The notes under the pieces: generated by a model
Seen by the model: only the letters and a program-made list of their open reading frames with translations
Told to the model about the DNA's origin: nothing
The model's database searches: none
Shown: positions 1-64,000 of the stretch, one piece after another
Position numbering within the stretch: the stretch's first letter is position 1
Layout of the letters: each line of letters begins with the position of its first letter
Source: a virus
Length of the DNA: 64,000 bases
Virus record (IMG/VR): IMGVR_UViG_3300035698_013362
Location: 1-64,000 of that record
Strand: one strand, 5' to 3'
Position numbers and translations under genes: made by a program

Positions 1-2
1 AC

Positions 3-92
3 AACACTGGAAGCTTAGATGCTGAAGAGCAATATCTAGATAATGACAAAGTTTTAGCCAAATATGAAGAATGGAAGAAAAATGCGAAATAG
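3..92 (+). CDS. C-terminal end of a truncated upstream gene
   Basis: An open frame runs from the window edge to a TAG at 90-92 and gives 29 residues rich in Glu, Asp and Lys, ending YEEWKKNAK. The start lies outside the window, so function cannot be assigned. It overlaps the next gene by 11 nt, the usual packing in this region. Confidence 0.6.
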   Translation, partial: NTGSLDAEEQYLDNDKVLAKYEEWKKNAK

Positions 93-432
93 GAAGCCAT
101 ATAAATGGAATCATCGTAATCGTAAGAACCAAGAAATCACTGAAGAGTTTCTTACATATCTCGATAAACGTATCGATAAGGATTTCAAAGCACAACGTGA
201 TAATCTAACGAAGCTAATTGCTTCATATACCTGTATGGGATTGAAACGTGAATGCTGTTCTTTGAATAACCAGATTATGGTTAATACGGTTATTCCTGAT
301 GATATTACCCCAGCTGAATTACAAATGCAATTCAGATCATTAGCTGAAGGATTAGCCGAAGCAGTTCTTAATGAAATGGCATCGGACCGCACAATTGGAC
401 GAGATATATTTGAAACACATGAAAGGAGATAA
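82..432 (+). CDS. hypothetical protein, 116 aa
   Basis: Small basic-then-acidic protein of unknown function. The ATG at 82 is chosen over the in-frame ATG at 64 because a GGAAG ribosome-binding site lies just upstream of 82 and nothing comparable precedes 64. The first 12 residues are strongly basic (MRNRKPYKWNHR), and the middle and C-terminal parts are predicted helical. No membrane segment or known motif is recognised. It is co-directional and tightly packed with the next gene. Confidence 0.6.
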   Translation: MRNRKPYKWNHRNRKNQEITEEFLTYLDKRIDKDFKAQRDNLTKLIASYTCMGLKRECCSLNNQIMVNTVIPDDITPAELQMQFRSLAEGLAEAVLNEMASDRTIGRDIFETHERR

Positions 433-433
433 T

Positions 434-769
434 ATGATACAAACAGTACTTAAAGATTATGACGTAGAAGTAAAGTGAGCCGTAGATGGAGATACTTTTG
501 CTCCATTGGCTCAGGTTAAGATTTCATTTTGCGTTGGTATTGATGAATTCCCAGCAATAAAGAATAATTTATATTTTGAAAATCTACGTAGCAAGCTTGA
601 ATTTGCTGCATCGGATATGTCAGATATAAACGATGATCTTATTGCTATTAAAATGATTGAAGCAATGAAAGAATATGCTGAAACCCATGATGTTCGAACT
701 TCTAAGAACGAACATTTGAAAATGACTAAATCAGCTTTAAACGTAGTTAAGAAATTCTTCAACAAATGA
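434..769 (+). pseudogene. small gene interrupted by an in-frame TGA
   Basis: A strong ribosome-binding site (AAGGAGAT) precedes ATG 434. The frame is open to 769 except for one TGA at 476-478 after 14 codons. The part after the stop begins AVDGDTFAPLAQVKISFCVG and stays coding-like to the end, overlapping the next ATG at 766. One substitution from TGG, CGA, AGA or GGA would explain the TGA. A TTG at 506 could restart translation but has no ribosome-binding site. The function is unknown. Real decay, assembly error and readthrough cannot be told apart from sequence alone. Confidence 0.6.
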
Positions 770-1254
770 AAATCGATAACGTAAACATTCACAACCCACA
801 TAACGTGGATCTATCAGGCGTCACTATTAAGGGAGATGGTGCATTACATCTCGGCCCAGGAGCTGAAATTCGCCAGGGTACTATTCTTGAATTTGGATCT
901 GGTATCCTTAAGATAGGAAAGAATTCAGTTGTAGGCTATATGAACTTCATGCAACTGTCTGGAGAGATCACAATCGGCGCAGGGACGTTGATAGGCCCTC
1001 ATTGCGATATCATTGCATCTAGACATACAGTCGTCCCAGGACGTAATATAGTTGAATTGCCTTTAGAACGTGGAACAGTCGTTATTGGAGATAATTGTTG
1101 GTTTGGAGCACATTGCACAATTAATTGTGGAATTATAATTGGGGACAGTTCTATAATTGGAGCGAACTCATTTGTCAATAAGAGCGTACCTGCAGGAAAA
1201 GTATATGGTGGTGTTCCCGCTAAGTTTATTAAAGATGTAAAGGATATGAAATGA
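766..1254 (+). CDS. left-handed beta-helix (hexapeptide-repeat) acyltransferase
   Basis: 162 aa, full length for a small LbH acyltransferase. Repeated [LIV]-G-x4 hexapeptides run from about residue 20 to 145 and the C-terminus has the family signature SVPAGKVYGGVPAKFI. Such enzymes form trimers and move acetyl or other acyl groups from acyl-CoA onto sugars. A His in the coil at about residue 87 (ASRHTV) could be the catalytic base. ATG 766 overlaps the previous stop region. The neighbours are a capsule-synthesis-like protein, a methyltransferase and a glycosyltransferase, suggesting sugar decoration of DNA or of a surface glycan. The substrate is unknown. Confidence 0.8.
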   Translation: MKIDNVNIHNPHNVDLSGVTIKGDGALHLGPGAEIRQGTILEFGSGILKIGKNSVVGYMNFMQLSGEITIGAGTLIGPHCDIIASRHTVVPGRNIVELPLERGTVVIGDNCWFGAHCTINCGIIIGDSSIIGANSFVNKSVPAGKVYGGVPAKFIKDVKDMK

Positions 1255-1829
1255 AATTCAATGAATGTAATACAGAATCAAATCGCTACGAGATAAGTAA
1301 GCGAATTATGGAACATAACCCTTGGACTAACGCTGATTGTATTCCTCAAATGTGTGCAATCTTTGAGCAAGTTATGAGAGCTGGATATGATTACTCACAT
1401 AATGTTTTTTCTGACAAATGGGAAGAACGTAAGCTTACGGCCTGGATGTCTTTTGAAATTTATAAGGAGCTTAATATCGATATTGAAAAAGAAATCACTA
1501 ATATCATGGCTCATGAACTTATTAATGATCTTCCTGACGGGACCGAATTGGCTTATATTCGTTTTGAACGGGATGGTGATGAAAAATCTTTCTCTCCACA
1601 GATCAAAGTCATTTATGGTGGTATATTCCCTAAAGTATTTGATCCATATATGCCTAAAGGTCTAGTTGGGTTGGTTCCATCTGATCCTGAAAGTGTTGAT
1701 AAGTTCCTAAGTAAGTATGGCCCAGAAGGTGCTCATGCTGTTGCTAGAGTTCTTATGGATGCAGCTGATAAAGATATGCAAGAAGGAATGAGACAAGCTG
1801 AAGAAGCAATTCGTAATGGTGAAGTGTAG
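1251..1829 (+). CDS. hypothetical protein, 192 aa
   Basis: Soluble protein with no family I recognise. It overlaps the upstream acyltransferase by 4 nt (ATGA) and the next gene by 1 nt, so it is translationally coupled within the same sugar-enzyme operon. The sequence is Trp- and Met-rich near the start and ends in a charged helix (KDMQEGMRQAEEAIRNGEV). There are no membrane segments and no Cys clusters suggesting zinc. Confidence 0.6.
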   Translation: MKFNECNTESNRYEISKRIMEHNPWTNADCIPQMCAIFEQVMRAGYDYSHNVFSDKWEERKLTAWMSFEIYKELNIDIEKEITNIMAHELINDLPDGTELAYIRFERDGDEKSFSPQIKVIYGGIFPKVFDPYMPKGLVGLVPSDPESVDKFLSKYGPEGAHAVARVLMDAADKDMQEGMRQAEEAIRNGEV

Positions 1830-2743
1830 TGAATATCTTATTCCATGTAGGTAGTGGGAATACAGATCGGCCTTCACGTTGGTGGGGTGTATGCGTACAC
1901 TTCTCTAACTTGGCCAGATCATTCGAATCTTTAGGACATGAATGTGTTCTACAAGTTCATCCAAAAGCTGTTTCAGCTAATATATTCCACAGATTTGAAT
2001 TATCTGAGGTTGCTAAAGATTCTCAATGTAATCCTGATGTAGTCTTTACATGGAATGGTATCTCTCCGGGTGATAAAGCTATTATTGATTTGCATCCTAA
2101 TGCTATTCCAGTCTATGCTGAATTAGGTTTCTTTGATCATTATGAAACGGTCTACTTTGATTTCTCTGGAACCAATAGTCGTTCAATGAATCTTCTCGAG
2201 GACATTGATAAAGAATTTAATGGCCTTGATGAAGAAATATTCAATAGAGTTAAACGTAAATACGCTAAGTATCAACTTATTAATGATTATGAATATGTCT
2301 TTGTTCCTCTTCAGGATAATCTCGATACTCAGATCACTAAATATAGTCCGTTTAACAATATGACTGAATTTATGGATTGGGTTCTTGATGTAACAAAGTT
2401 CATGGGACCTGAAGTAAAGATTGTTTATAAGCAACACCCAATGGCTCCTACTCCAATTAAAGCAGACCCTAGATTAATAGAAGTCAAAGATGATGTACAC
2501 CATTATCTTGAGAATGCAAACTTTGTTATTGGTTGCAACTCAAGTGTGCTCTTCGAGTGTCTATTATATCATAATCGCATTATTACAGCCGGCATAGGAT
2601 TAACTTCTAGGCCTCTGAATGAAGAAGATAGAAAAGCTTATATTATCCATTGTTATAAAAAGCAAATACATCAAACAAAGTTAGGCGATCCTAACTACAT
2701 TAAAGAAACTTGGATGTATAAGGAACTTCTTAAGAAGGTTTAG
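1829..2743 (+). CDS. capsule-synthesis-type glycosyltransferase-like protein
   Basis: 304 aa, GTG start overlapping the previous TAG by 1 nt. The C-terminal half follows the pattern of KpsS/LipB-type capsular polysaccharide proteins (Capsule_synth family): VFVPLQDNLDTQI near residue 155, KQHP near 205, then NFVIGCNSSVLFECLLY near 235-250, the usual sugar-nucleotide-binding region of this GT-B-like fold. A role in making a sugar polymer or transferring a sugar is likely; acceptor and donor are unknown. It lies downstream of an acyltransferase. Its 3' end overlaps a convergent homing endonuclease gene by 14 nt. Confidence 0.6.
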   Translation: MNILFHVGSGNTDRPSRWWGVCVHFSNLARSFESLGHECVLQVHPKAVSANIFHRFELSEVAKDSQCNPDVVFTWNGISPGDKAIIDLHPNAIPVYAELGFFDHYETVYFDFSGTNSRSMNLLEDIDKEFNGLDEEIFNRVKRKYAKYQLINDYEYVFVPLQDNLDTQITKYSPFNNMTEFMDWVLDVTKFMGPEVKIVYKQHPMAPTPIKADPRLIEVKDDVHHYLENANFVIGCNSSVLFECLLYHNRIITAGIGLTSRPLNEEDRKAYIIHCYKKQIHQTKLGDPNYIKETWMYKELLKKV

Positions 2744-3398
2744 ATTTACAATTATTTAAATGATAACGAGTCATATTACACTGTCTTCCAATTTTAAAAC
2801 AATGAGGACAAACCACTTTATAAGATAAGTTATTCTTTCTTTTAATTAAGCTTCGGTTAATTGGATTTCCTAAAAATAATGCAAGTGGTTTATGTTTACA
2901 ATTATCAAAGTGGTATTTTTTAAGATTTGATATATCTATTTCTAATAGACAATGTGGACATTTCTTTATTTCACGTTTATTAGTATGATTAAATTTTCTA
3001 CCTTTAGATACCGCGATTAAATCCCCTGATGTATATCTAGGATCGGTATTTGATACTTGGAATAAATTATTATCTTTATCCCTAACATAAACCATACCTA
3101 ATAAATATCCATCACCACCTATGGCTAAATTATATGTATCAGATCTTTCTATATATTCTTCATTTACAATGTGCATTTCATCGATATATGCTTCATTTTC
3201 AGAATGATGAAATCTTAATATTTCTATAGCAAAATTTTCTATACCATATTTCTTAACGGCTTTATTTATAGCCACACCACTTCCATAATAACCATCATTA
3301 AGATCATTAGTTGAGTGTTTATCTGTATATTCTTTCTTATTAATTAAATTATATGTTCTATAAATTATATGAAATTTACCATCTATTCCTTTAAACAT
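2730..3398 (-). CDS. GIY-YIG homing endonuclease with one DPRY repeat and two zinc fingers
   Basis: 222 aa, free-standing homing endonuclease. Residues about 9-95 are the GIY-YIG domain (FHIIYRTYNLINKKEYTDKHS), followed by one ~31-residue RDKDNN...VSNTDPRYTSGDL repeat. The C-terminus holds two CPHC-x(n)-H-x4-C fingers (about 145-168 and 196-219), likely for DNA binding. The glycine of the YIG motif is Asp here, which may impair activity. The gene is more AT-rich than its neighbours and convergent with the preceding gene. The start has AAAGG upstream and a late-type GATAAATA at 3425. It is intact, unlike most of its paralogues in the window. Confidence 0.85.
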   Translation of the reverse strand: MFKGIDGKFHIIYRTYNLINKKEYTDKHSTNDLNDGYYGSGVAINKAVKKYGIENFAIEILRFHHSENEAYIDEMHIVNEEYIERSDTYNLAIGGDGYLLGMVYVRDKDNNLFQVSNTDPRYTSGDLIAVSKGRKFNHTNKREIKKCPHCLLEIDISNLKKYHFDNCKHKPLALFLGNPINRSLIKRKNNLSYKVVCPHCFKIGRQCNMTRYHLNNCKSKPS

Positions 3399-3424
3399 AT
3401 TATTACCTTTAATTGTTCTAATAT

Positions 3425-3432
3425 TATTTATC
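3425..3432 (-). promoter_or_regulatory. candidate late promoter (GATAAATA) for the homing endonuclease
   Basis: T4-type late promoter octamer on the minus strand, 26 nt before ATG 3398. It leaves a short leader that contains an AAAGG ribosome-binding site. Confidence 0.4.
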
Positions 3433-3447
3433 TTATAGGAGACAAAA

Positions 3448-4584
3448 ATGACAGAAATAACAAAACCCCATTTAGGCGGACATGCTGGAATCGTCCACGA
3501 AGATATTGGAGCTCTTGAATGGGCTATCGCGAAGTATAATGTAAAATATGCAGTTGATATCGGTTGTGGTCCTGGACATATGGTTAAACATATGCTAGAT
3601 CGTGGTCTAGATGCACATGGTATTGAAGGTGATCCAGAGCTTAATTGGGGACGTCCTGAAAAATTCGTTCGTCATGATTATACTACAGGTGGATTTGCGG
3701 TAGGTCAGGATTGTGATCTTGGTTGGTGTGTTGAAGTGCTTGAACATATTGAAGAAGAATTCCTTGATAATGTTATGACTACATTCAAAGAATGTAAAGT
3801 TCTTATCGTTACGGCTGCTCCTCCTGGTACAGAAGCTTCACATCATCATGTGAATTGTAAAGATGCAGCGTATTGGACATTCCAATTTGCTAAGAATGGC
3901 TTCCGTCTTGATGATGCTGCTACAACTGAAATGCGCCGTTCAAGTACTATGACTCGTGAGTTCATGAAGAATACTGGTATGGTTTATGTTCGTGAAGAAG
4001 GGTACTGCGTTAATGATCTACCTGAATGGATTAAAATTGAACAGGGATTTACTGAAGAAGATATTGCTCCAGTTGAATCTGATGTTGAAATTGCTGAATC
4101 ATTTACAGACCAGCTTGTTGATGATGAAGACTTCGAAGTTGCTGCTGAAGTATTGCTTGCTAAACAGCAAACTCTCATTGATACTATTCAGAAATCTCTA
4201 ACATGTTCTAATATGCCTATCGATGAAATTCGTGCCTCACTTGCTGCAGTTTATAAAAGTGAAATGCCTGATTCCGAATTCAATCTTATCTTTGATGAAC
4301 AGATTAAATCATTTGAAGATTCCAAAGCTATTGTTGAACAAGTTGAAAAAGAAGCCGAACTTCCTATTGACATGATGAAGAAAGAGATTATCAAACATGC
4401 CGAAACTAATGATATTGATGAAGAATTAGCAGATATTCTTGTAGAAGAAATTATCAATGAACTAAAAGTAAAGCATAATCTTCCTGATAATAAGGATATT
4501 GTTTTTGATAGTGGTAATTATTACTTCATCACTGTAACTAAATCTGGTAAAGAACGTAAAGGCTCCAGGAAATTGGTAGAATAA
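3448..4584 (+). CDS. SAM-dependent class I methyltransferase with long acidic C-terminus
   Basis: 378 aa. The N-terminal ~190 residues are a Rossmann methyltransferase: motif I VDIGCGPGH near residue 38, an acidic residue ending strand 2 (GIEGDPE), and CVEVLEHIEEE near 98 as motif IV/post-IV of the Methyltransf_23/11 type. The C-terminal ~190 residues are strongly acidic and helical and match no domain I know. AGGAG precedes the ATG. The enzyme probably methylates a small molecule, sugar or protein; there is no DNA-methylase DPPY motif. It sits among glycosyltransferase genes. Confidence 0.75.
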   Translation: MTEITKPHLGGHAGIVHEDIGALEWAIAKYNVKYAVDIGCGPGHMVKHMLDRGLDAHGIEGDPELNWGRPEKFVRHDYTTGGFAVGQDCDLGWCVEVLEHIEEEFLDNVMTTFKECKVLIVTAAPPGTEASHHHVNCKDAAYWTFQFAKNGFRLDDAATTEMRRSSTMTREFMKNTGMVYVREEGYCVNDLPEWIKIEQGFTEEDIAPVESDVEIAESFTDQLVDDEDFEVAAEVLLAKQQTLIDTIQKSLTCSNMPIDEIRASLAAVYKSEMPDSEFNLIFDEQIKSFEDSKAIVEQVEKEAELPIDMMKKEIIKHAETNDIDEELADILVEEIINELKVKHNLPDNKDIVFDSGNYYFITVTKSGKERKGSRKLVE

Positions 4585-4585
4585 T

Positions 4586-4739
4586 ATGAAGTGTCCTTGG
4601 TATAAATTCCACAAATGGATTAAACTCAGACAACCTTCGTCTAGGTATATTAGGTGAAAAAGTTCATGGATATAGTTCTGGTCGGTTTATAAAATGTTCT
4701 GTTTGTGGAATTATACAGGAACATAAGCATGATTCCTAA
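4586..4739 (+). pseudogene. frameshifted small zinc-ribbon-like gene
   Basis: The reading frame from ATG 4586 starts MKCPWYKFHKW, typical of small phage CxxW/CxxC zinc proteins, but stops after 23 codons. In the +1 frame the sequence continues with SSGRFIKCSVCGIIQEHKHD to a TAA at 4737, supplying the expected CSVCG half of a zinc ribbon. The total span is one nucleotide out of frame (154 nt), pointing to a single-base indel. Function unknown. Confidence 0.55.
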
Positions 4740-4823
4740 GGTGGCTATTGGTCAACATTAAATGATCAAGAGGCCGCCGTGGTAAATTCTAAATTAGATA
4801 AAGACAATATAATAAGGAAATAA

Positions 4824-5639
4824 ATGGCCCAAGTATTATTTACCCAGAACTGCTTCTGTCCTGATGATAACCAATTCAACAGACTTAAGCGGTCTCTGTA
4901 TTCCCTTCAAAACTATGCTCGTCACTGTACCCCTAAGAATGTGTATCGATTTGTTCTTAGTGGGTGGGTACATGAAGATTATGAACAAGAACTCGAAACA
5001 TTCATGGAAGAGTGGGCTGATAATAATTTATTCTTCCAACAAGGTATTCATCTAGAATTAAATGAAACGAATGTAGGCAAAGGTAAAGTATGCAATAGCA
5101 TTATACCTAGATATTCTCATTCAGGATGGGATTATGTCTTTATGTTCGATAATGATATTATATTTAAAGAATGTCCTGAAGACATAGTTGATATTCTTAT
5201 CAAGCAGCAAAATGAAATGGATGCTATAGGGCCTTTAAAATATCCAGTTATAAGTTGCAACTTCGAGGAGCACCAGGTTCACAACCTAGGAGCAATGGAC
5301 CAAGGACATACAACTACAGATGGTAGACTCGTTAAATGCAGCACAGGACGATTTGGGTGTGTAGGTGGAGGATGCTGGTTAGTTAGGAGAGATCATTGGG
5401 ACGAGGTCGGAGGATACTGTGATGATACGATTTATGGCAAAGATGATGGTAAGTTTTATCTCGATACTATTATGTTGGGTAAGATGGTAGCACTTTCTAT
5501 GGAGGTATGGGTCATTCATCCTTCAGATGATGATCAAGCGTATAACCTCTTTAAAGCTGACACGAATGTGAATAGAGTCCGCAATATGAATTATGAAGAA
5601 CTTACTGTCGATAGTAATAACTTTTGGAAAAGTAGATGA
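4824..5639 (+). CDS. GT-A-type glycosyltransferase
   Basis: 271 aa, soluble. Residues about 5-120 look like a GT-A Rossmann-like fold, with the metal-binding DxD-type motif in YVFMFDNDIIF near residue 110 and a GGGCWLVRRDHWDEVGGY segment near 190, as in family 2 enzymes that close over the acceptor. Likely role: transfer of a sugar from a nucleotide sugar. An AAGGAAATAA ribosome-binding site precedes the ATG. It could glycosylate modified DNA bases or a surface glycan; the sequence does not decide. Confidence 0.7.
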   Translation: MAQVLFTQNCFCPDDNQFNRLKRSLYSLQNYARHCTPKNVYRFVLSGWVHEDYEQELETFMEEWADNNLFFQQGIHLELNETNVGKGKVCNSIIPRYSHSGWDYVFMFDNDIIFKECPEDIVDILIKQQNEMDAIGPLKYPVISCNFEEHQVHNLGAMDQGHTTTDGRLVKCSTGRFGCVGGGCWLVRRDHWDEVGGYCDDTIYGKDDGKFYLDTIMLGKMVALSMEVWVIHPSDDDQAYNLFKADTNVNRVRNMNYEELTVDSNNFWKSR

Positions 5640-5687
5640 AAGATGATTTGGATCGGAGATGCGTAGTCTTTATGGAGGTACATAAAG

Positions 5688-5966
5688 ATGACAAAGAAGG
5701 ATAAATCTAATATCAATACATTCGGAATCCTTATAGAGGCGCTGTGTATAGCAGCAGCCCCTGATTTCGGTGTTGATATCTTCAGGAACGGTGAAAACTA
5801 CGTTAAGGCTTTAGAGGCACTTATTAAAGATAACACTGAAGCTTTTGAACTATGTGACCTCAAAAATTTGTATGTTTTTATTGATGAAATCGATGAAGAA
5901 AACCCAGTCGTATCTAATATTATTCAACTGCTTAATGGTAAGCTTGAAATTCGAACGATTGAATAG
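5688..5966 (+). CDS. hypothetical protein, 92 aa
   Basis: Small acidic protein with a good ribosome-binding site (GGAGGT). No recognised domain. The hydrophobic segment GILIEALCIAAAP near the N-terminus is too short and mixed for a clear membrane helix. Its last 35 nt overlap the 3' end of a convergent homing endonuclease frame. Confidence 0.6.
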   Translation: MTKKDKSNINTFGILIEALCIAAAPDFGVDIFRNGENYVKALEALIKDNTEAFELCDLKNLYVFIDEIDEENPVVSNIIQLLNGKLEIRTIE

Positions 5967-6534
5967 ATTTACAATTATTAAAGTGCCAACGTCCCATAGC
6001 AGTAGCGCCTCCACTTTTATTACAATGTGGACACTTTACTGTTTTAGACCCTAATTTAATACCTTTAATATGATGAACTAATTCACCACTTAAATATCTT
6101 GGATCATTCTTACTAACTGAAAACTTATTACCGTCTTTATCTTTAACATTAACTCTATCTTTAGCTATTCCAACTAATTCACGAGATTTAAATCTAGGAT
6201 CGTCTACTGATACTGATAAATTATGTCCATTTTCATCAATAACTGAAGTCATTCCAGAGAAATTACCATGTCCACCTAATAATATATTATAAGTATCTTC
6301 TCTTTCTATATAATCTTCATTTATTATTCTTTTTTCTTCTAAGTATGCAGCTTCTTCAGTATTATGAAAGCTTAATATTTCTACAGCAAAATTTTTAAGG
6401 CCATATTTGGTTACAGCTAAACTTATTATTGTGCCCGATCCATAATAATTATCTTCTAAATTATTTGTACTATGTTTACCTGTATATTCTTTGCCATTTA
6501 TTAAGTTATATGTTCGATATATTATATGATAATA
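5932..6534 (-). pseudogene. GIY-YIG homing endonuclease lacking a start codon
   Basis: The frame is open for 200 codons and contains the whole family layout: YHIIYRTYNLINGKEYTGKH (GIY-YIG), FAVEILSFHNTEEAA, two ~31-residue repeats ending DPRFKSREL and DPRYLSGEL, and a C-terminal CPHC...HFNNC finger. Where paralogues have ATG-(Lys)-Tyr-His, this copy has TGA directly before TAT-TAT-CAT (6535-6537). No ATG, GTG or TTG precedes the catalytic domain, and the first ATG (6252) lies after it. The gene seems to have lost its start. Its 3' end overlaps the preceding gene by 35 nt. Confidence 0.7.
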
Positions 6535-6606
6535 TCAGTTTAAATCTTTTATTATTTTTGCTTTATTTTTTGTAAAATTCTATATTTATTTATCAATAAC
6601 AGTGAG

Positions 6607-6614
6607 TATAAATA
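6607..6614 (+). promoter_or_regulatory. late-type promoter octamer TATAAATA, 5 nt before the primase ATG
   Basis: TATAAATA followed by 5 nt and ATG 6620. With T4 late-promoter spacing, +1 falls on the A of the ATG. No ribosome-binding site is visible, consistent with a leaderless transcript. The AT-rich context makes chance occurrence possible for any single site. Confidence 0.45.
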
Positions 6615-6619
6615 TAATT

Positions 6620-7603
6620 ATGGTTAGCCATGAATTAATAGAGTGGACTAAAGAAAAGATCAATGAGAATTGTGGCCAAATTGAGGCAACTCATGAAGTC
6701 ATAAGGATCAGATGTCCTTTCTGTGGCGACTCCAAGAAGAAATCAAATAAGAAGCGTGGTAATTATTATCTCAAAGATGGGATGTTCAAATGTTTTAATG
6801 GTGATTGTCAAAAGTTCACCGACTCATATAACTTAGTTGCCGAATTGGAGTGCCGCTCATATTCAGAAGTCAAAGCCGATTTCTTTAAATATGAAAGAGG
6901 AGGAGGTGGCAACTTTGAGTTCATTGATACATTTGAGCCACGTGAAATAGTTACAATAGCCGATGACTTCGTTATCCCCAGCAATTGGATGGATATATCA
7001 GAGAAGCCTAAGCATTATGTAGATGAACGTCTTATAGGCTTAGCGCCTAACCTCACTAAAGAGTGGCAACTCTATTTCAACACCGACAACAACCGATTAG
7101 TCATTCCGTGGATTAAAAATGGCAAGATCGTGTATTATCAGGAACGAGCTATCTACAAAGATCAGATTCCTAAATACTTATTCCCTAAAGACACCATGGA
7201 TCGCCCTGTCTTCGGGATAGACAACATCAGAGAAGATTATCCGTGGATCTTCTACTTGGAAGGCGCCTTAGACTCGATCTGGGTCATAAATGGCGTAGCC
7301 ACCGGTAGTATTACTCTATCTGCAGTACAAAAAGAGATGCTATCAAACTTCTTTGGACATAAGCTAGTCTATTTTCCAGACAACCCCTGGTTAGATAAAG
7401 CCTCTAGAGAAAACATAATAAAGCTTTCTGAAAAACAAAAAGATCTTCTAGTGTGGATGTGGCCTAAGTCATTTAAGCAAAAGGATGTTAATGAATTAGT
7501 GTGTAGTATTGGTAAATCTGCTAAGGATTTCTTCTATACCACTGAGTTGCATCAGAATGTCGTGAGTATACAACGTGCAAGATGTATGCTGGAATTAATG
7601 TAA
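6620..7603 (+). CDS. 61: DNA primase (T4 gp61-like)
   Basis: 327 aa, close to the size of T4 gp61. An N-terminal zinc ribbon (CPFCGDS...CFNGDC, about residues 28-56) recognises the priming site. A Toprim-like catalytic part follows, with FYLEGALDS near 208 and LVYFPDN near 248. It makes the short RNA primers for lagging-strand synthesis together with the gp41 helicase, which is not in this window. The ATG at 6620 is preferred; a GTG six codons earlier (6602) overlaps the TATAAATA octamer. Neither start has a clear ribosome-binding site. Confidence 0.8.
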   Translation: MVSHELIEWTKEKINENCGQIEATHEVIRIRCPFCGDSKKKSNKKRGNYYLKDGMFKCFNGDCQKFTDSYNLVAELECRSYSEVKADFFKYERGGGGNFEFIDTFEPREIVTIADDFVIPSNWMDISEKPKHYVDERLIGLAPNLTKEWQLYFNTDNNRLVIPWIKNGKIVYYQERAIYKDQIPKYLFPKDTMDRPVFGIDNIREDYPWIFYLEGALDSIWVINGVATGSITLSAVQKEMLSNFFGHKLVYFPDNPWLDKASRENIIKLSEKQKDLLVWMWPKSFKQKDVNELVCSIGKSAKDFFYTTELHQNVVSIQRARCMLELM

Positions 7604-7608
7604 GAATT

Positions 7609-7616
7609 GATAAATA
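7609..7616 (+). promoter_or_regulatory. candidate late promoter GATAAATA
   Basis: Octamer 16 nt before ATG 7633, with an AAGGAAA ribosome-binding site in between. Confidence 0.35.
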
Positions 7617-7632
7617 AAATTAAGGAAATAAT

Positions 7633-7815
7633 ATGGCTACATGGTATATCGGAAATTTCGTTGCGGATGATGGTACTAAATTCTATCAAGGACCTTGGTT
7701 CAAAGATGGAGAGAAGTACGAATACAAATTAATCGAATCCGATGGATCAGAAGATTTCTGTGATGAAGAACAAATGTTATCATGGGGAGTCAAGCCTAAA
7801 CGGGTAATAAAATAA
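7633..7815 (+). CDS. hypothetical protein, 60 aa
   Basis: Small, aromatic-rich acidic protein preceded by AAGGAAATAAT. It has no Cys clusters or membrane segment, and no family is recognised. Its stop overlaps the next ATG (TAATG), so the two are translationally coupled. Confidence 0.6.
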   Translation: MATWYIGNFVADDGTKFYQGPWFKDGEKYEYKLIESDGSEDFCDEEQMLSWGVKPKRVIK

Positions 7816-7988
7816 TGAGTGAATCAATCTATATCAAAGAAACCAACGAGTTCTTAACCGGAGACGGCCTTGTTGTTAAAGCATCAGACCTTTCTAAAGA
7901 AGAAATCGCAGAAATGATGGAAGAAGCAAGTACTGTCAACAAACTATTTGGTAGCACCGAATCTTCAGCATCAATGCTTAAAGGGTAA
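7815..7988 (+). CDS. hypothetical protein, 57 aa
   Basis: A continuous frame from ATG 7815 (overlapping the previous TAA by 1 nt) to TAA 7986-7988. The middle has a Lys/Glu-rich helix (SKEEIAEMMEEA). It lies in the operon between two co-directional genes, so it is probably real despite its size. Function unknown. Confidence 0.6.
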   Translation: MSESIYIKETNEFLTGDGLVVKASDLSKEEIAEMMEEASTVNKLFGSTESSASMLKG

Positions 7989-7991
7989 TTA

Positions 7992-8705
7992 ATGAAAGAT
8001 CTAAAGTTTTCTAACCAGGAAGTTAAAAAAATAGTGGATACTATTTCCAAGAAGAAAGCTTGGAACATTAAAGTACCTTCTATAGACGATAAGTTTACTA
8101 TTGAGTTGAAGAATGTTCCTGCTAAGAATAAGATTGATGTTCTTGCTGATGGTAAGGTTGTTGATGACTATTCATATGATACAGAGGAACAGAATGACGT
8201 ATATGCTACCGTATTGAATGTCCTTGATTATCTTACTAACTTAATGAACAAATATAATAAGCGCCATCCTAAAGCGGTTAAAGAGGATGTTGATGAAGTT
8301 GTTTGTGTAACGCAAATAACTGGTGAATCCAGGAATATGGTTGAAGCCATGTCTAAAGGATTGCTTCGTGCTTATATAAGCAAAATGAAAGAAACCGACA
8401 TACATTATACCTGCAAAGCCTGCAATACACCTATTCCTAAATATAAAGGAAGATATGGTAAATCTTGCCCATCATGTGGTGAATCGATTGTAGCGATGAA
8501 GGAGAAAGATCATGAAATTGCTGTAGGAGCTGCGTTCCAACGTGGGGCTACAGTAAAAGTTCAATTGGCCGATCCTGATGATTTTTGGAATGCTAAAGTG
8601 GTAGCATACCAACCTGAAACTAAAGCGTATGCTATTGAACTTACTGAAGGTCCTGATACTGGGAAAGTAATACAAGGTATCACATTGGGACAGATCAGAA
8701 AATAA
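7992..8705 (+). CDS. hypothetical zinc-ribbon protein, 237 aa
   Basis: Soluble protein with a four-Cys zinc ribbon near residues 140-165 (CKACNTPI...CPSCGES) after a helical N-terminal half, then a small beta-rich C-terminal part (GATVKVQLADPDDFWNAKVVAY) that looks like an SH3/KOW-type barrel. That layout suggests binding of nucleic acid or another protein, but no family is recognised. It ends an operon, 62 nt before a strong terminator. Confidence 0.65.
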   Translation: MKDLKFSNQEVKKIVDTISKKKAWNIKVPSIDDKFTIELKNVPAKNKIDVLADGKVVDDYSYDTEEQNDVYATVLNVLDYLTNLMNKYNKRHPKAVKEDVDEVVCVTQITGESRNMVEAMSKGLLRAYISKMKETDIHYTCKACNTPIPKYKGRYGKSCPSCGESIVAMKEKDHEIAVGAAFQRGATVKVQLADPDDFWNAKVVAYQPETKAYAIELTEGPDTGKVIQGITLGQIRK

Positions 8706-8767
8706 TCTCTCCAGAGAACACGATTCGCTACCGTGCGAGCCTTAACCTTGGCTCATCTTAGGACTGG

Positions 8768-8802
8768 CGCCATAAATTAATTTCTTAATTTATGGCGTTT
8801 TT
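8768..8802 (+). terminator. rho-independent terminator
   Basis: Perfect 13-bp stem (8768-8780 with 8785-8797), 4-nt loop TTTC, then five T. It ends the preceding plus-strand operon. The convergent endonuclease frame stops inside its 3' arm. Confidence 0.85.
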
Positions 8803-9487
8803 ACAATTATCGAAATGCCATCTTCTCATTATTGTAATTCCTCCATTCTTTCCACAATGTGGGCAAACAATTGTTTTATGTATACGACCCTTGTTTACAC
8901 AAATTAGCTCTCCTGATAATATGCGGGGATCATTTTTAGAAACACGCATATTGTTTCCATCTTTATCTCTAACTACGGCGTTTCCTGTAGCAAAATGAAC
9001 AAGCTCACCAGATATATAACGAGGATCAGATTTATCTACTAAAAAATGATTACCAGATTTATCTTTAACAGTGACCATTCCATGTGCAATACCTACAAGC
9101 TCGCCTGATATATAACGAGGATCATTACTAGAAACAAATATATTTTTACCAGATTGATTCTTTGCCATTACCATTCCATTACCACCACATCCACCAGTCT
9201 TTTGATTATATGTATCTTCACGTTCTACATAATCCCAATCAACAATTAAAAATTCTTCTGCGTATGCCAAGTCTGATGTGTTATGAAAGCTTAGTATCTC
9301 AACGGCAAAATTTTCTAACCCATATTTATTGATTGCTTTAGTGAGGATATTGCCAGATCCATAATATCCATCATTTAATTTAAACGTTGAATGTTTACCT
9401 ATATTCCTTGCCGTTAATTAGATTATGAGTTCTATAAACATAGTGATATTTTCCATCTTCGCCTAATATTGTATTTAATATTTTCAT
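8785..9487 (-). pseudogene. GIY-YIG homing endonuclease frameshifted inside the YIG motif
   Basis: From ATG 9487 the frame reads MKILNTILGEDGKYHYVYRTHNL... and breaks at 9400-9403, exactly in the Y-I-G motif. EY is followed by one stray nucleotide and then GKHST in another frame, as if the dinucleotide TA was lost from TATATA. The remainder (GYYGSG, FAVEILSFHN, three ~31-residue DPRYISGEL-type repeats, one CPHC...HFDNC finger) is open to 8785. The late-type octamer TATAAATA lies 5 nt before the ATG. Without recoding, the catalytic domain is lost. Confidence 0.75.
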
Positions 9488-9492
9488 ATACT

Positions 9493-9500
9493 TATTTATA
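9493..9500 (-). promoter_or_regulatory. late-type promoter TATAAATA, 5 nt before ATG (leaderless)
   Basis: The stretch from the octamer through the ATG (TATAAATAAGTATATGAAA) is identical to that before the plus-strand endonuclease gene at 62277. No ribosome-binding site separates octamer and start. Confidence 0.5.
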
Positions 9501-9519
9501 CTTTAAAAGTGACTGGGTT

Positions 9520-9554
9520 CTATAAGACTAAAATCTTATAGCACTTTTTTTTTT
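9520..9554 (+). terminator. rho-independent terminator
   Basis: 8-bp perfect stem (9520-9527 with 9534-9541), 6-nt loop, then a run of ten T (9545-9554). No plus-strand gene lies between it and the terminator at 8768, so it may be a second barrier insulating the early promoter just downstream, or the original operon terminator separated by insertion of the endonuclease gene. Confidence 0.75.
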
Positions 9555-9565
9555 GCATTTTTCTA

Positions 9566-9594
9566 TGTACAACTGAAATGTCAGTGTGTATACT
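9566..9594 (+). promoter_or_regulatory. early sigma70-type promoter
   Basis: TGTACA, 17-nt spacer, TATACT. One of six near-identical promoters in the window. It lies directly after a terminator and shows that translation of the next gene must begin downstream, at 9625. Confidence 0.75.
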
Positions 9595-9624
9595 CTACTC
9601 ACATTCAGCAAACAGAGATACAAA

Positions 9625-9903
9625 ATGATTGAACTAAACAAACTATTAGAAACGATCTTTGAATTCAACGGTAATCTTGCAGATGTCCATTTTGAAGACG
9701 ATACATTCGATACTCGTATGGATGCAATCGTTAAATTAAACACCGATAATAAAACCATTGAGTTGCATGCTCATTTCGGTAAACTTGCACATGCTATTGA
9801 TATTGATCGCATTACAACATTTAAAGTCGAATATGATGTTCAATTTGATGAACATACCGACAAGCTCACTTCACGTAAATTACTCAAAATCATTTACAAA
9901 TAA
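9625..9903 (+). CDS. hypothetical early protein, 92 aa
   Basis: The start at ATG 9625 is set by the promoter: an in-frame ATG at 9586 overlaps the -10 box and cannot be used from it. Small acidic, beta-rich protein with no recognised domain. The placement under an isolated early promoter suggests an early host-takeover role, which is inference only. Confidence 0.65.
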   Translation: MIELNKLLETIFEFNGNLADVHFEDDTFDTRMDAIVKLNTDNKTIELHAHFGKLAHAIDIDRITTFKVEYDVQFDEHTDKLTSRKLLKIIYK

Positions 9904-9915
9904 GGAACTCATATA

Positions 9916-10176
9916 ATGAAATTGAAAGAAGTAATTGCTAAGACTGGTGCCGATAAGAAATTCTGTCAGAAGTTGTTCAGCATCAATATTATGACCGCTG
10001 GTGTAGTTGTTCTCCATGCTACGTTGTCTATCAGTGAAGACAAAAAGCATCTCCAGATCGGCGAAGGAGACCACTGCACGACTACTGGAATGTGGCAAAT
10101 CTCCAAGATCAGTGATATATTCACAATGGATCACAAGACACATGGAACCATCACGCACATCATAATTGAGCCTTAA
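9916..10176 (+). CDS. hypothetical protein, 86 aa
   Basis: Preceded by AAGGAACTCATAT, 12 nt after the previous gene and probably co-transcribed from the early promoter at 9566. Mixed alpha/beta composition with His- and Thr-rich C-terminal half (MDHKTHGTITHIII). No family recognised. Confidence 0.6.
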   Translation: MKLKEVIAKTGADKKFCQKLFSINIMTAGVVVLHATLSISEDKKHLQIGEGDHCTTTGMWQISKISDIFTMDHKTHGTITHIIIEP

Positions 10177-10227
10177 GTTTTAAATTTTTGATCTATATTA
10201 AATAGAATTACTAAAAAGGAAAATAAT

Positions 10228-10363
10228 ATGCATCCAATATTCGTAGTTATGATCTTGGATCTTAATATTTATGGCACCTGATATCGAAGTTAGATATGAT
10301 AATGGCTACCATTTGAAATTGAATGGATGGATTAACAACCTCACTAAATTATTCAAACGGTAG
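10228..10363 (+). other. two very short overlapping frames, possibly one frameshifted small gene
   Basis: ATG 10228 has a good ribosome-binding site (AAAGGAAAATAAT) but stops after 17 codons. In the next frame ATG 10271 gives 30 residues (MAPDIEVRYDNGYHLKLNGW...) ending at 10363. These may be two tiny genes or one gene with a single-base indel. The 3' end overlaps the convergent acetyltransferase gene by 11 nt. Confidence 0.35.
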
Positions 10364-10796
10364 CCTTTAATTCTTTCTGCACGTAAAGATAATCATCTCC
10401 ACCCCATCGCCACTCAGGGTTGTACACCCTGTAACCCGTTTTAATAAGATTGTTGGCACTAATATGATTCTGCACTTGAACATATGTTCCTACACTGAAG
10501 CATCCATGTTTTCGTGCATAATTCTCTCTTGTCTTAAGCATTCTCTTCTGTAATCCATTCCTACGGGCACGTGGGAGAACTCCACATCTTTTATGGATTG
10601 CAAAGTTATCATAAACGATCATACCGCAATACCCACATGGCTCCATATTTTCGTCCCTGACGATCCACCACACCGAATCAACCATATCATCCACTGAAGA
10701 CATGGAGCCGTCCTCTATACCGAAACAGAGTAGATCTAGTGCATATATCTCTTCACGTTCCCTGTCAGTCTTCACTTTTCGTATGTAATATTTCAT
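10353..10796 (-). CDS. GNAT-family N-acetyltransferase
   Basis: 147 aa, the usual GNAT size. The acetyl-CoA-binding motif A is visible at about residues 71-87 (CGVLPRARRNGLQKRML), and the C-terminal half has the GNAT-like NLIKTGYRVYNPEW segment. It moves an acetyl group from acetyl-CoA to an amine; the target could be a host protein, a tRNA or an amino sugar. It stands alone on the minus strand among plus-strand genes, with a late-type octamer CATAAATA 8 nt before the ATG, so it may be a recent acquisition. Confidence 0.75.
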   Translation of the reverse strand: MKYYIRKVKTDREREEIYALDLLCFGIEDGSMSSVDDMVDSVWWIVRDENMEPCGYCGMIVYDNFAIHKRCGVLPRARRNGLQKRMLKTRENYARKHGCFSVGTYVQVQNHISANNLIKTGYRVYNPEWRWGGDDYLYVQKELKATV

Positions 10797-10804
10797 TATA
10801 TAAG

Positions 10805-10812
10805 TATTTATG
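10805..10812 (-). promoter_or_regulatory. candidate late promoter CATAAATA
   Basis: Octamer 8 nt before ATG 10796. The predicted leader is only about 3 nt and no ribosome-binding site is present. Confidence 0.4.
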
Positions 10813-10844
10813 TTTTTTCAAAAAGGTGTCTATCTTTAATTGCT

Positions 10845-11002
10845 ATGAAAACTAAAAACCTTTATTATGTAAGTTAGGATTACACAGATACGTACGCAAA
10901 TTAACATCTCACATTAAGTACCCTGAACAATACTGTGTTAGGTGTGCTAAAAACAACAGTTGCTATTTTTTAGCAACAGAACTGGATCATGGGTGGATAT
11001 AG
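10845..11002 (+). pseudogene. frameshifted small zinc-binding protein gene
   Basis: ATG 10845 gives MKTKN and then a stop. Adding one A to the A5 run at 10854-10858 gives a continuous 52-residue protein beginning MKTKKPLLCKLGLHRY, with SHIKYPEQYCVRCAKNNSCY and a stop at 11000-11002. The CVRC/CYF Cys pattern resembles the small zinc proteins common in T4-like phages. The 158-nt length is one nucleotide short of a frame, as expected for a single deletion. Function unknown. Confidence 0.6.
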
Positions 11003-11005
11003 GAT

Positions 11006-11569
11006 ATGAATAAGAAAACAAGGTTGAGGTGTTACACTGTTATATTTTTGGTATTAAGTATGCTAAGTCTTTTTTGGGCTTCTGATCCACTTAAAGCTGT
11101 TTTCTGTCTTATAATAGCTTTTATTATGATGAAGTGGACTGAATGGATTACAATGGTTGAAGTAACAGAAAAACGAACGGCTCCATATAATAAATTATGT
11201 GAGGGTGATATTGCGTTGAATTATCAAGGTGAACTCAAAGATCCTTGGAGAGTTGTTACAGCCGCTAATCGTCATAAAGAATCCGGACTTATTGTTGTAG
11301 GAGCAAGACATTTCGATAAGCTAATGAGAGCACAGATTTTTGCTCTTCAAGGCTTTGATAAGAAGACCGCAGCTGAAGGTCATTGGGGAGGTATGTCTTC
11401 AAGTGTAGATTGGAAAGATATGGATCAAGGCTTCATCGATAACTTTGGTGATTATCTTACTCGAAAACAAGCTTATGTTTTAGCTAAATACAATGGCCAA
11501 TTACTCAAAAATAATGACGGACGTTGCCATGACAGTAAAAACTTTCTTTACTCGGAGAATATTCACTAA
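11006..11569 (+). CDS. membrane-anchored protein of a conserved phage type, 187 aa
   Basis: Two adjacent hydrophobic segments (about residues 9-26 and 30-48) anchor the N-terminus in the inner membrane, and the rest is a soluble domain. That domain has the pattern GLIVVGARHFDKLMRAQI ... DQGFIDNFGDYLTRKQAY ... GQLL, which I have seen in many phage proteins of unknown function; a membrane anchor on it is less usual. AGGA precedes the ATG. Its stop overlaps the next ATG. Confidence 0.65.
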   Translation: MNKKTRLRCYTVIFLVLSMLSLFWASDPLKAVFCLIIAFIMMKWTEWITMVEVTEKRTAPYNKLCEGDIALNYQGELKDPWRVVTAANRHKESGLIVVGARHFDKLMRAQIFALQGFDKKTAAEGHWGGMSSSVDWKDMDQGFIDNFGDYLTRKQAYVLAKYNGQLLKNNDGRCHDSKNFLYSENIH

Positions 11570-11988
11570 TGATTGAAATTATTACGTTAGAACAAGCAAA
11601 AGCAACAGCTGAAGCTAAGTGCAAGAGAGATGAAAATGCATGGCAGTCTTATTTAGACCGAAATATTGATACTTTATGTAATTGGGTTAATAAACGTCTG
11701 GTTAATTCAGTAGACACTAATACTCATATGAATGGATTTGAAATATGTCTCGATTATACCTTTATGTTTGATTTGTTTGGTGAACAACCTCCATTTGAAA
11801 AGAAACAAGGAATCGAAATATTTGCTGCACATCTTCTTAATAGGATTCGTGCTAATGGGGATTGGGAAGTAGATATTACTTCAAATTTGATAACTCATGT
11901 TAGAATGAGAGTTAAATGGTCAGTTCCTATTGTTGAAGAACCTGCTAAAAAGAAGAAAGACTGGAAATTCTGGCCAGTATGGAAATAA
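11569..11988 (+). CDS. hypothetical protein, 139 aa
   Basis: Soluble, helix-rich at the N-terminus (EQAKATAEAKCKRDENAW) and basic at the C-terminus (KKKKDWKFWPVWK). Translationally coupled to the preceding membrane protein by a 1-nt overlap, suggesting a functional pair. No family recognised. Confidence 0.6.
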   Translation: MIEIITLEQAKATAEAKCKRDENAWQSYLDRNIDTLCNWVNKRLVNSVDTNTHMNGFEICLDYTFMFDLFGEQPPFEKKQGIEIFAAHLLNRIRANGDWEVDITSNLITHVRMRVKWSVPIVEEPAKKKKDWKFWPVWK

Positions 11989-12022
11989 ATCTTCTATATT
12001 ATACTATTAAATAAAGGAACTT

Positions 12023-12727
12023 ATGAACCAAACAATTGTAACAGCAGAAAATTTTGATAGCATCTATCGACATCTATTAAACAAGATCAGACATAGCCCA
12101 GACTACATTGTGGAATCACGCGGTGGAAGGATGTATGAACTTGAAAATGTAATGTTTGTTCTTACTGATCCATATGAAAACCTGGTTGACTCTGAAGCAC
12201 GTGCTTTCAATCTGGATTTTGCTGAAAAGTTCTATGACTGGATTATGGCTGGCAAAAGTGATCCATCTGAGCTATTTGGTGTTAACCCTAATGCTAAGAA
12301 CTTCGCTGAAAATTCAGGTCGTAATACAGCTTATGGCCCTCGTATCCTGAAGCAATTCGATAAGGTTCTTGAAGAACTATCTACTAACGAAGGTACACGT
12401 CGTGCCACAATTTCTATTCTAGAGCCTGATGATATCGAACTCCTCGGTACAGACACTAAGATGGAATTCCCTTGTACAGAATCAGTAAGCTTTAAGATTC
12501 GCAATGGATATCTTGACATGACGGTCAAAATGCGTTCAAATTGTGGAGTAAAGACTGTATGCTATGATACATATAACTTCACTAATCTATTTGCTGAAGT
12601 ATATAGTAGATTATGTGATGAGTACAAAATGAATCTTGAAATCGGTGAATATTGCGTACAAGCGACGTCGTATCATTTCTTCGATAAAGATATTGAACTT
12701 GTTGATGCAATCCTAGCTGAAGATTAA
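12023..12727 (+). CDS. thymidylate synthase-fold pyrimidine hydroxymethylase, probably dCMP-specific
   Basis: 234 aa of the thymidylate synthase / dCMP hydroxymethylase family. RR at 126-127 would bind phosphate, PC at 150-151 carries the nucleophilic Cys, and KMRSN (169-173) matches NMRSN of T4 gp42. Aligned by eye, Asp182 falls at the place of T4 gp42 Asp179, the residue that selects dCMP; thymidylate synthases have Asn there. This suggests 5-hydroxymethyl-dCMP and hence modified DNA. It is shorter than both T4 gp42 and standard ThyA. AAAGGAAC precedes the ATG. A dUMP enzyme remains possible. Confidence 0.65.
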   Translation: MNQTIVTAENFDSIYRHLLNKIRHSPDYIVESRGGRMYELENVMFVLTDPYENLVDSEARAFNLDFAEKFYDWIMAGKSDPSELFGVNPNAKNFAENSGRNTAYGPRILKQFDKVLEELSTNEGTRRATISILEPDDIELLGTDTKMEFPCTESVSFKIRNGYLDMTVKMRSNCGVKTVCYDTYNFTNLFAEVYSRLCDEYKMNLEIGEYCVQATSYHFFDKDIELVDAILAED

Positions 12728-12781
12728 AATTTAAAAGAGAGCGCCTGTAAAGTTTTTTGCAGGTGTTCTAGTATACATTCT

Positions 12782-14647
12782 ATGAAAAATGATTTTAAAG
12801 TATTAGATGAAATATCCCACTGTTTAGCCCGCCCGAACATGTATATAGGATCTGTTGACTTAACCGAACGAACATCTTACTTATTTAAAGATAATAAATT
12901 TGAATATACAAATTATAAATTTGTTCCTGGCCTCATTAAGATTATTGATGAGATTATTGACAATGCCGTCGATGTATCTATTCGAACAGGCAAGTGTGAT
13001 ATAATAAAGGTAAAAGTAACTAAAAATGAAATTACTGTTCAAGACAATGGAACAGGAATCCCGGTCCAAAAGAATAAAGAGACAAAGACGTATTTACCAG
13101 AGCTTGCTTGGACACAAATGCGAGCTGGGACTTCGTTCGACGACACGGATAGGAAAACGATTGGTGCAAATGGACTTGGATCAGTAGCTTGTAATATCTT
13201 CAGTACTAAGTTCACTGGGATCAGTGATGATGGTAAGAAACGTTTTACTCTTAAATGTAAAAACAACCTATCTGAAATTGGATATGCTCTAGGCAAGAGT
13301 ACTGAACGAGGAGTAACAGTAAAGTTCCAACCAGACCTTCATAGATTCAATCTTTCGGAAATTGATGAGATACATATGATGCTTGTTCATCAGCGTTTGA
13401 TTAATCTAGCCGTAACGTTCCCTGAGATTGCCTTCTTCTTCAACAACAAAAGGATTACGATCAATGCAAAACAATTTATCAAGATGTTTAGTGATGGTAA
13501 AGAGATATCAGCCGAGTCCGATAACTGCATCATCGGCGTTCTGCCTAACGATTATGACGACTTTAAGTTTTACACATATGTTAATGGGATTGGAATGCCT
13601 AATGGCGGCAACCACATCGATTATCTTTCTCGTAGGATCGTGGATGGTGTCAAAGAAAAGCTCATTAAGAAGCACAAATCAATTAAGCCAGGAGACATCA
13701 AAAACAAAATACAAATTGTGGCTTTTATAAGGAACTTCCCTAATCCTAAATTTGATAGTCAGACTAAAGAGAAGCTTACTAATACTCAAGGCGAGTGCGG
13801 TAACTTCATTGATGTAGATATTGATAAGATGATTGCTCAGATCCTGCGCAATAAAGACATCATCGATCCTATTGTTGAAATGTTTAAACTCAAAGAAGAG
13901 CTTAAAGCTAAGAAAGAGCTTAAACAAGTAGGCAAGAAGAAAAAGATCAAGAGTGACAAATACATTCCATCGATTAAAGGAACTGAATATCTATTCCTTT
14001 GTGAAGGCCAGAGTGCCCTTGGTGGTATTAGCGCTATTCTAGGACGTGAAACGTTTGGGTACTATGCAATGAAAGGTGTCCCGTTGAACTCTTATGACTG
14101 TAAAATTCAAAAGTTGATCAATAACACTGAAATTAAAGAGATTGTAAATATCCTTGACCTCAGTTTAGTTAATGAAGCGAAGCCAGATGGTACATTAGTC
14201 CCTAAGCAAATGAATTACGATAACGTAGTTTTTGCTACAGACGCAGATGCTGATGGTCACCACATTAGCGGGTTGCTGATTGGCCTGTTTTATAAGTATG
14301 GTCGTAACCTTTTTGCCGAAAAAAGAATCTATCGTTTACGTACTCCTATTATGATTGTCAAGAAGGCCAAGAAGATCGTTAAGCACTTCTTCACTATTGA
14401 TGAATACAGAACATGGGAAGAGAAGCAAACTAATCTAGCTCAGTTTGAATTTAAGTATTCTAAAGGCCTTGGATCTTGGAAGAAAGAAGAGCTTAAATCA
14501 CTTATTGACAAATATGGCATCGATAACTTTCTAGAATACTTTACAATCGATGATGCAGATGTCATTGACCGATGGTTAGCTAATAATCGTGCTGATGATC
14601 GTAAAACCGAACTAAGTAACTACGAACTCGAAATCAATAAGGTATAA
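12782..14647 (+). CDS. 39: DNA topoisomerase II large subunit (T4 gp39+gp60 in one chain)
   Basis: 621 aa. The GHKL ATPase comprises EIIDNAVDVS near residue 57, DNGTGIP near 91 and IGANGLGSVACNIFS near 128, followed by transducer and Toprim domain (CEGQSALGG about 406-414, TDADADGHH about 485-492). T4 splits this protein into gp39 and gp60, with a 50-nt translational bypass in gene 60; here the chain is undivided. With gp52 it forms the type II topoisomerase used in origin firing and untangling. No clear ribosome-binding site precedes ATG 12782. Confidence 0.92.
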   Translation: MKNDFKVLDEISHCLARPNMYIGSVDLTERTSYLFKDNKFEYTNYKFVPGLIKIIDEIIDNAVDVSIRTGKCDIIKVKVTKNEITVQDNGTGIPVQKNKETKTYLPELAWTQMRAGTSFDDTDRKTIGANGLGSVACNIFSTKFTGISDDGKKRFTLKCKNNLSEIGYALGKSTERGVTVKFQPDLHRFNLSEIDEIHMMLVHQRLINLAVTFPEIAFFFNNKRITINAKQFIKMFSDGKEISAESDNCIIGVLPNDYDDFKFYTYVNGIGMPNGGNHIDYLSRRIVDGVKEKLIKKHKSIKPGDIKNKIQIVAFIRNFPNPKFDSQTKEKLTNTQGECGNFIDVDIDKMIAQILRNKDIIDPIVEMFKLKEELKAKKELKQVGKKKKIKSDKYIPSIKGTEYLFLCEGQSALGGISAILGRETFGYYAMKGVPLNSYDCKIQKLINNTEIKEIVNILDLSLVNEAKPDGTLVPKQMNYDNVVFATDADADGHHISGLLIGLFYKYGRNLFAEKRIYRLRTPIMIVKKAKKIVKHFFTIDEYRTWEEKQTNLAQFEFKYSKGLGSWKKEELKSLIDKYGIDNFLEYFTIDDADVIDRWLANNRADDRKTELSNYELEINKV

Positions 14648-14649
14648 CC

Positions 14650-15075
14650 ATGGAAGAAATGGGATCTTACACTAATGTTTACACTGGCCCTATAATCGAA
14701 AAGATTAATGATGTCCTTGAAATGATTGATTACAAAAAGACTATTACCATTAATGCCAGATGGGAAGAGTATAAGGAATGTTTTAAATCTAAATGGTGGG
14801 TTTACTTTAATTTAGGTTGGTCATGTAGACATCTACATCGTAAAGATGGGATGACTCTTGAGGAATGGACAGAAAGGTTCAGTGGCCTTAAGTATAAAAT
14901 GTGTTCTTATTGGGATGAAGATTGGACAGTAGATTATGAATATGAATACGAGTTAAAACGTATTAGATCACATTGCCGTTCGGCAGAGAAGATATACCTT
15001 TCAACATATCACGATAAAGTGGTAAATTATTGGAATAAATCAGTAGCAAAATATAAGGAAGATATTAATGAGTGA
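14650..15075 (+). CDS. hypothetical protein, 141 aa
   Basis: Trp/Tyr-rich acidic protein (for example WWVYFNLGWSCRHLHR), lying between the two topoisomerase subunit genes and overlapping the next start by 8 nt. No recognised family or membrane segment. Its position suggests co-transcription with gene 39, not a functional link. Confidence 0.6.
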   Translation: MEEMGSYTNVYTGPIIEKINDVLEMIDYKKTITINARWEEYKECFKSKWWVYFNLGWSCRHLHRKDGMTLEEWTERFSGLKYKMCSYWDEDWTVDYEYEYELKRIRSHCRSAEKIYLSTYHDKVVNYWNKSVAKYKEDINE

Positions 15076-15625
15076 TGAAAAAGAAGCAGTAAACGCATTT
15101 GAAGAAACAATGAAAGAATTCGATAATGTTAAACAGTCAGAAACAGAAGATGGAGTAGAACATCGTGGTGATTCCGCTTTCAGTTCTAAAGAAGAATTCG
15201 GTAAGAAGGTTACCTATATTCCTTGTGCAGAGCATTCAGTTCGTAAGTTGTTCGAAGATGCTAAAGAACTTTGTACAGAATCATCTAACATTGAAGCCAT
15301 GGGATGTAATATTGGAATCACTTTTGTTTACCCATGTATCACTAAACGTACATATGCTCATATCTGTAAACCTAATCGTTTGCTTAAAATGTATGCTGGA
15401 TATGATCTTATCCTTGAAATCTCTGGCCAGGCCTGGGATCGCATGACAGACGTTGAACGTATGGCTCTGTTGCATCACGAACTTGAACACGTTAACTATC
15501 GTGAAAAACCTAATGGTGATCTTGATCTTCGTTTGATTGATCATAACGTTAAAGACTTCGATAACATCCTTGATCTTTATGGAATTTACTACATTCGTGC
15601 CGGCTTGAACGAAGACGTTGATTAA
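15068..15625 (+). CDS. putative zinc metallopeptidase (HExxH) of the phage metallopeptidase type
   Basis: 185 aa. ALLHHELEHV contains HExxH at residues 137-141, preceded by ISGQAWDRMTDVERMALL, the usual lead-in of the putative phage metallopeptidase family (PF18894-like) and of SprT/Wss1-type proteins. A downstream His (IDHNVKDF) could be the third zinc ligand. The N-terminal ~50 residues are acidic and probably disordered. Role unknown; candidates are cleavage of a host protein or of DNA-bound proteins. Its stop overlaps the next ATG. Confidence 0.65.
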   Translation: MSDEKEAVNAFEETMKEFDNVKQSETEDGVEHRGDSAFSSKEEFGKKVTYIPCAEHSVRKLFEDAKELCTESSNIEAMGCNIGITFVYPCITKRTYAHICKPNRLLKMYAGYDLILEISGQAWDRMTDVERMALLHHELEHVNYREKPNGDLDLRLIDHNVKDFDNILDLYGIYYIRAGLNEDVD

Positions 15626-15789
15626 TGAAGATGTTTAGTCAAAATGAAGAGCGCATCTTATGGTGTGCTCTTCAGTCTTATAAATCTAATATAAATGAAG
15701 AGTTGAAGAATACAGTTGGTATCACTTCAACTAAAACTTATAATGACTTAAAGATCACTGAAGAACTTATTCAGCGATTTGAACCATAA
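15625..15789 (+). CDS. hypothetical protein, 54 aa
   Basis: Continuous small frame coupled to the metallopeptidase gene by a TAATG overlap. Polar, helical, no Cys, no membrane segment. Function unknown. Confidence 0.5.
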   Translation: MKMFSQNEERILWCALQSYKSNINEELKNTVGITSTKTYNDLKITEELIQRFEP

Positions 15790-15805
15790 AGGAAAATATA
15801 AGAAG

Positions 15806-15949
15806 ATGTGTGATCGGAGTCAACCAAAGGAAGAACCAATGATGATGTTGTATGGTATAAGTAATCCAAATGACATAACCGGTGCGTCTCCATACAATCC
15901 TAGGAATAATGTTCTATCTTATGGTGTAACCTTAAACCCATACACTTAA
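15806..15949 (+). CDS. hypothetical protein, 47 aa
   Basis: Open from ATG 15806 to TAA 15947-15949, filling the gap before gene 52. Rich in Pro, Asn and Tyr (NPNDITGASPYNPRNN), with little regular structure expected. AAGGAAAA lies 16 nt upstream, so the ribosome-binding site is weak. Could be a non-coding gap. Confidence 0.4.
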   Translation: MCDRSQPKEEPMMMLYGISNPNDITGASPYNPRNNVLSYGVTLNPYT

Positions 15950-15952
15950 TAT

Positions 15953-17305
15953 ATGAAAAACGAAAACCACATCTCTAATTTCTTTGGTAACGATTATATC
16001 TCATTTGCCTCTTATGATGGCGTAAGGAAAATTGCTTCAGTCGCTGATGGCAACAAACCTACTGCCCGTAAAGCGATATACACAGTTATTGATCTTAAAA
16101 TTAATGCTCCTAAGAAAGTTGACTCGATCAAGTCTAAGGTAGCCGATCATACTGAATATATCCATGGCCAAGATGCGATTGAAGGTGTAATTGTTAACCT
16201 TGCTCAAAACTTCGTCGGTGCTCAAAACGTTCCATTGATGATTAGAGATGGGTCTTTCGGAACTCGGCTTATCCCAGATGCTGCTGCTTCACGTTATATC
16301 AGAAGTGCAGCAGAACCTTATCTGAAGTATTTGTTCAGAGAAGAAGATAACCCAGTTATCGGAAATCAGGAGTTTGAAGGATCAAAAATTGAACCAAAGT
16401 TCTTTGTTCCTATCATGCCTATGCTCCTAGTGAACGGATCTGAAGGGATTGCAGTTGGTTATGCACAAAAGATTCTCCCTCGTGATCCTGAAAAGCTTAT
16501 GCAGTACTTATTTACTGGAATGAAGGATGAAGATCTTTTACTTCCACACTATAATGGATTTAAAGGTAAGATAATTAAGACTGATGTAAAGTCTTTTGAA
16601 ATACGTGGGGTCATTGCTAATAAGAATACGACTACCTACGAAATCCTTGAGGTGCCCGTTGGTTATACCTACACCTCTTATAAGAAGGTATTAGATAAGC
16701 TTGAAGAAGCTGGAACGATTGTTTCATATGACGATAGATGTGATATGGATAAGGATGTGTTCAGCATATCTATTAAGGTTAAACGTGAACAACATAACAG
16801 ATTAAAGGCTATGACTAACCTTGAGTTGTTAGAGACGTTTAAGCTTGTTAAGCGTGTAACTGAAAACTACACTTGCCTTAATGAAAACAACCAGATTGAA
16901 GTATTCGATACAGCTGCTGATATCATCAGACGATATGCAGAGATTCGTGTTAGATATTATACGATGCGTAAAGAATACACTGAAGCACAAATGTTGAAGA
17001 AGATGACGGAACTTAAATCAAAAATTCTGTTCATTGATAAAGTACGTAAAGCGGAAATCGATGTAAAGAGTGAAACTAAAGTCAACCTTATCTTAATCCT
17101 CGATGCAATTGATGGTGTAGTTCTCAAGAATGAGTCCTATGATTACTTATTGAACATGCCACTTTGGTCAATCAATGAAGAATCGTTTGCTAAAGCAATT
17201 AATGAAGTAAAGAAGATGGCCCAAGATTATAAGAATTACCAGAGCATTAAAATTGCCACAATGTGGAAAAACGAGTATCGAGATTTACTTAAAAAATTAC
17301 ATTAA
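15953..17305 (+). CDS. 52: DNA topoisomerase II medium subunit (gp52)
   Basis: 450 aa, matching T4 gp52 in size. This is the GyrA/ParC-like breakage-reunion subunit: winged-helix region with GSFGTRLIPDAAASRYI, where the Tyr near residue 114 is the expected DNA-linking residue, then the tower and coiled-coil parts (LLETFKLV..., EAQMLKKMTELKSKI) and the helix ending before the stop. It acts with the gp39-like subunit encoded 3 kb upstream. No clear ribosome-binding site precedes the ATG. The 3' end overlaps a convergent endonuclease frame by 17 nt. Confidence 0.92.
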   Translation: MKNENHISNFFGNDYISFASYDGVRKIASVADGNKPTARKAIYTVIDLKINAPKKVDSIKSKVADHTEYIHGQDAIEGVIVNLAQNFVGAQNVPLMIRDGSFGTRLIPDAAASRYIRSAAEPYLKYLFREEDNPVIGNQEFEGSKIEPKFFVPIMPMLLVNGSEGIAVGYAQKILPRDPEKLMQYLFTGMKDEDLLLPHYNGFKGKIIKTDVKSFEIRGVIANKNTTTYEILEVPVGYTYTSYKKVLDKLEEAGTIVSYDDRCDMDKDVFSISIKVKREQHNRLKAMTNLELLETFKLVKRVTENYTCLNENNQIEVFDTAADIIRRYAEIRVRYYTMRKEYTEAQMLKKMTELKSKILFIDKVRKAEIDVKSETKVNLILILDAIDGVVLKNESYDYLLNMPLWSINEESFAKAINEVKKMAQDYKNYQSIKIATMWKNEYRDLLKKLH

Positions 17306-18024
17306 GCTTACAATTATCAAAATGCCAACGTTTCATTGCTCCTATATTTCCTTCTTTTTTACAATGAGGACATTTAATATTATTTGATGGGTTCTTTTGT
17401 TTTTTAATATTCTTTTGTTTTTTGTTTTTCTTTATTCTTCCAGAACATATGAATTTAAGTTCTCCATTTAAGTATTTATAATCATATTTAGAAACCCTTG
17501 ATGTATTCCCTTCTTTATCTTTAACAGTAACCATACCTTTAGAGGTAGAAACTAATTCACCTGAAATATATCTAGGATCATTTTTATCTACTTGAAATGT
17601 ATTACCATCTTTATCTTTAACTGGGACCTTATCTTTAAAAAAAGAAACTAATTCACCACTTAGGTATTTAGGATCATCTACAGAAACTGACATAGTATTT
17701 CCATCTTTATCTTTAACTGTTAATTTATTACGCCTATTACAATGGTGCCAAGTTCCAAAACCACCTAAAGTTAAATTATAAGTATCACTACGTTCGACAT
17801 ATTCATAATTAACTATCCTAGATTCCTCCATTAAAGCCTCTTCTTCAGTATTATGAAAACTCAAAATTTCTACTGCAAAATTTTCTAATCCATATTTTTT
17901 TTACCGCTAAATTTAAAACTTTACCAGATCCATAATACCCATCTTCAATATTAGTTGTACTATGCTTGCCTATATACTCTTTATAATTAATTAAATTATG
18001 AGTTCTATAAACTATATGATACAT
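17289..18024 (-). pseudogene. GIY-YIG homing endonuclease with a frameshift at an A8 run
   Basis: ATG 18024 starts MYHIVYRTHNLINYKEYIGKH (complete GIY-YIG), and the frame breaks after LAVKK at an A8 run (17895-17902, T on the plus strand). Removing one A restores YGLENFAVEILSFHNTEEEALMEE and the rest to 17289. The repaired protein has three ~31-residue repeats (DPKYLSGEL, DPRYISGEL, YDYKYLNGEL) and one CPHC...HFDNC finger. AAAGGAC is the ribosome-binding site. It sits between gene 52 and a glycosyltransferase gene. Confidence 0.75.
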
Positions 18025-18040
18025 TTTAATGTCCTTTCTA

Positions 18041-18048
18041 TATTTATA
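18041..18048 (-). promoter_or_regulatory. candidate late promoter TATAAATA
   Basis: Octamer 16 nt before ATG 18024, with AAAGGAC between, driving the endonuclease pseudogene on the minus strand. Confidence 0.4.
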
Positions 18049-18081
18049 TTTCATATATTTCATATATAAATATAAAGAGGC

Positions 18082-18972
18082 ATGCAAATTATGCAAGAAG
18101 TTAAAATAACTCGAGATTTTCCGAATCATATGTTTACAGTAATCAATGATCAGGTAAAAATACAGTCAAATCCGTATATCTTAATTCTTATTCCTTCAAA
18201 GGACCGAAATGACCTTTTGTTTAATTGTATTGATTCGCTTATTACTCATACATCGAAGAAGCTTACAAATATAAATGTTTGTATTATCGATACCGGAAGT
18301 ACTCAAGAAACGATAGACGAAATAAATGAATATCGCAAGGCTAATGAAGACCGATTCATTATAAGCCTTGAAGAACATGGATACTACAACTTTGCCAAGA
18401 ATAATAATCAAGCCTTCGATCACCAGAAAGGTAAGAAGTATGATTATGTTCTATTCTGCAACAATGACGTTCAACTATTAAATGATGCAGTCAGTCATAT
18501 GTTATGGACCTATGAAAACCAGAAGGATGTAGGTACAGTAGGCATCAGATTACATTTTGAAGATGGTAAAGTTCAGCATGCAGGAGCATTTTGTCATATG
18601 ACTAATGGCTTAGCGGGACCAGGGCACTATGGCTTCAGTAAAGTCATCACTGGATCTGTTTTAACTGATATTCAGGACGTTCCTGCTAACACTGCTGCAT
18701 TCTTAATGATGAAAGCACCAGTATTTGAATCTATTAAATTCTCTGAAGAGTATATCGAATGCTTTGAAGACGTTCAATTGAATATTGAAGTAGGTATGAA
18801 AGGACATGTTAATTATTGCAATATGAATGCTGTAGCTTTCCACTTCGAATCACAGTCAAGAAATGCTGATGCACAAAAAGATGCAAAACAAGCACAAGAT
18901 TTAAAAAAGCTATCTACATTTATTTTAAGAAACCAAGCAAATCCATTCATTAAACAAAAGGTATTAACATGA
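18082..18972 (+). CDS. family 2 (GT-A) glycosyltransferase
   Basis: 296 aa. The N-terminal nucleotide-sugar fold is clear: YILILIPSKDRNDLLFNCIDSL (first strand and helix), VCIIDTGSTQETI, then YVLFCNNDVQLL near residue 125 as the metal-binding DxD-type motif. An ED in the acceptor region (YIECFEDVQLNIEVGMKG, near 228) is the usual catalytic base position. ATG 18091, three codons in, has better spacing from GAGG and may be the true start. It could glycosylate hydroxymethylated bases or a surface polymer. Confidence 0.75.
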   Translation: MQIMQEVKITRDFPNHMFTVINDQVKIQSNPYILILIPSKDRNDLLFNCIDSLITHTSKKLTNINVCIIDTGSTQETIDEINEYRKANEDRFIISLEEHGYYNFAKNNNQAFDHQKGKKYDYVLFCNNDVQLLNDAVSHMLWTYENQKDVGTVGIRLHFEDGKVQHAGAFCHMTNGLAGPGHYGFSKVITGSVLTDIQDVPANTAAFLMMKAPVFESIKFSEEYIECFEDVQLNIEVGMKGHVNYCNMNAVAFHFESQSRNADAQKDAKQAQDLKKLSTFILRNQANPFIKQKVLT

Positions 18973-19197
18973 TTGAATCACTAACAATTTTAATGTGGGT
19001 CATCTGTGGCTCATCAGCACATGATTGTGTATCATATATTGTTACTGAAGAATATGGTGAAATGAATAAAACCTATTATAATATATCAGGAATCATTTTT
19101 TACAGTATTTGGATTTGTTTCAATGTGTTACGCAATGTTAGTCTGGTTCCATTTTGTGTGGGACGGCTCAATTAAACTAAATAAAGGAACAGTATGA
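18969..19197 (+). pseudogene. small membrane protein gene with a frameshift at a T6 run
   Basis: ATG 18969 overlaps the glycosyltransferase stop (ATGA). As read, the frame gives 68 residues ending at 19175. Removing one T from the T6 run at 19096-19101 instead gives a 75-residue protein whose second half (FTVFGFVSMCYAMLVWFHF) is a clean membrane helix followed by a charged tail (WDGSIKLNKGTV) ending at TGA 19195-19197. That frame is more protein-like than the one read directly. Function unknown. Confidence 0.5.
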
Positions 19198-19250
19198 AAT
19201 AATCTCCTGATTACTGAAAATGCAACTATTAATTTAGTTACATTTTTCTA

Positions 19251-19279
19251 TTTACAACTTTGCAGATATATCGTATACT
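19251..19279 (+). promoter_or_regulatory. early sigma70-type promoter for the ligase A gene
   Basis: TTTACA, 17-nt spacer, TATACT. The transcript leader CTACTCCTAATCAACAAC closely matches the leader after the promoter at 58955, ending in a GGAGA ribosome-binding site. Confidence 0.75.
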
Positions 19280-19308
19280 CTACTCCTAATCAACAACACG
19301 GAGACACT

Positions 19309-20376
19309 ATGACTGATCAAGCTCGCCAGATTGAAACACAACTCGTTTATTGGAACGACGAATACCGCAAAGGTACTCCAGTCGTAAGTGATCCTGTTTT
19401 CGATTCACTCCTCGAACAATTTGAATCATTCGTTACTGTTGAAGAATACACCCGTGTTCGTGAATCCCTTTTTAATACTAAAGGTGACGTGAAACACCAA
19501 TACATCATTGGTTCGTTGAAGAAAACGAAAGCTGAAGATGATTCAATCCTCAAATGGATTGGTAAAGATAACGTAACTGAAGCATACATCGTTGAAAAGC
19601 TTGATGGAATGTCTATCGTGTTACATTACGTAGACAGCGTTCTCGTTAAAGCCGTGTCACGTGGTGATGGTGAATATGGTAAGGACTATACAGAAAACCT
19701 CAAGCATATCGCTCCACTTCGCCTTGACCTCAAATTCACAGGTCAGGTTCGTGCTGAAGTTGTGCTTCCAATTAGTGAACTTAAAAACATTAATGATATA
19801 GGCTTCACCTATAAGAACCCACGTAATGCTACGACTGGTCTCATTACTTCCAAATCAACCGAGGCGGATCTCCTTAAGCGCTGTAAAGTTATTGCTTACC
19901 AGATAATGGGATCAACTGAAAAGAAACCTACACAATACAGTGCGTTATATGATCTCGGTTTTACTCTTCCTAAACGTGAAACCTTCGATACACGCATTGA
20001 TAATGTTACACCTAATTCACTTAAAGCTATTTACGAAATCTGGACAGCTCAATCTGATTACGAAATCGATGGACTTGTTATCCACAACCTGAATTATGGT
20101 GATGAAAACATTAAACTCCCGACCCACACAATCGCTTTTAAAGTAAATGATCTCGTTGCAACAACAACCGTTCTCGACATCGAATGGGAAATGAGTCGTG
20201 GTAAAGAATATCGCCCAGTGGTTGTATTTAAAGCAATCGAGCTTGGTGGAGCTACAATCCAACGTGCTACTGGAAACAATCTACAATGGCTTATTGATCA
20301 TAAACTTGAAATTGGATGTAGTGTTATTATAGAAAAAGCGGGTGATATTATTCCTCGGATTGTACAAGTTGTTTAG
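19309..20376 (+). CDS. NAD+-dependent DNA ligase, N-terminal part (LigA subunit A)
   Basis: 355 aa covering the adenylation domain and the OB fold. VEKLDGMS near residue 94 is the KxDG nucleophile motif, followed by VSRGDGEYGKDYT, RAEVVLP (motif III) and DYEIDGLVI (motif IV); it ends after the OB-fold segment VIIEKAGDIIPRIVQV. Bacterial LigA continues into a zinc finger, HhH and BRCT, which here are a separate gene 108 bp downstream. The N-terminal Ia domain is short but begins with the expected Tyr/His region. It seals nicks during replication and uses NAD+, unlike the ATP ligase of T4. Confidence 0.9.
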   Translation: MTDQARQIETQLVYWNDEYRKGTPVVSDPVFDSLLEQFESFVTVEEYTRVRESLFNTKGDVKHQYIIGSLKKTKAEDDSILKWIGKDNVTEAYIVEKLDGMSIVLHYVDSVLVKAVSRGDGEYGKDYTENLKHIAPLRLDLKFTGQVRAEVVLPISELKNINDIGFTYKNPRNATTGLITSKSTEADLLKRCKVIAYQIMGSTEKKPTQYSALYDLGFTLPKRETFDTRIDNVTPNSLKAIYEIWTAQSDYEIDGLVIHNLNYGDENIKLPTHTIAFKVNDLVATTTVLDIEWEMSRGKEYRPVVVFKAIELGGATIQRATGNNLQWLIDHKLEIGCSVIIEKAGDIIPRIVQVV

Positions 20377-20428
20377 TATAACAAAATGAATCATAATTAC
20401 CTTTCTATAATTATATAACATTTTTCTA

Positions 20429-20457
20429 TGTACAAATTATAACCCTTGGGATAATAT
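20429..20457 (+). promoter_or_regulatory. early sigma70-type promoter for the ligase B gene
   Basis: TGTACA, 17-nt spacer, TAATAT, in the 108-bp gap between the two ligase genes. The second half of the ligase therefore has its own promoter and its own ribosome-binding site (AAGGAATCTAT). Confidence 0.7.
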
Positions 20458-20484
20458 GTCTTACATAATTAATAAGGAATCTAT

Positions 20485-21306
20485 ATGTTTACTAAACTAA
20501 ATTTAAATATCCCAATGTTTTGTTTTCATTGTAATCAACCAACTACAATGAAAGGTCCACACCTCGTATGTGCTAATGATGCTTGTACTGGAAACCAAAT
20601 CAAGCAAATGAATACATTCCTTCGTGCTTGTGGAATTCAAGGTTTCTCTGAATCAACTTTGGAAAAATGGAAGCTTACTTCGATCGAAAAGGTAATGGCC
20701 TTCTACCCTAACACTCCTAATGAAAAGAAATTTCTTAATGAGCTATATGGTAATGTCTTCAACAAATCGAAACGTGATTTGATTATTGCTCTGCCATTCC
20801 ATAACTTCGGTTCAACCCTTGTGACCCGTATGCTTGATACATATGGTAAGCAACGTATGGCTCATAACGATATCCTCGTAGATGGAATCAGTGCTGAACG
20901 TCAACGCAACTTCAAATCTCAGTTCGCTGAACTTGTGAAATGGGTTGAAGTTATTACTCATGACAATCGTTGGAAGCCCCAGGTCGCCGTTAGACAAAAC
21001 ACTTCACCTCTCAGCAATAAACTATCAGGCCTCAGCTTTTGCTTTACAGGAAAGCTTACTACAATGACTCGTTCTGATGCTGAGAAATATGTTAAGTCTA
21101 ATGGTGGTGAAGTCAAATCGGTTTCAGCTAAGCTTACTTATCTTGTTACTAACAATCCTAACAGTGGTACCTCCAAGAACAAAAAAGCTCAGAACCTTGG
21201 TGTACAACTCATTACTGAAAAACAGTTTGGTGAATTACTCGGTAAGAAGATTGAAGATAAAAAGACTGAAGATAAATCAACACTTTTCGACATCAACGAT
21301 CTATAA
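20485..21306 (+). CDS. NAD+-dependent DNA ligase, C-terminal part (LigA subunit B)
   Basis: 273 aa carrying the domains absent from the preceding gene: a Cys4-type zinc finger (CFHCNQ...CANDACTGN, about residues 12-37), a helix-hairpin-helix region, and a BRCT domain (LSGLSFCFTGKLTTMTRSDA, about 172-245). It should bind DNA and dock to the adenylation subunit. Two-gene NAD+ ligases annotated as subunits A and B are known in some large myoviruses. The stop, gap, promoter and ribosome-binding site all argue for two true genes, not a frameshift. Confidence 0.85.
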   Translation: MFTKLNLNIPMFCFHCNQPTTMKGPHLVCANDACTGNQIKQMNTFLRACGIQGFSESTLEKWKLTSIEKVMAFYPNTPNEKKFLNELYGNVFNKSKRDLIIALPFHNFGSTLVTRMLDTYGKQRMAHNDILVDGISAERQRNFKSQFAELVKWVEVITHDNRWKPQVAVRQNTSPLSNKLSGLSFCFTGKLTTMTRSDAEKYVKSNGGEVKSVSAKLTYLVTNNPNSGTSKNKKAQNLGVQLITEKQFGELLGKKIEDKKTEDKSTLFDINDL

Positions 21307-21312
21307 TCAATT

Positions 21313-21479
21313 ATGAACCGAATGAAACAACGTGAACGCATTCAAAAGGAAAAAATCCCTCTACCAATTTAATCTGGGATGAAGAATACCAAGAAAGATT
21401 GGATGCAAATAAAGTAATAAAGAAAGAAAATAAATTCAAGAAGTTCTATAATAATTTACGAAACAAAATGCGCGGTTAG
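21313..21479 (+). pseudogene. frameshifted small basic protein gene
   Basis: From ATG 21313 the frame stops after 19 codons. Adding one A to the A6 run at 21350-21355 gives 55 residues: MNRMKQRERIQKEK, then NPSTNLIWDEEYQERLDANK and a basic tail KKFYNNLRNKMRG ending at TAG 21477-21479. The span is one nucleotide short of a frame. The last ten bases overlap the tRNA-like sequence that follows. Function unknown. Confidence 0.55.
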
Positions 21480-21510
21480 CTCAGTTGGCTAGAGCACTGC
21501 CCTAGCATCC
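21470..21510 (+). tRNA. 5' half of a tRNA-like sequence (remnant)
   Basis: A 7-nt acceptor-like GCGCGGT, TA, a canonical D-arm (GCTC AGTTGGCTA GAGC), A, then CTGCC as 5' anticodon stem and a 7-nt loop-like CTAGCAT. The 3' anticodon stem GGCAG, T-arm and acceptor partner are absent from the next 200 nt. It is therefore a truncated remnant, not a working tRNA. Confidence 0.5.
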
Positions 21511-21525
21511 AGAAAGATAAGTCAA

Positions 21526-21710
21526 ATGAAGTGGATACGCGGATTGAAACTTATTAAGTAAGGTACTAGGTTGAAAGTGAAAGCTCGAGAGGTGAAAAGT
21601 TCTATTGGCATTCAATCTTTGGTCGTATATTTGGTATGTTCGTTTGTGGATTAATATTTGGATCAGCTGGGTTTATTTACGGTCTTGTTTTTTCATGGTT
21701 AGATCAATAA
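21526..21710 (+). pseudogene. degenerate small membrane-protein frame
   Basis: ATG 21526 starts MKWIRGLKLIK and hits a TAA. In another frame the region ends with a convincing hydrophobic stretch (GRIFGMFVCGLIFGSAGFIY) and stops at 21708-21710. At least one stop and one shift would have to be repaired to join them. Together with the tRNA remnant it fills the ~450-bp interval between ligase B and RNase H, which otherwise holds nothing I can support. Confidence 0.3.
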
Positions 21711-21754
21711 ATTCGTATCTATATTATAGTTAATTCTAAATAAGGAAAGCTATT

Positions 21755-22684
21755 ATGAATACAGATATTCTAGATGATATCTTAGGTGAAAACCTTGACC
21801 AAGCCCAACAGTGTAAAAATGTTCCAACATTAATTGTTGATACTTCTTACCTTGCATACCACTCCATGTTTTCTGCATGGAATACGTTCCGTGATCAATA
21901 CAGTGATCTATGCCCAGTTGATAAAGACCCAGACTTTGATCCAGGTGATCATCCAGAGTTCTTGGCTATATTCAAACAACGTTTCTACTCAAGCGTCCTA
22001 ACGGCGCCTATGAAGTATCATCCGTTTATTGAAGAAAGAAATATCATCTTCGCAACTGATTGCCCTAAGAAGAATATCTGGCGTATTGAACACTATCCAG
22101 AATATAAACAGGAACGTCGTGATGCTAAGAAAGAAGATAAGCCCTTTGCCTTTAAACGTACATTTTCCTTTCTCTACAATACTATACTTCCTGAATGGGA
22201 AGACCTTGGTTCGATTGTAGTAGGTGCCCCTTGTTCAGAAGGTGATGATGTTATTGCCACGCTCGTAAAGAATAAAATTGCTAAGACGTTTATCGTAATG
22301 GCTTCTGACCGAGATATTCTTCAGTTGTCTTCTCCTACTTGTACAATGATTAATGTTAAAGGTGATCATATCACTTATTCCAACGAGCTCGATATTCCTG
22401 AAGAAGAATTGGAAGAACGTAACTTTACTGGAAAGCATTACATCCTTATTAAAGCAATGATGGGTGACCGTTCAGATGGTATTACTCAGATTCATAAGCG
22501 CTGTGGTAAGAAGACTGCAATCAAATACTTCTTTGATCCTGATCTTTTAAATGCAAAACGTGCTTCAGATCCAGGAATTGATCCTATTATCAAGAACAAC
22601 ATTTTGATTATGGACTTCGATTATATTCCAGATGAAATTGATTCAGCTATCATGACTAAGTATAAGGAACAAATCAATTGCTAA
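21755..22684 (+). CDS. rnh: RNase H / 5'-3' exonuclease of the FEN type (T4 Rnh-like)
   Basis: 309 aa, like T4 RNase H (305 aa). The acidic metal-binding clusters are in place: LIVDTSYLAYHS near residue 27, SEGDDVIATL near 166, ASDRDILQL near 185, and KAMMGDRSDGI near 235 before the helix-hairpin region. It removes RNA primers and flaps during lagging-strand replication, working with the ligase just upstream. It is preceded by AAGGAAAGC. The 3' end overlaps the next gene's TTG start. Confidence 0.88.
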   Translation: MNTDILDDILGENLDQAQQCKNVPTLIVDTSYLAYHSMFSAWNTFRDQYSDLCPVDKDPDFDPGDHPEFLAIFKQRFYSSVLTAPMKYHPFIEERNIIFATDCPKKNIWRIEHYPEYKQERRDAKKEDKPFAFKRTFSFLYNTILPEWEDLGSIVVGAPCSEGDDVIATLVKNKIAKTFIVMASDRDILQLSSPTCTMINVKGDHITYSNELDIPEEELEERNFTGKHYILIKAMMGDRSDGITQIHKRCGKKTAIKYFFDPDLLNAKRASDPGIDPIIKNNILIMDFDYIPDEIDSAIMTKYKEQINC

Positions 22685-23205
22685 AACAGCTTAAAGGTAA
22701 AGATTTACCTGCTCTGAGAGAAGAGTGGTGGGAAGAGAATGGTAAGAAATGTCTTATCACAGGGCTCACTATTCCTCTCTCGGAGGCTGTTATGGATCAC
22801 CAACATAAACTCAAATCTGATTTAGCAGATGAATCAGGTCCAGGTTGTTGTCGTGGGGTCCTATCTTTCCAAGGTAATGCGTGGGAAGGTAAAGTGACTA
22901 ATTCATTTAGACGATTAGGTCTCAATAAGAAAACGGATATAGTTACTGCATTAAGAAACCTTGCTGCTTTTCTAGAATGTAATCACGTTCACACAGATGA
23001 AGTTGTATGGATTCATCCTTCTGAAGAGCCTAAAGCACTTAAGATAACAAAACGATGTTACAATAAGTTATTGACTGCTATTAAGAAAGATAAGAATGCT
23101 AAGGGCAAAGTGCCTAAATATACAGGACGTTTCTCTAAGCCACTTGAAAAGCTTATGGATAAATACGAAATCGAAATTGAATATTATGAGAGTTTTAGCT
23201 GTTGA
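22678..23205 (+). CDS. 49: recombination endonuclease VII (gp49-like), zinc site degenerate
   Basis: 175 aa, TTG start with AAGGAAC upstream. Alignment by eye to T4 endonuclease VII: KKCLIT, MDHQHKL (T4 LDHDHEL, catalytic Asp and His), CRGVLSFQGNAWEGK (T4 RGLLCNLCNAAEGQ), then the helical exchange region. The catalytic DH and Asn are kept. Of the four zinc Cys in T4 (C23, C26, C58, C61), only the first is retained. It resolves branched DNA before packaging. An unusual Zn-free variant is the simplest reading. Confidence 0.78.
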   Translation: MLKQLKGKDLPALREEWWEENGKKCLITGLTIPLSEAVMDHQHKLKSDLADESGPGCCRGVLSFQGNAWEGKVTNSFRRLGLNKKTDIVTALRNLAAFLECNHVHTDEVVWIHPSEEPKALKITKRCYNKLLTAIKKDKNAKGKVPKYTGRFSKPLEKLMDKYEIEIEYYESFSC

Positions 23206-23827
23206 TGCCGTAACACTAATAAATCAAGCCGTATGTAATAACCTTGAACTATTTAAAGGATATATGGGTACTGGTGCATTTAAATCTCTATCTCTTGGTT
23301 GGAAGGATATTGAATCTGATCTCAATCATACTATTACTGCTCTTTCAGCTTGGGCGTTCCGTAATGATGCCAAGATTCTTATTATCGATGGTGGAACCCC
23401 TTATCATCATTTGTATATTACCTCAGGTGATTTAGAAGATATACCTAATATAGCATTTAAGTGTGTTCTTGATCCAATGATCCGAGAACATTATGCTATG
23501 TTCAATATTTCTCTTCCAACTACGGCTCAACTTTGTGACATCTTTAGTGAATTAATGAAACCTAAATATGTAAACATTGTCCCAGTGTCTTTGAATCTGG
23601 ATTATGATACTACATTAATTAATCTTAATTATAATTCACTTGTTCATATTGAAGAACTTGATCTAGATGAAATAACCAAAAGGGGTACTGAAGATGGGAT
23701 TGTAATCAGTCCTTATACGTTCTATAATATGATAGCCGAATCACAACTGGTTGTTCGACATAATGATCGACTCGATTCTTTTATTAAAACTCAGGCTGAG
23801 CTCGCGTTGAGCACAGTATTCAACTAA
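23186..23827 (+). CDS. hypothetical protein, 213 aa
   Basis: The start at ATG 23186 (MRVLAVDAVTLINQ) lies inside the 3' end of the endonuclease VII gene by 20 nt. The first strand (RVLAVDA) and ILIIDGGTPYHHLY near residue 70 suggest an alpha/beta nucleotide-binding or PIN/FEN-like fold, but no motif set is complete enough to name it. It lies downstream of two nucleases, so a DNA-repair role is possible. Confidence 0.55.
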   Translation: MRVLAVDAVTLINQAVCNNLELFKGYMGTGAFKSLSLGWKDIESDLNHTITALSAWAFRNDAKILIIDGGTPYHHLYITSGDLEDIPNIAFKCVLDPMIREHYAMFNISLPTTAQLCDIFSELMKPKYVNIVPVSLNLDYDTTLINLNYNSLVHIEELDLDEITKRGTEDGIVISPYTFYNMIAESQLVVRHNDRLDSFIKTQAELALSTVFN

Positions 23828-23849
23828 ACCCGAACAAAAGGAAATAGCT

Positions 23850-24302
23850 ATGTTCGTAAAAAATACAGAAATACTCATTGCAGGGGACAATTATGTAGAT
23901 GTTATTGGATATCCAATCCAGTTCGTTACACGTAAGAGTTCTATTGCTTCATATAACTTTGCACAGAAGATTATGTTCTTCTCGCATATCAACCGAACCA
24001 TTACAGAAGTTAAGACGGCCGAATTCAATATGGTCAAATTGATTGCTCGTAATACTAAAGGTCGTGCATTTGAAGTTGTATGTGACGACAAAACCCTTAT
24101 TGGCATTAGCCGTGGACGTTACATTGAATATGTTGAAGTTCGTTCATTGAAAGAAAACTCAAGCATCTTGATCGATGACGAAGGCCTTCTCTGTAAGATT
24201 CAAGTAATTGAGCCTTACTACGAAAATGTAGATAAAGTGTATAACACTGGATCTAACAAAGGCAGCAACAAATTCGTTAATGGATTAATGTTCAAGGCGT
24301 AA
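23850..24302 (+). CDS. orphan Hint-like (intein/hedgehog-fold) protein lacking splicing residues
   Basis: 150 aa. The shape follows a minimal Hint domain: KNTEILIAGDNYVDV at the start (block A-like), FEVVCDDKTLIGISRGRYIEYVEV near 75-95 (block B-like, Asp in place of the usual His), and VYNTGSNKGSNKFVNGLMF at the end (block F-like FxxNG). The N-terminal Cys/Ser and the C-terminal His-Asn needed for splicing are missing. It would be a non-splicing Hint-fold protein, perhaps structural or binding. AAAGGAAATAGC precedes the ATG. The assignment rests on pattern only. Confidence 0.45.
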   Translation: MFVKNTEILIAGDNYVDVIGYPIQFVTRKSSIASYNFAQKIMFFSHINRTITEVKTAEFNMVKLIARNTKGRAFEVVCDDKTLIGISRGRYIEYVEVRSLKENSSILIDDEGLLCKIQVIEPYYENVDKVYNTGSNKGSNKFVNGLMFKA

Positions 24303-24305
24303 ACT

Positions 24306-24842
24306 ATGGCACATCAACTGAAGAAATTTAAAGTAACTGATGGTGATTCTGGAGGTGAATCTTTCACTGAAGGATTCAATAAAGGCGAAGTGATGCAAGA
24401 TCTTCAGCGCATGGGTTGTATGAGTTCTGGTACAACCGTTGAAGAGGTTGATCCTAGAACTAATTTACCTATTGATGGTACACAATTGCCACCAGTAAGA
24501 AGTAATGCGCCTATGCCACCAGTAAGGGCTCCTCTTGGTGCCACTGAAGGTCGTATCTTTACTATCCCTGGAACTAATCAGAAGATTAAAGATATCAATG
24601 GAACTCTTTACGGGCTCCAGTGGGTTAGTATCTCTAAAGAAGATTTGATTAGTCGAATCGGATGTGATGATATTTCTCCTGAAGGTGATACTCGTGATTA
24701 TGTGCCTATGAAGATCTTTGACTGGGTTCTCCTTGATCAAGAGAAGGAACCAGAAATTGAAATTGAAACTGGGCCAATGCAAGATCCAGCAATAATTGAA
24801 AAGGAAGAAGAAGATGATAGCAAAACAAGTATTATGGTTTAA
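24306..24842 (+). CDS. hypothetical protein, 178 aa
   Basis: A Pro-rich linker (about residues 60-77) joins two small parts. The second part (IFTIPGTNQKIKDINGTLYGLQWVSISKEDLISRIG) looks beta-rich. The acidic C-terminal tail (EKEEEDDSK) overlaps the next gene by 29 nt. No family recognised. Likely in one operon from 23850 to 25104. Confidence 0.55.
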   Translation: MAHQLKKFKVTDGDSGGESFTEGFNKGEVMQDLQRMGCMSSGTTVEEVDPRTNLPIDGTQLPPVRSNAPMPPVRAPLGATEGRIFTIPGTNQKIKDINGTLYGLQWVSISKEDLISRIGCDDISPEGDTRDYVPMKIFDWVLLDQEKEPEIEIETGPMQDPAIIEKEEEDDSKTSIMV

Positions 24843-25104
24843 TAGTCGTAAAGAGTTTTACGATTGGGTTGTTGGTTCTGAACTAGCAATATCAGAAGAA
24901 GAACTCGAAACGAATGAGAAGAAGAAGTTTATGCTTCTTCCACCACTCGATACAGTTGTTACCTACCTTGATCTTACTAACTACTTTGTTTGTGATAATA
25001 TGCAAACAATTGTATGGATGAAGAAAGAGGAAGAAGAAGGTAAGGAACCAACTATTCAAGCGGTGCCGATTATGATCAATTCAGATAAACTTGAAATTGA
25101 TTAA
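24814..25104 (+). CDS. hypothetical protein, 96 aa
   Basis: The start at 24814 is set by AAGGAAGAAG just upstream; an ATG six codons earlier has no comparable site. Acidic protein with Trp-containing N-terminus (MIAKQVLWFNSRKEFYDWVV). The gene ends 20 nt before a strong terminator and closes the plus-strand block. Confidence 0.55.
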   Translation: MIAKQVLWFNSRKEFYDWVVGSELAISEEELETNEKKKFMLLPPLDTVVTYLDLTNYFVCDNMQTIVWMKKEEEEGKEPTIQAVPIMINSDKLEID

Positions 25105-25124
25105 GTTCAAAGTTCTTAAACTAG

Positions 25125-25152
25125 AAAAGCTATCCATTGGATAGCTTTTTTT
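25125..25152 (+). terminator. bidirectional rho-independent terminator
   Basis: An 11-bp perfect stem (25125-25135 with 25139-25149), 3-nt loop, T run on the plus strand and an A-rich upstream arm giving T on the minus strand. It lies between convergent gene blocks ending at 25104 (+) and 25171 (-), so it probably works in both directions. Confidence 0.85.
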
Positions 25153-25170
25153 GTATCAAGATGAAAGTGT

Positions 25171-25491
25171 TTAATCTTCGTCAGGATCTTTAGCATTCAT
25201 TTCCATATCTTCAACATATTTTGAAGACAGCATATTCTGCATAGTTGTCATGAAATGCTCTCGAATAGAATCAACAAATTTACCATGTTGAAGTAATCCA
25301 CCAAGTCCCATAACAACTTCTTCCTGTGGAGTAAGTGTATGTTTACCTTTAAGAGTACAAATGGTTTCACATTTACCATTACCTCTTAATACGAGAGCGA
25401 CATCATCACGAGCCAATTCAATTGTTTGCTTCACTTCTTTTGAAACGATATCGTCTTCTTTATTTTGTTTCTTCTTTAAAAAATTCTTCAT
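25171..25491 (-). CDS. hypothetical protein, 106 aa
   Basis: Charged protein with basic N-terminus (MKNFLKKKQNK) and acidic C-terminus (AKDPDED). The middle has a helical GLGGLLQHGKFVDSI region. It overlaps the upstream glycosyltransferase gene by 4 nt, so it is translationally coupled to it. Function unknown. Confidence 0.55.
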   Translation of the reverse strand: MKNFLKKKQNKEDDIVSKEVKQTIELARDDVALVLRGNGKCETICTLKGKHTLTPQEEVVMGLGGLLQHGKFVDSIREHFMTTMQNMLSSKYVEDMEMNAKDPDED

Positions 25492-26588
25492 TTAATCAAC
25501 CTATCAAATACATCTGTATGGTAATGGAGATTGTTTTCCAACCACCAGCCTTTATTTCGATCTTCAGTATTACCTGATTCCATTATAGCGTTATTTTTAT
25601 TTATCTCAGCATTTAAGCTTTTGTCATCCTTAAATATTCTATCAATTTGATTCTGTAGAGCGTTAGCATCACTGAATACTGAATTGGTATGTTTATTGTA
25701 AGTGCAAATGTCCTGTCCAAGGAAAGGAATACGAGAAGCAGCTGCCTCTAATAATTTGATATTTGATTTAGCTTGATTGAACTTACTATCTTCAAGTGGA
25801 GCAATAACCAAATCTAATTCTTTAGACTTAAGGCAATTCAAGTAGTTAAGGAATGGTGATCCAGAAGTAGTAGATATCTTACCTTGTTCAAGCAAATGCC
25901 ATAGACGTTTAGGAACATGAGCGAAGAACACCCACTCATATTTGTCACATGTCGCTTCAATAAAATCAATGATATGAGAGAAGTCATCCTGCGTTGTAGC
26001 ATTTGCTGAATGATTGAAATGTGAAAATGAGCATGGGAACCCGATGCGTAGGCGACGATTCTTTGGCACCTGCTTCGTCACAGGCGGAGTATAAGACCAC
26101 CATTGTGGTATAAAGTTAGGTACAACTCTAAATTTCTTCAGGTCAATCCCTAGCTTAGTATGGTAATACATACCTAATTCTACCGTAGAAACAGTAACAG
26201 CATCAGCATGTTTAAACATACATTGGATATTAGGTCCTGTCTTGGCGTGTTCTGGAGTGCTAGGGTTGTGAGGAGGCATATCTTCACCGATTAGAATATC
26301 ATCTATATCGTATATGACTTTCACTCCCTTGCGCGCCTGTAGCTCACTTAGGTAAGCTTGAAAGTATTTAGTGTGGTTTTCACTATGGAACCGCTGAGCC
26401 TTGAAGATACAATTCTCATTTACACTTCCACTTAATGATGTAGATGGACCATCAAATCTTATAGATGAATAAAACATTTCCTTCTGAGCTCTTAAAGCCA
26501 TATCAGGAAATGCCATTCGATAATAACCACAAGCAAAGTGGTCCATCTGCATATTAATTACAATAGCTGTCTTTTTAGGTTTGTTCAT
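25488..26588 (-). CDS. GT-B-type glycosyltransferase (family 1/4-like)
   Basis: 366 aa. VIYDIDDILIGE near residue 92 is a hallmark of GT4-like enzymes, LRIGFPCSF near 188 starts the second Rossmann domain, and LVIAPLEDSKFNQAKSNIK then LLEAAASRIPFLGQ near 265-292 is the nucleotide-sugar-binding loop with its ExxA region. Likely transfers a sugar from a nucleotide sugar. It overlaps gp46 upstream and is far from the other three glycosyltransferase genes. Possible targets are hydroxymethylated DNA or a surface glycan. Confidence 0.75.
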   Translation of the reverse strand: MNKPKKTAIVINMQMDHFACGYYRMAFPDMALRAQKEMFYSSIRFDGPSTSLSGSVNENCIFKAQRFHSENHTKYFQAYLSELQARKGVKVIYDIDDILIGEDMPPHNPSTPEHAKTGPNIQCMFKHADAVTVSTVELGMYYHTKLGIDLKKFRVVPNFIPQWWSYTPPVTKQVPKNRRLRIGFPCSFSHFNHSANATTQDDFSHIIDFIEATCDKYEWVFFAHVPKRLWHLLEQGKISTTSGSPFLNYLNCLKSKELDLVIAPLEDSKFNQAKSNIKLLEAAASRIPFLGQDICTYNKHTNSVFSDANALQNQIDRIFKDDKSLNAEINKNNAIMESGNTEDRNKGWWLENNLHYHTDVFDRLIK

Positions 26589-28872
26589 TAGATAAGGTTG
26601 AAGTGCCTTCTGATTTAGTGACCTTCATTACATGGTCAAATGTTTCGGTTAATTCTTCGAGTATCTCTGTTCTATGAGAGATAACAATACAACTTAAATT
26701 AGAATCTTTAGTCTTGTTCTTGAGGATGTTAATAACAGCGAATAAGGCATATCCATCAATTCCACTGTCAAGCACTTCATCAACAATCAAGAGGTTAGTA
26801 ACGAATCCATTTGTACAAAGGATATCACGGAACGAAAGCATTACAGCCATATCTAATCGACGACGTTCACCACTAGAGAAATCGAAGTAATCACATTCAC
26901 CTGTTATCGTGAAGAATTCGTATTCGAACTTGTCGTTGAAGATGACTGTGTAGTCAGTTCCCATTTCGGCAAGGTACTTTTTGATGAGGACGTTAAGTGA
27001 AGCCACGATATTAGACACGATGTATCTCTTGACCCCGTTCTCGTCGTAGATGTTTGACAGTAGTTCATGTTTCCTTTGATCTTTAAATATTCCTTCAATG
27101 TTACCTAATGCATGATCAACTTTCTTCTTTGCATCATTAACAAGATCCTTGAATGGATTTTCCTTTTCAAGAATTTTCTTTTGAACTTCTTCTAAATCAA
27201 CCGCTTTATTGATAAGATCGTATAGGTGATCATTATCGATATTAGCCTGATTGATCTGTGCAGTAAGCATATTCATTTCACCCATCATCTGGTTGATTTT
27301 AATAGCACGTTCCTGCTGAGCAGACATAACATCACTAATGGCTTCAAGATTCTCTTCACGAGCCTTAGTAATTAAACGAAGTTCAGTGTTTTTAATTTCT
27401 TGTTCGGCACTAGTTTCAGCACTAGTCACTTTAGCTTTTAAAACATCAAGGCCAGGTGAATCAATGAATCTAGTTAGCTTATTTTCTTTTTCAAGTAGAT
27501 CAGCAATCTTAGGATCAATTTCTCTTGCACGCTCACATAACGTGGAATATTCTTCAGTCAATAAACCTTCAGTTTGAAGCATTTCAGAATTAGCTTTGTT
27601 AAGCTTATCGTAAGCCTTTTGATCAAAGTCAAAATGTTTAGCAGTAGCTTTCTTGCACTCAGCACAAAGGATATCATATGTAACATCTAATTTCTTTTTG
27701 ATAGCATCAAGAGCAATAATCTGGCTACAAATATCAGAACGATGTTTAGAAACTTTCTTTAATTTGTCTTCATTTAAACTAGTAGCTTCAGATTGAATTC
27801 GTTCCTGATCTTCTTTATGAGATTCAATTAAATCATTAATGATCGTAATAGCTTCTTCAGCTACTTTGACTTTAGCTTCAATTGCATCAATTTCAATTTG
27901 AACTTCAGCTTTAAGATCTTCTATTGCTGCATATTGTTCCTGTTGGAACTCAGCTAGATCATCAGTAATATCAGGTTCTTGAGCTTCAACTTCAGTTTGT
28001 TTTTCCTTTAGAACCTTAAGTTCAGCAGCAAATACATTAGTTTCAGCTTCAATTGTTTTTCTTTGAGTCTCTAATTTCTTAATATCTACTTTGTTCTTTT
28101 CGAGTTCCTTGATATCGGCTTTAATTGTTTTAATTTTTGCCAAATGGGAATCTGCTTCTGCTTTAATTTCGTCTGTGAACTGTTGTAATTTACTAGATAA
28201 TCCCTTATGCGTTTCTCTGTGGTTCTCGAGGATCTCACGTTGTGCTCCTAGGTCCTTTTTTAAGGAACGAAGTTGTTTGCTAACTTCGGTATTGATTTCA
28301 CCAAAGGCTTCGATCTTAAATAATGTATCTAAGTAAGATTCTTTAGTACCCTTTGGAAGTTGGAAAAAGTTCTGGATGTTATTAGTTGACAGAACAACTG
28401 AGTTACGGAATGTATCGATATCAGTCTTAAGGATCTCGTCAGCAATATATTTAAGGGTATTAGCTTTAGTGCCAATAGTTTCATCGTTTTTAGGACAAAC
28501 TTCACCTTTATAAAGTTCAGCAGCAATAGAGACATTGCCTGAACGAGCAGAACGGTTCAGGATGCAATGAACATTCCACTCTTGCATGTTAACTTCCATT
28601 TTGAGCTTAATCCATCCTATGTTATCAGGGGACGCTCTATTGAAGATACGCTTATTATTAAATATATTAGAAGCTTTACCAAAGAGAACCATTAACAATG
28701 CATCAACAAATATAGCAGATTTACCTACTCCATTCTTCAATTCAGGTATATCAAGGTTTTCACCTAATACATAAGTCATCCCAGCTAGATCCTCGAAGTT
28801 AACTACAACTTCTTCAGGCCCAATCGACTTATAGTTCTTCATCGCGATAGTTTTAAAATTAATCATGTTCAT
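26575..28872 (-). CDS. 46: recombination endonuclease subunit gp46 (SbcC/Rad50-like)
   Basis: 765 aa ABC-type SMC-like ATPase. Walker A NGVGKS near residues 47-52, a long coiled coil (about 180-600) interrupted by the zinc hook CAEC near 403-406, the ABC signature FSSGERRRLDMAV, Walker B NLLIVDEVLDSG and the H-loop ISHRTEIL near the end. It is longer than T4 gp46 (560 aa), mostly in the coiled coil. With gp47 it resects DNA ends for recombination-dependent replication and degrades host DNA. Confidence 0.92.
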   Translation of the reverse strand: MNMINFKTIAMKNYKSIGPEEVVVNFEDLAGMTYVLGENLDIPELKNGVGKSAIFVDALLMVLFGKASNIFNNKRIFNRASPDNIGWIKLKMEVNMQEWNVHCILNRSARSGNVSIAAELYKGEVCPKNDETIGTKANTLKYIADEILKTDIDTFRNSVVLSTNNIQNFFQLPKGTKESYLDTLFKIEAFGEINTEVSKQLRSLKKDLGAQREILENHRETHKGLSSKLQQFTDEIKAEADSHLAKIKTIKADIKELEKNKVDIKKLETQRKTIEAETNVFAAELKVLKEKQTEVEAQEPDITDDLAEFQQEQYAAIEDLKAEVQIEIDAIEAKVKVAEEAITIINDLIESHKEDQERIQSEATSLNEDKLKKVSKHRSDICSQIIALDAIKKKLDVTYDILCAECKKATAKHFDFDQKAYDKLNKANSEMLQTEGLLTEEYSTLCERAREIDPKIADLLEKENKLTRFIDSPGLDVLKAKVTSAETSAEQEIKNTELRLITKAREENLEAISDVMSAQQERAIKINQMMGEMNMLTAQINQANIDNDHLYDLINKAVDLEEVQKKILEKENPFKDLVNDAKKKVDHALGNIEGIFKDQRKHELLSNIYDENGVKRYIVSNIVASLNVLIKKYLAEMGTDYTVIFNDKFEYEFFTITGECDYFDFSSGERRRLDMAVMLSFRDILCTNGFVTNLLIVDEVLDSGIDGYALFAVINILKNKTKDSNLSCIVISHRTEILEELTETFDHVMKVTKSEGTSTLSNEQT

Positions 28873-29894
28873 ACGTTAGATTTCTCTTTGAATATTGCTA
28901 TGGCTATAGGACGAATCATCTTACGTTCATCATCCTCAATATCCATGTCATCAATGTATTTGTTAATTGCTTCTTCGTGTGACATTACAGAAACATCACC
29001 AAGCGTTGCTTGAATATTAGATAATTCCTTCTGGTATTGGTAATCCAGCTCAATGCTCTTAGGGCCCTGTGTTCCAAAGGCTTGAACAACCTTTACTACG
29101 CTGTCATATTCGTAGTCCGCATCAATGATGATTTTAAGATAATTATTGGATATCTGCTTTGTATCAAAGGTCTTGATTGTTGACCATCTGACTGGGATGT
29201 GTTTTGGTGAGAAGTCATTTTCGTAAAAGGTAAATGAGCTATCATCCGTGTCGAAAACATAAAACCCTTTTGGATTGCCGACATCTCCCCAGTTCTGCTC
29301 GTTCGGGCAGCCTCCTGTAATAATTGTTCCAGTTTTAGTAGCATAGTCTTTCCTTATGTGAAAGTGGCCAGAGAAGATCTTCGGGGCAACGTCTGTCAAC
29401 TGTTCCATGGTGTAAGCACCTTGATGAACAGCTCCCACTAATGCAGCGCCGGTAAAGTCGAAGTGCCCAAATGCAGCGCTAAGATGCTTCTCTTTTTTGG
29501 GGCTGTATCCCCATGGACACAGAGCTAAAGTTTTACCATCCTTTTCGATTTCAGCATATTCTTTATACACTGAAACATTTTCAATTAGGGCAAACTGCTC
29601 TACAGAGTTAACATCGTTGGAATGTTTGTAATGACAATCATGATTACCAATGATAAAGTGAGTGTGTTCGAATAGAGCAGCAAATTTCTCTAATGCCCAT
29701 CGAGCTCGTTCTTGAGTTCCTACAGAAAGGAAGTCACGTGAGTGGTTCCAATCTCCACCAAAAATTACTTCACGACAACCAAGCTTCTTCATCTGCTTGC
29801 CGTACTTGTGCATTACTTCCTCACAAGCTTTTACTTTGTCGTTATTATTTTTGTTGACACCCCAATGGATATCAGTGAAACACCCTATACGCAT
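28869..29894 (-). CDS. 47: recombination nuclease subunit gp47 (SbcD/Mre11-like)
   Basis: 341 aa, same length class as T4 gp47. Metallophosphatase motifs in order: FTDIHWG, GGDWNHSRD, IIGNHDCHY, GAVHQG and FSGHFHIR. Two metal ions at this site drive the nuclease. The stop overlaps the gp46 start by 4 nt, ensuring paired synthesis. Confidence 0.92.
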   Translation of the reverse strand: MRIGCFTDIHWGVNKNNNDKVKACEEVMHKYGKQMKKLGCREVIFGGDWNHSRDFLSVGTQERARWALEKFAALFEHTHFIIGNHDCHYKHSNDVNSVEQFALIENVSVYKEYAEIEKDGKTLALCPWGYSPKKEKHLSAAFGHFDFTGAALVGAVHQGAYTMEQLTDVAPKIFSGHFHIRKDYATKTGTIITGGCPNEQNWGDVGNPKGFYVFDTDDSSFTFYENDFSPKHIPVRWSTIKTFDTKQISNNYLKIIIDADYEYDSVVKVVQAFGTQGPKSIELDYQYQKELSNIQATLGDVSVMSHEEAINKYIDDMDIEDDERKMIRPIAIAIFKEKSNV

Positions 29895-29913
29895 AATTAT
29901 ACTCCAATTAAAG

Positions 29914-29921
29914 GATAAATA
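29914..29921 (+). promoter_or_regulatory. candidate late promoter GATAAATA of an endonuclease relic
   Basis: Octamer 23 nt before ATG 29945, followed by AAAGGAG. It precedes only an 18-codon relic, so it is probably left over from a former homing endonuclease gene. Confidence 0.4.
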
Positions 29922-29944
29922 ATTATAGAATTAAAGGAGATGTA

Positions 29945-29998
29945 ATGTATCATATAATCTATAGATCCCACTTTGATAATTGCAAGTTTAAATATTAA
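29945..29998 (+). pseudogene. relic of a GIY-YIG homing endonuclease (first and last codons only)
   Basis: An 18-codon frame with a strong ribosome-binding site (AAAGGAG) reads MYHIIYRSHFDNCKFKY. MYHIIYR is the N-terminus of the GIY-YIG paralogues in this window, and HFDNCK is their C-terminal zinc-finger end. The ~200 intervening codons are missing, as in an internal deletion. It ends convergent with, and 4 nt into, the sigma-factor gene, the same insertion geometry as the complete copies. Confidence 0.75.
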
Positions 29999-30732
29999 TC
30001 ACTTCCTACTTGTTCGGGGTCAAATCCCATATCCATATCACCTTCTGATGGACTACGGTTTGATATACATTCGGCAGATTCAAATTCAGAGTAACACTCT
30101 TCTCTATATTCATTAAGGCCGTTATCATTTTTGTTTTCTTTGATAGAACGACTTAGATATACTCGATGAGCAATCATTGTGAGATAAGAGAATGGATTAG
30201 TTTTCTTGAATTGGAATTGAGTGAGGTCTATGTTCTTAATTTCAGGTTTGTAATGTCGAACGATTTCTTTAATTTTAGCATCTGGATCGTTAGGGTCTTC
30301 TGCATCAACATATTCTTCACGCTCAGTAAACATTTTGATGTTACATGTTTCAGATCCAAGATCATGTTTAGTGATAACACAATCTGCCCAATCAGTCACC
30401 TTTTCTTCAGGATTCTCGGCGTCATACATAACGCTGTATTTGATAACAGCATCCTTTTTATAATCACGATGACATAATGAGGTTAAATCTGAGGGATCAG
30501 TGGTATCAATAAGATAGAGGTTTTTATACATTCGTACAACAGCATCACCTGCCATATCATCACGATATGTACGTCTATCCCATTTAGAACCTGCCGCAAG
30601 ACCGTAAGCGATTTGAATCAACATTTCGCCTAATCTTTCTGATGCTTCTCCAGTCGTTTTATAGTCAAGGATCTCAACTCTCAAGTCTTCTGGTTGGATG
30701 TAATACTTCTTACGGGGTTTCTTTTTTTCCAT
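29995..30732 (-). CDS. 55: late-transcription sigma factor (T4 gp55-like)
   Basis: 245 aa (T4 gp55 is 185 aa). Region 2-like pieces are readable: LIQIAYGLAAGSKWDRRTYRD, DMAGDAVVRMYKNLYLID, and KTNPFSYLTMIAHRVYLSRS, which parallels T4 NPHAYITQACFNAFVQRI. This small sigma recognises only the -10-like TATAAATA of late promoters, matching the many NATAAATA octamers in this window. Extra acidic sequence separates the two halves and forms the C-terminus. The coactivator gp33 and the clamp gp45 are not in the window. Confidence 0.75.
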   Translation of the reverse strand: MEKKKPRKKYYIQPEDLRVEILDYKTTGEASERLGEMLIQIAYGLAAGSKWDRRTYRDDMAGDAVVRMYKNLYLIDTTDPSDLTSLCHRDYKKDAVIKYSVMYDAENPEEKVTDWADCVITKHDLGSETCNIKMFTEREEYVDAEDPNDPDAKIKEIVRHYKPEIKNIDLTQFQFKKTNPFSYLTMIAHRVYLSRSIKENKNDNGLNEYREECYSEFESAECISNRSPSEGDMDMGFDPEQVGSD

Positions 30733-30748
30733 AAGAATATTATAGAAT

Positions 30749-31279
30749 TTACTTAGTCAATAATTTAGCACCAACAATCGTATAAGAAGCATATGAGTAG
30801 TTGCCTCCACCTGCTAAAGTAGCATTCAATTGTAGGTTAAGTTCTGCAACACCTACACCATACTGATTAGGCTTAACAGGTATAAAGCACATAGTATCAG
30901 AAATTTCGGACTGGCTGTCATTTTCTCCACCAAATCCAGAGACAATTTGATAAGCTCCTACATCCCAAGGATATGATGCACGTAGACCTACCGTTGCACC
31001 ATTATCGTTTGTTGCAGCTCTTTGCTTAACCCAAATACCTCGGATATTAGAAGTACTACCTGAAGAAAGGGTAAAATTACTTAAATTATAAAGCCATTCA
31101 GATACTACACCAGTGCTAACAGCTTGGCTTAAAGCTCCACCATTATCTGTTGTTGCTGTAATGGCTACATGTTCTTCATCTGGATTAACAAATGAAGTGT
31201 TACCAGCATTATCAATGTAGATATATTTACCGTAATCGGCTTCTTCTACTTTTATAGATTGTATAATTTTCTTAGTCAT
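30749..31279 (-). CDS. fibre-tip-like virion protein, 176 aa
   Basis: Beta-rich, Gly/Ser/Thr/Asn-rich protein typical of receptor-binding tips. From about residue 60 (SEWLYNLSNF...) to the end (SYTIVGAKLL) it resembles the C-terminal ~110 residues of the adjacent fibre protein, so it looks like a duplicated tip domain. Its ATG overlaps the stop of the upstream fibre gene, so both are made together. It may form a host-range module; receptor unknown. Confidence 0.6.
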   Translation of the reverse strand: MTKKIIQSIKVEEADYGKYIYIDNAGNTSFVNPDEEHVAITATTDNGGALSQAVSTGVVSEWLYNLSNFTLSSGSTSNIRGIWVKQRAATNDNGATVGLRASYPWDVGAYQIVSGFGGENDSQSEISDTMCFIPVKPNQYGVGVAELNLQLNATLAGGGNYSYASYTIVGAKLLTK

Positions 31280-32709
31280 TATTCAAATACCCTCTGTACT
31301 GCTCCAAATATGTTAAATGATATTGATGAACCACCACCATATAGTATGGTTAAATCAATAGAAGTTTGTCCTTTGTTAATAGGGACCATTGTTGTTGTGT
31401 AATCATTAATAGCATCTCCATTACCACCTGCATATGCGCCACCGATTTTATACATGTTGTTATCTGGATATTCAGCTTGAACATAACATACTTCGTTATT
31501 CGTTGAAGATACAACATTAATGTATAGAGCTCTAATTTGAGTAGTATCTAAACCAACTCCAACAAAATCAGCGATGTCATATGTCCAAGTATTGTTTGAG
31601 TTAGATTTAACTAAAGCTTCAGTACCAGCACTTAAGCTAACAAATTGTTGATCCATCGAATGAATCTGAGCAATATTTGCAGCTTTTTCAGTAGAAGGTG
31701 TAACACTATCTTTAAACTCGGCATTAGAGGCGAATGGGACAGCATAATTATCCATGTAGTACTTTAGCTGATAAGGATTTATACAAACATCAGTTGCGTC
31801 TCCTGCAAGAGCTTCAGGATAAGTAGCTATACGGATTATGCCTTTAGTTATTTCAGAAGCATCAGGAACGTTATCAATAGTAACATCATATGGCTGAAGC
31901 ATTAAATCATCAGTAGTAACTTCACGAATTTCAATACCAGAACCTGGTACTAAACTAGTATCAATATGTTCCCAAGTACCATCACCTGAAACCGTTACCC
32001 ATCCAATAGAAGAATCAGAAAGTAATACAGTACGAAGATGGATTGTTGCATTAATTTCATCAACGTAATTAGATTTTAATGAAGCTTCTTGACCATTGAT
32101 CTTATCAGTTCCATTAGGAACGATATAAGCAGTAGTTGAAGTGTTGAATTTAGTTACTGAAACCTGTTGTCCTATTTGAGATGTATTAGGAAGAAGTACC
32201 TTACCTGTTGCTTCAAGGAATACGTTAGTAATATAACCAACAGAGAAATCACCTGGATAAGCATTAATCCACTTACTATATTCATCAAAATACATAAGCG
32301 ATTGTAGGTTAATAGGGGCATTGATGTTAGTATCGTCAAGGTCTGTAAGAGATGATACAAAGTCCTTTGAGATAAATGCACTTGAAGCGGCATTCCAAAC
32401 AAGACCCTGATTGTTTTCAATGGTGATTTCAGTAGCATCAACATCTGACAATCCAAAGATAGTATCGGAAAGGCCAAGAGTAGTTTTAACAGCATCAGAA
32501 TCAGCCCAAGTATATTCAGTAGGGCTAATTGAAATAAGGATAGAGTTAGCAACAAGTGGCAAATCAACAGCATTAAGAGAATTCAAATCGGCAAGATAAT
32601 TGTCGTTATAGAATAGTCTCAATATAGCACGGTTAATAGTATTAGCATTAACATACTCGTTGGCGAATAATTTTACGTCGTTTGCTTCATTGTATGGTAA
32701 AGTTGGCAT
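31279..32709 (-). CDS. tail fibre / short-fibre-like protein
   Basis: 476 aa. The segment EITKGIIRIATYPEALAGDATD near residue 290 is the repeat found in T4 gp12, gp36 and gp37 fibres (KGIVxIAT...A..G), and CINPYQLKYYM matches the following T-P-x-x-L box. The upstream half is beta-rich with repeated domain boundaries and the last ~110 residues form a tip domain shared with the next gene. It should bind host receptors. A candidate late promoter lies at 32732. Confidence 0.7.
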   Translation of the reverse strand: MPTLPYNEANDVKLFANEYVNANTINRAILRLFYNDNYLADLNSLNAVDLPLVANSILISISPTEYTWADSDAVKTTLGLSDTIFGLSDVDATEITIENNQGLVWNAASSAFISKDFVSSLTDLDDTNINAPINLQSLMYFDEYSKWINAYPGDFSVGYITNVFLEATGKVLLPNTSQIGQQVSVTKFNTSTTAYIVPNGTDKINGQEASLKSNYVDEINATIHLRTVLLSDSSIGWVTVSGDGTWEHIDTSLVPGSGIEIREVTTDDLMLQPYDVTIDNVPDASEITKGIIRIATYPEALAGDATDVCINPYQLKYYMDNYAVPFASNAEFKDSVTPSTEKAANIAQIHSMDQQFVSLSAGTEALVKSNSNNTWTYDIADFVGVGLDTTQIRALYINVVSSTNNEVCYVQAEYPDNNMYKIGGAYAGGNGDAINDYTTTMVPINKGQTSIDLTILYGGGSSISFNIFGAVQRVFE

Positions 32710-32731
32710 ATAGTTTAGTCTCGGTTTAAGT

Positions 32732-32739
32732 TATTTATT
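32732..32739 (-). promoter_or_regulatory. candidate late promoter AATAAATA
   Basis: Octamer on the minus strand 22 nt before ATG 32709, inside the 3' end of the preceding gene. Confidence 0.35.
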
Positions 32740-33784
32740 GATCTACGTATTCAATCTTCCAAAGCTGAGTATGAGCAGGAGCAATTTTTGTCATTAAGTT
32801 AAATAATGACTTTTCGAATATTGAACGAAGTTTGGTATAGATTTCACCTTCAAGATTAAGTCCAGAGTTATGAATACGAATGCTGTACACATTAGACTTA
32901 TGTCCTTCGGCTTCACCTTTGTATTTACTTACTCCTTCGAAGTGTTCAACAGTTTCGTAATTACGAGTAAGATATTCATTAGGGCCTGTATCTGATTGAT
33001 CAACTTTATAGCTTAACCATAAGTTATCACCACTACGACCAACTTGCTGGTAACGTCTCCATGCAGTAAATTCACCAGAGTCATCAATGAAAACGTTGTA
33101 ATCATTTTTAAGGTGGTTCTTTGTTTTGAATGGATTTACATTAACGAATCCAGCTTTACCTTTATTCTGTCCATATGTTAAATCTGACTCTAGGATATAT
33201 GAATATGGAAGAGATGTAGGAGTTCTGGCAATTTCGATACCTGGAGCAATAGTAGTATATTCATCACCAATAAAGGTTTTATCTATACCATCCACGTTAG
33301 CACTACCGAATACCTTTTCAAGTTCAGCATAAATTTCACCATCAGTCATCGTAGGAGTAATGTTAATGGCAGCAAATTGAGAATCATCATAACGAATTAC
33401 TGTATTGTTTACCTCTTGATAGCGATCAAATAATTTAAATGGTTCTTCAAGGGATAAAGTACCAGAAGCTTCATTTGTTAGAGAGAAATCAAATCCATCG
33501 AACTGACAGAAATCACGTTGACGGACAATAGGCATTCTAAATGAGTTATCTTCTCCTGCACCTGAATAATAAAAATGATTTACGGAGTCTACGTCATATA
33601 AAGTATTGTTATTATACTTATGGAGGGTCCCTGTGTTTTCACCAGTAGTATCTTCATTCTTATTGGTTAACACTACGACATCTTCAAACCCAATTTCTGA
33701 TCCACTAAGATCATCATTCTGAATTCTTACTTTGAACTTACGCTGTCCTGGGCCAGCTGATAATTTGTCAAGAAATAGTTTCAT
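32735..33784 (-). CDS. virion structural protein, 349 aa
   Basis: The start at 33784 (MKLFLDKLSAGPGQRKF) is preferred because it follows the upstream stop by 1 nt, giving translational coupling; an in-frame ATG 34 codons earlier lies in the neighbouring gene and encodes an unlikely hydrophobic stretch. Beta-rich with many Asp and Asn residues, lying in the fibre/baseplate block. No family recognised. Confidence 0.55.
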   Translation of the reverse strand: MKLFLDKLSAGPGQRKFKVRIQNDDLSGSEIGFEDVVVLTNKNEDTTGENTGTLHKYNNNTLYDVDSVNHFYYSGAGEDNSFRMPIVRQRDFCQFDGFDFSLTNEASGTLSLEEPFKLFDRYQEVNNTVIRYDDSQFAAINITPTMTDGEIYAELEKVFGSANVDGIDKTFIGDEYTTIAPGIEIARTPTSLPYSYILESDLTYGQNKGKAGFVNVNPFKTKNHLKNDYNVFIDDSGEFTAWRRYQQVGRSGDNLWLSYKVDQSDTGPNEYLTRNYETVEHFEGVSKYKGEAEGHKSNVYSIRIHNSGLNLEGEIYTKLRSIFEKSLFNLMTKIAPAHTQLWKIEYVDQ

Positions 33785-33785
33785 A

Positions 33786-34745
33786 TTATAGTAATGTGTA
33801 TTTTTGTCCAATATTAGTAAAGCGAAGTGCAATACCAAGTTTTCGATATCCATTAGGACATCCACTAATAAGATGTTCATCATCAAATTCGATTGATCGA
33901 CCTACACCGAACGAGGACGTAAGAGGATCGCTTATAGTGTATGTAAGCTCTGAAGTAGTCGTATCAACTTTATATATCTTAACAGTATCATTATACGGCG
34001 TTCCTACGGCCACTGAGCCATCATGTATTTTTATATCACACTGTGTTCCAACATGAGTATTCGAGATAAGCACTTCTTTCGTTATATTATCTCTATTTGT
34101 ATTTATTTCAAAAAACTTAACATATCCACGTTTAGAAGATGATCCTGATGGAGCAGTACCAATAGCAACCTGATTGTTGTAAATATCGATATAGTTTCCA
34201 AATCTGGCTCCATTAACATCAGAACTTGGAGCAAATGTATAAGTCAATTCGTATTCAGATCCATTATGCTTATAAACATATGCACGACCTGAATTTTTAG
34301 TTATAACCGACCCATTGTTAGTTGTGTATCCAGGGGCACCTACAATAAAGAAGTCATCTCCAGCTACAAGTTCGTATCCAAAGTTACTTTCTTTTGTTAC
34401 ATAGTTAGAGTTACCACTTACCGTAAATTCACCTGGGGTATTGTCTGGTGTAATTGTCTGGATAAGGGATCCATCATCAAGATCGAAGATATAAACTGAT
34501 CCAAGATTTTTATTTTCCCACATAGGATCATCATCTTCAAGTGGTTCCATATAAGGACAACCAATAAAGAGGTGATTACCAATTATATCAAATGAAGCTC
34601 CGAAGTTTAGGTTATCCCCTATATTGATATTACCATCTTCAGTTAGATAATCAATAATAGAGTAAATAGATACGTAATCATATTCTTCAGTTACATCATT
34701 TTTCTTGTAGATCGCAACAGATCCAATATTTTGAATGTTAGCCAT
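33786..34745 (-). CDS. FG-GAP beta-propeller virion protein
   Basis: 319 aa built from about five FG-GAP blades, each with an FG start, an (I/V)G(C/A/T)P turn and a (V/Y)Y(I/V)(F/Y) strand: NFGASFDIIGNHLFIGCP, NFGYELVAGDDFFIVGAPG, RFGNYIDIYNNQVAIGTAP, SVAVGTPYNDTVKIY and SFGVGRSIEFDDEHLISG. FG-GAP propellers are best known from integrin alpha chains and bacterial adhesins, where they bind proteins or glycans. Here it likely forms a fibre or baseplate-peripheral adhesin. A single blade also occurs in the 699-aa protein encoded 1.4 kb upstream. Confidence 0.7.
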   Translation of the reverse strand: MANIQNIGSVAIYKKNDVTEEYDYVSIYSIIDYLTEDGNINIGDNLNFGASFDIIGNHLFIGCPYMEPLEDDDPMWENKNLGSVYIFDLDDGSLIQTITPDNTPGEFTVSGNSNYVTKESNFGYELVAGDDFFIVGAPGYTTNNGSVITKNSGRAYVYKHNGSEYELTYTFAPSSDVNGARFGNYIDIYNNQVAIGTAPSGSSSKRGYVKFFEINTNRDNITKEVLISNTHVGTQCDIKIHDGSVAVGTPYNDTVKIYKVDTTTSELTYTISDPLTSSFGVGRSIEFDDEHLISGCPNGYRKLGIALRFTNIGQKYTLL

Positions 34746-34756
34746 AAATTATTCCA

Positions 34757-34972
34757 TTAAGGGTAAGGACTTCCGTCGCCACCATCGTTGCCACCTGGTA
34801 AGGTTGGATCTCCTGAGATAATCGAGTTACCAGGGTTCCAGACCATCAGATAGTCACCTTTCAATTTAACTTTCTTGCCGAAGTTCTGTGTATAGTTGGT
34901 TCTGAAATACCAATAGCCATCAGTATCCTGCTCAACTACATAAACAACTCCACCAATAGTAATATTAGTCAT
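34757..34972 (-). CDS. small virion-block protein, 71 aa
   Basis: Compact beta-rich protein (ITIGGVVYVVEQDTDGYWYF) with a Gly/Pro/Asp-rich tail (GGNDGGDGSPYP). It overlaps the upstream structural gene by 8 nt. Position implies a virion or assembly role; no family recognised. Confidence 0.55.
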   Translation of the reverse strand: MTNITIGGVVYVVEQDTDGYWYFRTNYTQNFGKKVKLKGDYLMVWNPGNSIISGDPTLPGGNDGGDGSPYP

Positions 34973-36134
34973 AATATCTGTTCCAAGATTTTCTTATTCT
35001 TAGACCTTTAAGCAAGTTGCTAGAAAAGTCTTGTGGGTTAGCAAATACTGCTCTCCAAAAAGCTTTAGTGTCATCTGTGTTACTAAGAAGTGCAATAGTA
35101 TTCCAATCACTTGAAGCAAAATCATTAGGAGTAAACGTTGCAATGTAATCAGAGTAGAAATTACCAGCTGTATATGTTTGAGCTACTGATTTAGCTGAAT
35201 ATGGATCTCCAGTAATATTAATATTGGTTTGATCGAGGGCTCCTGAGTATTCACCTAGGGCAACTTTAGCTGCATTTGTTGTAACACATTCCATAAATGT
35301 AGAATTGTCTGTAGGCGCTACTGTAAGTCCATTAGCATCGATAGATGACCAATAAGCTACTGTATTATAAGAAACAGAACCCATAAGGTTCATAATATCA
35401 AAGTCTTCAGTTATACCTGCAATAATAGGAGTAGTAATTGTTTCAGCTGTAAGATCGACCTTACGACTCATAGTTACTTCAACGATAGGTTGAGTTCCAC
35501 CAGTAATTTCAATATCTAGTACTTTACGTCCAAAGATCTGGCTACCTGGAGCAGAAAGTGGTGTCCACCCAGCTCCTTTGTATGTAATATCAACTGGTTC
35601 AATTGGAAATGCTACAGTTCGTTTGTTAGTGATCGTAAGAACATCAGCTGCTACGTTCCATGTGTTTTCGTTTGCACCACCAAATGTTTCATATGTGTTT
35701 GATGCAACAGCAAATCCATCCATTAGAGTTTCTTCAACATAATAGATTGTACAAGGTTGAGCAGATACTGTTTTATTGTCTAAAGCCGTTCCAGTAACTG
35801 AATCTGTATAATTAGTGATTACTGCTTGTGATCCATCATCCCAAACAAGTAAACGAGTGTTTACAGCATCAGCTTCAAGGAAAAATGGATCAACACTAAT
35901 AAGATCATTACCACTCTGAGAAATGTTAATAGTACCAGAGTAACGAGCATTAACACCACCACCAGTTTCAAGATACACATATTCAGTACATTGAGTTGCC
36001 CAGTAATCAGAAAGCATATCCAATCCGTTATTATTGATTAGGTTATGATCCTTTTTAGACTTCCATTCGATATCCTGTGTTACAGGATCCTTCTGTCCAT
36101 ATCGTACTTCTATTTTAAAATTTGAGTTAGTCAT
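34965..36134 (-). CDS. virion structural protein, 389 aa
   Basis: Beta-rich Thr/Asn-rich protein with AGGAAA before the ATG. The N-terminus KDHNLINNNGLDMLSDYW resembles the attachment region of fibre-like proteins of several myophages. No catalytic motif. Lies between an FG-GAP protein and the 699-aa protein, so probably part of a peripheral adhesin or fibre network. Confidence 0.55.
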   Translation of the reverse strand: MTNSNFKIEVRYGQKDPVTQDIEWKSKKDHNLINNNGLDMLSDYWATQCTEYVYLETGGGVNARYSGTINISQSGNDLISVDPFFLEADAVNTRLLVWDDGSQAVITNYTDSVTGTALDNKTVSAQPCTIYYVEETLMDGFAVASNTYETFGGANENTWNVAADVLTITNKRTVAFPIEPVDITYKGAGWTPLSAPGSQIFGRKVLDIEITGGTQPIVEVTMSRKVDLTAETITTPIIAGITEDFDIMNLMGSVSYNTVAYWSSIDANGLTVAPTDNSTFMECVTTNAAKVALGEYSGALDQTNINITGDPYSAKSVAQTYTAGNFYSDYIATFTPNDFASSDWNTIALLSNTDDTKAFWRAVFANPQDFSSNLLKGLRIRKSWNRYYD

Positions 36135-36150
36135 ATTGGTTTCCTAAATA

Positions 36151-36158
36151 TATTTATT
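36151..36158 (-). promoter_or_regulatory. candidate late promoter AATAAATA
   Basis: Octamer 16 nt before ATG 36134 with AGGAAAC between; it overlaps the last codons of the upstream gene. Confidence 0.35.
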
Positions 36159-38256
36159 AGTTGTGGACGTAGCTAATTGTTGGACTTGGGGCTGTTCCAG
36201 CAAATCCTGGGGTATAACCATTCTGAGGAGCAATTTCACTACTATCAGTAACATAGAAGAAAGAACCAGAGGCTGGTATATCATGAAGAATTTCCCAATC
36301 AGTAGATCCATCATAAGCAATGTCATTGAATGGGGCTGAATCTTTAGTCCATTTAGGTCTAGAGTTCAATGTTCCATTAAGGTCATATGTTCCATCAGCA
36401 TCAGGAGTGTTTGTTGCACCAGCTACGATCAATTGATCAGGGATAGCAAGCTCATATGCGCCTGAAGCGATTGAACCAAATACTTGGAATGGATCTTCAT
36501 AAAAGCTTTCGATGGTACAATATACTCCACTTGGAATCGAACCTATAATATTAAACTCAGGTTCACCAGGGGCAGGATCTCCAGGGGCAACAGGTGGATG
36601 AAATGGCATATTGATTGTAATGTTCCAACCTTTAGCTATCAATGAGTTGACAGCTCCTACTGCTTCTGGATCAGTTACGCTTGGCATTCCATCTTCAGCA
36701 TCAAGGGTTCCGTTAAGGTTACCAGCTTCATGAAGAACAATAGCACAAAGTTCAAGATCAGCTTGAGTCAAATCAGTGTTCTGAATATCAATATCAGTTA
36801 ACGAAGTACCTGCATTAAATGAACCAGAGGCAGGCATTCCATTGTATTTAATACCGAAGTCAGTATCAGGAACATCACTAAGTAAACCAGCAAAACCTGT
36901 TGTAGCATGAGCATCAATCGTTACATTATCTTTGAATGAATCCATGATGAGATAAATTATACCAGGGGCAGCTAAAGTGATTACTGGATGAGAAGTGTAT
37001 TCGAATGTTCCATCAGGTTTAGCCCATTTGATTCCAGTTCCACCAAACACTTCGAAGTCCATTGTTCCTGCATTCATACGAATAGGGAATATTGGTCTTT
37101 GTTCAAGTGTATAGTCTTTAGATATCTTAGTTCCATTAGTAGGAAGAGTAGGGAAGTCAGTGCTAAATATATCTGGAGTATCGGTCGTATTAAGATCGTA
37201 AATGTAAATTGCTTCTTCACGATCGGAGCCAACAACTAGGTCATTTCCTTTAACTGAAATACTATTACCAAATGATCCTCTACCATCAGTTGATTCAGGA
37301 ATAAAGGCTTGGCAAAGCGGGTTTTCAATAAGTTTAGAGACACCATCAATAGTATCAAACACATAAAGAGTAGGGGTTCCTGTTGTCGAATCAAGGAACA
37401 CATCTTTATCCATTTCCATGAGAACAATACCTTCAGTTACGCCTGTAATGCTAGAGCGAGATGAAGGAACTAAACATTCATATGCTAGGAATAAGCCATC
37501 ATCACTATATTCGATAGACCAGATACGTCCTATCTTTTCTTCAGGGATCCCATTAATAGTGATTATACGAGATTCAACTGGATGGTAAGATAATCCAGTC
37601 AAATCATTTACTGTAGACGTTTCTTGTACAGCGCTAAAGTCCACTGAGTGTGTTGTAGGCGTAACGTTTGATTCATCTGCAATGTTAAATCGGTATGTAT
37701 TGAAAACACCTTCAGCGTACGTAATAGTGTAAAATACATTGTTGTAGATAATTGAATCCACAAAACTATAAAGTGAAGTAACTGTGTGCTTAGAAAGAAC
37801 TCCGATATCAATGAATTCTTCATCATAAATGTTTAAGATGGTTCCTTTGATTTCAAAGAGAACAGAAATCCAATCCGAATCAGATAATCCAAATGCTACT
37901 CCATAGTTGTCATACACTTCTAGATGGTAACATTGGCCATTGAAAATCTTACGTAGATCTTCATCACTTACATTAGCCTGATATTGACGTCCGGTACTAT
38001 CGATATCAGCACCTACAGCAGTAACCTTAAACCCGAATGGATCATTCTTTTTACGTAAAAGAATTTTACCAGGTTTATTCTTAGAAGTCTGTAATCTGAA
38101 CTCATCAGTTCCTTCTTCAGTGTAAGGCTCTTTATATAGCATCCACTGATTTTCTAAGAAGTCAACAGAATAGGAATCTATTACGCATCCTTCAAGTGAT
38201 TCGATCCATTCTCTGTTATGTGTAAGTTTATATTTTTCGTGATTAGTCAGTGACAT
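36157..38256 (-). CDS. large adhesin-like virion protein with an FG-GAP blade, 699 aa
   Basis: Long beta-rich protein. Residues about 1-170 are a head part, about 330-352 contain one FG-GAP blade (GSFGNSISVKGNDLVVGS), and the second half is a string of small Gly/Pro-rich domains. The last includes DADGTYDLNGTLNSRPKW...IAYDGSTDWEIL, a pattern of small lectin-like binding modules. It overlaps the upstream baseplate gene by 14 nt. Probably a fibre or fibre-connector with carbohydrate-binding modules; the receptor is unknown. Confidence 0.55.
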   Translation of the reverse strand: MSLTNHEKYKLTHNREWIESLEGCVIDSYSVDFLENQWMLYKEPYTEEGTDEFRLQTSKNKPGKILLRKKNDPFGFKVTAVGADIDSTGRQYQANVSDEDLRKIFNGQCYHLEVYDNYGVAFGLSDSDWISVLFEIKGTILNIYDEEFIDIGVLSKHTVTSLYSFVDSIIYNNVFYTITYAEGVFNTYRFNIADESNVTPTTHSVDFSAVQETSTVNDLTGLSYHPVESRIITINGIPEEKIGRIWSIEYSDDGLFLAYECLVPSSRSSITGVTEGIVLMEMDKDVFLDSTTGTPTLYVFDTIDGVSKLIENPLCQAFIPESTDGRGSFGNSISVKGNDLVVGSDREEAIYIYDLNTTDTPDIFSTDFPTLPTNGTKISKDYTLEQRPIFPIRMNAGTMDFEVFGGTGIKWAKPDGTFEYTSHPVITLAAPGIIYLIMDSFKDNVTIDAHATTGFAGLLSDVPDTDFGIKYNGMPASGSFNAGTSLTDIDIQNTDLTQADLELCAIVLHEAGNLNGTLDAEDGMPSVTDPEAVGAVNSLIAKGWNITINMPFHPPVAPGDPAPGEPEFNIIGSIPSGVYCTIESFYEDPFQVFGSIASGAYELAIPDQLIVAGATNTPDADGTYDLNGTLNSRPKWTKDSAPFNDIAYDGSTDWEILHDIPASGSFFYVTDSSEIAPQNGYTPGFAGTAPSPTISYVHN

Positions 38257-40129
38257 ATTCGTAATATCCAGTTAAAGCATTAAAGGCACCATTAAGGGAA
38301 CCGGTTGGAACAGTATTATAGATGTTCAATAAGTCACCAAGGGCTAGCATATTGAATGATCCATCTATAGCAGCATTTTTGTTTTGTTCACCTCTTGAAT
38401 CAAGGTTATCTTCTGCTTCATGGTAGCTTCCATAAGACATATATTCTTTAGCATAGTCTCTCCATGAATCAATGATCATTCCTTTTACAGAAGTATCATC
38501 TGGATTATATTTATATCCCTGATCGCCAGACACATCAACGATTCCATTATACTTTGTTCCTAATTCACGACTTGTTTCGAGAGTATATTGAATGAGACGT
38601 GGGAATGTACGATAAGTCTTTTCAATAAGGTTCCAAAGGAATGGAGTAGGTGCAATAGTTGGATAATCTTGAGATTTAGCATTTACCCATGGTGCTTGTG
38701 AGTATTCACCAGTTGTCCCCATGTATTTTTGTTGCATTTCAAGTAGTTCATCTGATGATACATAATCCGTAGCTGGGAAGTCTGTCCAGAAGGAAGGGCT
38801 ATGAGTATCATAAATCTTGTCTAAGAACTGCATAAGGACATCAAGATTATCATCATCGTTAATAATACCTAAACGTCTGAACAATGCAAGAATATCTTCA
38901 CTACCTTCTTCTGAGATATTACCTTCCCAAAAGCGTTCGTTTCCTGGATTTCTTGCAGGTTCAGAAGTTGTTACAGTTTCATATCCGATAGTACGTAAAA
39001 CAGGTGGAAGATATTCGATTTGTCCTGAAGCATTAAGATAAGGCTCTGCATACATTTCAGTAATAGGAACTTCATTTGTCTTATATGGAATAGAGCTTGG
39101 GGCAATATTCATATACTCAGTGTTGTCATAATATTCAACAACTTCAACTTCAAGGAGGGATCCAAGATCTCCAATGTTCTTAAGGAATTTAGTCCATGAT
39201 CTAAATGGGTCGTTATTGATACCCATTGAAAGTATTTCAGACTCAGATTTAGTTGGAACAAAGAATCCAAACTCTTCAATATTAGAGTATTCACGAATAA
39301 CGTATTCAGTGAGCATCTTTTCAATTATCTTCTGTGATCCAAGGATTGAGTTCTTCTGTGTAATAGATTTAAGTGTTTCTCGTAAGAAGAGAATCTTAAT
39401 GCAATAGTTACGACAGAATTTAGCAGCAACATCAAGCATATCACCAGTATTAAGGAGTTCATAATGAGCATGATCATCTAATCGATCAATCGTTCCATCT
39501 CGTACTCTGGCTACATAAGTGTAATCAGATCCTAAATATTCTTCAGGAACAACTAATTCAATAATGCCAATATGTTCAATACCTTCATCTGAGGTAGGAT
39601 CAAAAAGCATATTGATCAATACTTCTTTAAATGAAGTATCAACTAATTGGTCAAGATACCCTGCGTTGATTTCAGAATCAGTGGCATTATCACCGAATAC
39701 TTCTTCTACATCTGTTAAAGAGTGTCGTCCATACAATACAAATTCTCTATTGACTGAATATGTATCAATAAGGGATTCGAGTTGGTCACTCCAAGGGATA
39801 TCGAATAACGAAAGATTCTCAACATTAAGGAGAATCGCAATATTCTTTAGATCAGTTAACGTACACAGATCAATGTCTGCAACGTTCTCCATCATGTTAG
39901 CTACACCTTCATATATAACTTTGATTATAGAAGTTTCACCATCTTCGGAGTTTGCTGCTGTATCAAAGAACTCCCAAAGGTTGTCTTGATCTTTAAAGTA
40001 ATCATTTACAATAAGTTCTTTAAGATTATCGACAAATGCGAAGTCACCGTTCTTACGAGCAACTGAATTAATCTTAAGCTTTTGAATCTCATCATATTGA
40101 TTTACTAAGGTATTGGAAATCTTACTCAT
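38243..40129 (-). CDS. baseplate wedge protein (gp7-position), 628 aa
   Basis: Directly follows gp6 and overlaps it by 1 nt, the gene position taken by wedge proteins such as gp7 in T4-like phages. The helical N-terminal ~150 residues (ELIVNDYFKDQDNLWEFF) and the mixed C-terminal part fit a wedge component, but it is much shorter than T4 gp7 (1032 aa) and similarity is not readable by eye. The assignment rests on order; a different wedge protein is possible. Confidence 0.5.
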   Translation of the reverse strand: MSKISNTLVNQYDEIQKLKINSVARKNGDFAFVDNLKELIVNDYFKDQDNLWEFFDTAANSEDGETSIIKVIYEGVANMMENVADIDLCTLTDLKNIAILLNVENLSLFDIPWSDQLESLIDTYSVNREFVLYGRHSLTDVEEVFGDNATDSEINAGYLDQLVDTSFKEVLINMLFDPTSDEGIEHIGIIELVVPEEYLGSDYTYVARVRDGTIDRLDDHAHYELLNTGDMLDVAAKFCRNYCIKILFLRETLKSITQKNSILGSQKIIEKMLTEYVIREYSNIEEFGFFVPTKSESEILSMGINNDPFRSWTKFLKNIGDLGSLLEVEVVEYYDNTEYMNIAPSSIPYKTNEVPITEMYAEPYLNASGQIEYLPPVLRTIGYETVTTSEPARNPGNERFWEGNISEEGSEDILALFRRLGIINDDDNLDVLMQFLDKIYDTHSPSFWTDFPATDYVSSDELLEMQQKYMGTTGEYSQAPWVNAKSQDYPTIAPTPFLWNLIEKTYRTFPRLIQYTLETSRELGTKYNGIVDVSGDQGYKYNPDDTSVKGMIIDSWRDYAKEYMSYGSYHEAEDNLDSRGEQNKNAAIDGSFNMLALGDLLNIYNTVPTGSLNGAFNALTGYYEYVTD

Positions 40130-41991
40130 TAATATTCAACTCCGCCGGAACTGTAATTAGAATCTACGATTTCCAGTTTATCTATAATACTATCAATATT
40201 ATAGAATACTGGGAACTGGAATGACTGTAGTTTTGAAGCACCTGTAAACGTTACAAAGTCGCTTCCATTAACAATTAGGTTTGTCCATCTTGCTAGTGAT
40301 ACACTATCTACTTTTACGTTGCCCTTGACGGTTTGAACTTTGGTTACTCCATTAAGAGCAAGCAATGAATTATATAGAGCAGAAGCGTCAACAACTTGTC
40401 CTAAGTTGTTGTTCTGATAATTAAAATAGTCAGTGAATATATTTAATGCTTTAGAACGAATGTTTTCAATTGTAATTAAGGCATTAGGATCGCGTTCAAT
40501 ACGAATTACTGTATCATCTACATCAGGCCATGAGGCGTTGATATCAATATCGACTGGGGTATCACCTACATAAGGCCAGATTTGAGTTTTAATAGAATCA
40601 AGAAATACAACTTCAGACGTAAGGCATTTAATAGGCTTCATGTTGTCATCCATACGATTCTTAACGAATTTAGAAACGTTGTTTGAACTTGAGTTAGCCT
40701 GTAACCAAAGGTATACGTTATTGAAGTCACATGAATCAGCAAATTTGTATCCAAATGATGCAATCTGTGGAACTAGTACATTATTGTCATATAACCACTT
40801 ATGGAAGCTAGCCATATAGTCCCAGTTGTTCATTACATTGACATCATGAACGGAATCTGAGAAATACTGCACAATATAGTTACTAAAATCGTTAGCACTA
40901 AGCAAACGACCACCGCTACGGAAATACGCAGGAGCATTTTCTTTAATTTCATCTACTGTCTCCATTACTATGTATGAAGTACTTGCTTGATCGATAGTTG
41001 CAATAATACTTCCACCTTCTGTATTATCAGAATCAAACGCATCTTCATTTACAATATAAGATTGATCATTAACATCAATACCAAGGATGTCTTTTACAGC
41101 GTCTGGGGTACCCATACCTTCAACAAAGAAGCTAAGGTTGGATTTCTGTGGAATGTTGATAAGTTCTTTACCAATAACCCCATCTGATCCATTAGACTTT
41201 AGGTAAATGAATTTAAGAGAAACATTAGCTGGAAGAATAGCGCCTGATACACCATCTCCAAATCTAATGCTGAGTTCTTTATCTTCATTTACTCGAACTT
41301 CAAATACCTTATCAGTAGGACCATAATCAAATAAGTTACGGACTGCTTTGAATTCATACCACGATCCACCGTATTTGTAATAAGCAAATAGTTTAAGGTC
41401 AGAAACAGGATTATCTTCCTGGTTGATAGTCATTTCGAATGTTTCGTTTGAAGTACCTGAAGTATTGAACTCACTGTCATACTTAGTCCAAACACCGTTA
41501 TAGAATAGCATTGAGTCTTCATATGTAAAGGTAAGATCATTTGCGTTATATAGAAGAGTGTAATCTTCTGCTAAAGCATAATAGATGTTATTACCATTAG
41601 AATCGATTGATTTACCAGTAGGTGGTTGGAATCTAATGAATTTAGAAAATATCTTAGTTGAGTTAGATGCACCAGTAATAGGATCAGCACCTTCTCCAAT
41701 ATCAAATGTAGTTGTTGAAGTTACTGCTGAAATAGGTCCACGTGGATTATATGCAAGTTTCTTAACGAGCTTATTAATAGCTTCATAGATTGTAGTGTCA
41801 CCAAATGAGGCTTGGGTCGCTTCATTGTTAGTGATATATGTCATGTTCTCGAACATCAATGAAAGAGTTTCAAGGATGATGCTCAAGTTAGAACCTTCAA
41901 ACAATTGGTCAGAATACTTTTCTGAGTTCTGAATGTTAAGTTTAAGAGTTGTTAAGATCGATTCTGCATCGAATTTTAAATAGTTAGCCAT
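40129..41991 (-). CDS. 6: baseplate wedge subunit gp6-like (gpJ family)
   Basis: 620 aa, close to T4 gp6 (660 aa). The order gp25, gp6 is conserved in contractile tails. The N-terminal part (YLKFDAESILTTLKLNIQNSEKY) and the segment DKELSIRFGDGVSGAILPANV near residue 240 are typical of the gp6/gpJ family, as is SANDFSNYIVQYFSDSVHDVNV later. gp6 dimers form the inner ring of the baseplate that opens on contraction. Confidence 0.8.
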   Translation of the reverse strand: MANYLKFDAESILTTLKLNIQNSEKYSDQLFEGSNLSIILETLSLMFENMTYITNNEATQASFGDTTIYEAINKLVKKLAYNPRGPISAVTSTTTFDIGEGADPITGASNSTKIFSKFIRFQPPTGKSIDSNGNNIYYALAEDYTLLYNANDLTFTYEDSMLFYNGVWTKYDSEFNTSGTSNETFEMTINQEDNPVSDLKLFAYYKYGGSWYEFKAVRNLFDYGPTDKVFEVRVNEDKELSIRFGDGVSGAILPANVSLKFIYLKSNGSDGVIGKELINIPQKSNLSFFVEGMGTPDAVKDILGIDVNDQSYIVNEDAFDSDNTEGGSIIATIDQASTSYIVMETVDEIKENAPAYFRSGGRLLSANDFSNYIVQYFSDSVHDVNVMNNWDYMASFHKWLYDNNVLVPQIASFGYKFADSCDFNNVYLWLQANSSSNNVSKFVKNRMDDNMKPIKCLTSEVVFLDSIKTQIWPYVGDTPVDIDINASWPDVDDTVIRIERDPNALITIENIRSKALNIFTDYFNYQNNNLGQVVDASALYNSLLALNGVTKVQTVKGNVKVDSVSLARWTNLIVNGSDFVTFTGASKLQSFQFPVFYNIDSIIDKLEIVDSNYSSGGVEY

Positions 41992-41992
41992 A

Positions 41993-42430
41993 TTATCCGT
42001 TTCCGTTTCCGTTTAAAGCATATTGCATTTCATATTCATCTGTACCTAGAAGAGGAATGCTGTATCGTACAATTATGTCGTACTGGTTCTTAGAATGTCT
42101 TGGGGTGATATCAACTGTAATTAAGGCAATACGTGGTTCCCACTTCTCAATTCCTTCTCTTATTCTATCACCAATGGACATTGCTGTCGCTGTATTGATT
42201 GGCTCATAGATGAACGTTTCAATATCAAGACCGTAGTCCATATTATATTGACGTTCACCCTTTTTGAATCTAATAAGATTTACAAGGGAATTGTTTACTG
42301 CAGCAATATCATAATAAGAAGAGATATCACGTTTAACTGGATCAAGTTCCAAATTCTCGTTGATGTCCCTATAGATCCAGCGACGTGCTGAATCATCTGA
42401 TATTGCAATATCTATGGAAATATTGGCCAT
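41993..42430 (-). CDS. 25: baseplate wedge subunit gp25-like
   Basis: 145 aa, the gp25/GPW family size. The helical repeat region with YDIAAVNNSLVNLIRFKKGERQ, YGLDIETFIYEPIN and IREGIEKWEPRI is the family signature (EPR core). gp25 nucleates sheath assembly on the baseplate. AAAGG lies before the ATG and a TATAAATA late promoter at 42447. Confidence 0.88.
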   Translation of the reverse strand: MANISIDIAISDDSARRWIYRDINENLELDPVKRDISSYYDIAAVNNSLVNLIRFKKGERQYNMDYGLDIETFIYEPINTATAMSIGDRIREGIEKWEPRIALITVDITPRHSKNQYDIIVRYSIPLLGTDEYEMQYALNGNGNG

Positions 42431-42446
42431 TTATACCTTTATAAGT

Positions 42447-42454
42447 TATTTATA
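42447..42454 (-). promoter_or_regulatory. late promoter TATAAATA for gp25-gp6
   Basis: Perfect octamer 16 nt before ATG 42430. The ~11-nt leader contains an AAAGG ribosome-binding site, so unlike the N5 group this transcript has a normal leader. Confidence 0.55.
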
Positions 42455-42722
42455 CAGAAAAGGTTTTGATTGATGCAGTTGAGACAGTATCTCCACAAGA
42501 AAGTGAGTCTCCTAAGAGAACCCATCCTTTTGCATCACAAAACGTTTTAGTTGACGCTTTAATTGCCGTCAATGGATATGGGTGAGGGACATGTGGCGCC
42601 CAGGAGTCTCCCAGGCGATTAGCACCAAGACCATCTGCAAATGTCTTCACTGACCCCTGTATAGCTATGCTAGGCAATACCGTAGGGGTTGATAGGTCTG
42701 TAACACGAGCAACACCTTTCAT
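42450..42722 (-). CDS. PAAR-repeat spike tip protein (gp5.4-like)
   Basis: 90 aa with the PAAR-like pattern: MKGVARVTDLSTPT, GLGANRLGDSWAPHVPHPYP, and GWVLLGDSLSCGDTVSTAS. The conserved His and Cys residues (H near 44 and 47, two Cys) would hold a metal at the sharp tip. In T4 the PAAR protein gp5.4 caps the gp5 spike that pierces the outer membrane. Confidence 0.82.
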   Translation of the reverse strand: MKGVARVTDLSTPTVLPSIAIQGSVKTFADGLGANRLGDSWAPHVPHPYPLTAIKASTKTFCDAKGWVLLGDSLSCGDTVSTASIKTFSV

Positions 42723-44167
42723 TAGATGATTTCCTCGAGTGCTTTATTTGTTTCGTTTATATCTAATTCGATATACTTAAAATTGTCTGATAACCATTTA
42801 GATCCTGGATTCTCTAATACAGTGTCTAGTGAATCAACTCGATCGAACACGGCCGAAGCATATTGAGAGCATACGTCAAGTGAATTACATTCAGGCACAT
42901 TAACCCAATTATAATATCCTACTCCTACTTCGAAGTTAGTGATTCCGACCTCAATTAACTTTTCATTGATTTCCGCCAAATCAGTGTCTATAGTTATTAT
43001 ACCTTCAATTCCTAAATTATTGATTGCAATTGATGCTGATTGATAGAAGGTTTCTTCACCTAGATATTTCTTACCAACTATAATAGGATCAAAGGACTTA
43101 TTAGCTTTAATAGCTGTAATAACGTTCTCTATTACTTCTTCTTTCCGGATATACTCCCCATTAGGTAAAGCATCAATGGTTTCATCCCAAATAGTATTCA
43201 GCTGAGATTCTAAGTCAATTATGTACATATCAGTTTCGATTGGTTCTGCATCAGAACTGAAGTCATTAATTTTATTTAGAATATTAGGTGATTGAGTTTT
43301 AGTAAACTCTGACCACTGAAACTTTGGCATAGAAATATAGCCATTAAGACTTGAATTTGTTCCATTAGAGTCTACGATTTCTCCACCAACAAATTTATTA
43401 AGGCTTGATGTAGTTGTGAAGTTAAACCCAAAGTCAATTGTTCCTGCTGAACCGTTATCTAATGTGTATGCATCATTAGGGGCCGAAGATACATTCAATG
43501 ACCAAGTTGATCCTACTCTTGAATAACGAGTTGTTGGGTTTCCTATAATTGGTTCACTATAAGTAGCGGTAGCTACTATTTTGTCATAGTAATTTGCTCC
43601 GCGATCATCTATCTCATCTAGCGGGCCACGATATAAATCAGTATATGTAATAATAAACTCGGCGTGATCAGCATCATATCTTCCATTAGCAGCCCAGTTG
43701 AACCAAATAGTTAAATCAACTTGAACACTTCTAAAAGGCCAAGCTCGTAATTGGTCATCATTCTCTGTAATCTGAGAAAGCCTAATAATAATAGTATTTC
43801 CACCATCATCTGTTTCAATTACAGAATCACCGTATGTCATTACATCATCTAACATATGATCAGTATGGGTATATGGAAATGATAATCCATTTACCATATA
43901 TTCAGAAGGATCTTCTGGTTGCATTACAAAAGCGTCTTCAGCATTCTTCTCAGTAGCAAGAGGAAGCGATCCTACTTCAGATTTATTAACGGCAGAAAGC
44001 TTACCATTAATAGCAGCAAGCTTAGTTTCTAGATCAGCAACACAAGCAGATTTAAATGATTCTAAGGCTTCTTGATTTTCAAGAGGATAGTTAGATGGGT
44101 CAAAATTGTTATATAGGTCAATCTTTTCAGCTATTTCAGAAGCCGATTCTGGGAGCAAATTAGTCAT
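42722..44167 (-). CDS. virion structural protein, 481 aa
   Basis: The start ATG 44167 (MTNLLPESASEIAEK) is chosen because a TATAAATA octamer sits 5 nt upstream; a longer in-frame start at 44209 overlaps the octamer and the divergent early promoter. Helical N-terminal ~80 residues with a coiled-coil-like stretch (DLETKLAAINGKLSAVNKS), then a beta-rich middle. It overlaps the PAAR gene start by 1 nt. Likely a baseplate or fibre component; no family recognised. Confidence 0.55.
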   Translation of the reverse strand: MTNLLPESASEIAEKIDLYNNFDPSNYPLENQEALESFKSACVADLETKLAAINGKLSAVNKSEVGSLPLATEKNAEDAFVMQPEDPSEYMVNGLSFPYTHTDHMLDDVMTYGDSVIETDDGGNTIIIRLSQITENDDQLRAWPFRSVQVDLTIWFNWAANGRYDADHAEFIITYTDLYRGPLDEIDDRGANYYDKIVATATYSEPIIGNPTTRYSRVGSTWSLNVSSAPNDAYTLDNGSAGTIDFGFNFTTTSSLNKFVGGEIVDSNGTNSSLNGYISMPKFQWSEFTKTQSPNILNKINDFSSDAEPIETDMYIIDLESQLNTIWDETIDALPNGEYIRKEEVIENVITAIKANKSFDPIIVGKKYLGEETFYQSASIAINNLGIEGIITIDTDLAEINEKLIEVGITNFEVGVGYYNWVNVPECNSLDVCSQYASAVFDRVDSLDTVLENPGSKWLSDNFKYIELDINETNKALEEII

Positions 44168-44172
44168 ATAGG

Positions 44173-44180
44173 TATTTATA
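44173..44180 (-). promoter_or_regulatory. late-type promoter TATAAATA, 5 nt before ATG 44167 (leaderless)
   Basis: Perfect octamer with N5 spacing to the ATG and no ribosome-binding site. It lies back-to-back with the divergent early promoter 44203-44231. Confidence 0.5.
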
Positions 44181-44199
44181 TTCATTTTTATGAAAGTTT

Positions 44200-44253
44200 C
44201 TATGTACAAATGATATCACGTTGAGTATACTCTTCTCATACTTAACAACAACT
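44200..44253 (+). repeat. 54-bp direct repeat, copy 1 (promoter plus leader)
   Basis: Identical base for base to 59724-59777. It covers the -35 box, -10 box and first ~20 nt of the transcript. Confidence 0.8.
44203..44231 (+). promoter_or_regulatory. early sigma70-type promoter
   Basis: TGTACA, 17-nt spacer, TATACT. It is part of a 54-bp sequence repeated exactly at 59724-59777. It drives the small plus-strand island to 46062. Confidence 0.78.
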
Positions 44254-44262
44254 GGAGATACA

Positions 44263-44426
44263 ATGAAAACATTCACAATGCATATTAAAGAAACGGAACC
44301 CTCTCGATCTGCGATGCTAAATCTCCTTCTAAGAAAGCTTTAAATAAATATGCGGTCGATCAAGGTTGGGAAGTTCTGTTGATCGAAGAAAAAGGTAAAG
44401 AATTCAATTGCGCAGTGGCGGTATAA
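44263..44426 (+). pseudogene. frameshifted small early gene
   Basis: ATG 44263 (GGAGATAC ribosome-binding site) gives MKTFTMHIKE and then runs out of frame to a stop after 26 codons. One extra A in the A3 run at 44291-44293 gives a 54-residue protein: MKTFTMHIKENGTLSICDAK, then SPSKKALNKYAVDQGWEVLL and a charged tail ending at TAA 44424-44426. The SxxDAKSPxKAL pattern is familiar from small T4-like early proteins. Function unknown. Confidence 0.55.
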
Positions 44427-44427
44427 A

Positions 44428-44649
44428 ATGGTTGAAGTAACAGATAACGCAATCGCAGTAAATCAACAAATCTTCGACGAATTGGTCGGACATCATGATG
44501 CACCTAAAGCAATGTGGACTATGAACATTAATCGTCCATCTGAAATAATCAATCATATGGCTTATGATAAGTATAACGCTCAGATTGATGTAATGATCCG
44601 TGTATGTCGTAACCTCGGTATCGAACTTAAAATTAAGGAAATCAAATAA
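44428..44649 (+). CDS. hypothetical early protein, 73 aa
   Basis: Follows the preceding frame by 1 nt and overlaps the next ATG by 1 nt. Polar helical protein (QQIFDELVGHHDAPKAMWTM). No recognised family. Probably transcribed from the early promoter at 44203. Confidence 0.6.
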   Translation: MVEVTDNAIAVNQQIFDELVGHHDAPKAMWTMNINRPSEIINHMAYDKYNAQIDVMIRVCRNLGIELKIKEIK

Positions 44650-45092
44650 TGCAGACTTTAATCGGAGCAATTGAGAAGTACAACCTGGAAGAAATCTCTT
44701 CATGTGCATCAATGGAAATAGATGCTGTAGATTTCCTATTGCCTACAGATCTTAATATCTGGGCAGGTCGTGAAGTTCTTACAGCCAATGATTTCGCTGA
44801 CTGGGTTGATCTTCATCAGGTTCACAGTGATGTCATGGAAGATATCAACGGAACACGTCCTAATTACATCCCTGAGACGCTCAGCGAGCTTCGTGAAGAT
44901 GATGAATATATGACTAATTATTTGTTAAATGAACTCAGAGAAAGTGAAGCATATGAACGCGAACAACGTCGAGAGGCAGCTGTTCATCGTAAAGAGAAAG
45001 AGAAAGCTATCCGTAAGCGCCGCTCTGATAACTTTGGTTCAATGATGTTCGGTGATAATCTACTGGAGGCCCTCGTTGCCAAAGCACGCTAA
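44649..45092 (+). CDS. hypothetical early protein, 147 aa
   Basis: Acidic N-terminal two-thirds followed by a long charged helix (YEREQRREAAVHRKEKEKAI) and a basic end. It might bind nucleic acid or a host protein; no family recognised. The 3' end contains the start of the next gene. Confidence 0.6.
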   Translation: MQTLIGAIEKYNLEEISSCASMEIDAVDFLLPTDLNIWAGREVLTANDFADWVDLHQVHSDVMEDINGTRPNYIPETLSELREDDEYMTNYLLNELRESEAYEREQRREAAVHRKEKEKAIRKRRSDNFGSMMFGDNLLEALVAKAR

Positions 45093-45276
45093 AAGAAAAG
45101 GTGCTAAGCGGCGCAAACAAGCTGCTTTCGCTGCCGAGCAACATTGTCATAGCTGTGAACAAAAAGATTCTACAGTTAAATTAAGAGTTAACCCATATGC
45201 CGCAGAAATTTGCGGTGATAGTACTGAACACTATATCTGTGATGATTGTTATTACAGAATGGCCGAGGAAATATAA
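45076..45276 (+). CDS. small Cys-rich (zinc) protein, 66 aa
   Basis: The TTG at 45076 is chosen as start because GGAGG lies 7 nt upstream inside the previous gene. The product starts MPKHAKRKGAKRRKQ (basic) and then has CHSC near residue 24 and a second CDDC near 56, giving a CxxC-CxxC treble-clef-like zinc site. The layout resembles small HNH-like or zinc proteins of T4-like phages, but no HNH His/Asn pair is visible. Confidence 0.55.
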   Translation: MPKHAKRKGAKRRKQAAFAAEQHCHSCEQKDSTVKLRVNPYAAEICGDSTEHYICDDCYYRMAEEI

Positions 45277-45410
45277 TGAACAAAGGTTGTGAAAATTGTA
45301 GAAATTTGAAGATTGTAGAAGATCTTCAGCAACATGGTCCTGTCATGGAAACAGTGCCTAGGAGCCTAAAGAAGAACCCTCTCAGACGGACCTTGCTGAA
45401 GATAGTGTAA
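45276..45410 (+). CDS. small CxxC protein, 44 aa (possibly frameshifted)
   Basis: ATG 45276 overlaps the previous TAA. The first ~25 residues (MNKGCENCRNLKIVEDL) contain a CxxC. The last ~17 residues are basic and unlike a natural tail. In the -1 frame the same DNA reads EPKEEPSQTDLAEDSV and runs into the next gene without a stop, so one missing base near 45360 would join both into one protein of about 83 residues. Confidence 0.4.
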   Translation: MNKGCENCRNLKIVEDLQQHGPVMETVPRSLKKNPLRRTLLKIV

Positions 45411-45412
45411 CT

Positions 45413-45529
45413 ATGTTTTACATTATTCGTAACGTCTATAACGATCTTCCGGCTAATAAAGATTGGCTCGATCCTAACCTTGAACAAATGATGCAAGATC
45501 TATTGAATAAACATTATGGCGTTCTATAA
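45413..45529 (+). CDS. small protein, 38 aa (alone or C-terminal part of the preceding frame)
   Basis: ATG 45413 to TAA 45527: MFYIIRNVYNDLPANKDWLD then a helix. It has no convincing ribosome-binding site and is in frame with the acidic linker upstream, so it may be the end of a frameshifted larger gene. Confidence 0.4.
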   Translation: MFYIIRNVYNDLPANKDWLDPNLEQMMQDLLNKHYGVL

Positions 45530-45699
45530 TGAAATCTGATACACATGGATTAGGTATTTATGTAGATGCCATTGACACTCATGGAAATGAGGTCTTTGGT
45601 GAATTAACTGGAACCGGAGCTGGTAAATACACTGGCTTACTTCTTAAATCAGGCCACACTGTGGCAGTAATTAAATCAACAGTAGTTTACGGAGATTAA
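45529..45699 (+). CDS. hypothetical protein, 56 aa
   Basis: Coupled to the preceding stop by a TAATG overlap and to the next gene (TAAATG). Compact beta-rich sequence with Gly turns (GNEVFGELTGTGAGKYTGLL), possibly an SH3-like barrel. Function unknown. Confidence 0.55.
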   Translation: MKSDTHGLGIYVDAIDTHGNEVFGELTGTGAGKYTGLLLKSGHTVAVIKSTVVYGD

Positions 45700-46062
45700 A
45701 TGAAAAATTATAAATGGATTAAAATGCCAGTGTACGAAGTACAATTTCGATTCAAAACAGGTGAACCAGTAAGGTATTGGTTCAAATCCTTTACAGTAAA
45801 TGCAGATGGATCGCTTGAGTGGTCTCTTTGTCTTGACCCTAAATCAGCTATGGCGGCTAAAAGACTAGCTAATCCAGAAACAAATGAAGCTAACCTTAAA
45901 AGATACGAAGAGTATGTTAAGACTCATACTAAATCCATTGTTAAATTGGTTCCAGATGAAATCACTATGATTAGTCAGGAATACACTCAATATCTAGAAG
46001 TTTATATATCCCTAAAGGCTATTAAGGACAATAAGTTATCACAATTTATTTGTGATCGTTAA
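45700..46062 (+). CDS. hypothetical protein, 120 aa
   Basis: Preceded by GGAGATTAA. Mixed alpha/beta; the N-terminal VYEVQFRFKTGEPVRYWFKSF is a beta hairpin region. It closes the small island and overlaps the convergent spike gene by 17 nt with no visible terminator between them. Confidence 0.55.
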   Translation: MKNYKWIKMPVYEVQFRFKTGEPVRYWFKSFTVNADGSLEWSLCLDPKSAMAAKRLANPETNEANLKRYEEYVKTHTKSIVKLVPDEITMISQEYTQYLEVYISLKAIKDNKLSQFICDR

Positions 46063-46861
46063 TTCCACCAGCTGTTTGTGTATTAGAGCCACCCGTTGTT
46101 AAGTTGTTATTCCCACCTACGAATGTAGTGTGTTCCTGGCTCACTTGAAGGTCATCGTTCTTAAGGACGGTGACCTTTCTGTTTTTCTTAATCTTTTCAG
46201 TAGAACTACCATCACGAGTAGAGTCCTTGTCACCTTTATGTATTTCTGATGTATTACCATCTACATTAAGATAGTCATCACCCTGTACGTAAGTATGGCG
46301 ATCACCAGTAATCTTCTGATAAAGATCACCATCAATAGTAAGATTTACATGTCCTTTGATAACTACATCAAGGGCCATTTGATCAGCTTCAATTTCTATA
46401 CGTGCACGTGTACCCTGATTATTCAACTTAGTTCCTTGAGGGTTCTCAGTAGAAGTCTGCATAGATGATTCACTATTGTCCGGATTTTCGTCTATAGTGA
46501 TTCTGAAGTTCTCACTAGATAAAACATGCTGCATTTCGTGCTCGGACATCCAGGCGTCTCCTGCCTGTGCACTTGCAAAATATTTAGGATAGTTCTGATC
46601 ATTACCTTCAAAGAATACCCAAACATATGTTCCATTACCTGGAACTGAAGTCCACCCGGTCGAACTAAACTTTACACCAGAGTTTTCAGATATTCCTGCT
46701 CCACCAAATATTGGCATTACTGGCTCTGCCCAAGGAAGTCTATCAGGCAAAGTTATAAACTCGCCATCATATACTCCTGGAATGTGAATCTTGCATCGTC
46801 CTGCATTTTCAGTGTCAACGTTGCTAATTACAATCCCTCTATAGAATCCATTATTTACCAT
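46046..46861 (-). CDS. 5: central spike protein gp5-like, without lysozyme domain
   Basis: 271 aa. The N-terminal OB fold (FYRGIVISNVDTENAGRCKI, SVPGNGTYVWVFFEGNDQNYP) is the gp5/VgrG type. The C-terminal part (about 165-271) has the short-period Gly/Asp/Asn repeats of a trimeric beta-helix needle (YVQGDDYLNVDGNTSEIHKGD). T4 gp5 (575 aa) has a lysozyme domain between the two; here it is absent, so local peptidoglycan cleavage must come from another protein. It overlaps gp27 by 1 nt. Confidence 0.8.
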   Translation of the reverse strand: MVNNGFYRGIVISNVDTENAGRCKIHIPGVYDGEFITLPDRLPWAEPVMPIFGGAGISENSGVKFSSTGWTSVPGNGTYVWVFFEGNDQNYPKYFASAQAGDAWMSEHEMQHVLSSENFRITIDENPDNSESSMQTSTENPQGTKLNNQGTRARIEIEADQMALDVVIKGHVNLTIDGDLYQKITGDRHTYVQGDDYLNVDGNTSEIHKGDKDSTRDGSSTEKIKKNRKVTVLKNDDLQVSQEHTTFVGGNNNLTTGGSNTQTAGGINDHK

Positions 46862-48042
46862 TATTTTGTAAGCTTCCCAATACGACTCATGATGATCGTT
46901 TGATCGTATTTATTTGTTCCAAAACTATATTCATCCGTAGTACGCATGTTCATCCATAAACCAGAGAAAGTTGCCTTCAAGGATGGCGAAGAGCGCATTA
47001 CTATTATGTCGCCGATGTTTCTTTCAGCTGCACCTCTAATCTTAACCATGACGCCATTATACGTTCTAACAGCGTTACGTATGTTGGCAAACCAATTATG
47101 TCCTTGACCAAACTGAACGTAATTGATATCTTCTTCAGTATTAGACGTATTATCTATAATGCTATCAAATCCTGTAACTGAAGTACCATTTGTGATGTCT
47201 GTATAAAGCATTCGTCTTGTATCGAAAACACCTTTAAGATGATCAAACTTATATTCCTTGATTCCTTTAGACAAACGATCTATTTTAGTTGCTGTAACAT
47301 CATTTGTGTATTCAATTGAAGTAGGGGTATAATAATCCTCTGAACCGAATCCTTCAGATGGAACTGAAAAGATATTATACGGTTGTAGAGTTGAGTTATT
47401 GATAATGTTCGTTAATGAATCAATCTCTAACTTATTCTCAATCTGATTGTACCAAGGGAAATAAAACCCAGACCCATTAATAGACGCTAAGTCAAGTAAT
47501 CTATTGATATGTTCTTTTACCGATGAGTTTATGTCTGTAATAAAACTAGAGGTATATGATGAGTCTTTAATAGGACGAGTAAATGGGATCTTAGCTCTTG
47601 CTAGAATATTACAAGCAGTTTCGGTCACTGAAATATTCTTTGCATTCCCTGTACTGAATTTGATAGGGTTCATCCAAGCTTTATAGTGCTCAGATACTCC
47701 TTCAATCTTATACGTATTTGATTGTCCTGAGAAGTTTATTGGGATTACACGGTTAATGTTGAAAGCATGTATCTTATTAATTGTTCTTACATCAGCGCCA
47801 TATTTCTCTTGAGCAATAATCTTAATTCCGATAGCTGAGTTATTATCTGCAGCATAAAGAGGGATTACGGTAGAGCTAGGGTCCTTGATGATAATCTCAA
47901 CCCTAGGAAATGGTTCCATCGAGTCGTTAATAACCGATAGTTTTAAGACATGATCAAGAGGGATTTCTTGAGCTATGCCACCGCGACGTATTAAAGTAAT
48001 TCCAACTTGGAACTCACTATTATTGAGAGTGCATATATCCAT
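46861..48042 (-). CDS. 27: baseplate hub protein gp27-like
   Basis: 393 aa (T4 gp27 is 391 aa). The N-terminal tube-like domain (LKLSVINDSMEPFPRVEIII), the middle insertion with VSVTETACNILARAKIPF, and DLASINGSGFYFPWYNQ match gp27/gpD-type hubs. It forms the trimeric torus that holds the gp5 spike and adapts threefold spike to sixfold tube. Gene order LysM protein, gp27, gp5 supports this. Confidence 0.8.
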   Translation of the reverse strand: MDICTLNNSEFQVGITLIRRGGIAQEIPLDHVLKLSVINDSMEPFPRVEIIIKDPSSTVIPLYAADNNSAIGIKIIAQEKYGADVRTINKIHAFNINRVIPINFSGQSNTYKIEGVSEHYKAWMNPIKFSTGNAKNISVTETACNILARAKIPFTRPIKDSSYTSSFITDINSSVKEHINRLLDLASINGSGFYFPWYNQIENKLEIDSLTNIINNSTLQPYNIFSVPSEGFGSEDYYTPTSIEYTNDVTATKIDRLSKGIKEYKFDHLKGVFDTRRMLYTDITNGTSVTGFDSIIDNTSNTEEDINYVQFGQGHNWFANIRNAVRTYNGVMVKIRGAAERNIGDIIVMRSSPSLKATFSGLWMNMRTTDEYSFGTNKYDQTIIMSRIGKLTK

Positions 48043-48392
48043 TATTCAACAATCCTATCAAGAACAACCTGAACGATGTTCTGCTTAGGAATATTTATAA
48101 CTGATTCTTCTTCAGGAATATTAAACGGGTTAGTTATTTCGTTAGCTTTAGCAATAATCCACCAAAGCTTTGAATTACCATAATAAGCATATGCAAGCTT
48201 ATACCAGCTATCTCCATCACGCCAGAGGTGTTTAGTTACGAATTTTTCGTTTAGTTGATCAATATTACCAAATTCAATTGTTCGACCTGAGTAGAAATAG
48301 TCGTCTCCTTCATCAGTCTTATATGCATTGAACATATTGGCCATATCGGAGAACTTTAGTCCAATATTAGATTTTTTAATGTCTTGTACCAT
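48042..48392 (-). CDS. 53: baseplate wedge protein gp53-like (LysM domain)
   Basis: 116 aa. LysM-type C-terminal part: DGDSWYKLAYAYYGNSKLWW near residues 60-80, IAKANEITNPFNIPEEESVINIP after it. In T4, gp53 carries a LysM fold and joins neighbouring wedges around the hub. Shorter than T4 gp53 (196 aa). AAAGGAAATT is the ribosome-binding site. Overlaps the hub gene by 1 nt. Confidence 0.72.
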   Translation of the reverse strand: MVQDIKKSNIGLKFSDMANMFNAYKTDEGDDYFYSGRTIEFGNIDQLNEKFVTKHLWRDGDSWYKLAYAYYGNSKLWWIIAKANEITNPFNIPEEESVINIPKQNIVQVVLDRIVE

Positions 48393-48400
48393 AATTTCCT

Positions 48401-49555
48401 TTAATTCGATTCACTAGTAATTCTAACCTTTTGATTACCCATTAAGTAATTAGCGTAAACGTTGAAACATGGAGGAGTAAGGTCACGTGCACTAATCGAA
48501 ACTTTATAAGCATCAGGATAAAGAGTATTTTCGTTTACCATTGGAACATCAGTGATTTTAGTGTACAATGGCATCTTACGAACATTACCTACGAACTCAA
48601 TAGTCATATCAATAGCGACGAATAACTGTATGAAGCGTCCTGGGCACTCAACTCTGAATACGTTTGGTGATTTAGTATATGCAAGAGAAAGGTTGCCTAT
48701 AGAGGCTCCATCTGCTTTAGATTCAACATATTCTCCTACAGCATTTACAGCGTCTTCAATGTTTTCAGAGGCAGGTGAAGATCCTGTCATATGGACCCAC
48801 TGTGTACTTGGGTATAATGCATTAATAAAGGTAAAGTTCTTCTGTAAAGCTTCAAGGTCGTCATTAAGTAAAAAGAATTCAGTATCCCAACCTGGACCTT
48901 CAGAGTTATTGTTTGACCATTGTGGTGATTTCATAATATTCATATTGAAACCATCATTCATCAATTCACCGAAACGTCCCGCTGAATCAATTGCATTACC
49001 CATTGTCCAACCATCTTTAGAGTTAGAGCTTAAGTAAGTGTTATTGTAAAAAGGGATTTCGTAAGTATTAACTACTTCACCTTCGATCAAGCCGTCAATA
49101 GCACTTATATCAAGAAGCTTATTTGATTCAGCAACAGAGGATGAATATTTGTCAGCAAGGTTATTCAAGTAAACTGATCCAGCAATCTGACTTCCTGTCT
49201 GGGCTACGGAAGTTGTTGCTCTTATAAATTTCTCTACTAGAGGTAGTTCACCTAAGGCGGTCATATCAGATAAGATTTTAGACCAATCTACTTTCTTCTT
49301 AGGTTGCTTTTCAACCATGATTAGTTTAGGGATAGAATCATAATCAACTAATGAATCAGTTCCATTAATCTCATAGTTATCAGACCACTTATAATCTTTA
49401 AGGGTGAACGATCTTCTATAAAGTGATCCGTTATAGGTAGTAGTTGTAATCCTTTTACCGTTTACTTTAATTGCCCCAACACTAGATACTTTAGCACCCC
49501 TAAAATTGATTGCTGCTCTTAAATCTTTCTTTGGTCCTAATTCATTATTTGCCAT
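48401..49555 (-). CDS. baseplate / tail-tube junction protein, 384 aa
   Basis: The start at ATG 49555 (MANNELGPKK) has a GGGGAC site 6-7 nt upstream inside the tape measure gene; an ATG five codons earlier has none. The segment WDTEFFLLNDDLEALQKNF and later SPNVFRVECPGRFIQLF recur in many myophage baseplate proteins near the tube. Position next to the tape measure fits a gp48-like tube cap or hub protein. By-eye similarity to T4 gp48 is not strong. Confidence 0.5.
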   Translation of the reverse strand: MANNELGPKKDLRAAINFRGAKVSSVGAIKVNGKRITTTTYNGSLYRRSFTLKDYKWSDNYEINGTDSLVDYDSIPKLIMVEKQPKKKVDWSKILSDMTALGELPLVEKFIRATTSVAQTGSQIAGSVYLNNLADKYSSSVAESNKLLDISAIDGLIEGEVVNTYEIPFYNNTYLSSNSKDGWTMGNAIDSAGRFGELMNDGFNMNIMKSPQWSNNNSEGPGWDTEFFLLNDDLEALQKNFTFINALYPSTQWVHMTGSSPASENIEDAVNAVGEYVESKADGASIGNLSLAYTKSPNVFRVECPGRFIQLFVAIDMTIEFVGNVRKMPLYTKITDVPMVNENTLYPDAYKVSISARDLTPPCFNVYANYLMGNQKVRITSESN

Positions 49556-51353
49556 AGTTGTCCCCACCATCTAATCCACTATAATTAAAGGACTCATTAT
49601 TTCTTGGAGTCATTATAAATGTATTTAAGTCTTTTGGTTTGTTATCTTTTGTTGCAACAAGTATCTCTTGCAAGAATGGAACTAAAGCGTTATAACTATC
49701 TGTGCCGCCACCACTCATTAATCTTTCACCTCTTGCTAACATTGCGTCAGTAGCTGCAGTTTCGAATATGTTAGGTAAAACAGAGGCATGTCGTTTCTTA
49801 ACAGCCATTCTTCTTGCTGCAACTTCCTCCGCTTTTCTTTTAGCAGCTTCTCTTGAAGCTCGGGTATTCTGGATGTATTCCAGTTGATCAGCAAGCTTCT
49901 TATCCCAATACATATCTTGAATCTTGCCAATTCCATTAGCAATTTTATCAGAGATGTCAAATTTACTATCTAGATATTGTCCAATCTTATATCCGGCTAC
50001 ACCTGCACCTGCAATAAGGGTACCTTTAGCTAATACTTTAAGAATACCTGGGGCCGCTGTAGATACAGCATTAGCAATTCCTGTACCTACACCTGATCCC
50101 ATTGCAGTACTTGCAAAATTACTTCCCTTTCCAGATTTTACATTAGATCCCTTAGCGTGGAATAGAGAACCATCTGCTCCTCTCATTCCTCCTTCATTAA
50201 ACATTTTCATAAGGATTTCATTACGATCCATGTCTAACTGGAACTGCTTATCTAATCTATTTTGTTGTTTATGCTGACTGAATTCATTACCTTTAGAATC
50301 ACGTTTGATCGCATTAGCTTTCTGTTTTCCTGAACGAGCAATAGACTTAGCAATAGCTTTAGCGATTACTCCACCTGCTTCACCATCCTTGAATAAATTC
50401 TCAGGCATGATACGTTCTAATAGGTCTTCACCTTTAGAATCAAATGTAAGGCTTTTAATACCCTTATTGATCTTACCAAGCATTCGATGCTTAGCCATAG
50501 CAAATCGTAACATATAGATTGGATCATTACCAACTGGGAATATGAATGAGTCAATAGGAACTTCAACTTTAGTTTGAAGAGGCTTCCATTTAGTAAGCTT
50601 AAATGACTTGTGAACAGGTCCAGGAGAAGGAGCTACAAAGGTGATGTTCTTAATACCTTTATTTACTTTAGTCAACATTCTGTGCTTGGCAAGATTATAA
50701 CGTAAAGAGAAGAATTTACTGTTCGTTGTTGGAAGAACAAATGAGTCAATAGGAACTTCAGCTTTAGTTTTTTCGATCTTAGTAAGTTTAAATGATTTGT
50801 GAGTTGGTGGAGTAACAAAGGTGATATTACTAATGCCCTTATTAACCTTAGACAAAAGTTTATGTTTTAGTAATCCATAACGAGCTGTATAAAATTTGCT
50901 GTTTGAAGTAGGGAACAACATCGTTGATAATGGAAGTTCATGCATATCGGTGAACTTCATTAAACCTACACCTTGCTCAAGACGACCTAAGGCCATCTGC
51001 TTCACTTTGTTGTAACGCTTCATAAATTTAGCATTACGTGAAGTATCATCATCGAACATATCAAATAATGACACACGGTTACGACTTGCTACCATTAAGC
51101 CAACAAGTTTATTAACACTTTCAAGGATTCGCAACTTACTTTTAGTGAATTTACGAGCAATCTTTTTATCTTCCTGTTCGGAAGTAGAAGGCATTAAAAG
51201 TTTATCTATGTCTAATTGGTACTCTACGACAGCTTTACGTGTAAGCTTTGCAACTTCACGATAAACCTTCTCGTACATTTTGCCCATTTTTTCATCGAAC
51301 TCTTGCGTTGCAGGAGAACGTGCTATTTGTCTGTTTTGAGAATCTAGAGCCAT
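49545..51353 (-). CDS. tape measure protein (gp29-position) with internal repeats
   Basis: 602 aa (T4 gp29 is 590 aa). Helix-rich, with a hydrophobic Gly/Ala-rich segment near 425-455 (LKVLAKGTLIAGAGVAGYKI) as in tape measure proteins. Between about residues 95 and 305 there are three clear and one diverged copies of a unit of the form P(L/I)xSxxxPxxNSKFxxxRY-x3-KHxxLxKxNKGIxxxTF, 45-65 residues apart. It lies near the chaperone-like gene and the tube-junction genes. A tape measure protein sets tail length; T4-family identity rests on position and size. Confidence 0.6.
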   Translation of the reverse strand: MALDSQNRQIARSPATQEFDEKMGKMYEKVYREVAKLTRKAVVEYQLDIDKLLMPSTSEQEDKKIARKFTKSKLRILESVNKLVGLMVASRNRVSLFDMFDDDTSRNAKFMKRYNKVKQMALGRLEQGVGLMKFTDMHELPLSTMLFPTSNSKFYTARYGLLKHKLLSKVNKGISNITFVTPPTHKSFKLTKIEKTKAEVPIDSFVLPTTNSKFFSLRYNLAKHRMLTKVNKGIKNITFVAPSPGPVHKSFKLTKWKPLQTKVEVPIDSFIFPVGNDPIYMLRFAMAKHRMLGKINKGIKSLTFDSKGEDLLERIMPENLFKDGEAGGVIAKAIAKSIARSGKQKANAIKRDSKGNEFSQHKQQNRLDKQFQLDMDRNEILMKMFNEGGMRGADGSLFHAKGSNVKSGKGSNFASTAMGSGVGTGIANAVSTAAPGILKVLAKGTLIAGAGVAGYKIGQYLDSKFDISDKIANGIGKIQDMYWDKKLADQLEYIQNTRASREAAKRKAEEVAARRMAVKKRHASVLPNIFETAATDAMLARGERLMSGGGTDSYNALVPFLQEILVATKDNKPKDLNTFIMTPRNNESFNYSGLDGGDNYGK

Positions 51354-51358
51354 ATGTT

Positions 51359-51366
51359 TATTTATT
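51359..51366 (-). promoter_or_regulatory. late-type promoter AATAAATA, 5 nt before ATG 51353 (leaderless)
   Basis: Octamer with N5 spacing to the tape measure ATG and no ribosome-binding site in the gap. Confidence 0.45.
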
Positions 51367-51381
51367 CAAATACTGTATGAA

Positions 51382-51531
51382 TTAATCATACCATAGGCGT
51401 CTATATAGTTTCTTGACCCACCAACGGTATCTAGTAACTACCTGATTGGTTCTATCCTGCTTAACAACAAATGGATCCTCAAATCGAAGATCTAGATCAC
51501 GTTTGAAGTCTTTAATGATATTTTTATTCAT
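51382..51531 (-). CDS. small basic protein, 49 aa
   Basis: ATG 51531 lies in the overlap ATGAATAA with the end of the -1 frame of the gp26-like gene. Product MNKNIIKDFKRDLDLRFEDP, then VVTRYRWWVKKLYRRLWYD, strongly basic and aromatic. It sits between the chaperone-like gene and the tape measure gene, so a tail-assembly role is plausible. It ends 16 nt before the tape-measure late promoter. Confidence 0.55.
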   Translation of the reverse strand: MNKNIIKDFKRDLDLRFEDPFVVKQDRTNQVVTRYRWWVKKLYRRLWYD

Positions 51532-51633
51532 CTGCAGCCTGGGCCTTTGCCTGTTTATTGATTATTGAACATTGAAGCTCAAAATCTAGGATGGATACAT
51601 TACCTATATCAAATGGATTGAATTTCATTTGCA

Positions 51634-51690
51634 GAGAAAAAGAGGCGATCATCTCAAGTATGTAGAAAAGTCGCCCTCGGTCTTCTTCTC
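51634..51690 (-). other. possible frameshift-stimulating hairpin
   Basis: On the coding strand, arms GAGAA (51690-51686) with TTCTC (51638-51634), and GAGGGCGA (51678-51671) with TCGCCTC (51648-51642, one G bulged), begin 9 nt after the T7 slippery run. The internal loop between outer and inner helices is uneven. Folding energy was not calculated. Confidence 0.35.
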
Positions 51691-52494
51691 TTATAACATA
51701 AAAAAATCAGAGGTATCCATGAATGTATTGATAGGCTCACCACAGTTAGGGCATGGAATATCGTAGAAGAATCTAGAGGTGATGAGGCCAATATCTTCAA
51801 AGAATGAAGCAAGTGATTCAATATTAGCAGAAATATTCTGAATGAACTCGATCTTTTCCATGAAGGCTTTATCAGCAAAGTCATCTACAAGTTCCCATTC
51901 GCCTTCTTCATTTTTGAAGGACATATCCTGGATACAGCAAATAACGTAGTCAATATATTTTTCGGCTGGAGTAACATCACGGGTCTGAGCAACACGTGAG
52001 TAATACATTTCAAGCATGATCAAATCAAGTTGTCTTGGTAAGCCAAGTTTAACTTGCGCTGTGCCTGCTGTAGTTTCAAGCTCTTCTAATTTGAAGGTCT
52101 TATCAAATTCAGTAGCAGATTCAATAAGTCGATCGAAGTCGACCTTCTCCTGGAATGCTTCGGTACACTTAGGACATTGGTAATTTACAATGAACTCATT
52201 GATGTAGTTCTCTTTACGTAGAGCACAACACAAAATGAAGAAATCACGAACATCGATTGATTCGAGTTCAACTGGAGAAAGAGAATTTGTTTCTACCAAG
52301 GCTATCTTGGCAAGGTCTGCTTCAGACGCAAAAACCATACGGTTATCATCAATAGCTAGCTTAGAAATAATCTTCTGATCATTTACACTAAGATGTTTGA
52401 TACGTAGTTCTTTATCTAGAGAAGGTAGGTTAACAACGAAGTAGCCGGCGCCCTCTTTATTAGGGATGTTTTTTAGGATTTCAGATGTATTCAT
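51691..52494 (-). CDS. gp26-like baseplate hub assembly protein
   Basis: 267 aa. The layout of the T4_baseplate (gp26) type is suggested by DVRDFFILCCALRKENYINE and the helical PAEKYIDYVICCIQDM. Two zinc-like pairs are present, CPKC near residue 107 and CPNC near 248. It ends TSDFFML at a T7 run that could allow -1 frameshifting into 58 further codons. In position it parallels the tail-assembly chaperone of other phages. The gp26 assignment is by pattern and context only. Confidence 0.55.
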   Translation of the reverse strand: MNTSEILKNIPNKEGAGYFVVNLPSLDKELRIKHLSVNDQKIISKLAIDDNRMVFASEADLAKIALVETNSLSPVELESIDVRDFFILCCALRKENYINEFIVNYQCPKCTEAFQEKVDFDRLIESATEFDKTFKLEELETTAGTAQVKLGLPRQLDLIMLEMYYSRVAQTRDVTPAEKYIDYVICCIQDMSFKNEEGEWELVDDFADKAFMEKIEFIQNISANIESLASFFEDIGLITSRFFYDIPCPNCGEPINTFMDTSDFFML

Positions 52495-52499
52495 ATTGT

Positions 52500-52958
52500 T
52501 TACTTGACAGGGATGGCTTTATCAATATCTAATTTAGAAAGCCCAGCTCTTTTCGCAATACGACCGATTGCTGATCCTAAAATTTTCGCAAATTTTATTG
52601 AAGTGGACTTTGTTCCCTTTGCAAGTTTCTTTGATAGTATCTTAGAACTACTTGGACCGAATTCATCTTCGATGTCCTTAGCGTCTCTAAGATTCTCATA
52701 TGCATACTTTCTGATTTCTAGAGGGTTTAAAGAGCCTTGATGCTCGGCTGAACCCCATGTAAAAATAGCTGTTAAATAATGAATAAGTTTAGGCTTGTTG
52801 CCCATGATAACGTCGGCAGCACGTAATACCATTCCACTGATTACTAGAGTAGCAATAGCTGTCCCTATAATCTCGTCGAGCTGTTCAATTTCTTTTAGAA
52901 TCTGTTCTTCTTTTTCACTGATTAGGCATTCATTATATGATTCGAAAATTGCGTCCAT
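52500..52958 (-). CDS. leader-bearing (IxE) protein, 152 aa
   Basis: Starts MDAIFESYNECLISEKEE, one of six proteins with the M-x-x-I-x-E-[SA]-Y leader. A hydrophobic helix follows (IIGTAIATLVISGMVL, about 30-46), then a basic C-terminal half (KKLAKGTKSTSIKFAKILGS). AAGGATAATAC precedes the ATG. If the leader is cut after IFE, the mature part would begin SYNECL. A virion-internal or assembly role is inferred from the leader; it sits oddly among tail genes. Confidence 0.55.
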   Translation of the reverse strand: MDAIFESYNECLISEKEEQILKEIEQLDEIIGTAIATLVISGMVLRAADVIMGNKPKLIHYLTAIFTWGSAEHQGSLNPLEIRKYAYENLRDAKDIEDEFGPSSSKILSKKLAKGTKSTSIKFAKILGSAIGRIAKRAGLSKLDIDKAIPVK

Positions 52959-52968
52959 TGTATTATCC

Positions 52969-53808
52969 TTAAATTATGCTTTTAACTTTGTCACCGATTT
53001 GGCGTATTGGGGTAAGGTATTTAGTATCCATTAAGCTCTTAGCACCTGAAACGAGAGGGTTCCCAAATACTTCCATTTTATTAAATTTGAAGCCAACTGA
53101 TCTATTGTCCATTGCTACTTCATGAGAAAGGTTTGGGGTATCACAGAAAACTGGATAAACCCCACTTAGTTTATATGTGTACTTAACATTGGCTTCATCT
53201 AAGAGTGCTCCTAGACCAAATAAGCCATCACTATTACTGTTCTCGTTATATACATGGATGAAGACGTTTGCACGCCTAAAAGGTACGTTCTGTCTGGAGT
53301 GTGTACTCATTACTTCTTCCATCCAAGGATGAAAATATCCTTCGATTGGAGATTCAACAGTACTAAGTAAATCTAAAGAGAATGAATCAGATTCAGGTTC
53401 GATAGTTCCCATACCTGGACAATTCCATGTACTGAAGCTATTTGATTCAGAGCTAATTGATACACTATTACCATCTGATGTTTTTAAATTCGGAAGATTA
53501 ATCCCTTTTACAAGGAATGGAATATCCTGTACTGGGTAACGAGAGATATAGTTTTTTTCAAGACCGATTTCTTTACTTATCAAAGAGAGTCCTGTTGTAA
53601 GAGCCGATCCAGCAGTTCCTAAACCAAATAGATCGGCTTTATCAAGAGCAGCATTACCATCCTTACCAGCCTTACCAAAAAGACTATCCCCACCTAAGCT
53701 ATTATTTGGGAATGAAAATGTAATAGAGAAAAACCGACCAGTTGATAAAGTAAACTTATCATCACCTGATCCGAATTTTTGATAGAATTGTGCTAGTTTA
53801 TTGCTCAT
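52969..53808 (-). CDS. tail-tube-fold baseplate protein (gp54/gp48-type)
   Basis: 279 aa. The C-terminal half has the tail-tube fold signature: FSTWNCPGMGT, FHPWMEEVMS, FIHVYNENS, LSGVYPVFCDTPNLSHE and FKFNKMEVF, paralleling the gp19-like tube protein encoded at 62690 (LSGVYPSNVGDINLTHEGSA). It therefore probably caps the baseplate or starts the tube, like T4 gp48/gp54. A GATAAATA octamer lies 6 nt before the ATG. Confidence 0.6.
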   Translation of the reverse strand: MSNKLAQFYQKFGSGDDKFTLSTGRFFSITFSFPNNSLGGDSLFGKAGKDGNAALDKADLFGLGTAGSALTTGLSLISKEIGLEKNYISRYPVQDIPFLVKGINLPNLKTSDGNSVSISSESNSFSTWNCPGMGTIEPESDSFSLDLLSTVESPIEGYFHPWMEEVMSTHSRQNVPFRRANVFIHVYNENSNSDGLFGLGALLDEANVKYTYKLSGVYPVFCDTPNLSHEVAMDNRSVGFKFNKMEVFGNPLVSGAKSLMDTKYLTPIRQIGDKVKSII

Positions 53809-53814
53809 TTATGT

Positions 53815-53822
53815 TATTTATC
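53815..53822 (-). promoter_or_regulatory. candidate late promoter GATAAATA, 6 nt before ATG 53808
   Basis: Octamer one nucleotide farther from the ATG than the N5 group; predicted leader 1 nt. It overlaps the end of the upstream gene. Confidence 0.4.
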
Positions 53823-54948
53823 GCAATAACATCTCTATCTTACGCATTAACTCATAGTCTTTGATATTTGAAATTGTGTTGATTATATTTTCACGGAGCT
53901 CAGCATACTGCTCGTCCATCATAAGAGGGATTTTAATAACTTCATCACCTTCAGTAAATGATGTCAACTTGGAATATGAAGCACAGAATTTAGATCGAGC
54001 CCTTCCTTGTTCTCTTTCAATAATTCTGAAACAGTGTTCAAGGACAAGTGATTCTTTAATAGCATTAGTTTTGTGTATACAAAGTTCGTTTTTCTTATTT
54101 ATGTATGACACAACAAATTGAACTGAATTATCAAGGTTTGTAGTGAACTCAAGCAACTCATCTTTATAAGCAAGAAGGTCTTTAATATCTTTGAAACTAC
54201 AACGCTCTTTATATGTGTCACGGTCCATTCGATATAAAGTTGATAAGATCAATGCAGAGGTCTTAATCGAATTAGAGTTCCTGTACGCTTCTGAGACGGT
54301 ATGCCTTGATGATGATGATTTAACTGAGATAAGGTCATCACCGCTACCTAGGTCATATCCTGGGTATTCCATTGAATCAGAGTTTAAATTACCAGCTTCA
54401 TATAGATATTCAGCTATTCTTTCAATGAATCCAGCAAACTTCTGTTTATCTGAAATAGCTTCTTTGATTTGAGCATCAAGGAACAATTTAGCTTCTGAAT
54501 TGTTTGTGCCATCTTTGACTGCTTGAATTGATTCCTTTAGTTGGTCTTGGGATATAGCCGTTTCTATCATAGTGATTGCAATGTCACTGCCTTCATTATG
54601 AAGAGCGGTAAATACACCGAGCTCTTCCTTATCAAATTGAGAAATCTTAGCGAAGGCTTCGTTTACTGATTTCTTAAACCTACGCTTCTGTTGGTGGTAT
54701 GTATTAAATGGCACAGTTCCAGGCTTCACGTCTGAATAACTGATACCACCCGATGGATTTTCTTCGGTCTTGATTGAAAGCATTCTTTTCAAAACTCCTG
54801 TTAATAATTTATAGAATTCTTCAGAGCCATCTTGTACATCAGGATAATCGTCTGTGACTAATGATTTAGCCTTATTCCAAAGCCCTTCTACTTCAGCTTC
54901 GGTACGATTGGTGCGTTTAGCAAATGACTTGACTATGTTGTTTGGCAT
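53818..54948 (-). CDS. virion or assembly protein, 376 aa
   Basis: The N-terminus VKSFAKRTNRTEAEVEGLWNKAKS is a segment I recognise from several T4-like structural and core proteins. The rest is helical. GYDLGSGDDLISVKSSSSRHTVSEAYRNS near residues 195-225 looks like a flexible loop. It lies between tube-junction and small leader-bearing genes and overlaps the upstream gene by 1 nt. No firm family assignment. Confidence 0.5.
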   Translation of the reverse strand: MPNNIVKSFAKRTNRTEAEVEGLWNKAKSLVTDDYPDVQDGSEEFYKLLTGVLKRMLSIKTEENPSGGISYSDVKPGTVPFNTYHQQKRRFKKSVNEAFAKISQFDKEELGVFTALHNEGSDIAITMIETAISQDQLKESIQAVKDGTNNSEAKLFLDAQIKEAISDKQKFAGFIERIAEYLYEAGNLNSDSMEYPGYDLGSGDDLISVKSSSSRHTVSEAYRNSNSIKTSALILSTLYRMDRDTYKERCSFKDIKDLLAYKDELLEFTTNLDNSVQFVVSYINKKNELCIHKTNAIKESLVLEHCFRIIEREQGRARSKFCASYSKLTSFTEGDEVIKIPLMMDEQYAELRENIINTISNIKDYELMRKIEMLLR

Positions 54949-55259
54949 TATTTGATTAGAATATCGTTAGCGTCGGCTACTGTGTAGATCGAGTTGATTA
55001 AATCATCGACCTTTAGTGGATCTTCTTCTTGTTTGATCTTACCTAAAATCGTAGTTAGGGAATCAATCGTTGAGTCCTTCAAATCTTCCTTCTTTATGAA
55101 GGAATTTATGCGGGAGGAGATTTGTGCTTTAGCATGGTTAAACTCAATCTTATGATCTTGATAATTTGAGAATATATCGGTTAATCTAAGAGTGAATTTT
55201 GGACCTGCTTTTTCTCTAATTTCTTTTGTAACTTGTTCAGAAAGGTTAAATAGTCTCAT
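54948..55259 (-). CDS. hypothetical virion-block protein, 103 aa
   Basis: Helical protein (MRLFNLSEQVTKEIREKAG) with no recognised domain. The ATG is 5 nt from an AATAAATA octamer, predicting a leaderless late message. Coupled to the 376-aa gene by a 1-nt overlap. Confidence 0.55.
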   Translation of the reverse strand: MRLFNLSEQVTKEIREKAGPKFTLRLTDIFSNYQDHKIEFNHAKAQISSRINSFIKKEDLKDSTIDSLTTILGKIKQEEDPLKVDDLINSIYTVADANDILIK

Positions 55260-55264
55260 GCAAC

Positions 55265-55272
55265 TATTTATT
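55265..55272 (-). promoter_or_regulatory. late-type promoter AATAAATA, 5 nt before ATG 55259 (leaderless)
   Basis: Octamer with N5 spacing, overlapping the last codons of the preceding gene. No ribosome-binding site in the gap. Confidence 0.45.
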
Positions 55273-55585
55273 GCATGCCCATTGTGATATAGTTTTCAGG
55301 GCGTGAATCGCCGTATGAATCTTTATATCCATTCAAGTATACAACAGCAACTTCGGATTTCTTCAATTTAGATTTGAACATCCATACACCTTCGATGTTA
55401 GGATCCATAGTAGGCTTTTGACCTTTGAATTCTTTATCATATATTGCTGGATCAAGCTCATCATGCATCATGGCAAGATCATGAAAGGCTTTGGCAGCGC
55501 CTTTGGCATTATCTTTATATTACTTTTTGGTTACATTAGCTGATTCAACTAAACATTGCTGATATGATTCGAAAATTGGGTCCAT
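55268..55585 (-). pseudogene. leader-bearing protein gene with in-frame TAA
   Basis: ATG 55585 (AAAGGATAAT upstream) reads MDPIFESYQQCLVESANVTK and meets TAA at 55520-55522. The same frame continues without another stop to 55268: YKDNAKGAAKAFHDLAMMHD and a C-terminal domain ending ENYITMGMQ. A one-base change of that stop would give 105 residues. The IFE-S leader is the same as in five other proteins. ATG 55471 could restart translation without the leader. Function unknown. Confidence 0.6.
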
Positions 55586-55586
55586 A

Positions 55587-55880
55587 TTATCCTTTATTAA
55601 TTATGTTAATTATATCATTTTTAATTTTTATAAGTTCGTCGAATCCTTTCTTGGCATTCAGCAAGATTTTTATTGACTGTTTAAGCACAGTGTTATAGTC
55701 GTCTGCTACTTCCTCTGGAGTTTTAGGGCCAGAGCGAGATCCGATGCTGCGCTTACGGTGTTCAATAGTAGCTTCTAAGTTAAATATAACGCTTTCAAGA
55801 TCTGCTAATGGATCTGTCCGTTTTTCATCTAATTTCTTAGGCTCATTTGATTTCTGGTATGATTCGTAAATTGTGTCCAT
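55587..55880 (-). CDS. leader-bearing (IxE) protein, 97 aa
   Basis: MDTIYESYQKSNEPKKLDEK: leader with IYE before Ser, then a basic helical protein (SVIFNLEATIEHRKRSIGSR). GGAGTATAAT precedes the ATG. It lies directly upstream of a second leader-bearing gene. Candidate internal virion protein by analogy with T4 capsid-targeting sequences; not proven. Confidence 0.55.
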   Translation of the reverse strand: MDTIYESYQKSNEPKKLDEKRTDPLADLESVIFNLEATIEHRKRSIGSRSGPKTPEEVADDYNTVLKQSIKILLNAKKGFDELIKIKNDIINIINKG

Positions 55881-55881
55881 A

Positions 55882-56625
55882 TTATACTCCTACTATGAAT
55901 GCCGGTGGCATCATATTTTGAATTTCTTCCATTACTGCTAATTCCTCTTCTTCACCTTTTTCACCAATACCTTCGTTGATATTAGCTCCAGCGAATAAAG
56001 GAACATTTTGGAACGTGCCACGCACAGCTCCTAAGATTTGTTTAACATAAGCAAGAGCAAGCTTCTTAACGAGGCGTTCTCCATAAATTTGATCTTCTGG
56101 ACGAACAACATAAACCCCAGTCACAACCCAGTTACTTTTTTCACCATCAGTTACAGGTTCAGGTAGAAGTTTAAGCATTTTGGTACGTTCATTGAAGTTC
56201 CAGCGATATCCTCCACCAAGCATAGTACGAGTCATTTTAAGACTCTGCTGAGCAATTTCATAATCAACCCACTGTCCACCTTGACTGCGAGTCATTGGGA
56301 ACGAACGGTTGTTCATCATTTGGTTAGGAACAGTAAATAGAGTGTTGACACTTCCTGCTACACCTTCATCAGATAAGCTAAAGATACCACTAACAGTATC
56401 GTCAAGTTTAACTCCAGTTCCAACCACATAATCGGTAAGCTCAACTCCTAGGTAATCCTCGTCGTAAGTAACGAATTCTGTAAATACCTCAAGAGCGTCG
56501 TCGATGCACTGCTTGATCATATCATCATCGACTTCTACTTGAATAAGAGGGTAAGCCAAACGACGTTTGATCCAAGAGACTAGATCGGCGTAATTTTGAA
56601 TTTGAAATTTTGCATAAGTTGCCAT
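55882..56625 (-). CDS. virion structural protein, neck/connector-like, 247 aa
   Basis: Starts DLVSWIKRRLAYPLIQVEVDDDMIKQCIDDALEVF and later TGVYVVRPEDQIYGERLVKK followed by LALAYVKQILGAVRGTF. This pattern, a short helical opening, a beta core and a C-terminal helix pair, is common in T4-like neck and connector proteins, but I cannot fix which. First gene of the minus-strand tail operon, with a CATAAATA octamer 5 nt before the ATG. Confidence 0.5.
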   Translation of the reverse strand: MATYAKFQIQNYADLVSWIKRRLAYPLIQVEVDDDMIKQCIDDALEVFTEFVTYDEDYLGVELTDYVVGTGVKLDDTVSGIFSLSDEGVAGSVNTLFTVPNQMMNNRSFPMTRSQGGQWVDYEIAQQSLKMTRTMLGGGYRWNFNERTKMLKLLPEPVTDGEKSNWVVTGVYVVRPEDQIYGERLVKKLALAYVKQILGAVRGTFQNVPLFAGANINEGIGEKGEEEELAVMEEIQNMMPPAFIVGV

Positions 56626-56630
56626 ATCAT

Positions 56631-56638
56631 TATTTATG
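56631..56638 (-). promoter_or_regulatory. late-type promoter CATAAATA, 5 nt before ATG 56625 (leaderless)
   Basis: Octamer with N5 spacing and no ribosome-binding site, heading the minus-strand tail operon. Confidence 0.45.
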
Positions 56639-56826
56639 TCGGAGACCCTTTGAAACTTTTTGCCATGGTGTCATAAATTTTAAAAGAAAAGGTTCTATAA
56701 TAATTAAAAACAAAAATTCCTGTTTTAATTGAATGGGCTAAGCTAAAGTATATAAAGATTACCTGCCCTAATTTCCCAGATATTACACCTAACTATAAAC
56801 CACTTTCAATTATTCTATTATACTAT
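56639..56826 (+). promoter_or_regulatory. divergent intergenic region with a possible promoter for uvsY
   Basis: 188 bp between divergent operons. TTGAAT and TATAAA with a 16-nt spacer (about 56738-56765) form the best promoter candidate for the plus strand, and a TATACT lies just before ATG 56827. No gene is supported here. Confidence 0.3.
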
Positions 56827-57237
56827 ATGAACAGAGATGATCTATTACCTGAAAGAATGAAGCTTCTTAATAACGAAGCTCTTGAAGATTTCCGTATTGA
56901 AGACTTTAATCTTAAAGAGAAAACGTTTGAGGCTCCTAACGTTAAGATCAAATGGATTCGTATTCTTGCTGAAGAGCAACGTCTCTTAGCAGTCCTTGAT
57001 GAGAAGACTGAAGAAGTTAAAGCAGCTATCATGAAAGAACGATTCAGCATGCAATCAGTTAATCAATTCAAAAAAGAACTTGAACTTGATAAAGCTCCTG
57101 AAATGGTTAAGATGAAGAAAGCTATTTCATCTCAGAGAGATATTATTCGTTTTGTTGAAGGCATCGTTAAAGTAGCTCATGGATATGGGTTCGATATTAA
57201 GAATTGTGTAGACATTGTAAAATTAGAGAACTCATAA
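56827..57237 (+). CDS. uvsY: recombination mediator UvsY-like
   Basis: 136 aa (T4 UvsY is 137 aa). Helical and charged, with the final segment FVEGIVKVAHGYGFDIKNCV paralleling T4 LLDFCSGALDAIKSRGFAIK, followed by similar-length tails. It is encoded just upstream of a UvsW-type helicase, as in T4. UvsY loads UvsX recombinase on gp32-coated ssDNA. Similarity is weak by eye; size and context carry the call. Confidence 0.65.
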   Translation: MNRDDLLPERMKLLNNEALEDFRIEDFNLKEKTFEAPNVKIKWIRILAEEQRLLAVLDEKTEEVKAAIMKERFSMQSVNQFKKELELDKAPEMVKMKKAISSQRDIIRFVEGIVKVAHGYGFDIKNCVDIVKLENS

Positions 57238-57467
57238 TGGATTTTTGGATAGATGGTGTATGTGAATGTGGGTATAAAGTAATAGAAGGCCCTAGTAAAG
57301 TCAAAGACTATGTGAATTTCTGTAGTAACGAATCATGTGAGCATCATGTTCTCCACGATATATTTGATATGGAAGAACTTGAATACTATAAACATGAATA
57401 TCCATATTCAGCTCTTCGTAAAGAAAATGAAAAGTTTAATGAAATATTTGACAAGTTATCACTGTGA
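57237..57467 (+). CDS. small zinc-binding protein, 76 aa
   Basis: Start ATG 57237 overlaps the uvsY stop (TAATG). Cys/His pattern: CECG near residue 8, CSNESCEHH near 29-37, enough for one zinc site, followed by an acidic helical tail. Lies between uvsY and uvsW in one operon. Function unknown. Confidence 0.55.
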   Translation: MDFWIDGVCECGYKVIEGPSKVKDYVNFCSNESCEHHVLHDIFDMEELEYYKHEYPYSALRKENEKFNEIFDKLSL

Positions 57468-58891
57468 TCAAAATAGTCTATAACAACAAAATCCGTGGCC
57501 AGATTAAACATGACAACCAAGCTCAATTCGATGAGCTTTATGGTAAGTTATGCTATCAACACACTAAATTTGGAGCTAATCGAACTCATGAAGTAGAAAC
57601 AGTGTGTCCTATTTCACCAGTAGGGTCTTTTTCTGCTGGCATTGCATTAGATTTGAAACGTCTTGAGCCCGATATAGAAATAGATAAGAAATTTACAGAC
57701 TTTCATTTTCCTTACATCTTTTTTAATCGACTTGATGGAAATTTAAAGCAACCGCTCAATAAACCGTGGAAGTATCGTTCTTATCAGGAAGATGCCATCA
57801 GGGAGGCTTCCTTGTTTGGCAGAGGCATAATCGACTCCCCGACGGGCAGTGGTAAATCCATCATAATGTATGGAATCATCACGAACTTAGTCCAAATGAG
57901 CGAAGGTCGTGTTCTTATTTTAGTTCCGAGTCCATCTCTTGTAACTCAGCTTGCTGGTGATTTCACTAAATATGGATTAGAAGACTTCGGCACATATACT
58001 TCAAGTACTCAAGCTTTCCCGGATGCCCAGGTCGTTATTACATCTAGGACTGTAATGAATAAGAAGGGGTTAGCTGCTTTACCTAAGATTTCACATCTCA
58101 TGATCGATGAAGTCCATAAGCTTATTCCTAAGAGTGCATATGAACGAGTTGTAAAAACTTGTGCTACCCCATCTATTTTTGGATTTACTGCTACAATGCC
58201 TGATGACCCTAAAGAAATGTGGTACATCAAAGGGATGGTAGGTCCAGTAATATTCAAAGAGCACACTTATGTTCTCCAGGAACAGAACTATCTTGCCAAA
58301 GTGAATATCGTATCATTCAAGTTCATCCATAAGAATAAACCTCTTTATATTGTAGAGCCAACCTATGATATGGGTGAACATCCAACTAAAATGTATTCAG
58401 ATGAATATCATTACTTGGAAGGTCGGCTTGATACAATTGAAACGATTGCTAATGTTGTTGCTCAGCTCAAAGGCAACACAATGATCTTATTTGATCACAC
58501 GTCGCACGGGCAGGCGTTATATAAAGCTATTAAAGGGAATAAGGTATTTGTTGATGGTAAGATATCAATGGATGAACGTGAAGATGTTAAAGCTGCTCTA
58601 GAGAAATCAAATGATCTGACTTTAGTTGCTCAGAGTACATGTTTTGGTACAGGTATTTCGATTAACAACATCCAGAACTTAATCATTTGTTCTCATAGTA
58701 AGCGTATGTCTAAGATCATTCAGCAAGTAGGTCGTTCACTTCGTAAAATGGTTGATGGTGATGAATATGTAATGTTCTTTGATTTCCATCATAACTTTAA
58801 ATATAGTGAACGACACTTCTATGAGCGTGTAAAGCTTTACAAGAAGTTCTATAATAAGTCATATGACAAACGTGTAGTAATAGAGATTTAA
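57464..58891 (+). CDS. uvsW: UvsW-type superfamily 2 helicase
   Basis: 475 aa (T4 UvsW 503 aa). An N-terminal ~100-residue domain precedes the helicase core: DSPTGSGKS (Walker A, about 125-133), IDEVH (motif II, near 213), GFTATMP (motif III), and QQVGRSLRKM (motif VI, near 425). UvsW unwinds R-loops and branched DNA and shifts replication from origins to recombination. GTG start overlapping the previous gene by 4 nt. The gene ends in a strong terminator. Confidence 0.88.
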   Translation: MIKIVYNNKIRGQIKHDNQAQFDELYGKLCYQHTKFGANRTHEVETVCPISPVGSFSAGIALDLKRLEPDIEIDKKFTDFHFPYIFFNRLDGNLKQPLNKPWKYRSYQEDAIREASLFGRGIIDSPTGSGKSIIMYGIITNLVQMSEGRVLILVPSPSLVTQLAGDFTKYGLEDFGTYTSSTQAFPDAQVVITSRTVMNKKGLAALPKISHLMIDEVHKLIPKSAYERVVKTCATPSIFGFTATMPDDPKEMWYIKGMVGPVIFKEHTYVLQEQNYLAKVNIVSFKFIHKNKPLYIVEPTYDMGEHPTKMYSDEYHYLEGRLDTIETIANVVAQLKGNTMILFDHTSHGQALYKAIKGNKVFVDGKISMDEREDVKAALEKSNDLTLVAQSTCFGTGISINNIQNLIICSHSKRMSKIIQQVGRSLRKMVDGDEYVMFFDFHHNFKYSERHFYERVKLYKKFYNKSYDKRVVIEI

Positions 58892-58910
58892 ACTCCTCCT
58901 CCTGATAAGA

Positions 58911-58944
58911 AAAAATGCAATCATTAATTTGATTGCATTTTTTT
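58911..58944 (+). terminator. rho-independent terminator after uvsW
   Basis: 11-bp perfect stem (58913-58923 with 58930-58940), 6-nt loop, followed by a T run. It closes the uvsY-uvsW operon just before an early promoter. Confidence 0.87.
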
Positions 58945-58954
58945 CACTTTCCAT

Positions 58955-58983
58955 TATACAAACGAAATATCGTTGTGTATACT
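58955..58983 (+). promoter_or_regulatory. early sigma70-type promoter
   Basis: TATACA, 17-nt spacer, TATACT, with leader CTACTCCTAATCAGCAAC and AAGGAGATAC before ATG 59015. Confidence 0.78.
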
Positions 58984-59014
58984 CTACTCCTAATCAGCAA
59001 CAAGGAGATACACA

Positions 59015-59711
59015 ATGCAGCTTGAATTTAAAACAATCGAAGAGATTAAATCAGCTTTCCTTGATTTCGATGTAGCAGAACAACCTACTTTTAAGAAATA
59101 TGATGACAACGGTACATATACTATATACCGCATGTGGTACAAGGAAGATACATATAACTGGCGCCGTGATTCATATAAAGTGAAAGATATGGTGTACTGG
59201 TTGCTTGTTTCAAACAAAACTAATGCCGTCTTCACTCATAAAGATTCATTAAAACGAGCACGGATCTGGCTCGGTGTCCCTACTAAAAAGACCGTAGTAA
59301 AGCGCGAGATACGTTGTAAAGATACTAAAGTATGGGATAATCAGATTTGTGTTGATGGAAGCGCCAGCGGCGACAAGGCATGGTGTGGCATACGTTCTGT
59401 AGCAAACATTACACATGTTACTTACGCTGAAGCTCGCGACCTCTGTAAAGCATATGGTTGGACCAAACGAGGAATGTTCAATCATCAGATTAAGAAACTC
59501 TTTAAAGAAGAGGGATACACCGTAGAAGAAAAAAACCGAATCAGTCAGAGAACATGCTAAAACAATTAAAATGTTCGAACGACATGGTTTTGAAGGTAAA
59601 TGGTTGATCCATGTGAACGGTCATTTCGTAAGCTCTGTAAACGGTGTTGTGACGGATTGGTCTGCTGAAAGAAACCTTCGAATCATCAACGCCTGGCAGA
59701 TTTCGAAATAA
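59015..59711 (+). pseudogene. papain-fold-like cysteine peptidase gene with a frameshift at an A7 run
   Basis: As read, ATG 59015 gives 181 residues ending at a stop at 59558. Removing one A from the A7 run at 59529-59535 joins it to a coding-like tail (VREHAKTIKMFERHGFEGKW, LIHVNGHFVSSVNGVVTDW) ending at TAA 59709-59711, for 231 residues. CGIRSVANITHVTYAEARDL and the later LIHVNGHFVS have the Cys...His spacing of C39/papain-fold proteins of the type found in phages. The frameshift separates the Cys from the His, so activity would be lost as read. Substrate unknown. Confidence 0.55.
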
Positions 59712-59723
59712 AAGTGAAATTAA

Positions 59724-59777
59724 CTATGTACAAATGATATCACGTTGAGTATACTCTTCTCATACTTAACAACAACT
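59724..59777 (+). repeat. 54-bp direct repeat, copy 2 (promoter plus leader)
   Basis: Identical to 44200-44253, 15.5 kb away. Contains the whole early promoter 59727-59755. Confidence 0.8.
59727..59755 (+). promoter_or_regulatory. early sigma70-type promoter for the DUF932-like gene
   Basis: TGTACA, 17-nt spacer, TATACT, followed by a ~40-nt leader and CGGAGAAAC before ATG 59805. Confidence 0.78.
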
Positions 59778-59804
59778 ACACTAATTAACTAACGGAGAAA
59801 CACA

Positions 59805-60560
59805 ATGAATGCATCAGTACTGAACGACAAGAACTGGATCAAAACCACTAACATGGATCAGCTTCGCGGAGTTGCTGCAAATTCAGAAGGTCCTCGCCAT
59901 TGCCCAGTAAACCACGGTGAAATGCTTCATCGCTTTAAAGAACGTGGTGAAGCCAAAGGAATCGTTGTTTCAGCCGAGCAGGGATTGCTCAGCCCGAACG
60001 GAAAACGTTTCATGTATGTAGCTGATGTTGAAGATCCTAACCTCGATTCAGATTACAAATTCACCGTCGGCTTCATTAACTTCAACGATCGCTCACGTTC
60101 CTTCACTGGAATTGCCGGTCAGCGTGTTATGATCTGTTCTAACCTTTGTGTAACAGGTATGCTTGAAGATGCGAGAACACGTCACAGCACATTCGTTGAT
60201 AGTCGTCTCGATGGTAAGATGGATACAATCTTCGATCGCTTTAAAGTGATCAGTGACGCTCAGAAGGTCAATGTCGAACGAATGAAAGCAACAACTCTTA
60301 ATGATGATTTGCTCGGTCGATTCCTCCTTGACTGCACTCGTACTGACTTCATGGGAGCGGCCAACACTCGTCGAATCATTACAGAGATCGATAAGCCCAC
60401 TCTGAATAATGTCGGTGATGATAGCCTATGGCGCTTGCACAATGCCGCTACCTACGTTCTTCGTGAAAACATTAAGAACCCAATTCTTGTTGCTGATTGT
60501 TCTAAGCTCATCAACGAAAAAGTCCTGAAGCTTGCTACAGGTATTTCTGAACTGATCTAA
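59805..60560 (+). CDS. DUF932-like early protein, 251 aa
   Basis: FTVGFINFNDRSRSFTGIAG followed by RVMICSNLCVTGMLEDAR is the core pattern of DUF932 proteins of phages and plasmids (GFRNSxDKS...G..VxVCsNLxF). The biochemical role of the family is unknown. Expressed alone from the repeated early promoter and closed by a strong terminator, so probably made in large amounts early in infection. Codon use is slightly richer in GC than in the neighbouring structural genes. Confidence 0.7.
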   Translation: MNASVLNDKNWIKTTNMDQLRGVAANSEGPRHCPVNHGEMLHRFKERGEAKGIVVSAEQGLLSPNGKRFMYVADVEDPNLDSDYKFTVGFINFNDRSRSFTGIAGQRVMICSNLCVTGMLEDARTRHSTFVDSRLDGKMDTIFDRFKVISDAQKVNVERMKATTLNDDLLGRFLLDCTRTDFMGAANTRRIITEIDKPTLNNVGDDSLWRLHNAATYVLRENIKNPILVADCSKLINEKVLKLATGISELI

Positions 60561-60577
60561 CTTAACCATTAACCGAT

Positions 60578-60606
60578 AAAGCCTAGGAGCGATCCTAGGC
60601 TTTTTT
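60578..60606 (+). terminator. rho-independent terminator
   Basis: 11-bp perfect stem (60578-60588 with 60593-60603), GCGA tetraloop (GNRA), and six T. It separates the early gene from the late leaderless gene just downstream. Confidence 0.9.
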
Positions 60607-60609
60607 GCG

Positions 60610-60617
60610 TATAAATA
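60610..60617 (+). promoter_or_regulatory. late-type promoter TATAAATA, 5 nt before ATG 60623 (leaderless)
   Basis: Perfect octamer 4 nt after the terminator T run, with N5 spacing to the ATG. The gap GAAGT is too short to serve as a ribosome-binding site. Confidence 0.6.
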
Positions 60618-60622
60618 GAAGT

Positions 60623-61207
60623 ATGAACCCTATTTATGAAGCATATATCGGATGTACTGTTGAAAAGAAAGTCTCTGATGACTATTCAATCTATATTACA
60701 TGCACCCTATCCTCAGAGCTTCAGGATCGATGGAAGCTTTTAGTCCATAATCTTGACGAAGCAGAAACTGTTGAAACCGAGCCACATTGTACTTTCCTCT
60801 GGGCTAAGCTAGATGAAGAATTCAAAGAAGAAGAAATCTTCGACTTCCTTCAACCAATGCTTGAAGATATGGAATTCTACCTCATGCCACTTGGCTTCAA
60901 GATCTTTGAAGGTGTAAGTGATGGTGAACAGAACTGTTTAGTAGTTGGCCTCGATGCGCCTGGTGAAATAACCCAGCATCAGTTAGAGGTTAAGCGCAGA
61001 TTAAAAGAAGAAGGCATGGAGTTGATGCAGGAGTTCCCTGAGTGGAAACCTCATATGACCATAGCTTATTATCCAGTGGAAACAGAGATACGTTATGAGC
61101 AACCAAACAATGGAATGCTTAATACCCCAATCAAAACTAAAATTGACTTCATGAAGCTCAATAACGGCAAAGAACTTAAGTTCAATAAAGAGACTAAAGA
61201 AAAGTAA
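60623..61207 (+). CDS. 2H phosphoesterase-like protein with IxE leader (possible Acb1-type anti-CBASS)
   Basis: 194 aa. Two HxT motifs, PHCTF (H55, T57) and PHMTI (H144, T146), lie ~90 residues apart in beta-rich surroundings, the signature of 2H phosphoesterases (LigT-like, cyclic nucleotide and ADP-ribose phosphodiesterases). T4 Acb1 (57B), which degrades CBASS signals, belongs to this superfamily. The N-terminus MNPIYEAYIGC is the shared leader with IYE before Ala. A late promoter plus leader suggests packaging in the head. RNA 2',3'-phosphodiesterase activity is an equal alternative. Confidence 0.7.
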   Translation: MNPIYEAYIGCTVEKKVSDDYSIYITCTLSSELQDRWKLLVHNLDEAETVETEPHCTFLWAKLDEEFKEEEIFDFLQPMLEDMEFYLMPLGFKIFEGVSDGEQNCLVVGLDAPGEITQHQLEVKRRLKEEGMELMQEFPEWKPHMTIAYYPVETEIRYEQPNNGMLNTPIKTKIDFMKLNNGKELKFNKETKEK

Positions 61208-62253
61208 TGAGTACAAAACAAAATTACATACATTTTATGAATCCTGCAACTTTGGCCGCTCAACAGAAATTGATGGCTGGGTATTATCAACAAATGATCC
61301 AAATGTATGGAATATCTATTCAATATTTTAGAAAGAAATATGAATTTTTTGATCCGGATGGGTTACTTAATGCTGATGGTGATGTTAATTGGACATATGG
61401 GTATGATAATGCTTATGAGTTTGGTAATGTTGTCGATATGATTGGTTATTGCGAATTTGGTAATGATGCATTCATTTTCTCTATGATCGGCGCTGATTCT
61501 GAACAAGATGGAAAGATTTATTTTACCAAGAAGCAATTTGAACTAGACTTTATTAGTGCTGTCGGACGTATGACGACTGAAACCTTCGAAACAACCTTCA
61601 CAGTTGATGTTGAAGGATTCAATGGAACATATCTACATACTGAAAATTACGATCCATTTAGTATAACGTTTACCGATGATGTCACGTTTGCTTCATCTGG
61701 TGTTATAAATGAACCTATTACTCTAACGGTTGAAGATATTGAGTCTCATATTCGAAACGATATCTGTGGTAATAAAGCTTACATCTATAACTGGTTAGTT
61801 CAAGGTGATATGGCTGGAACTATTAGTGGTGTTCTTGATGAAGATGGAAATGGAACTCTTACAATTTCTGCTTCAGGTGATTTGACTTACAACCGTCCTG
61901 CTAATGATGAAGAATCTAACGGATGGGGAATTGCTCCTCAGAATGGTGACTTCATTCGTATTACTTATGGTGATGCTACAACAGAAGACTTTGCAATTAC
62001 GTCTATTACAGACCGAGATTTGAATAACGATGGTATTTCCCCTTTCATGGGTAAGCTTGTTTGGAAGTGTAACTTTACACGTAGAACATACAGCCATGAG
62101 TCAGTTCCATCTGGTGAAATTGCTAAAGAACAAATTGAAAATGATTACCTTAATCAGGTGATCGAAATTAACGATACTATTTCAGATGAAATTTATGATT
62201 ATGACAATGATGATGATGGGGAAAACTCTAGCGATATATATGGTGGTTTTTAG
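61207..62253 (+). CDS. neck protein gp14-like, 348 aa
   Basis: Residues about 18-115 parallel T4 gp14: QMIQMYGISIQYFRKKYEFF, then a YEFGNVVDMIGYCEFGN segment and DGKIYFTKKQFE. T4 gp14 (256 aa) joins the head portal to the tail. Here the C-terminal half is longer and carries an extra beta domain (about 160-280) and an acidic tail. Overlaps the 2H gene by 1 nt. The next intact gene is the tail tube protein, supporting a neck role. Confidence 0.5.
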   Translation: MSTKQNYIHFMNPATLAAQQKLMAGYYQQMIQMYGISIQYFRKKYEFFDPDGLLNADGDVNWTYGYDNAYEFGNVVDMIGYCEFGNDAFIFSMIGADSEQDGKIYFTKKQFELDFISAVGRMTTETFETTFTVDVEGFNGTYLHTENYDPFSITFTDDVTFASSGVINEPITLTVEDIESHIRNDICGNKAYIYNWLVQGDMAGTISGVLDEDGNGTLTISASGDLTYNRPANDEESNGWGIAPQNGDFIRITYGDATTEDFAITSITDRDLNNDGISPFMGKLVWKCNFTRRTYSHESVPSGEIAKEQIENDYLNQVIEINDTISDEIYDYDNDDDGENSSDIYGGF

Positions 62254-62263
62254 TAATTAATTT

Positions 62264-62271
62264 TATAAATA
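62264..62271 (+). promoter_or_regulatory. late-type promoter TATAAATA, 5 nt before ATG 62277 (leaderless)
   Basis: Perfect octamer with N5 spacing; the sequence from octamer to ATGAAA is the same as at 9493-9485 on the minus strand. Confidence 0.5.
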
Positions 62272-62276
62272 AGTAT

Positions 62277-62651
62277 ATGAAAAAACATATACTATATAAA
62301 ACTACAAATCAAATTAATAATAAAATATATATTGGTATTCATTCAACTGAAAATCTTGATGATGGATATTTAGGTTCAGGTAAAGTTCTCTAATTTGCAT
62401 TAACAAAATATGGTAAAGAAAACTTCACTAGAGAAATATTAGAGGAATTTAATACACGAGAAGAAGCATCTAATGCAGAAGAAAAAATAGTTAATGGTAC
62501 CTTTATAAGACATAGAGACAATTATAACACTAATACAGGTGGTGGACATAATTGGTATGGAATGGTTTCTGTTATTTACGAAAAACCTATAACAAAAAAG
62601 AACATAATAGGGTATTATGACCCTGAAGATGAAGAAATAGAGTTCCTTTAA
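62277..62651 (+). pseudogene. short GIY-YIG homing endonuclease with in-frame TAA
   Basis: ATG 62277 starts MKKHILYKTTNQINNKIYIG, then HSTENLDDGYLGSGKVL, and meets TAA at 62391-62393. The frame then stays open (FALTKYGKENFTREILEEFN, NAEEKIVNGTFIRH, TGGGHNWYGM) to 62649. Repaired length is 124 residues, with only the catalytic domain and a short tail: no DPRY repeat or zinc finger. It belongs to a different subfamily from the four minus-strand copies, lies between neck and tube genes, and is co-directional with them. Confidence 0.7.
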
Positions 62652-62653
62652 AC

Positions 62654-62661
62654 GATAAATA
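62654..62661 (+). promoter_or_regulatory. candidate late promoter GATAAATA for the tube gene
   Basis: Octamer 28 nt before ATG 62690. The leader contains CAGGAGAAC, a strong ribosome-binding site, as expected for a very abundant protein. Confidence 0.45.
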
Positions 62662-62689
62662 AAATAAAGGAATATCTCAGGAGAACTAT

Positions 62690-63244
62690 ATGTCAGACCT
62701 TAATAAATTCAAAGATTTTTTAGTAAACACTGAAGAATTGTATGAATATCAATTCCAGATTAACGTGTTCACAAATGGTGGGGATTTTGATCCTAACCTT
62801 ACTGAACTTAAAAACATAGCTTTCTATGTGAATACAACTACGTTGCCAGGTAAAAGCCTTGAACGTGCTGATGTATTCCACTTTGGTATGAACTTCAAAA
62901 AGCCTTCTCGTATGATCTATACTGATACAATTTCAGTTGATATGCGTGTTGATGCCAATATGAATCTTCATAAAGCTATATCTAATTGGATGGATACTTT
63001 CTACAATATCGGTGAAGGTGGAGCAGGCGATCGTGCCCTTCCACAATATAATATCAAGATGTACATCTTGGATAAAAACCTTAACCCAGTTGAAGGATCT
63101 AAAACCATTATTCTATCAGGTGTATATCCATCAAACGTAGGTGATATCAACCTTACTCATGAAGGCTCTGCTATTGCAATTTGCCCTATTGAATTCACTT
63201 ACCAATATTGGTATTATGAAGAAGATGGTGATCCTTTAGGATAA
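62690..63244 (+). CDS. 19: tail tube protein (gp19-like)
   Basis: 184 aa (T4 gp19 163 aa). Typical tube features: an N-terminal helix, beta barrel segments NIAFYVNTTTLPGKSLERAD, ISVDMRVDANMNLHKAISNW, MDTFYN, and LSGVYPSNVGDINLTHEGSA near 145-165, with the closing FTYQYWYY strand. It forms the inner tube through which DNA passes. Strong ribosome-binding site (CAGGAGAAC). Confidence 0.88.
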   Translation: MSDLNKFKDFLVNTEELYEYQFQINVFTNGGDFDPNLTELKNIAFYVNTTTLPGKSLERADVFHFGMNFKKPSRMIYTDTISVDMRVDANMNLHKAISNWMDTFYNIGEGGAGDRALPQYNIKMYILDKNLNPVEGSKTIILSGVYPSNVGDINLTHEGSAIAICPIEFTYQYWYYEEDGDPLG

Positions 63245-63525
63245 TGATTTTCTTTGCTCTATCCGAAACCATGGCTGCTACTTATTCTGTAAAGGATGAG
63301 ATTCGCAATCAAGGTAAAGCTTTAAAGATGTTAGCTCAAGGCAATAAAAAACTTGAGCTAGTATTGATAGATTTGTATGGAGCAGAATTCAGAAAGATCA
63401 TTAATCAGTTTAAAAAGAATTATAAATCGCTACCTACTCCTGATGATTTAATTTGGGTAGCTGGTGTACACACAGGGAAAGACCCTAAGAAAGTAGCTAA
63501 AGAATTGGCTAAAGGAACAAAGTAA
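63244..63525 (+). CDS. hypothetical protein, 93 aa, possible LxE leader
   Basis: Starts MIFFALSETMAATYSVKDEI. The LSE before Thr could be another protease-cleavable leader like those in the following genes. A downstream ATG (63271) could be the true start. The rest is basic and helical. Overlaps the tube gene stop by 1 nt and the next start by 1 nt. Confidence 0.5.
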   Translation: MIFFALSETMAATYSVKDEIRNQGKALKMLAQGNKKLELVLIDLYGAEFRKIINQFKKNYKSLPTPDDLIWVAGVHTGKDPKKVAKELAKGTK

Positions 63526-63827
63526 TGAAACCAACTATTGCAGAAGCATATCTAATGGCTGCTCAACCTATTGTTGAACAGAAAACTGAATCACTTGATG
63601 AATCCAAAGGTGGCATTATGCCTAACCTTAAGAAATGGGAATCAGCTGGCCGAAATTTAGCACCAAGTGAAAAAGCCGGATTGAAAGCTATTAAAGAAGC
63701 ATTATATGACTTTCATAGTGAAATTGAAGATTTAGCTGATACCCTTGGTGATGCTTTATCGCCAGGTCTTAAATATACTATTAAGAAAGACCTAAAGGCT
63801 TACGCCGAAACTTTAGCACGAGGATAA
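63525..63827 (+). CDS. leader-bearing (IxE) protein, 100 aa
   Basis: MKPTIAEAYLMAAQPIVEQK: IAE before Ala, identical in layout to T4 internal protein leaders, which end IAE before Ala. The rest is helical and charged (KAGLKAIKEALYDFHSEIED). In a run of two such genes after the tube gene. Candidate internal head protein or ejected protein. Confidence 0.55.
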   Translation: MKPTIAEAYLMAAQPIVEQKTESLDESKGGIMPNLKKWESAGRNLAPSEKAGLKAIKEALYDFHSEIEDLADTLGDALSPGLKYTIKKDLKAYAETLARG

Positions 63828-63829
63828 TT

Positions 63830-64000
63830 ATGAAACCTAATATTGCCGAATCTTATATGCGCTCAGCACATGTAATTAATGAATCTGCTGGCTCGGCAGG
63901 AACCCAACGTGGGTATGTAAAAACTACTCTTATGCGTTATGCTAAGAAAGTTGGGATTAGTCTTAACTTTGATTCTAAACTAGGGTATGATGTTTATACT
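63830..64000 (+). CDS. leader-bearing (IxE) protein, 3' end outside window
   Basis: MKPNIAESYMRSAHVINESA with IAE before Ser, followed by RGYVKTTLMRYAKKVGISLN. Nearly the same first nine residues as the preceding gene (MKPTIAEAY). 57 codons are visible and the stop lies beyond the window. Confidence 0.55.
   Translation, partial: MKPNIAESYMRSAHVINESAGSAGTQRGYVKTTLMRYAKKVGISLNFDSKLGYDVYT

What the first reader, a model, noticed from the sequence alone, without database searches (positions are those of the whole stretch)
12023..12727. dCMP-hydroxymethylase-like enzyme plus several glycosyltransferases suggest hypermodified DNA
Seen: a thymidylate-synthase-fold protein with PC nucleophile at 150-151, KMRSN, and Asp182 at the position of T4 gp42 Asp179 by eye. 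The window also encodes GT-A enzymes at 4824 and 18082, a GT-B enzyme at 25488, a capsule-type GT at 1829, an LbH acyltransferase at 766 and GNAT at 10353. Known: T4 glucosylates 5-hydroxymethylcytosine after gp42 action. Inference: cytosines may carry a sugar, perhaps acylated, more elaborate than in T4.
Basis: partly seen in the sequence, partly recalled or inferred. Interest (0 to 1): 0.62.

Follow-up and report, generated by a model that had tools for sequence, protein, structure and literature searches.

The report
Phage cytosine-hydroxylating enzyme, not a hydroxymethylase
This virus gene encodes a relative of the enzymes that make thymine, but its sequence and predicted shape match a recently described phage enzyme that puts a hydroxyl directly on cytosine (a handle for attaching sugars) rather than the hydroxymethyl group made by phage T4.

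Summary
The chemistry is probably different. By sequence, tree and predicted fold it is nearest not to gp42 but to the RB69/LC53/Thanatos clade, whose solved member (PDB 9iqc/9iqu) is titled an FAD-dependent dCMP hydroxylase. In 47 aligned proteins, TS, gp42, dUMP-hydroxymethylases and MilA all keep the folate-site Asp169 and Gly173 (11/11); the hydroxylase clade has Asn and Val; this protein has Cys174 and Thr178. I favour a dCMP 5-hydroxylase giving 5-hydroxy-dCMP, so any sugar would sit directly on O5. The protein lacks that clade's insert, so its cofactor is uncertain. Three of four named glycosyltransferases have sequence support (18082, 25488, 1829); 4824 has none. None matches T4 or RB69 DNA glycosyltransferases or is tied to this gene. 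An acylated sugar is unsupported. The record is an 82.9 kb fragment; beyond the window it has a dUTPase-like gene and a dCMP deaminase, but no dNMP kinase was found. Relatives revealed an undescribed GT-like family beside the gene and a U32/shikimate module hinting at a second, prephenate-dependent route.

The parts
12023..12727 (+). TS-fold protein, 234 aa; proposed dCMP 5-hydroxylase (5-hydroxy-dCMP synthase)
12014..12018 (+). AAGGA ribosome-binding-like site
   Evidence: read from sequence
12473..12475 (+). Cys151, catalytic nucleophile (TS C146, T4 gp42 C148)
   Evidence: invariant in all 47 aligned proteins
12542..12544 (+). Cys174 at the folate-site Asp position (TS D169, gp42 D171)
   Evidence: D in 11/11 others, N in 35 of 36 clade proteins, C here only
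12554..12556 (+). Thr178 at the folate-site Gly position (TS G173, gp42 G175)
   Evidence: G in 11/11 others, V in 34 clade proteins, T here and in L013
12566..12568 (+). Asp182, cytosine-type base contact (TS N177, gp42 D179)
18082..18972 (+). GT2 glycosyltransferase, possible but unproven DNA glycosyltransferase (same strand, same replication-gene run)
   Evidence: no link to the TS-like gene shown
25488..26588 (-). phrog_7162 glycosyltransferase beside gp46/gp47 homologues, the position of alpha-GT in T4; possible but unproven DNA glycosyltransferase

Best explanation
The gene encodes a TS-fold dCMP 5-hydroxylase (5-hydroxy-dCMP synthase, AfhB-like). Cys151 attacks C6 of dCMP, which Asp182 holds in cytosine register (a step shared with TS and gp42, inferred here from invariant residues). 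The activated C5 then takes a hydroxyl from an oxygen donor, probably flavin plus O2 as in the solved relative, instead of a one-carbon unit from methylene-tetrahydrofolate. The product, 5-hydroxy-dCMP, would be phosphorylated, built into phage DNA in place of C, and glycosylated after replication directly through O5 (no CH2), protecting the DNA from nucleases. Shown: fold, kinship, catalytic Cys, cytosine-type Asp, loss of two folate-site residues. Inferred: hydroxylation, flavin use, incorporation, glycosylation.
For: Best relatives are LC53, RB69 and Thanatos TS homologues (2e-35 to 6e-30) against gp42 4e-8. Best solved sequences and best fold matches are 9iqu and 9iqc, titled 'phage HY126 dCMP hydroxylase-AfhB' and 'Monooxygenase dependent on riboflavin with dCMP and FAD' (model pLDDT 88). 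The tree joins it and L013 to that clade (100/99). Folate-site Asp169 and Gly173 are lost as in that clade and kept in 11/11 others; Asp182 is kept. Mosigvirus and Thanatos DNA carry sugar bound directly to cytosine, the former through a 5-hydroxy-dCMP synthase of this family (PMC13390438; PMC12838424).
Against: Only about 31% identity to characterised phages; 25 of 36 clade-specific positions and the clade's insert before NTxYGPR are missing. Support falls to 93/87 without TS outgroups, and grouping with gp42 plus L013 is not rejected (p 0.22). No dNMP kinase, U32 gene or known DNA glycosyltransferase in the record, though it is a fragment. FAD binding could not be tested.
Confidence: 0.6

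Rival explanations
1. It is a true dCMP hydroxymethylase (gp42-like) using methylene-tetrahydrofolate, and the DNA carries hydroxymethylcytosine.
For: TS fold, Cys151 and Asp182 as in gp42; T4-type phage; like MilA and gp42 it lacks the hydroxylase clade's insert; a gp42 + window + L013 grouping is not rejected (p 0.22).
Against: Folate-site Asp and Gly are replaced by Cys and Thr, though every aligned hydroxymethylase keeps both. gp42 scores far below the hydroxylase clade by sequence and fold. 53 gp42-specific positions are not shared and 8 are.
Confidence: 0.17
2. It is a member of the hydroxylase lineage with a different oxygen donor: it works with, or is backed up by, a U32-family enzyme that uses prephenate (RlhA/TrhP chemistry), encoded in the missing part of the genome or by the host.
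For: The nearest relative L013 has a U32 gene directly after the TS-like gene. U32 flanks the gene in 15 of 41 loci, and chorismate mutase occurs only with U32. L080 pairs U32 with DAHP synthase. RlhA and TrhP need prephenate for 5-hydroxylation of C and U in RNA (PMC6599085). The folate/flavin pocket of this protein differs from the solved hydroxylase.
Against: No U32 or chorismate mutase in the record. 17 of 19 further clade records lack U32, so the TS-like protein does not generally need it.
Confidence: 0.13
3. The gene has another role (for example nucleotide-pool control) and the DNA is not hypermodified; the nearby sugar enzymes serve surface glycans or virion parts.
For: No linked glycosyltransferase or dNMP kinase was found.
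Against: Cys151, Arg171, Ser172, His218 and Asp182 are all kept; the ORF is intact in a run of co-directional replication genes; the record also has a dUTPase-like gene and a dCMP deaminase.
Confidence: 0.1

Closest known systems
Phage dCMP hydroxylase AfhB / 5-hydroxy-dCMP synthase (PDB 9iqc, 9iqu; RB69 ORF048c, LC53, Thanatos TH1_062)
   Same: Best match by sequence and fold; Cys nucleophile; Asp at the TS N177 position; folate-site Asp and Gly lost; Phe at the TS Y209 position in most; short C-terminus
   Different: About 31% identity; no KPKSxxLPAN insert; Cys174/Thr178 instead of Asn/Val; gene lies upstream of gp39, not between gp43 and uvsX; no U32, chorismate mutase or ORF003c in the record
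T4 gp42 dCMP hydroxymethylase
   Same: TS fold, Cys nucleophile, Asp179 = Asp182; T4-type phage background
   Different: 25% identity over 154 residues; gp42 keeps D171 and G175 and has a longer C-terminus; gp42 lies by gp43 and beta-GT
MilA CMP hydroxymethylase (PDB 5jnh, 5b6d)
   Same: Second-best fold match; 28% identity; no insert; Asp at the TS N177 position
   Different: Keeps folate-site Asp and Gly; grouping with this protein is rejected (p 0.013)

Membership tests
Phage dCMP 5-hydroxylase (AfhB / 5-hodCMP synthase) clade | TS fold with catalytic Cys and cytosine-type Asp | tested here: met
   C151, D182; model and alignment
Phage dCMP 5-hydroxylase (AfhB / 5-hodCMP synthase) clade | Loss of folate-site Asp169 and Gly173 (my diagnostic, derived here) | tested here: met
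   C174 and T178; clade has N and V, 11/11 others D and G
Phage dCMP 5-hydroxylase (AfhB / 5-hodCMP synthase) clade | Branches with the clade rather than with gp42 or MilA | tested here: inconclusive
   100/99 with TS outgroups, 93/87 without; gp42 + window + L013 not rejected
Phage dCMP 5-hydroxylase (AfhB / 5-hodCMP synthase) clade | KPKSxxLPAN-type insert before NTxYGPR (clade feature, not known to be required) | tested here: not met
   Absent here and in L013
Phage dCMP 5-hydroxylase (AfhB / 5-hodCMP synthase) clade | FAD binding and formation of 5-hydroxy-dCMP | not testable with these tools
   Needs assay or coordinates of 9iqc
dCMP hydroxymethylase (gp42 type) | Cytosine-type Asp at TS N177 | tested here: met
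   D182
dCMP hydroxymethylase (gp42 type) | Folate-site Asp and Gly kept | tested here: not met
   Cys174 and Thr178
Thymidylate synthase / dUMP hydroxymethylase | Asn at TS N177 (uracil substrate) | tested here: not met
   D182; Asn in the 4 uracil-type proteins
T4-type glycosylated-DNA system | DNA glycosyltransferase homologous to T4 alpha/beta-GT or RB69 ORF003c | tested here: not met
   No match in the record; the record is a fragment and its other GTs are unassigned

The most novel reading that the evidence does not exclude
This protein and L013 are a deep branch of TS-fold dCMP hydroxylases with a cofactor pocket of a third type (neither folate nor the insert-bearing flavin type). In the wider group, 5-hydroxycytosine for DNA is made by two interchangeable routes: a TS-fold oxygenase, and an O2-independent U32 enzyme supplied with prephenate through phage-encoded chorismate mutase or DAHP synthase. 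Both feed lineage-specific glycosyltransferases.
Probability: 0.2. Interest if true: 0.78.

Novelty: new variant of a known kind. Interest (0 to 1): 0.5.

Why it matters
It would place direct cytosine hydroxylation, recently described for phages such as RB69 and LC53, in a far more distant T4-type phage, through a lineage that branches below the known clade. Such a lineage could show how a folate-dependent hydroxymethylase fold became an oxygenase. It also warns that 'thymidylate synthase' and 'dCMP hydroxymethylase' labels in phages hide two chemistries, which two residues (TS positions 169 and 173) separate cleanly in this set. That matters because type IV restriction and other defences depend on the exact modification.

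Tried and rejected
Close relatives of the window's DNA: bases 1-25000 match none of 50,697 phage records; no relative of the protein was found in GTDB genomes by pattern scan. gp42 orthology: rejected on folate-site residues and similarity. dUMP specificity: rejected on Asp182. Linking the window's GTs to the gene through relatives: 25488 and 4824 have no homologue in 14 related records; GT2 occurs in 6 of them but is a large general family. RB69 ORF003c and the L015-type GT were sought in the record and not found. U32 and chorismate mutase were sought with Pfam and purpose-built profiles and not found. The single-sequence model of 4824 was too poor to use. Profile comparison of the GT families showed no relation. 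Two primary papers on 5-hydroxycytosine are out of reach: Lee et al. (PMC13326640) is not held, and Mahler et al. 2025 did not appear in the searches; I know their content only through papers that cite them.

Full report
Observation. The ORF at 12023-12727 (+) encodes 234 residues with an AAGGA site just upstream of the ATG. It belongs to the thymidylate synthase (TS) superfamily (Pfam; PHROGs).

Setting. The window lies in a viral record of 82,918 bases. Its first 25 kb have no DNA relative in the phage collection, but proteins show a very distant T4-type phage: topoisomerase subunits gp39 and gp52, primase gp61, gp46/47, terminase gp17, tail sheath gp18, UvsW, clamp loader gp44. That comparison found no DNA polymerase, UvsX or major head protein, and the T4-type genomes used here are mostly 155-175 kb, so the record is very probably a fragment and absence of a gene from it proves little. 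Beyond the window it carries a dUTPase-family gene (77177-77701) beside a dCMP deaminase (77701-78174).

What the enzyme is. The protein is most like the TS homologues of LC53 (2e-35), RB69 (4e-33) and Thanatos-2 (6e-30); T4 gp42 scores 4e-8. Among solved structures the best sequence matches are 9iqu and 9iqc at 1e-27, ahead of MilA (1e-13) and gp42 (2e-5). An AlphaFold model built from 26 homologues (mean pLDDT 88) again matches 9iqc and 9iqu best. Depositors title these 'Monooxygenase dependent on riboflavin with dCMP and FAD' and 'phage HY126 dCMP hydroxylase-AfhB'. Mosigvirus DNA carries arabinose linked straight to C5 of cytosine, and its precursor 5-hydroxy-dCMP is attributed to this TS homologue (PMC13390438). 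Thanatos DNA likewise has a pentose bound directly to cytosine (PMC12838424).

Residue test. In 47 aligned proteins I looked at E. coli TS Asp169 and Gly173, which line the folate site (established knowledge of TS). Both are present in all 11 sequences outside the clade (TS, gp42, dUMP hydroxymethylases, MilA and others). In 34 clade members the pair is Asn and Val. In this protein it is Cys174 and Thr178, and in its nearest relative L013 (43% identity) Asn and Thr. Asp182 is kept in all 36. The protein thus has the cytosine-type base contact and the catalytic Cys but has lost the folate contacts, like the hydroxylase clade. It also shares Phe220 (Tyr in 11/11 others) and the short C-terminus.

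Limits. It shares only 11 of 36 clade-specific positions and lacks the clade's insert before NTxYGPR. The tree joins it and L013 to the clade (100/99), but support drops to 93/87 when TS is left out, and a grouping of gp42 with this protein and L013 is not rejected (p 0.22). Grouping with MilA or the vipetofem protein is rejected (p 0.013 and 0.0004). Hydroxylation is therefore an inference, and flavin use more so.

Glycosyltransferases. In the window, 18082 is a GT2 enzyme, 25488 matches a phage glycosyltransferase family and 1829 a capsule-type family; 4824 has no support beyond the eye. None matches T4 alpha/beta-GT or RB69 ORF003c, and 25488 and 4824 have no homologue in 14 related records. 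25488 lies beside gp46/47, where T4 keeps alpha-GT, and 18082 is on the same strand in the same replication-gene run; these two are the best guesses. Nothing supports an acylated sugar.

What relatives show. A family of ~435 aa (alignment A7) has no match in the phage collection and none in Pfam or PHROGs for the members scanned, only weak Glyco_trans_1 signals; it carries a GT-like motif (HGGxTHxEAM; my reading). It lies directly after the TS-like gene in L015, L020, L047, L050 and L054, and after U32 and dCMP deaminase genes in L013. A reverse search with this family found 11 loci; 9 hold the TS-like gene nearby. One exception, L080, has no TS-like gene in its 16.4 kb record but has this family, a kinase-like gene, a U32 gene and a DAHP synthase; the other is a 4.1 kb fragment.

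U32 genes also flank the TS-like gene in 15 of 41 loci, and chorismate mutase occurs only with U32 (11 loci; Fisher 4e-7, not corrected for kinship). Bacterial U32 proteins RlhA and TrhP are needed for prephenate-dependent 5-hydroxycytidine and 5-hydroxyuridine in RNA (PMC6599085). A Glu and several Cys are invariant in the phage proteins and resemble the essential E/C/C of TrhP by eye. A second, prephenate-fed route to 5-hydroxycytosine is a reasonable hypothesis for those phages. I found no paper in the library that states it, but the primary papers are not available here. None of these genes is in the window's record.

Verdict. The hydroxymethyl reading is probably wrong: direct hydroxylation is better supported (0.6 against 0.17). 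The sugar is plausible but unproven.

Noticed in passing
L015:6682-7986, L013:8608-9915, L020:6215-7531, L047:6672-7970, L050:6659-8005, L054:6739-8040, L080:6013-7284: A ~435-aa family with a GT-like motif, absent from the phage collection and without Pfam/PHROG match in the members scanned, sits beside the TS-like gene in most contigs that hold it; candidate glycosyltransferase for 5-hydroxycytosine DNA.
   Followed up: partly
RB69 (L007:26492-27661), LC53 (L005:6485-7995), Thanatos-2 (L006:8172-9562), L013:6724-7794: U32-peptidase family genes, often with a chorismate mutase gene, flank the TS-like gene; bacterial U32 proteins need prephenate to hydroxylate C5 of C and U in RNA. Chorismate mutase occurs only where U32 does.
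   Followed up: partly
L080:4417-9632: A module of epimerase, uracil-DNA-glycosylase-like, GT-like family, kinase-like, U32 and DAHP synthase genes without a TS-like gene in the 16.4 kb record: possible replacement of the TS-like enzyme by a U32/shikimate route.
   Followed up: partly
G000:C1:78540-79355 (-), outside the window: A beta-keto acid cleavage enzyme (BKACE, PF05853, 4.9e-76), unusual in a T4-type phage record.
   Followed up: no
G000:C1:77177-78174 (+), outside the window: A dUTPase-family gene directly beside a dCMP deaminase; the dUTPase-like protein has a homologue next to the TS-like gene of Enterococcus phage vipetofem.
   Followed up: partly
window 19309-20376 and 20485-21306: NAD-dependent DNA ligase-like protein split over two ORFs (matches to full-length ~640-aa proteins in L020, L050, L054).
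   Followed up: no
window 2730-3398, 17289-17864, 17851-18129; G000 75115-76119: Several ORFs resemble T4 Seg homing endonucleases, two of them between gp52 and the GT2 gene.
   Followed up: no

What the first reader, a model, noticed from the sequence alone, without database searches (positions are those of the whole stretch)
17289..18024. Modular homing endonucleases with variable numbers of a ~31-residue DPRYxSGEL repeat
Seen: four minus-strand GIY-YIG proteins share catalytic domain and terminal CPHC...H...C finger, but the middle has 1 (2730), 2 (5932), 3 (8785) or 3 (17289) copies of VxDKDGNxxxVSxxDPRYLSGELV. Zinc fingers number 2, 1, 1, 1. Inference: repeats form a DNA-reading array whose length changes with the target, like a modular recognition domain. 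I do not know a described function for this repeat.
Basis: partly seen in the sequence, partly recalled or inferred. Interest (0 to 1): 0.58.

Follow-up and report, generated by a model that had tools for sequence, protein, structure and literature searches.

The report
Phage homing nucleases with recognition-repeat arrays
Selfish DNA-cutting genes of phages carry 1 to 14 copies of an uncatalogued 32-residue protein repeat, and three fast-changing residues in each copy track the place where the gene sits, so the repeats probably work like changeable address letters that pick the cutting site.

Summary
The window holds nine copies of a strictly 32-residue repeat (consensus KVTVKDKDGNTFQVSKDDPRYLSGELVGITKG) in four minus-strand GIY-YIG genes (1, 2, 3, 3 copies). 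Only the 2730 gene is intact: 17289 and 8785 are frameshifted inside the nuclease domain, and 5932 has no ATG/GTG/TTG start ahead of its nuclease domain. In other phage contigs the repeat forms arrays of up to 14 units, spaced exactly 32 residues in 242 of 273 adjacent pairs. No Pfam family describes it. AlphaFold2 gives a compact beta-hairpin, short-helix, short-strand unit. Within arrays, positions 3, 28 and 30 evolve under diversifying selection (pN/pS 2.06 among recent duplicates; scaffold 0.07). At orthologous genomic sites those positions are more conserved than other variable positions (70/147 against 274/637; backgrounds 0.142 and 0.270). In related nucleases at other sites they are near background (717/4407). 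Repeat number also follows site. Best reading: modular DNA-recognition repeats, comparable in logic to TALE or PRDM9 arrays. DNA contact and any code are inferred, not shown. The repeat also occurs in an endonuclease annotated as HNH beside a group I intron hit.

The parts
17289..18024 (-). GIY-YIG homing endonuclease gene, frameshifted (ATG 18024; A8 run 17902-17895; C-terminal frame 17900-17289)
17631..17726 (-). repeat unit 1 (KLTVKDKDGNTMSVSVDDPKYLSGELVSFFKD)
   Evidence: AF2 pLDDT of the three-repeat region mostly 94-98
17535..17630 (-). repeat unit 2 (KVPVKDKDGNTFQVDKNDPRYISGELVSTSKG)
17439..17534 (-). repeat unit 3 (MVTVKDKEGNTSRVSKYDYKYLNGELKFICSG)
17310..17372 (-). CPHC...H...C zinc-finger-like module
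   Evidence: sequence
8785..9487 (-). GIY-YIG homing endonuclease gene, frameshifted near 9404-9399
9079..9174 (-). repeat unit 1
8983..9078 (-). repeat unit 2
8887..8982 (-). repeat unit 3
8803..8865 (-). CPHC...H...C finger
5932..6534 (-). GIY-YIG homing endonuclease frame without ATG/GTG/TTG before the nuclease domain
6157..6252 (-). repeat unit 1
6061..6156 (-). repeat unit 2
5971..6033 (-). CPHC...H...C finger
2730..3398 (-). intact GIY-YIG homing endonuclease gene, 222 aa
3000..3095 (-). single repeat unit
2898..2960 (-). CPHC...H...C finger 1
2748..2810 (-). CPHC...H...C finger 2
62280..62650 (+). decayed GIY-YIG homing endonuclease remnant (approximate limits; in-frame stops)

Best explanation
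The 32-residue unit is a zinc-free DNA-recognition module of phage homing endonucleases. The nuclease domain (GIY-YIG in most members) cuts. A tandem array of units, followed by other modules (CPHC finger, NUMOD3, or a C-terminal WI..NG...GW..GR segment), finds the target. Each unit keeps a fixed scaffold and offers three changeable residues: positions 28 and 30 at its end and position 3 in the first strand of the next unit, which lie near each other along the chain. Units are gained, lost and rediversified when the gene moves to a new site and kept while it stays. SHOWN: the arrays, the fixed period, selection on positions 3/28/30, conservation of these positions and of unit number at shared sites. 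INFERRED: that the ligand is the target DNA, that the three residues touch bases, and how many base pairs each unit covers. In this window the family has invaded repeatedly and most copies are decaying.
For: Arrays of 1-14 units in 102 non-redundant frames, period exactly 32 in 242 of 273 adjacent pairs. pN/pS at positions 3+28+30 between repeats of one array: 2.06 (95% bootstrap 1.74-2.44; 34 pairs, 16 arrays, 80% nt identity or more) and 1.42 (141 pairs, 25 arrays, 72% or more); scaffold 0.07 and 0.12. Same-site genes (flanking gene 50-90% identical): 70/147 identical at these positions against background 0.142, other variable positions 274/637 against 0.270; excess conserved fraction 0.389 against 0.219, difference 0.170 (0.104-0.243). 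Related nucleases elsewhere: 717/4407 and 5615/19097, difference about zero. Mean difference in unit number 0.75 at shared sites, 2.75 at random. Genes lie inside dnaK, beside gp32-, topoisomerase- and RNase H-like genes and in tRNA clusters, usual homing targets. The repeat also occurs in an endonuclease that RefSeq calls HNH, next to a sub-threshold group I intron hit in a split polymerase gene. The strongest structure matches are phage homing endonucleases and an unnamed viral protein. AF2 gives confident units.
Against: No DNA-binding experiment or co-structure; no PDB relative. Orientation between units is not determined (pTM 0.42 and 0.52). Some same-site pairs do not keep the three residues: L132/L230 2/12, L158/L230 2/9, the dnaK group 5/18. 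The 16 same-site pairs fall into seven site groups and are not independent. The three residues are mostly small or weakly polar, not basic. Positions were chosen after seeing the within-array data, so only the same-site test is independent.
Confidence: 0.72

Rival explanations
1. Spacer or tether: the array only sets the distance and flexibility between nuclease and the C-terminal DNA-binding modules, as the I-TevI linker does; sequence is read elsewhere.
For: Arrays lie between nuclease and C-terminal modules; I-TevI selects its cleavage site by sequence and distance through a linker (PMC2988022, passages read); low pTM fits a flexible chain. Unit number is kept at shared sites, which a spacer also predicts.
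Against: A spacer gives no reason for pN/pS above 1 at three fixed positions nor for their conservation only at shared sites. Arrays of 10-12 units end the protein in L091, L100 and L007 with almost nothing behind them.
Confidence: 0.12
2. Protein- or RNA-binding array: the units bind a host or phage protein, or an RNA such as tRNA, and the variable face follows that partner.
For: 15 of 67 loci have a tRNA or tmRNA within 1 kb of the array gene; SH3/Tudor-like Pfam hits in multi-repeat arrays are recalled as common in protein- and RNA-binding domains.
Against: 52 of 67 loci have no tRNA or tmRNA within 1 kb; the variable residues follow the genomic site rather than the nuclease lineage; tRNA clusters are known homing sites as such (segB in T4, PMC2988022).
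Confidence: 0.08
3. Repeats as recombination substrate: 96-bp units expand and contract by unequal crossing over, and the variable residues are merely unconstrained.
For: Exact 96-bp period; near-identical neighbouring units in several arrays.
Against: Lack of constraint gives pN/pS near 1, not 1.4 to 2.1, and does not predict conservation at shared sites.
Confidence: 0.06

Closest known systems
GIY-YIG free-standing and intron homing endonucleases (I-TevI, T4 Seg proteins, F-LimII)
   Same: N-terminal GIY-YIG nuclease, modular beads-on-a-string DNA-binding part, zinc finger, placement beside conserved replication genes or tRNAs
   Different: The 32-residue repeat in tandem arrays of up to 14 does not appear in the passages I read on these enzymes (PMC2988022, PMC1564403)
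T5orf172 HEGs with repeated CapR/DUF723 zinc-finger domains (PMC10448857, section 23 read)
   Same: Phage homing nucleases with repeated DNA-binding domains that recombine; that paper proposes retargeting by module change
   Different: There the repeats are zinc fingers with CxxC...CxC; here the unit has no Cys/His ligands, a fixed 32-residue period, longer arrays and three positively selected positions
PRDM9 zinc-finger array (PMC2779102, passages read)
   Same: Homogeneous repeats, changing number, positive selection at three positions per repeat; there these are the base-contacting residues
   Different: C2H2 zinc fingers of an animal methyltransferase; unrelated sequence
TALE and TALE-like repeats (recalled; PMC5472282 seen through a term search only)
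   Same: Fixed-length tandem repeats with a conserved scaffold and few hypervariable positions
   Different: TALE units are alpha-helical, 33-35 aa, with the variable pair at 12/13 (recalled); these are beta-rich, 32 aa, with variable 3/28/30
phrog_12434 'HNH endonuclease'
   Same: Its profile contains one copy of this repeat (positions about 162-207), which is why 87 of 89 array frames match it
   Different: One copy, in an endonuclease annotated as HNH; the profile does not describe arrays

Membership tests
GIY-YIG homing endonuclease | GIY-YIG nuclease domain | tested here: met
   window 2730: phrog_314 2.2e-28, Pfam SegE_GIY-YIG 1.5e-4 but below the curated cut-off; 69 of 89 array frames match phrog_314, 48 SegE_GIY-YIG, 36 GIY-YIG at the thresholds used
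GIY-YIG homing endonuclease | intact frame joining nuclease and DNA-binding part | tested here: not met
   17289 and 8785 frameshifted, 5932 without standard start; only 2730 intact, so the membership claim for the three others is 'broken members'
GIY-YIG homing endonuclease | mobility: gene present or absent at one site | tested here: inconclusive
   three relatives split dnaK, a fourth contig has dnaK whole; no relative of the window's own topoisomerase neighbour found
TALE repeat family | alpha-helical 33-35 aa repeats with variable residues 12/13 (recalled) | tested here: not met
   unit is 32 aa, strand-strand-short helix-short strand; variable positions 3/28/30; no TALE family among the Pfam rows listed
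C2H2 zinc-finger array | Cys2His2 ligands in each repeat | tested here: not met
   no conserved Cys or His in 183 gapless units
NUMOD3 module | Pfam NUMOD3 match in the repeat itself | tested here: not met
   no NUMOD3 row for the repeat-only array, A3 member 1; NUMOD3 matches 18 of 89 whole proteins
SH3-like (Myosin_N) fold | Pfam match above cut-off and matching fold | tested here: inconclusive
   window proteins below cut-off; 59.7 bits summed over several copies in a multi-repeat array; no convincing fold match
DNA-recognition repeat | binding to target DNA | not testable with these tools
   needs experiment

The most novel reading that the evidence does not exclude
A new, zinc-free class of programmable DNA-recognition repeat: each 32-residue unit reads a fixed small number of base pairs through residues 28, 30 and the next unit's 3, with a decipherable residue-to-base code, and phage homing nucleases retarget by adding, removing and rediversifying units.
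Probability: 0.35. Interest if true: 0.92.

Novelty: new variant of a known kind. Interest (0 to 1): 0.72.

Why it matters
Modular repeats that read DNA base by base are few (TALE, zinc fingers; PPR/PUF proteins read RNA; all recalled). A further beta-rich, zinc-free family with naturally diversified arrays of up to 14 units, already joined to a small nuclease, would give a testable model for how homing genes jump to new targets and possibly a compact targeting scaffold. The question of how selfish nucleases change specificity becomes testable because the candidate residues are named.

Tried and rejected
Group I intron context as a way to read the target directly: none at Rfam gathering scores in the window or in the 67 array loci; an E-value search of four loci gave one sub-threshold hit, at the HNH-annotated gene L170 (30.4 bits, cut-off 50), none at the dnaK genes L013, L015, L022.

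Known folds: Foldseek on PDB gave no convincing match (best E 8.7e-4 at TM 0.13); the VIA second look gave one row at Z 2.0. PDB sequence searches gave nothing credible. This does not show that the fold is new.

Empty site for the window's own gene: a scan with the neighbouring topoisomerase subunit found no relative.

Same-site test before automation: hand pairing of three pairs gave 25/39, automatic pairing of the same three 24/42. L116/L099 was first noticed by its matching residues and only then by its neighbour; without it the same-site figure is 55/123. A hand-picked set of 15 different-site pairs gave 33/192, replaced by 394 pairs picked by rule.

Near-identical array copies were too few to compare rates among orthologues: differences fell at positions 19, 28 and 29 (plus one X) in L100/L145, and at four places around one unit junction in L113/L107.

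Repeat number against tRNA context: 15 of 67 loci within 1 kb, none with 7 or more units (Fisher 0.016), but the rank test gives p 0.054; kept as a hint, confounded by lineage.

Blind decipherment of a residue-to-base code from flanks was considered and not run: arrays are too few and targets in carriers may be altered.

Papers: PMC10448857 section 23 read in full and passages seen; passages of PMC2988022, PMC1564403, PMC2779102, PMC4546147 seen; PMC5472282 searched by term only, no hit for homing, endonuclease, phage or virus; others seen in listings only. PMC4546147 (Campylobacter phage CP21) concerns DNA repeat regions, not this protein repeat. The not-in-print statement rests on searches; a search for the repeat's letters found no paper.

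Full report
WHAT IS THERE. The window is phage DNA (record of 82,918 bases). Four minus-strand genes carry a GIY-YIG domain, one to three copies of a 32-residue repeat and one or two CPHC fingers. All nine repeats are in exact register (96 nt), and profile E-values for the four frames run from 6.9e-18 to 5.3e-59. Only the 2730 gene is whole. The 17289 gene changes frame at an A8 run, the 8785 gene near 9404-9399, and the 5932 gene has no standard start before its nuclease domain. A further remnant with in-frame stops lies on the plus strand around 62280-62650, and another repeat-bearing gene lies outside the window at 75127-75924 of the record (L084).

THE FAMILY. Scans of viral contigs with the protein and with two-repeat alignments, with the loci, gave 102 non-redundant repeat-bearing frames (of 204) holding 446 units, 1 to 14 per frame (the earlier set had 79 frames). 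Longest: L001 with 14. Adjacent units are exactly 32 apart in 242 of 273 cases (earlier set). Of 354 units, the 183 without gaps or inserts were used for position statistics, 171 were dropped. Conserved: V4, K5, D6, G9, V14, D18, P19, R20, Y21, S23, G24, E25, L26, G32. Most variable: 30, 3, 13, 29, 11, 28. One scan of 84,980 bacterial and archaeal species genomes found five loci, so the repeat is essentially viral; some of those contigs may be phage. Most arrays follow a GIY-YIG domain (69 of 89 frames match phrog_314). NUMOD3 is found in 18 of 89.

STRUCTURE. AlphaFold2 of six units from L008 with 28 natural rows: mean pLDDT 86.6, pTM 0.42; each unit strand 1-5, strand 11-15, short helix 19-23, short strand 27-28. 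The window's own 17292-17900 frame: repeats mostly pLDDT 94-98, pTM 0.52, same elements. Units are confident, their mutual arrangement is not. The BFVD matches with high probability include a 60% identical viral protein, a GIY-YIG nuclease and several homing endonucleases. No solved relative was found. That positions 28, 30 and the next unit's 3 form one surface patch is inferred from the strand order; coordinates were not on hand.

SELECTION. Between repeats of the same array, using simple Nei-Gojobori counts, positions 3, 28 and 30 together give pN/pS 1.42 (95% bootstrap over arrays 1.23-1.67; 141 pairs, 25 arrays, 72% nt identity or more) and 2.06 (1.74-2.44; 34 pairs, 16 arrays, 80% or more). 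Positions 11, 13, 16 and 29 give 0.85 and 0.63, the scaffold 0.12 and 0.07 (per position). The three positions were picked from the same data, so this is description; the next test is independent of it. PRDM9 zinc fingers show the same pattern at their three base-contacting positions (PMC2779102).

SITE TEST. Array genes were paired when a flanking gene on the same side and in the same orientation was homologous: 31 pairs. Two pairs with neighbours 96-100% identical were dropped. For 16 pairs with neighbours 50-90% identical, positions 3/28/30 agree in 70/147, other variable positions in 274/637; for 13 pairs below 50%, 16/126 and 149/546. Random backgrounds are 0.142 and 0.270. After removing chance matches the conserved fraction is 0.389 against 0.219 (difference 0.170, bootstrap 0.104-0.243). 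For 394 pairs with nucleases at least 50% identical (mean 56%) but not sharing a site it is 0.024 against 0.033 (at most 400 pairs were drawn from the 473 found, less those sharing a site). The residues that change fastest between repeats are the better kept ones when the site is the same, and carry almost no memory of shared ancestry when it is not. Unit number differs by 0.75 on average at shared sites and by 2.75 at random. Against: L132/L230 2/12, L158/L230 2/9 and the dnaK group 5/18 do not show it; the 16 pairs fall into seven site groups.

WHERE THEY SIT. Inside dnaK (L013, L015, L022; dnaK whole in L156), beside gp32-like, topoisomerase-like and RNase H-like genes, and in tRNA clusters (15 of 67 loci within 1 kb). 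In T4, segG lies between genes 32 and 59 and cleaves gene 32, and segB lies among tRNA genes (PMC2988022). In Shigella phage JK32 one unit lies in an endonuclease between two halves of the DNA polymerase gene with a sub-threshold group I intron hit; close relatives are annotated HNH endonuclease in RefSeq and a more distant one as I-LimII. Pfam did not confirm an HNH domain, so the HNH label rests on annotation.

READING. Best reading: the units are target-recognition modules, 0.72. A pure spacer, another ligand, or neutral repeats explain less. The window itself shows the decay stage of the homing life cycle. Closest print: repeated zinc-finger domains in T5orf172 homing endonucleases (PMC10448857). 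I found no paper on this repeat in nine text searches of the open library.

Noticed in passing
window 62280-62650, + strand (approximate): Remnant of another GIY-YIG homing gene with in-frame stop codons between two structural genes.
   Followed up: partly
record G000:C1:75127-75924 (L084 1222-2226), outside the window: Fifth repeat-bearing homing gene: two repeats and several Cys/His finger-like segments, overlapping the end of a clamp-loader-like gene on the other strand.
   Followed up: partly
window 19309-20376 and 20485-21306: NAD-dependent DNA ligase appears as two frames (first ends at IPRIVQVV, second begins before the zinc-finger and BRCT parts); a split or broken gene.
   Followed up: no
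L004, L005, L006: The same array broken by the same in-frame stop codons in contigs from three different metagenomes, so decay of these genes is real there and not an assembly slip.
   Followed up: partly
L013, L015, L022 against L156 4444-6300: Homing genes sit inside a phage dnaK gene; L013 and L015 at the same codon region (FLGG/EDFD), L022 a little earlier; no Rfam intron found.
   Followed up: partly
L165 3129-3613: A GOLLD RNA with a tRNA inside it lies directly upstream of an array gene.
   Followed up: no
L070 3330-3737, L126 3232-3647: Array genes lie directly downstream of a phage tmRNA gene.
   Followed up: no
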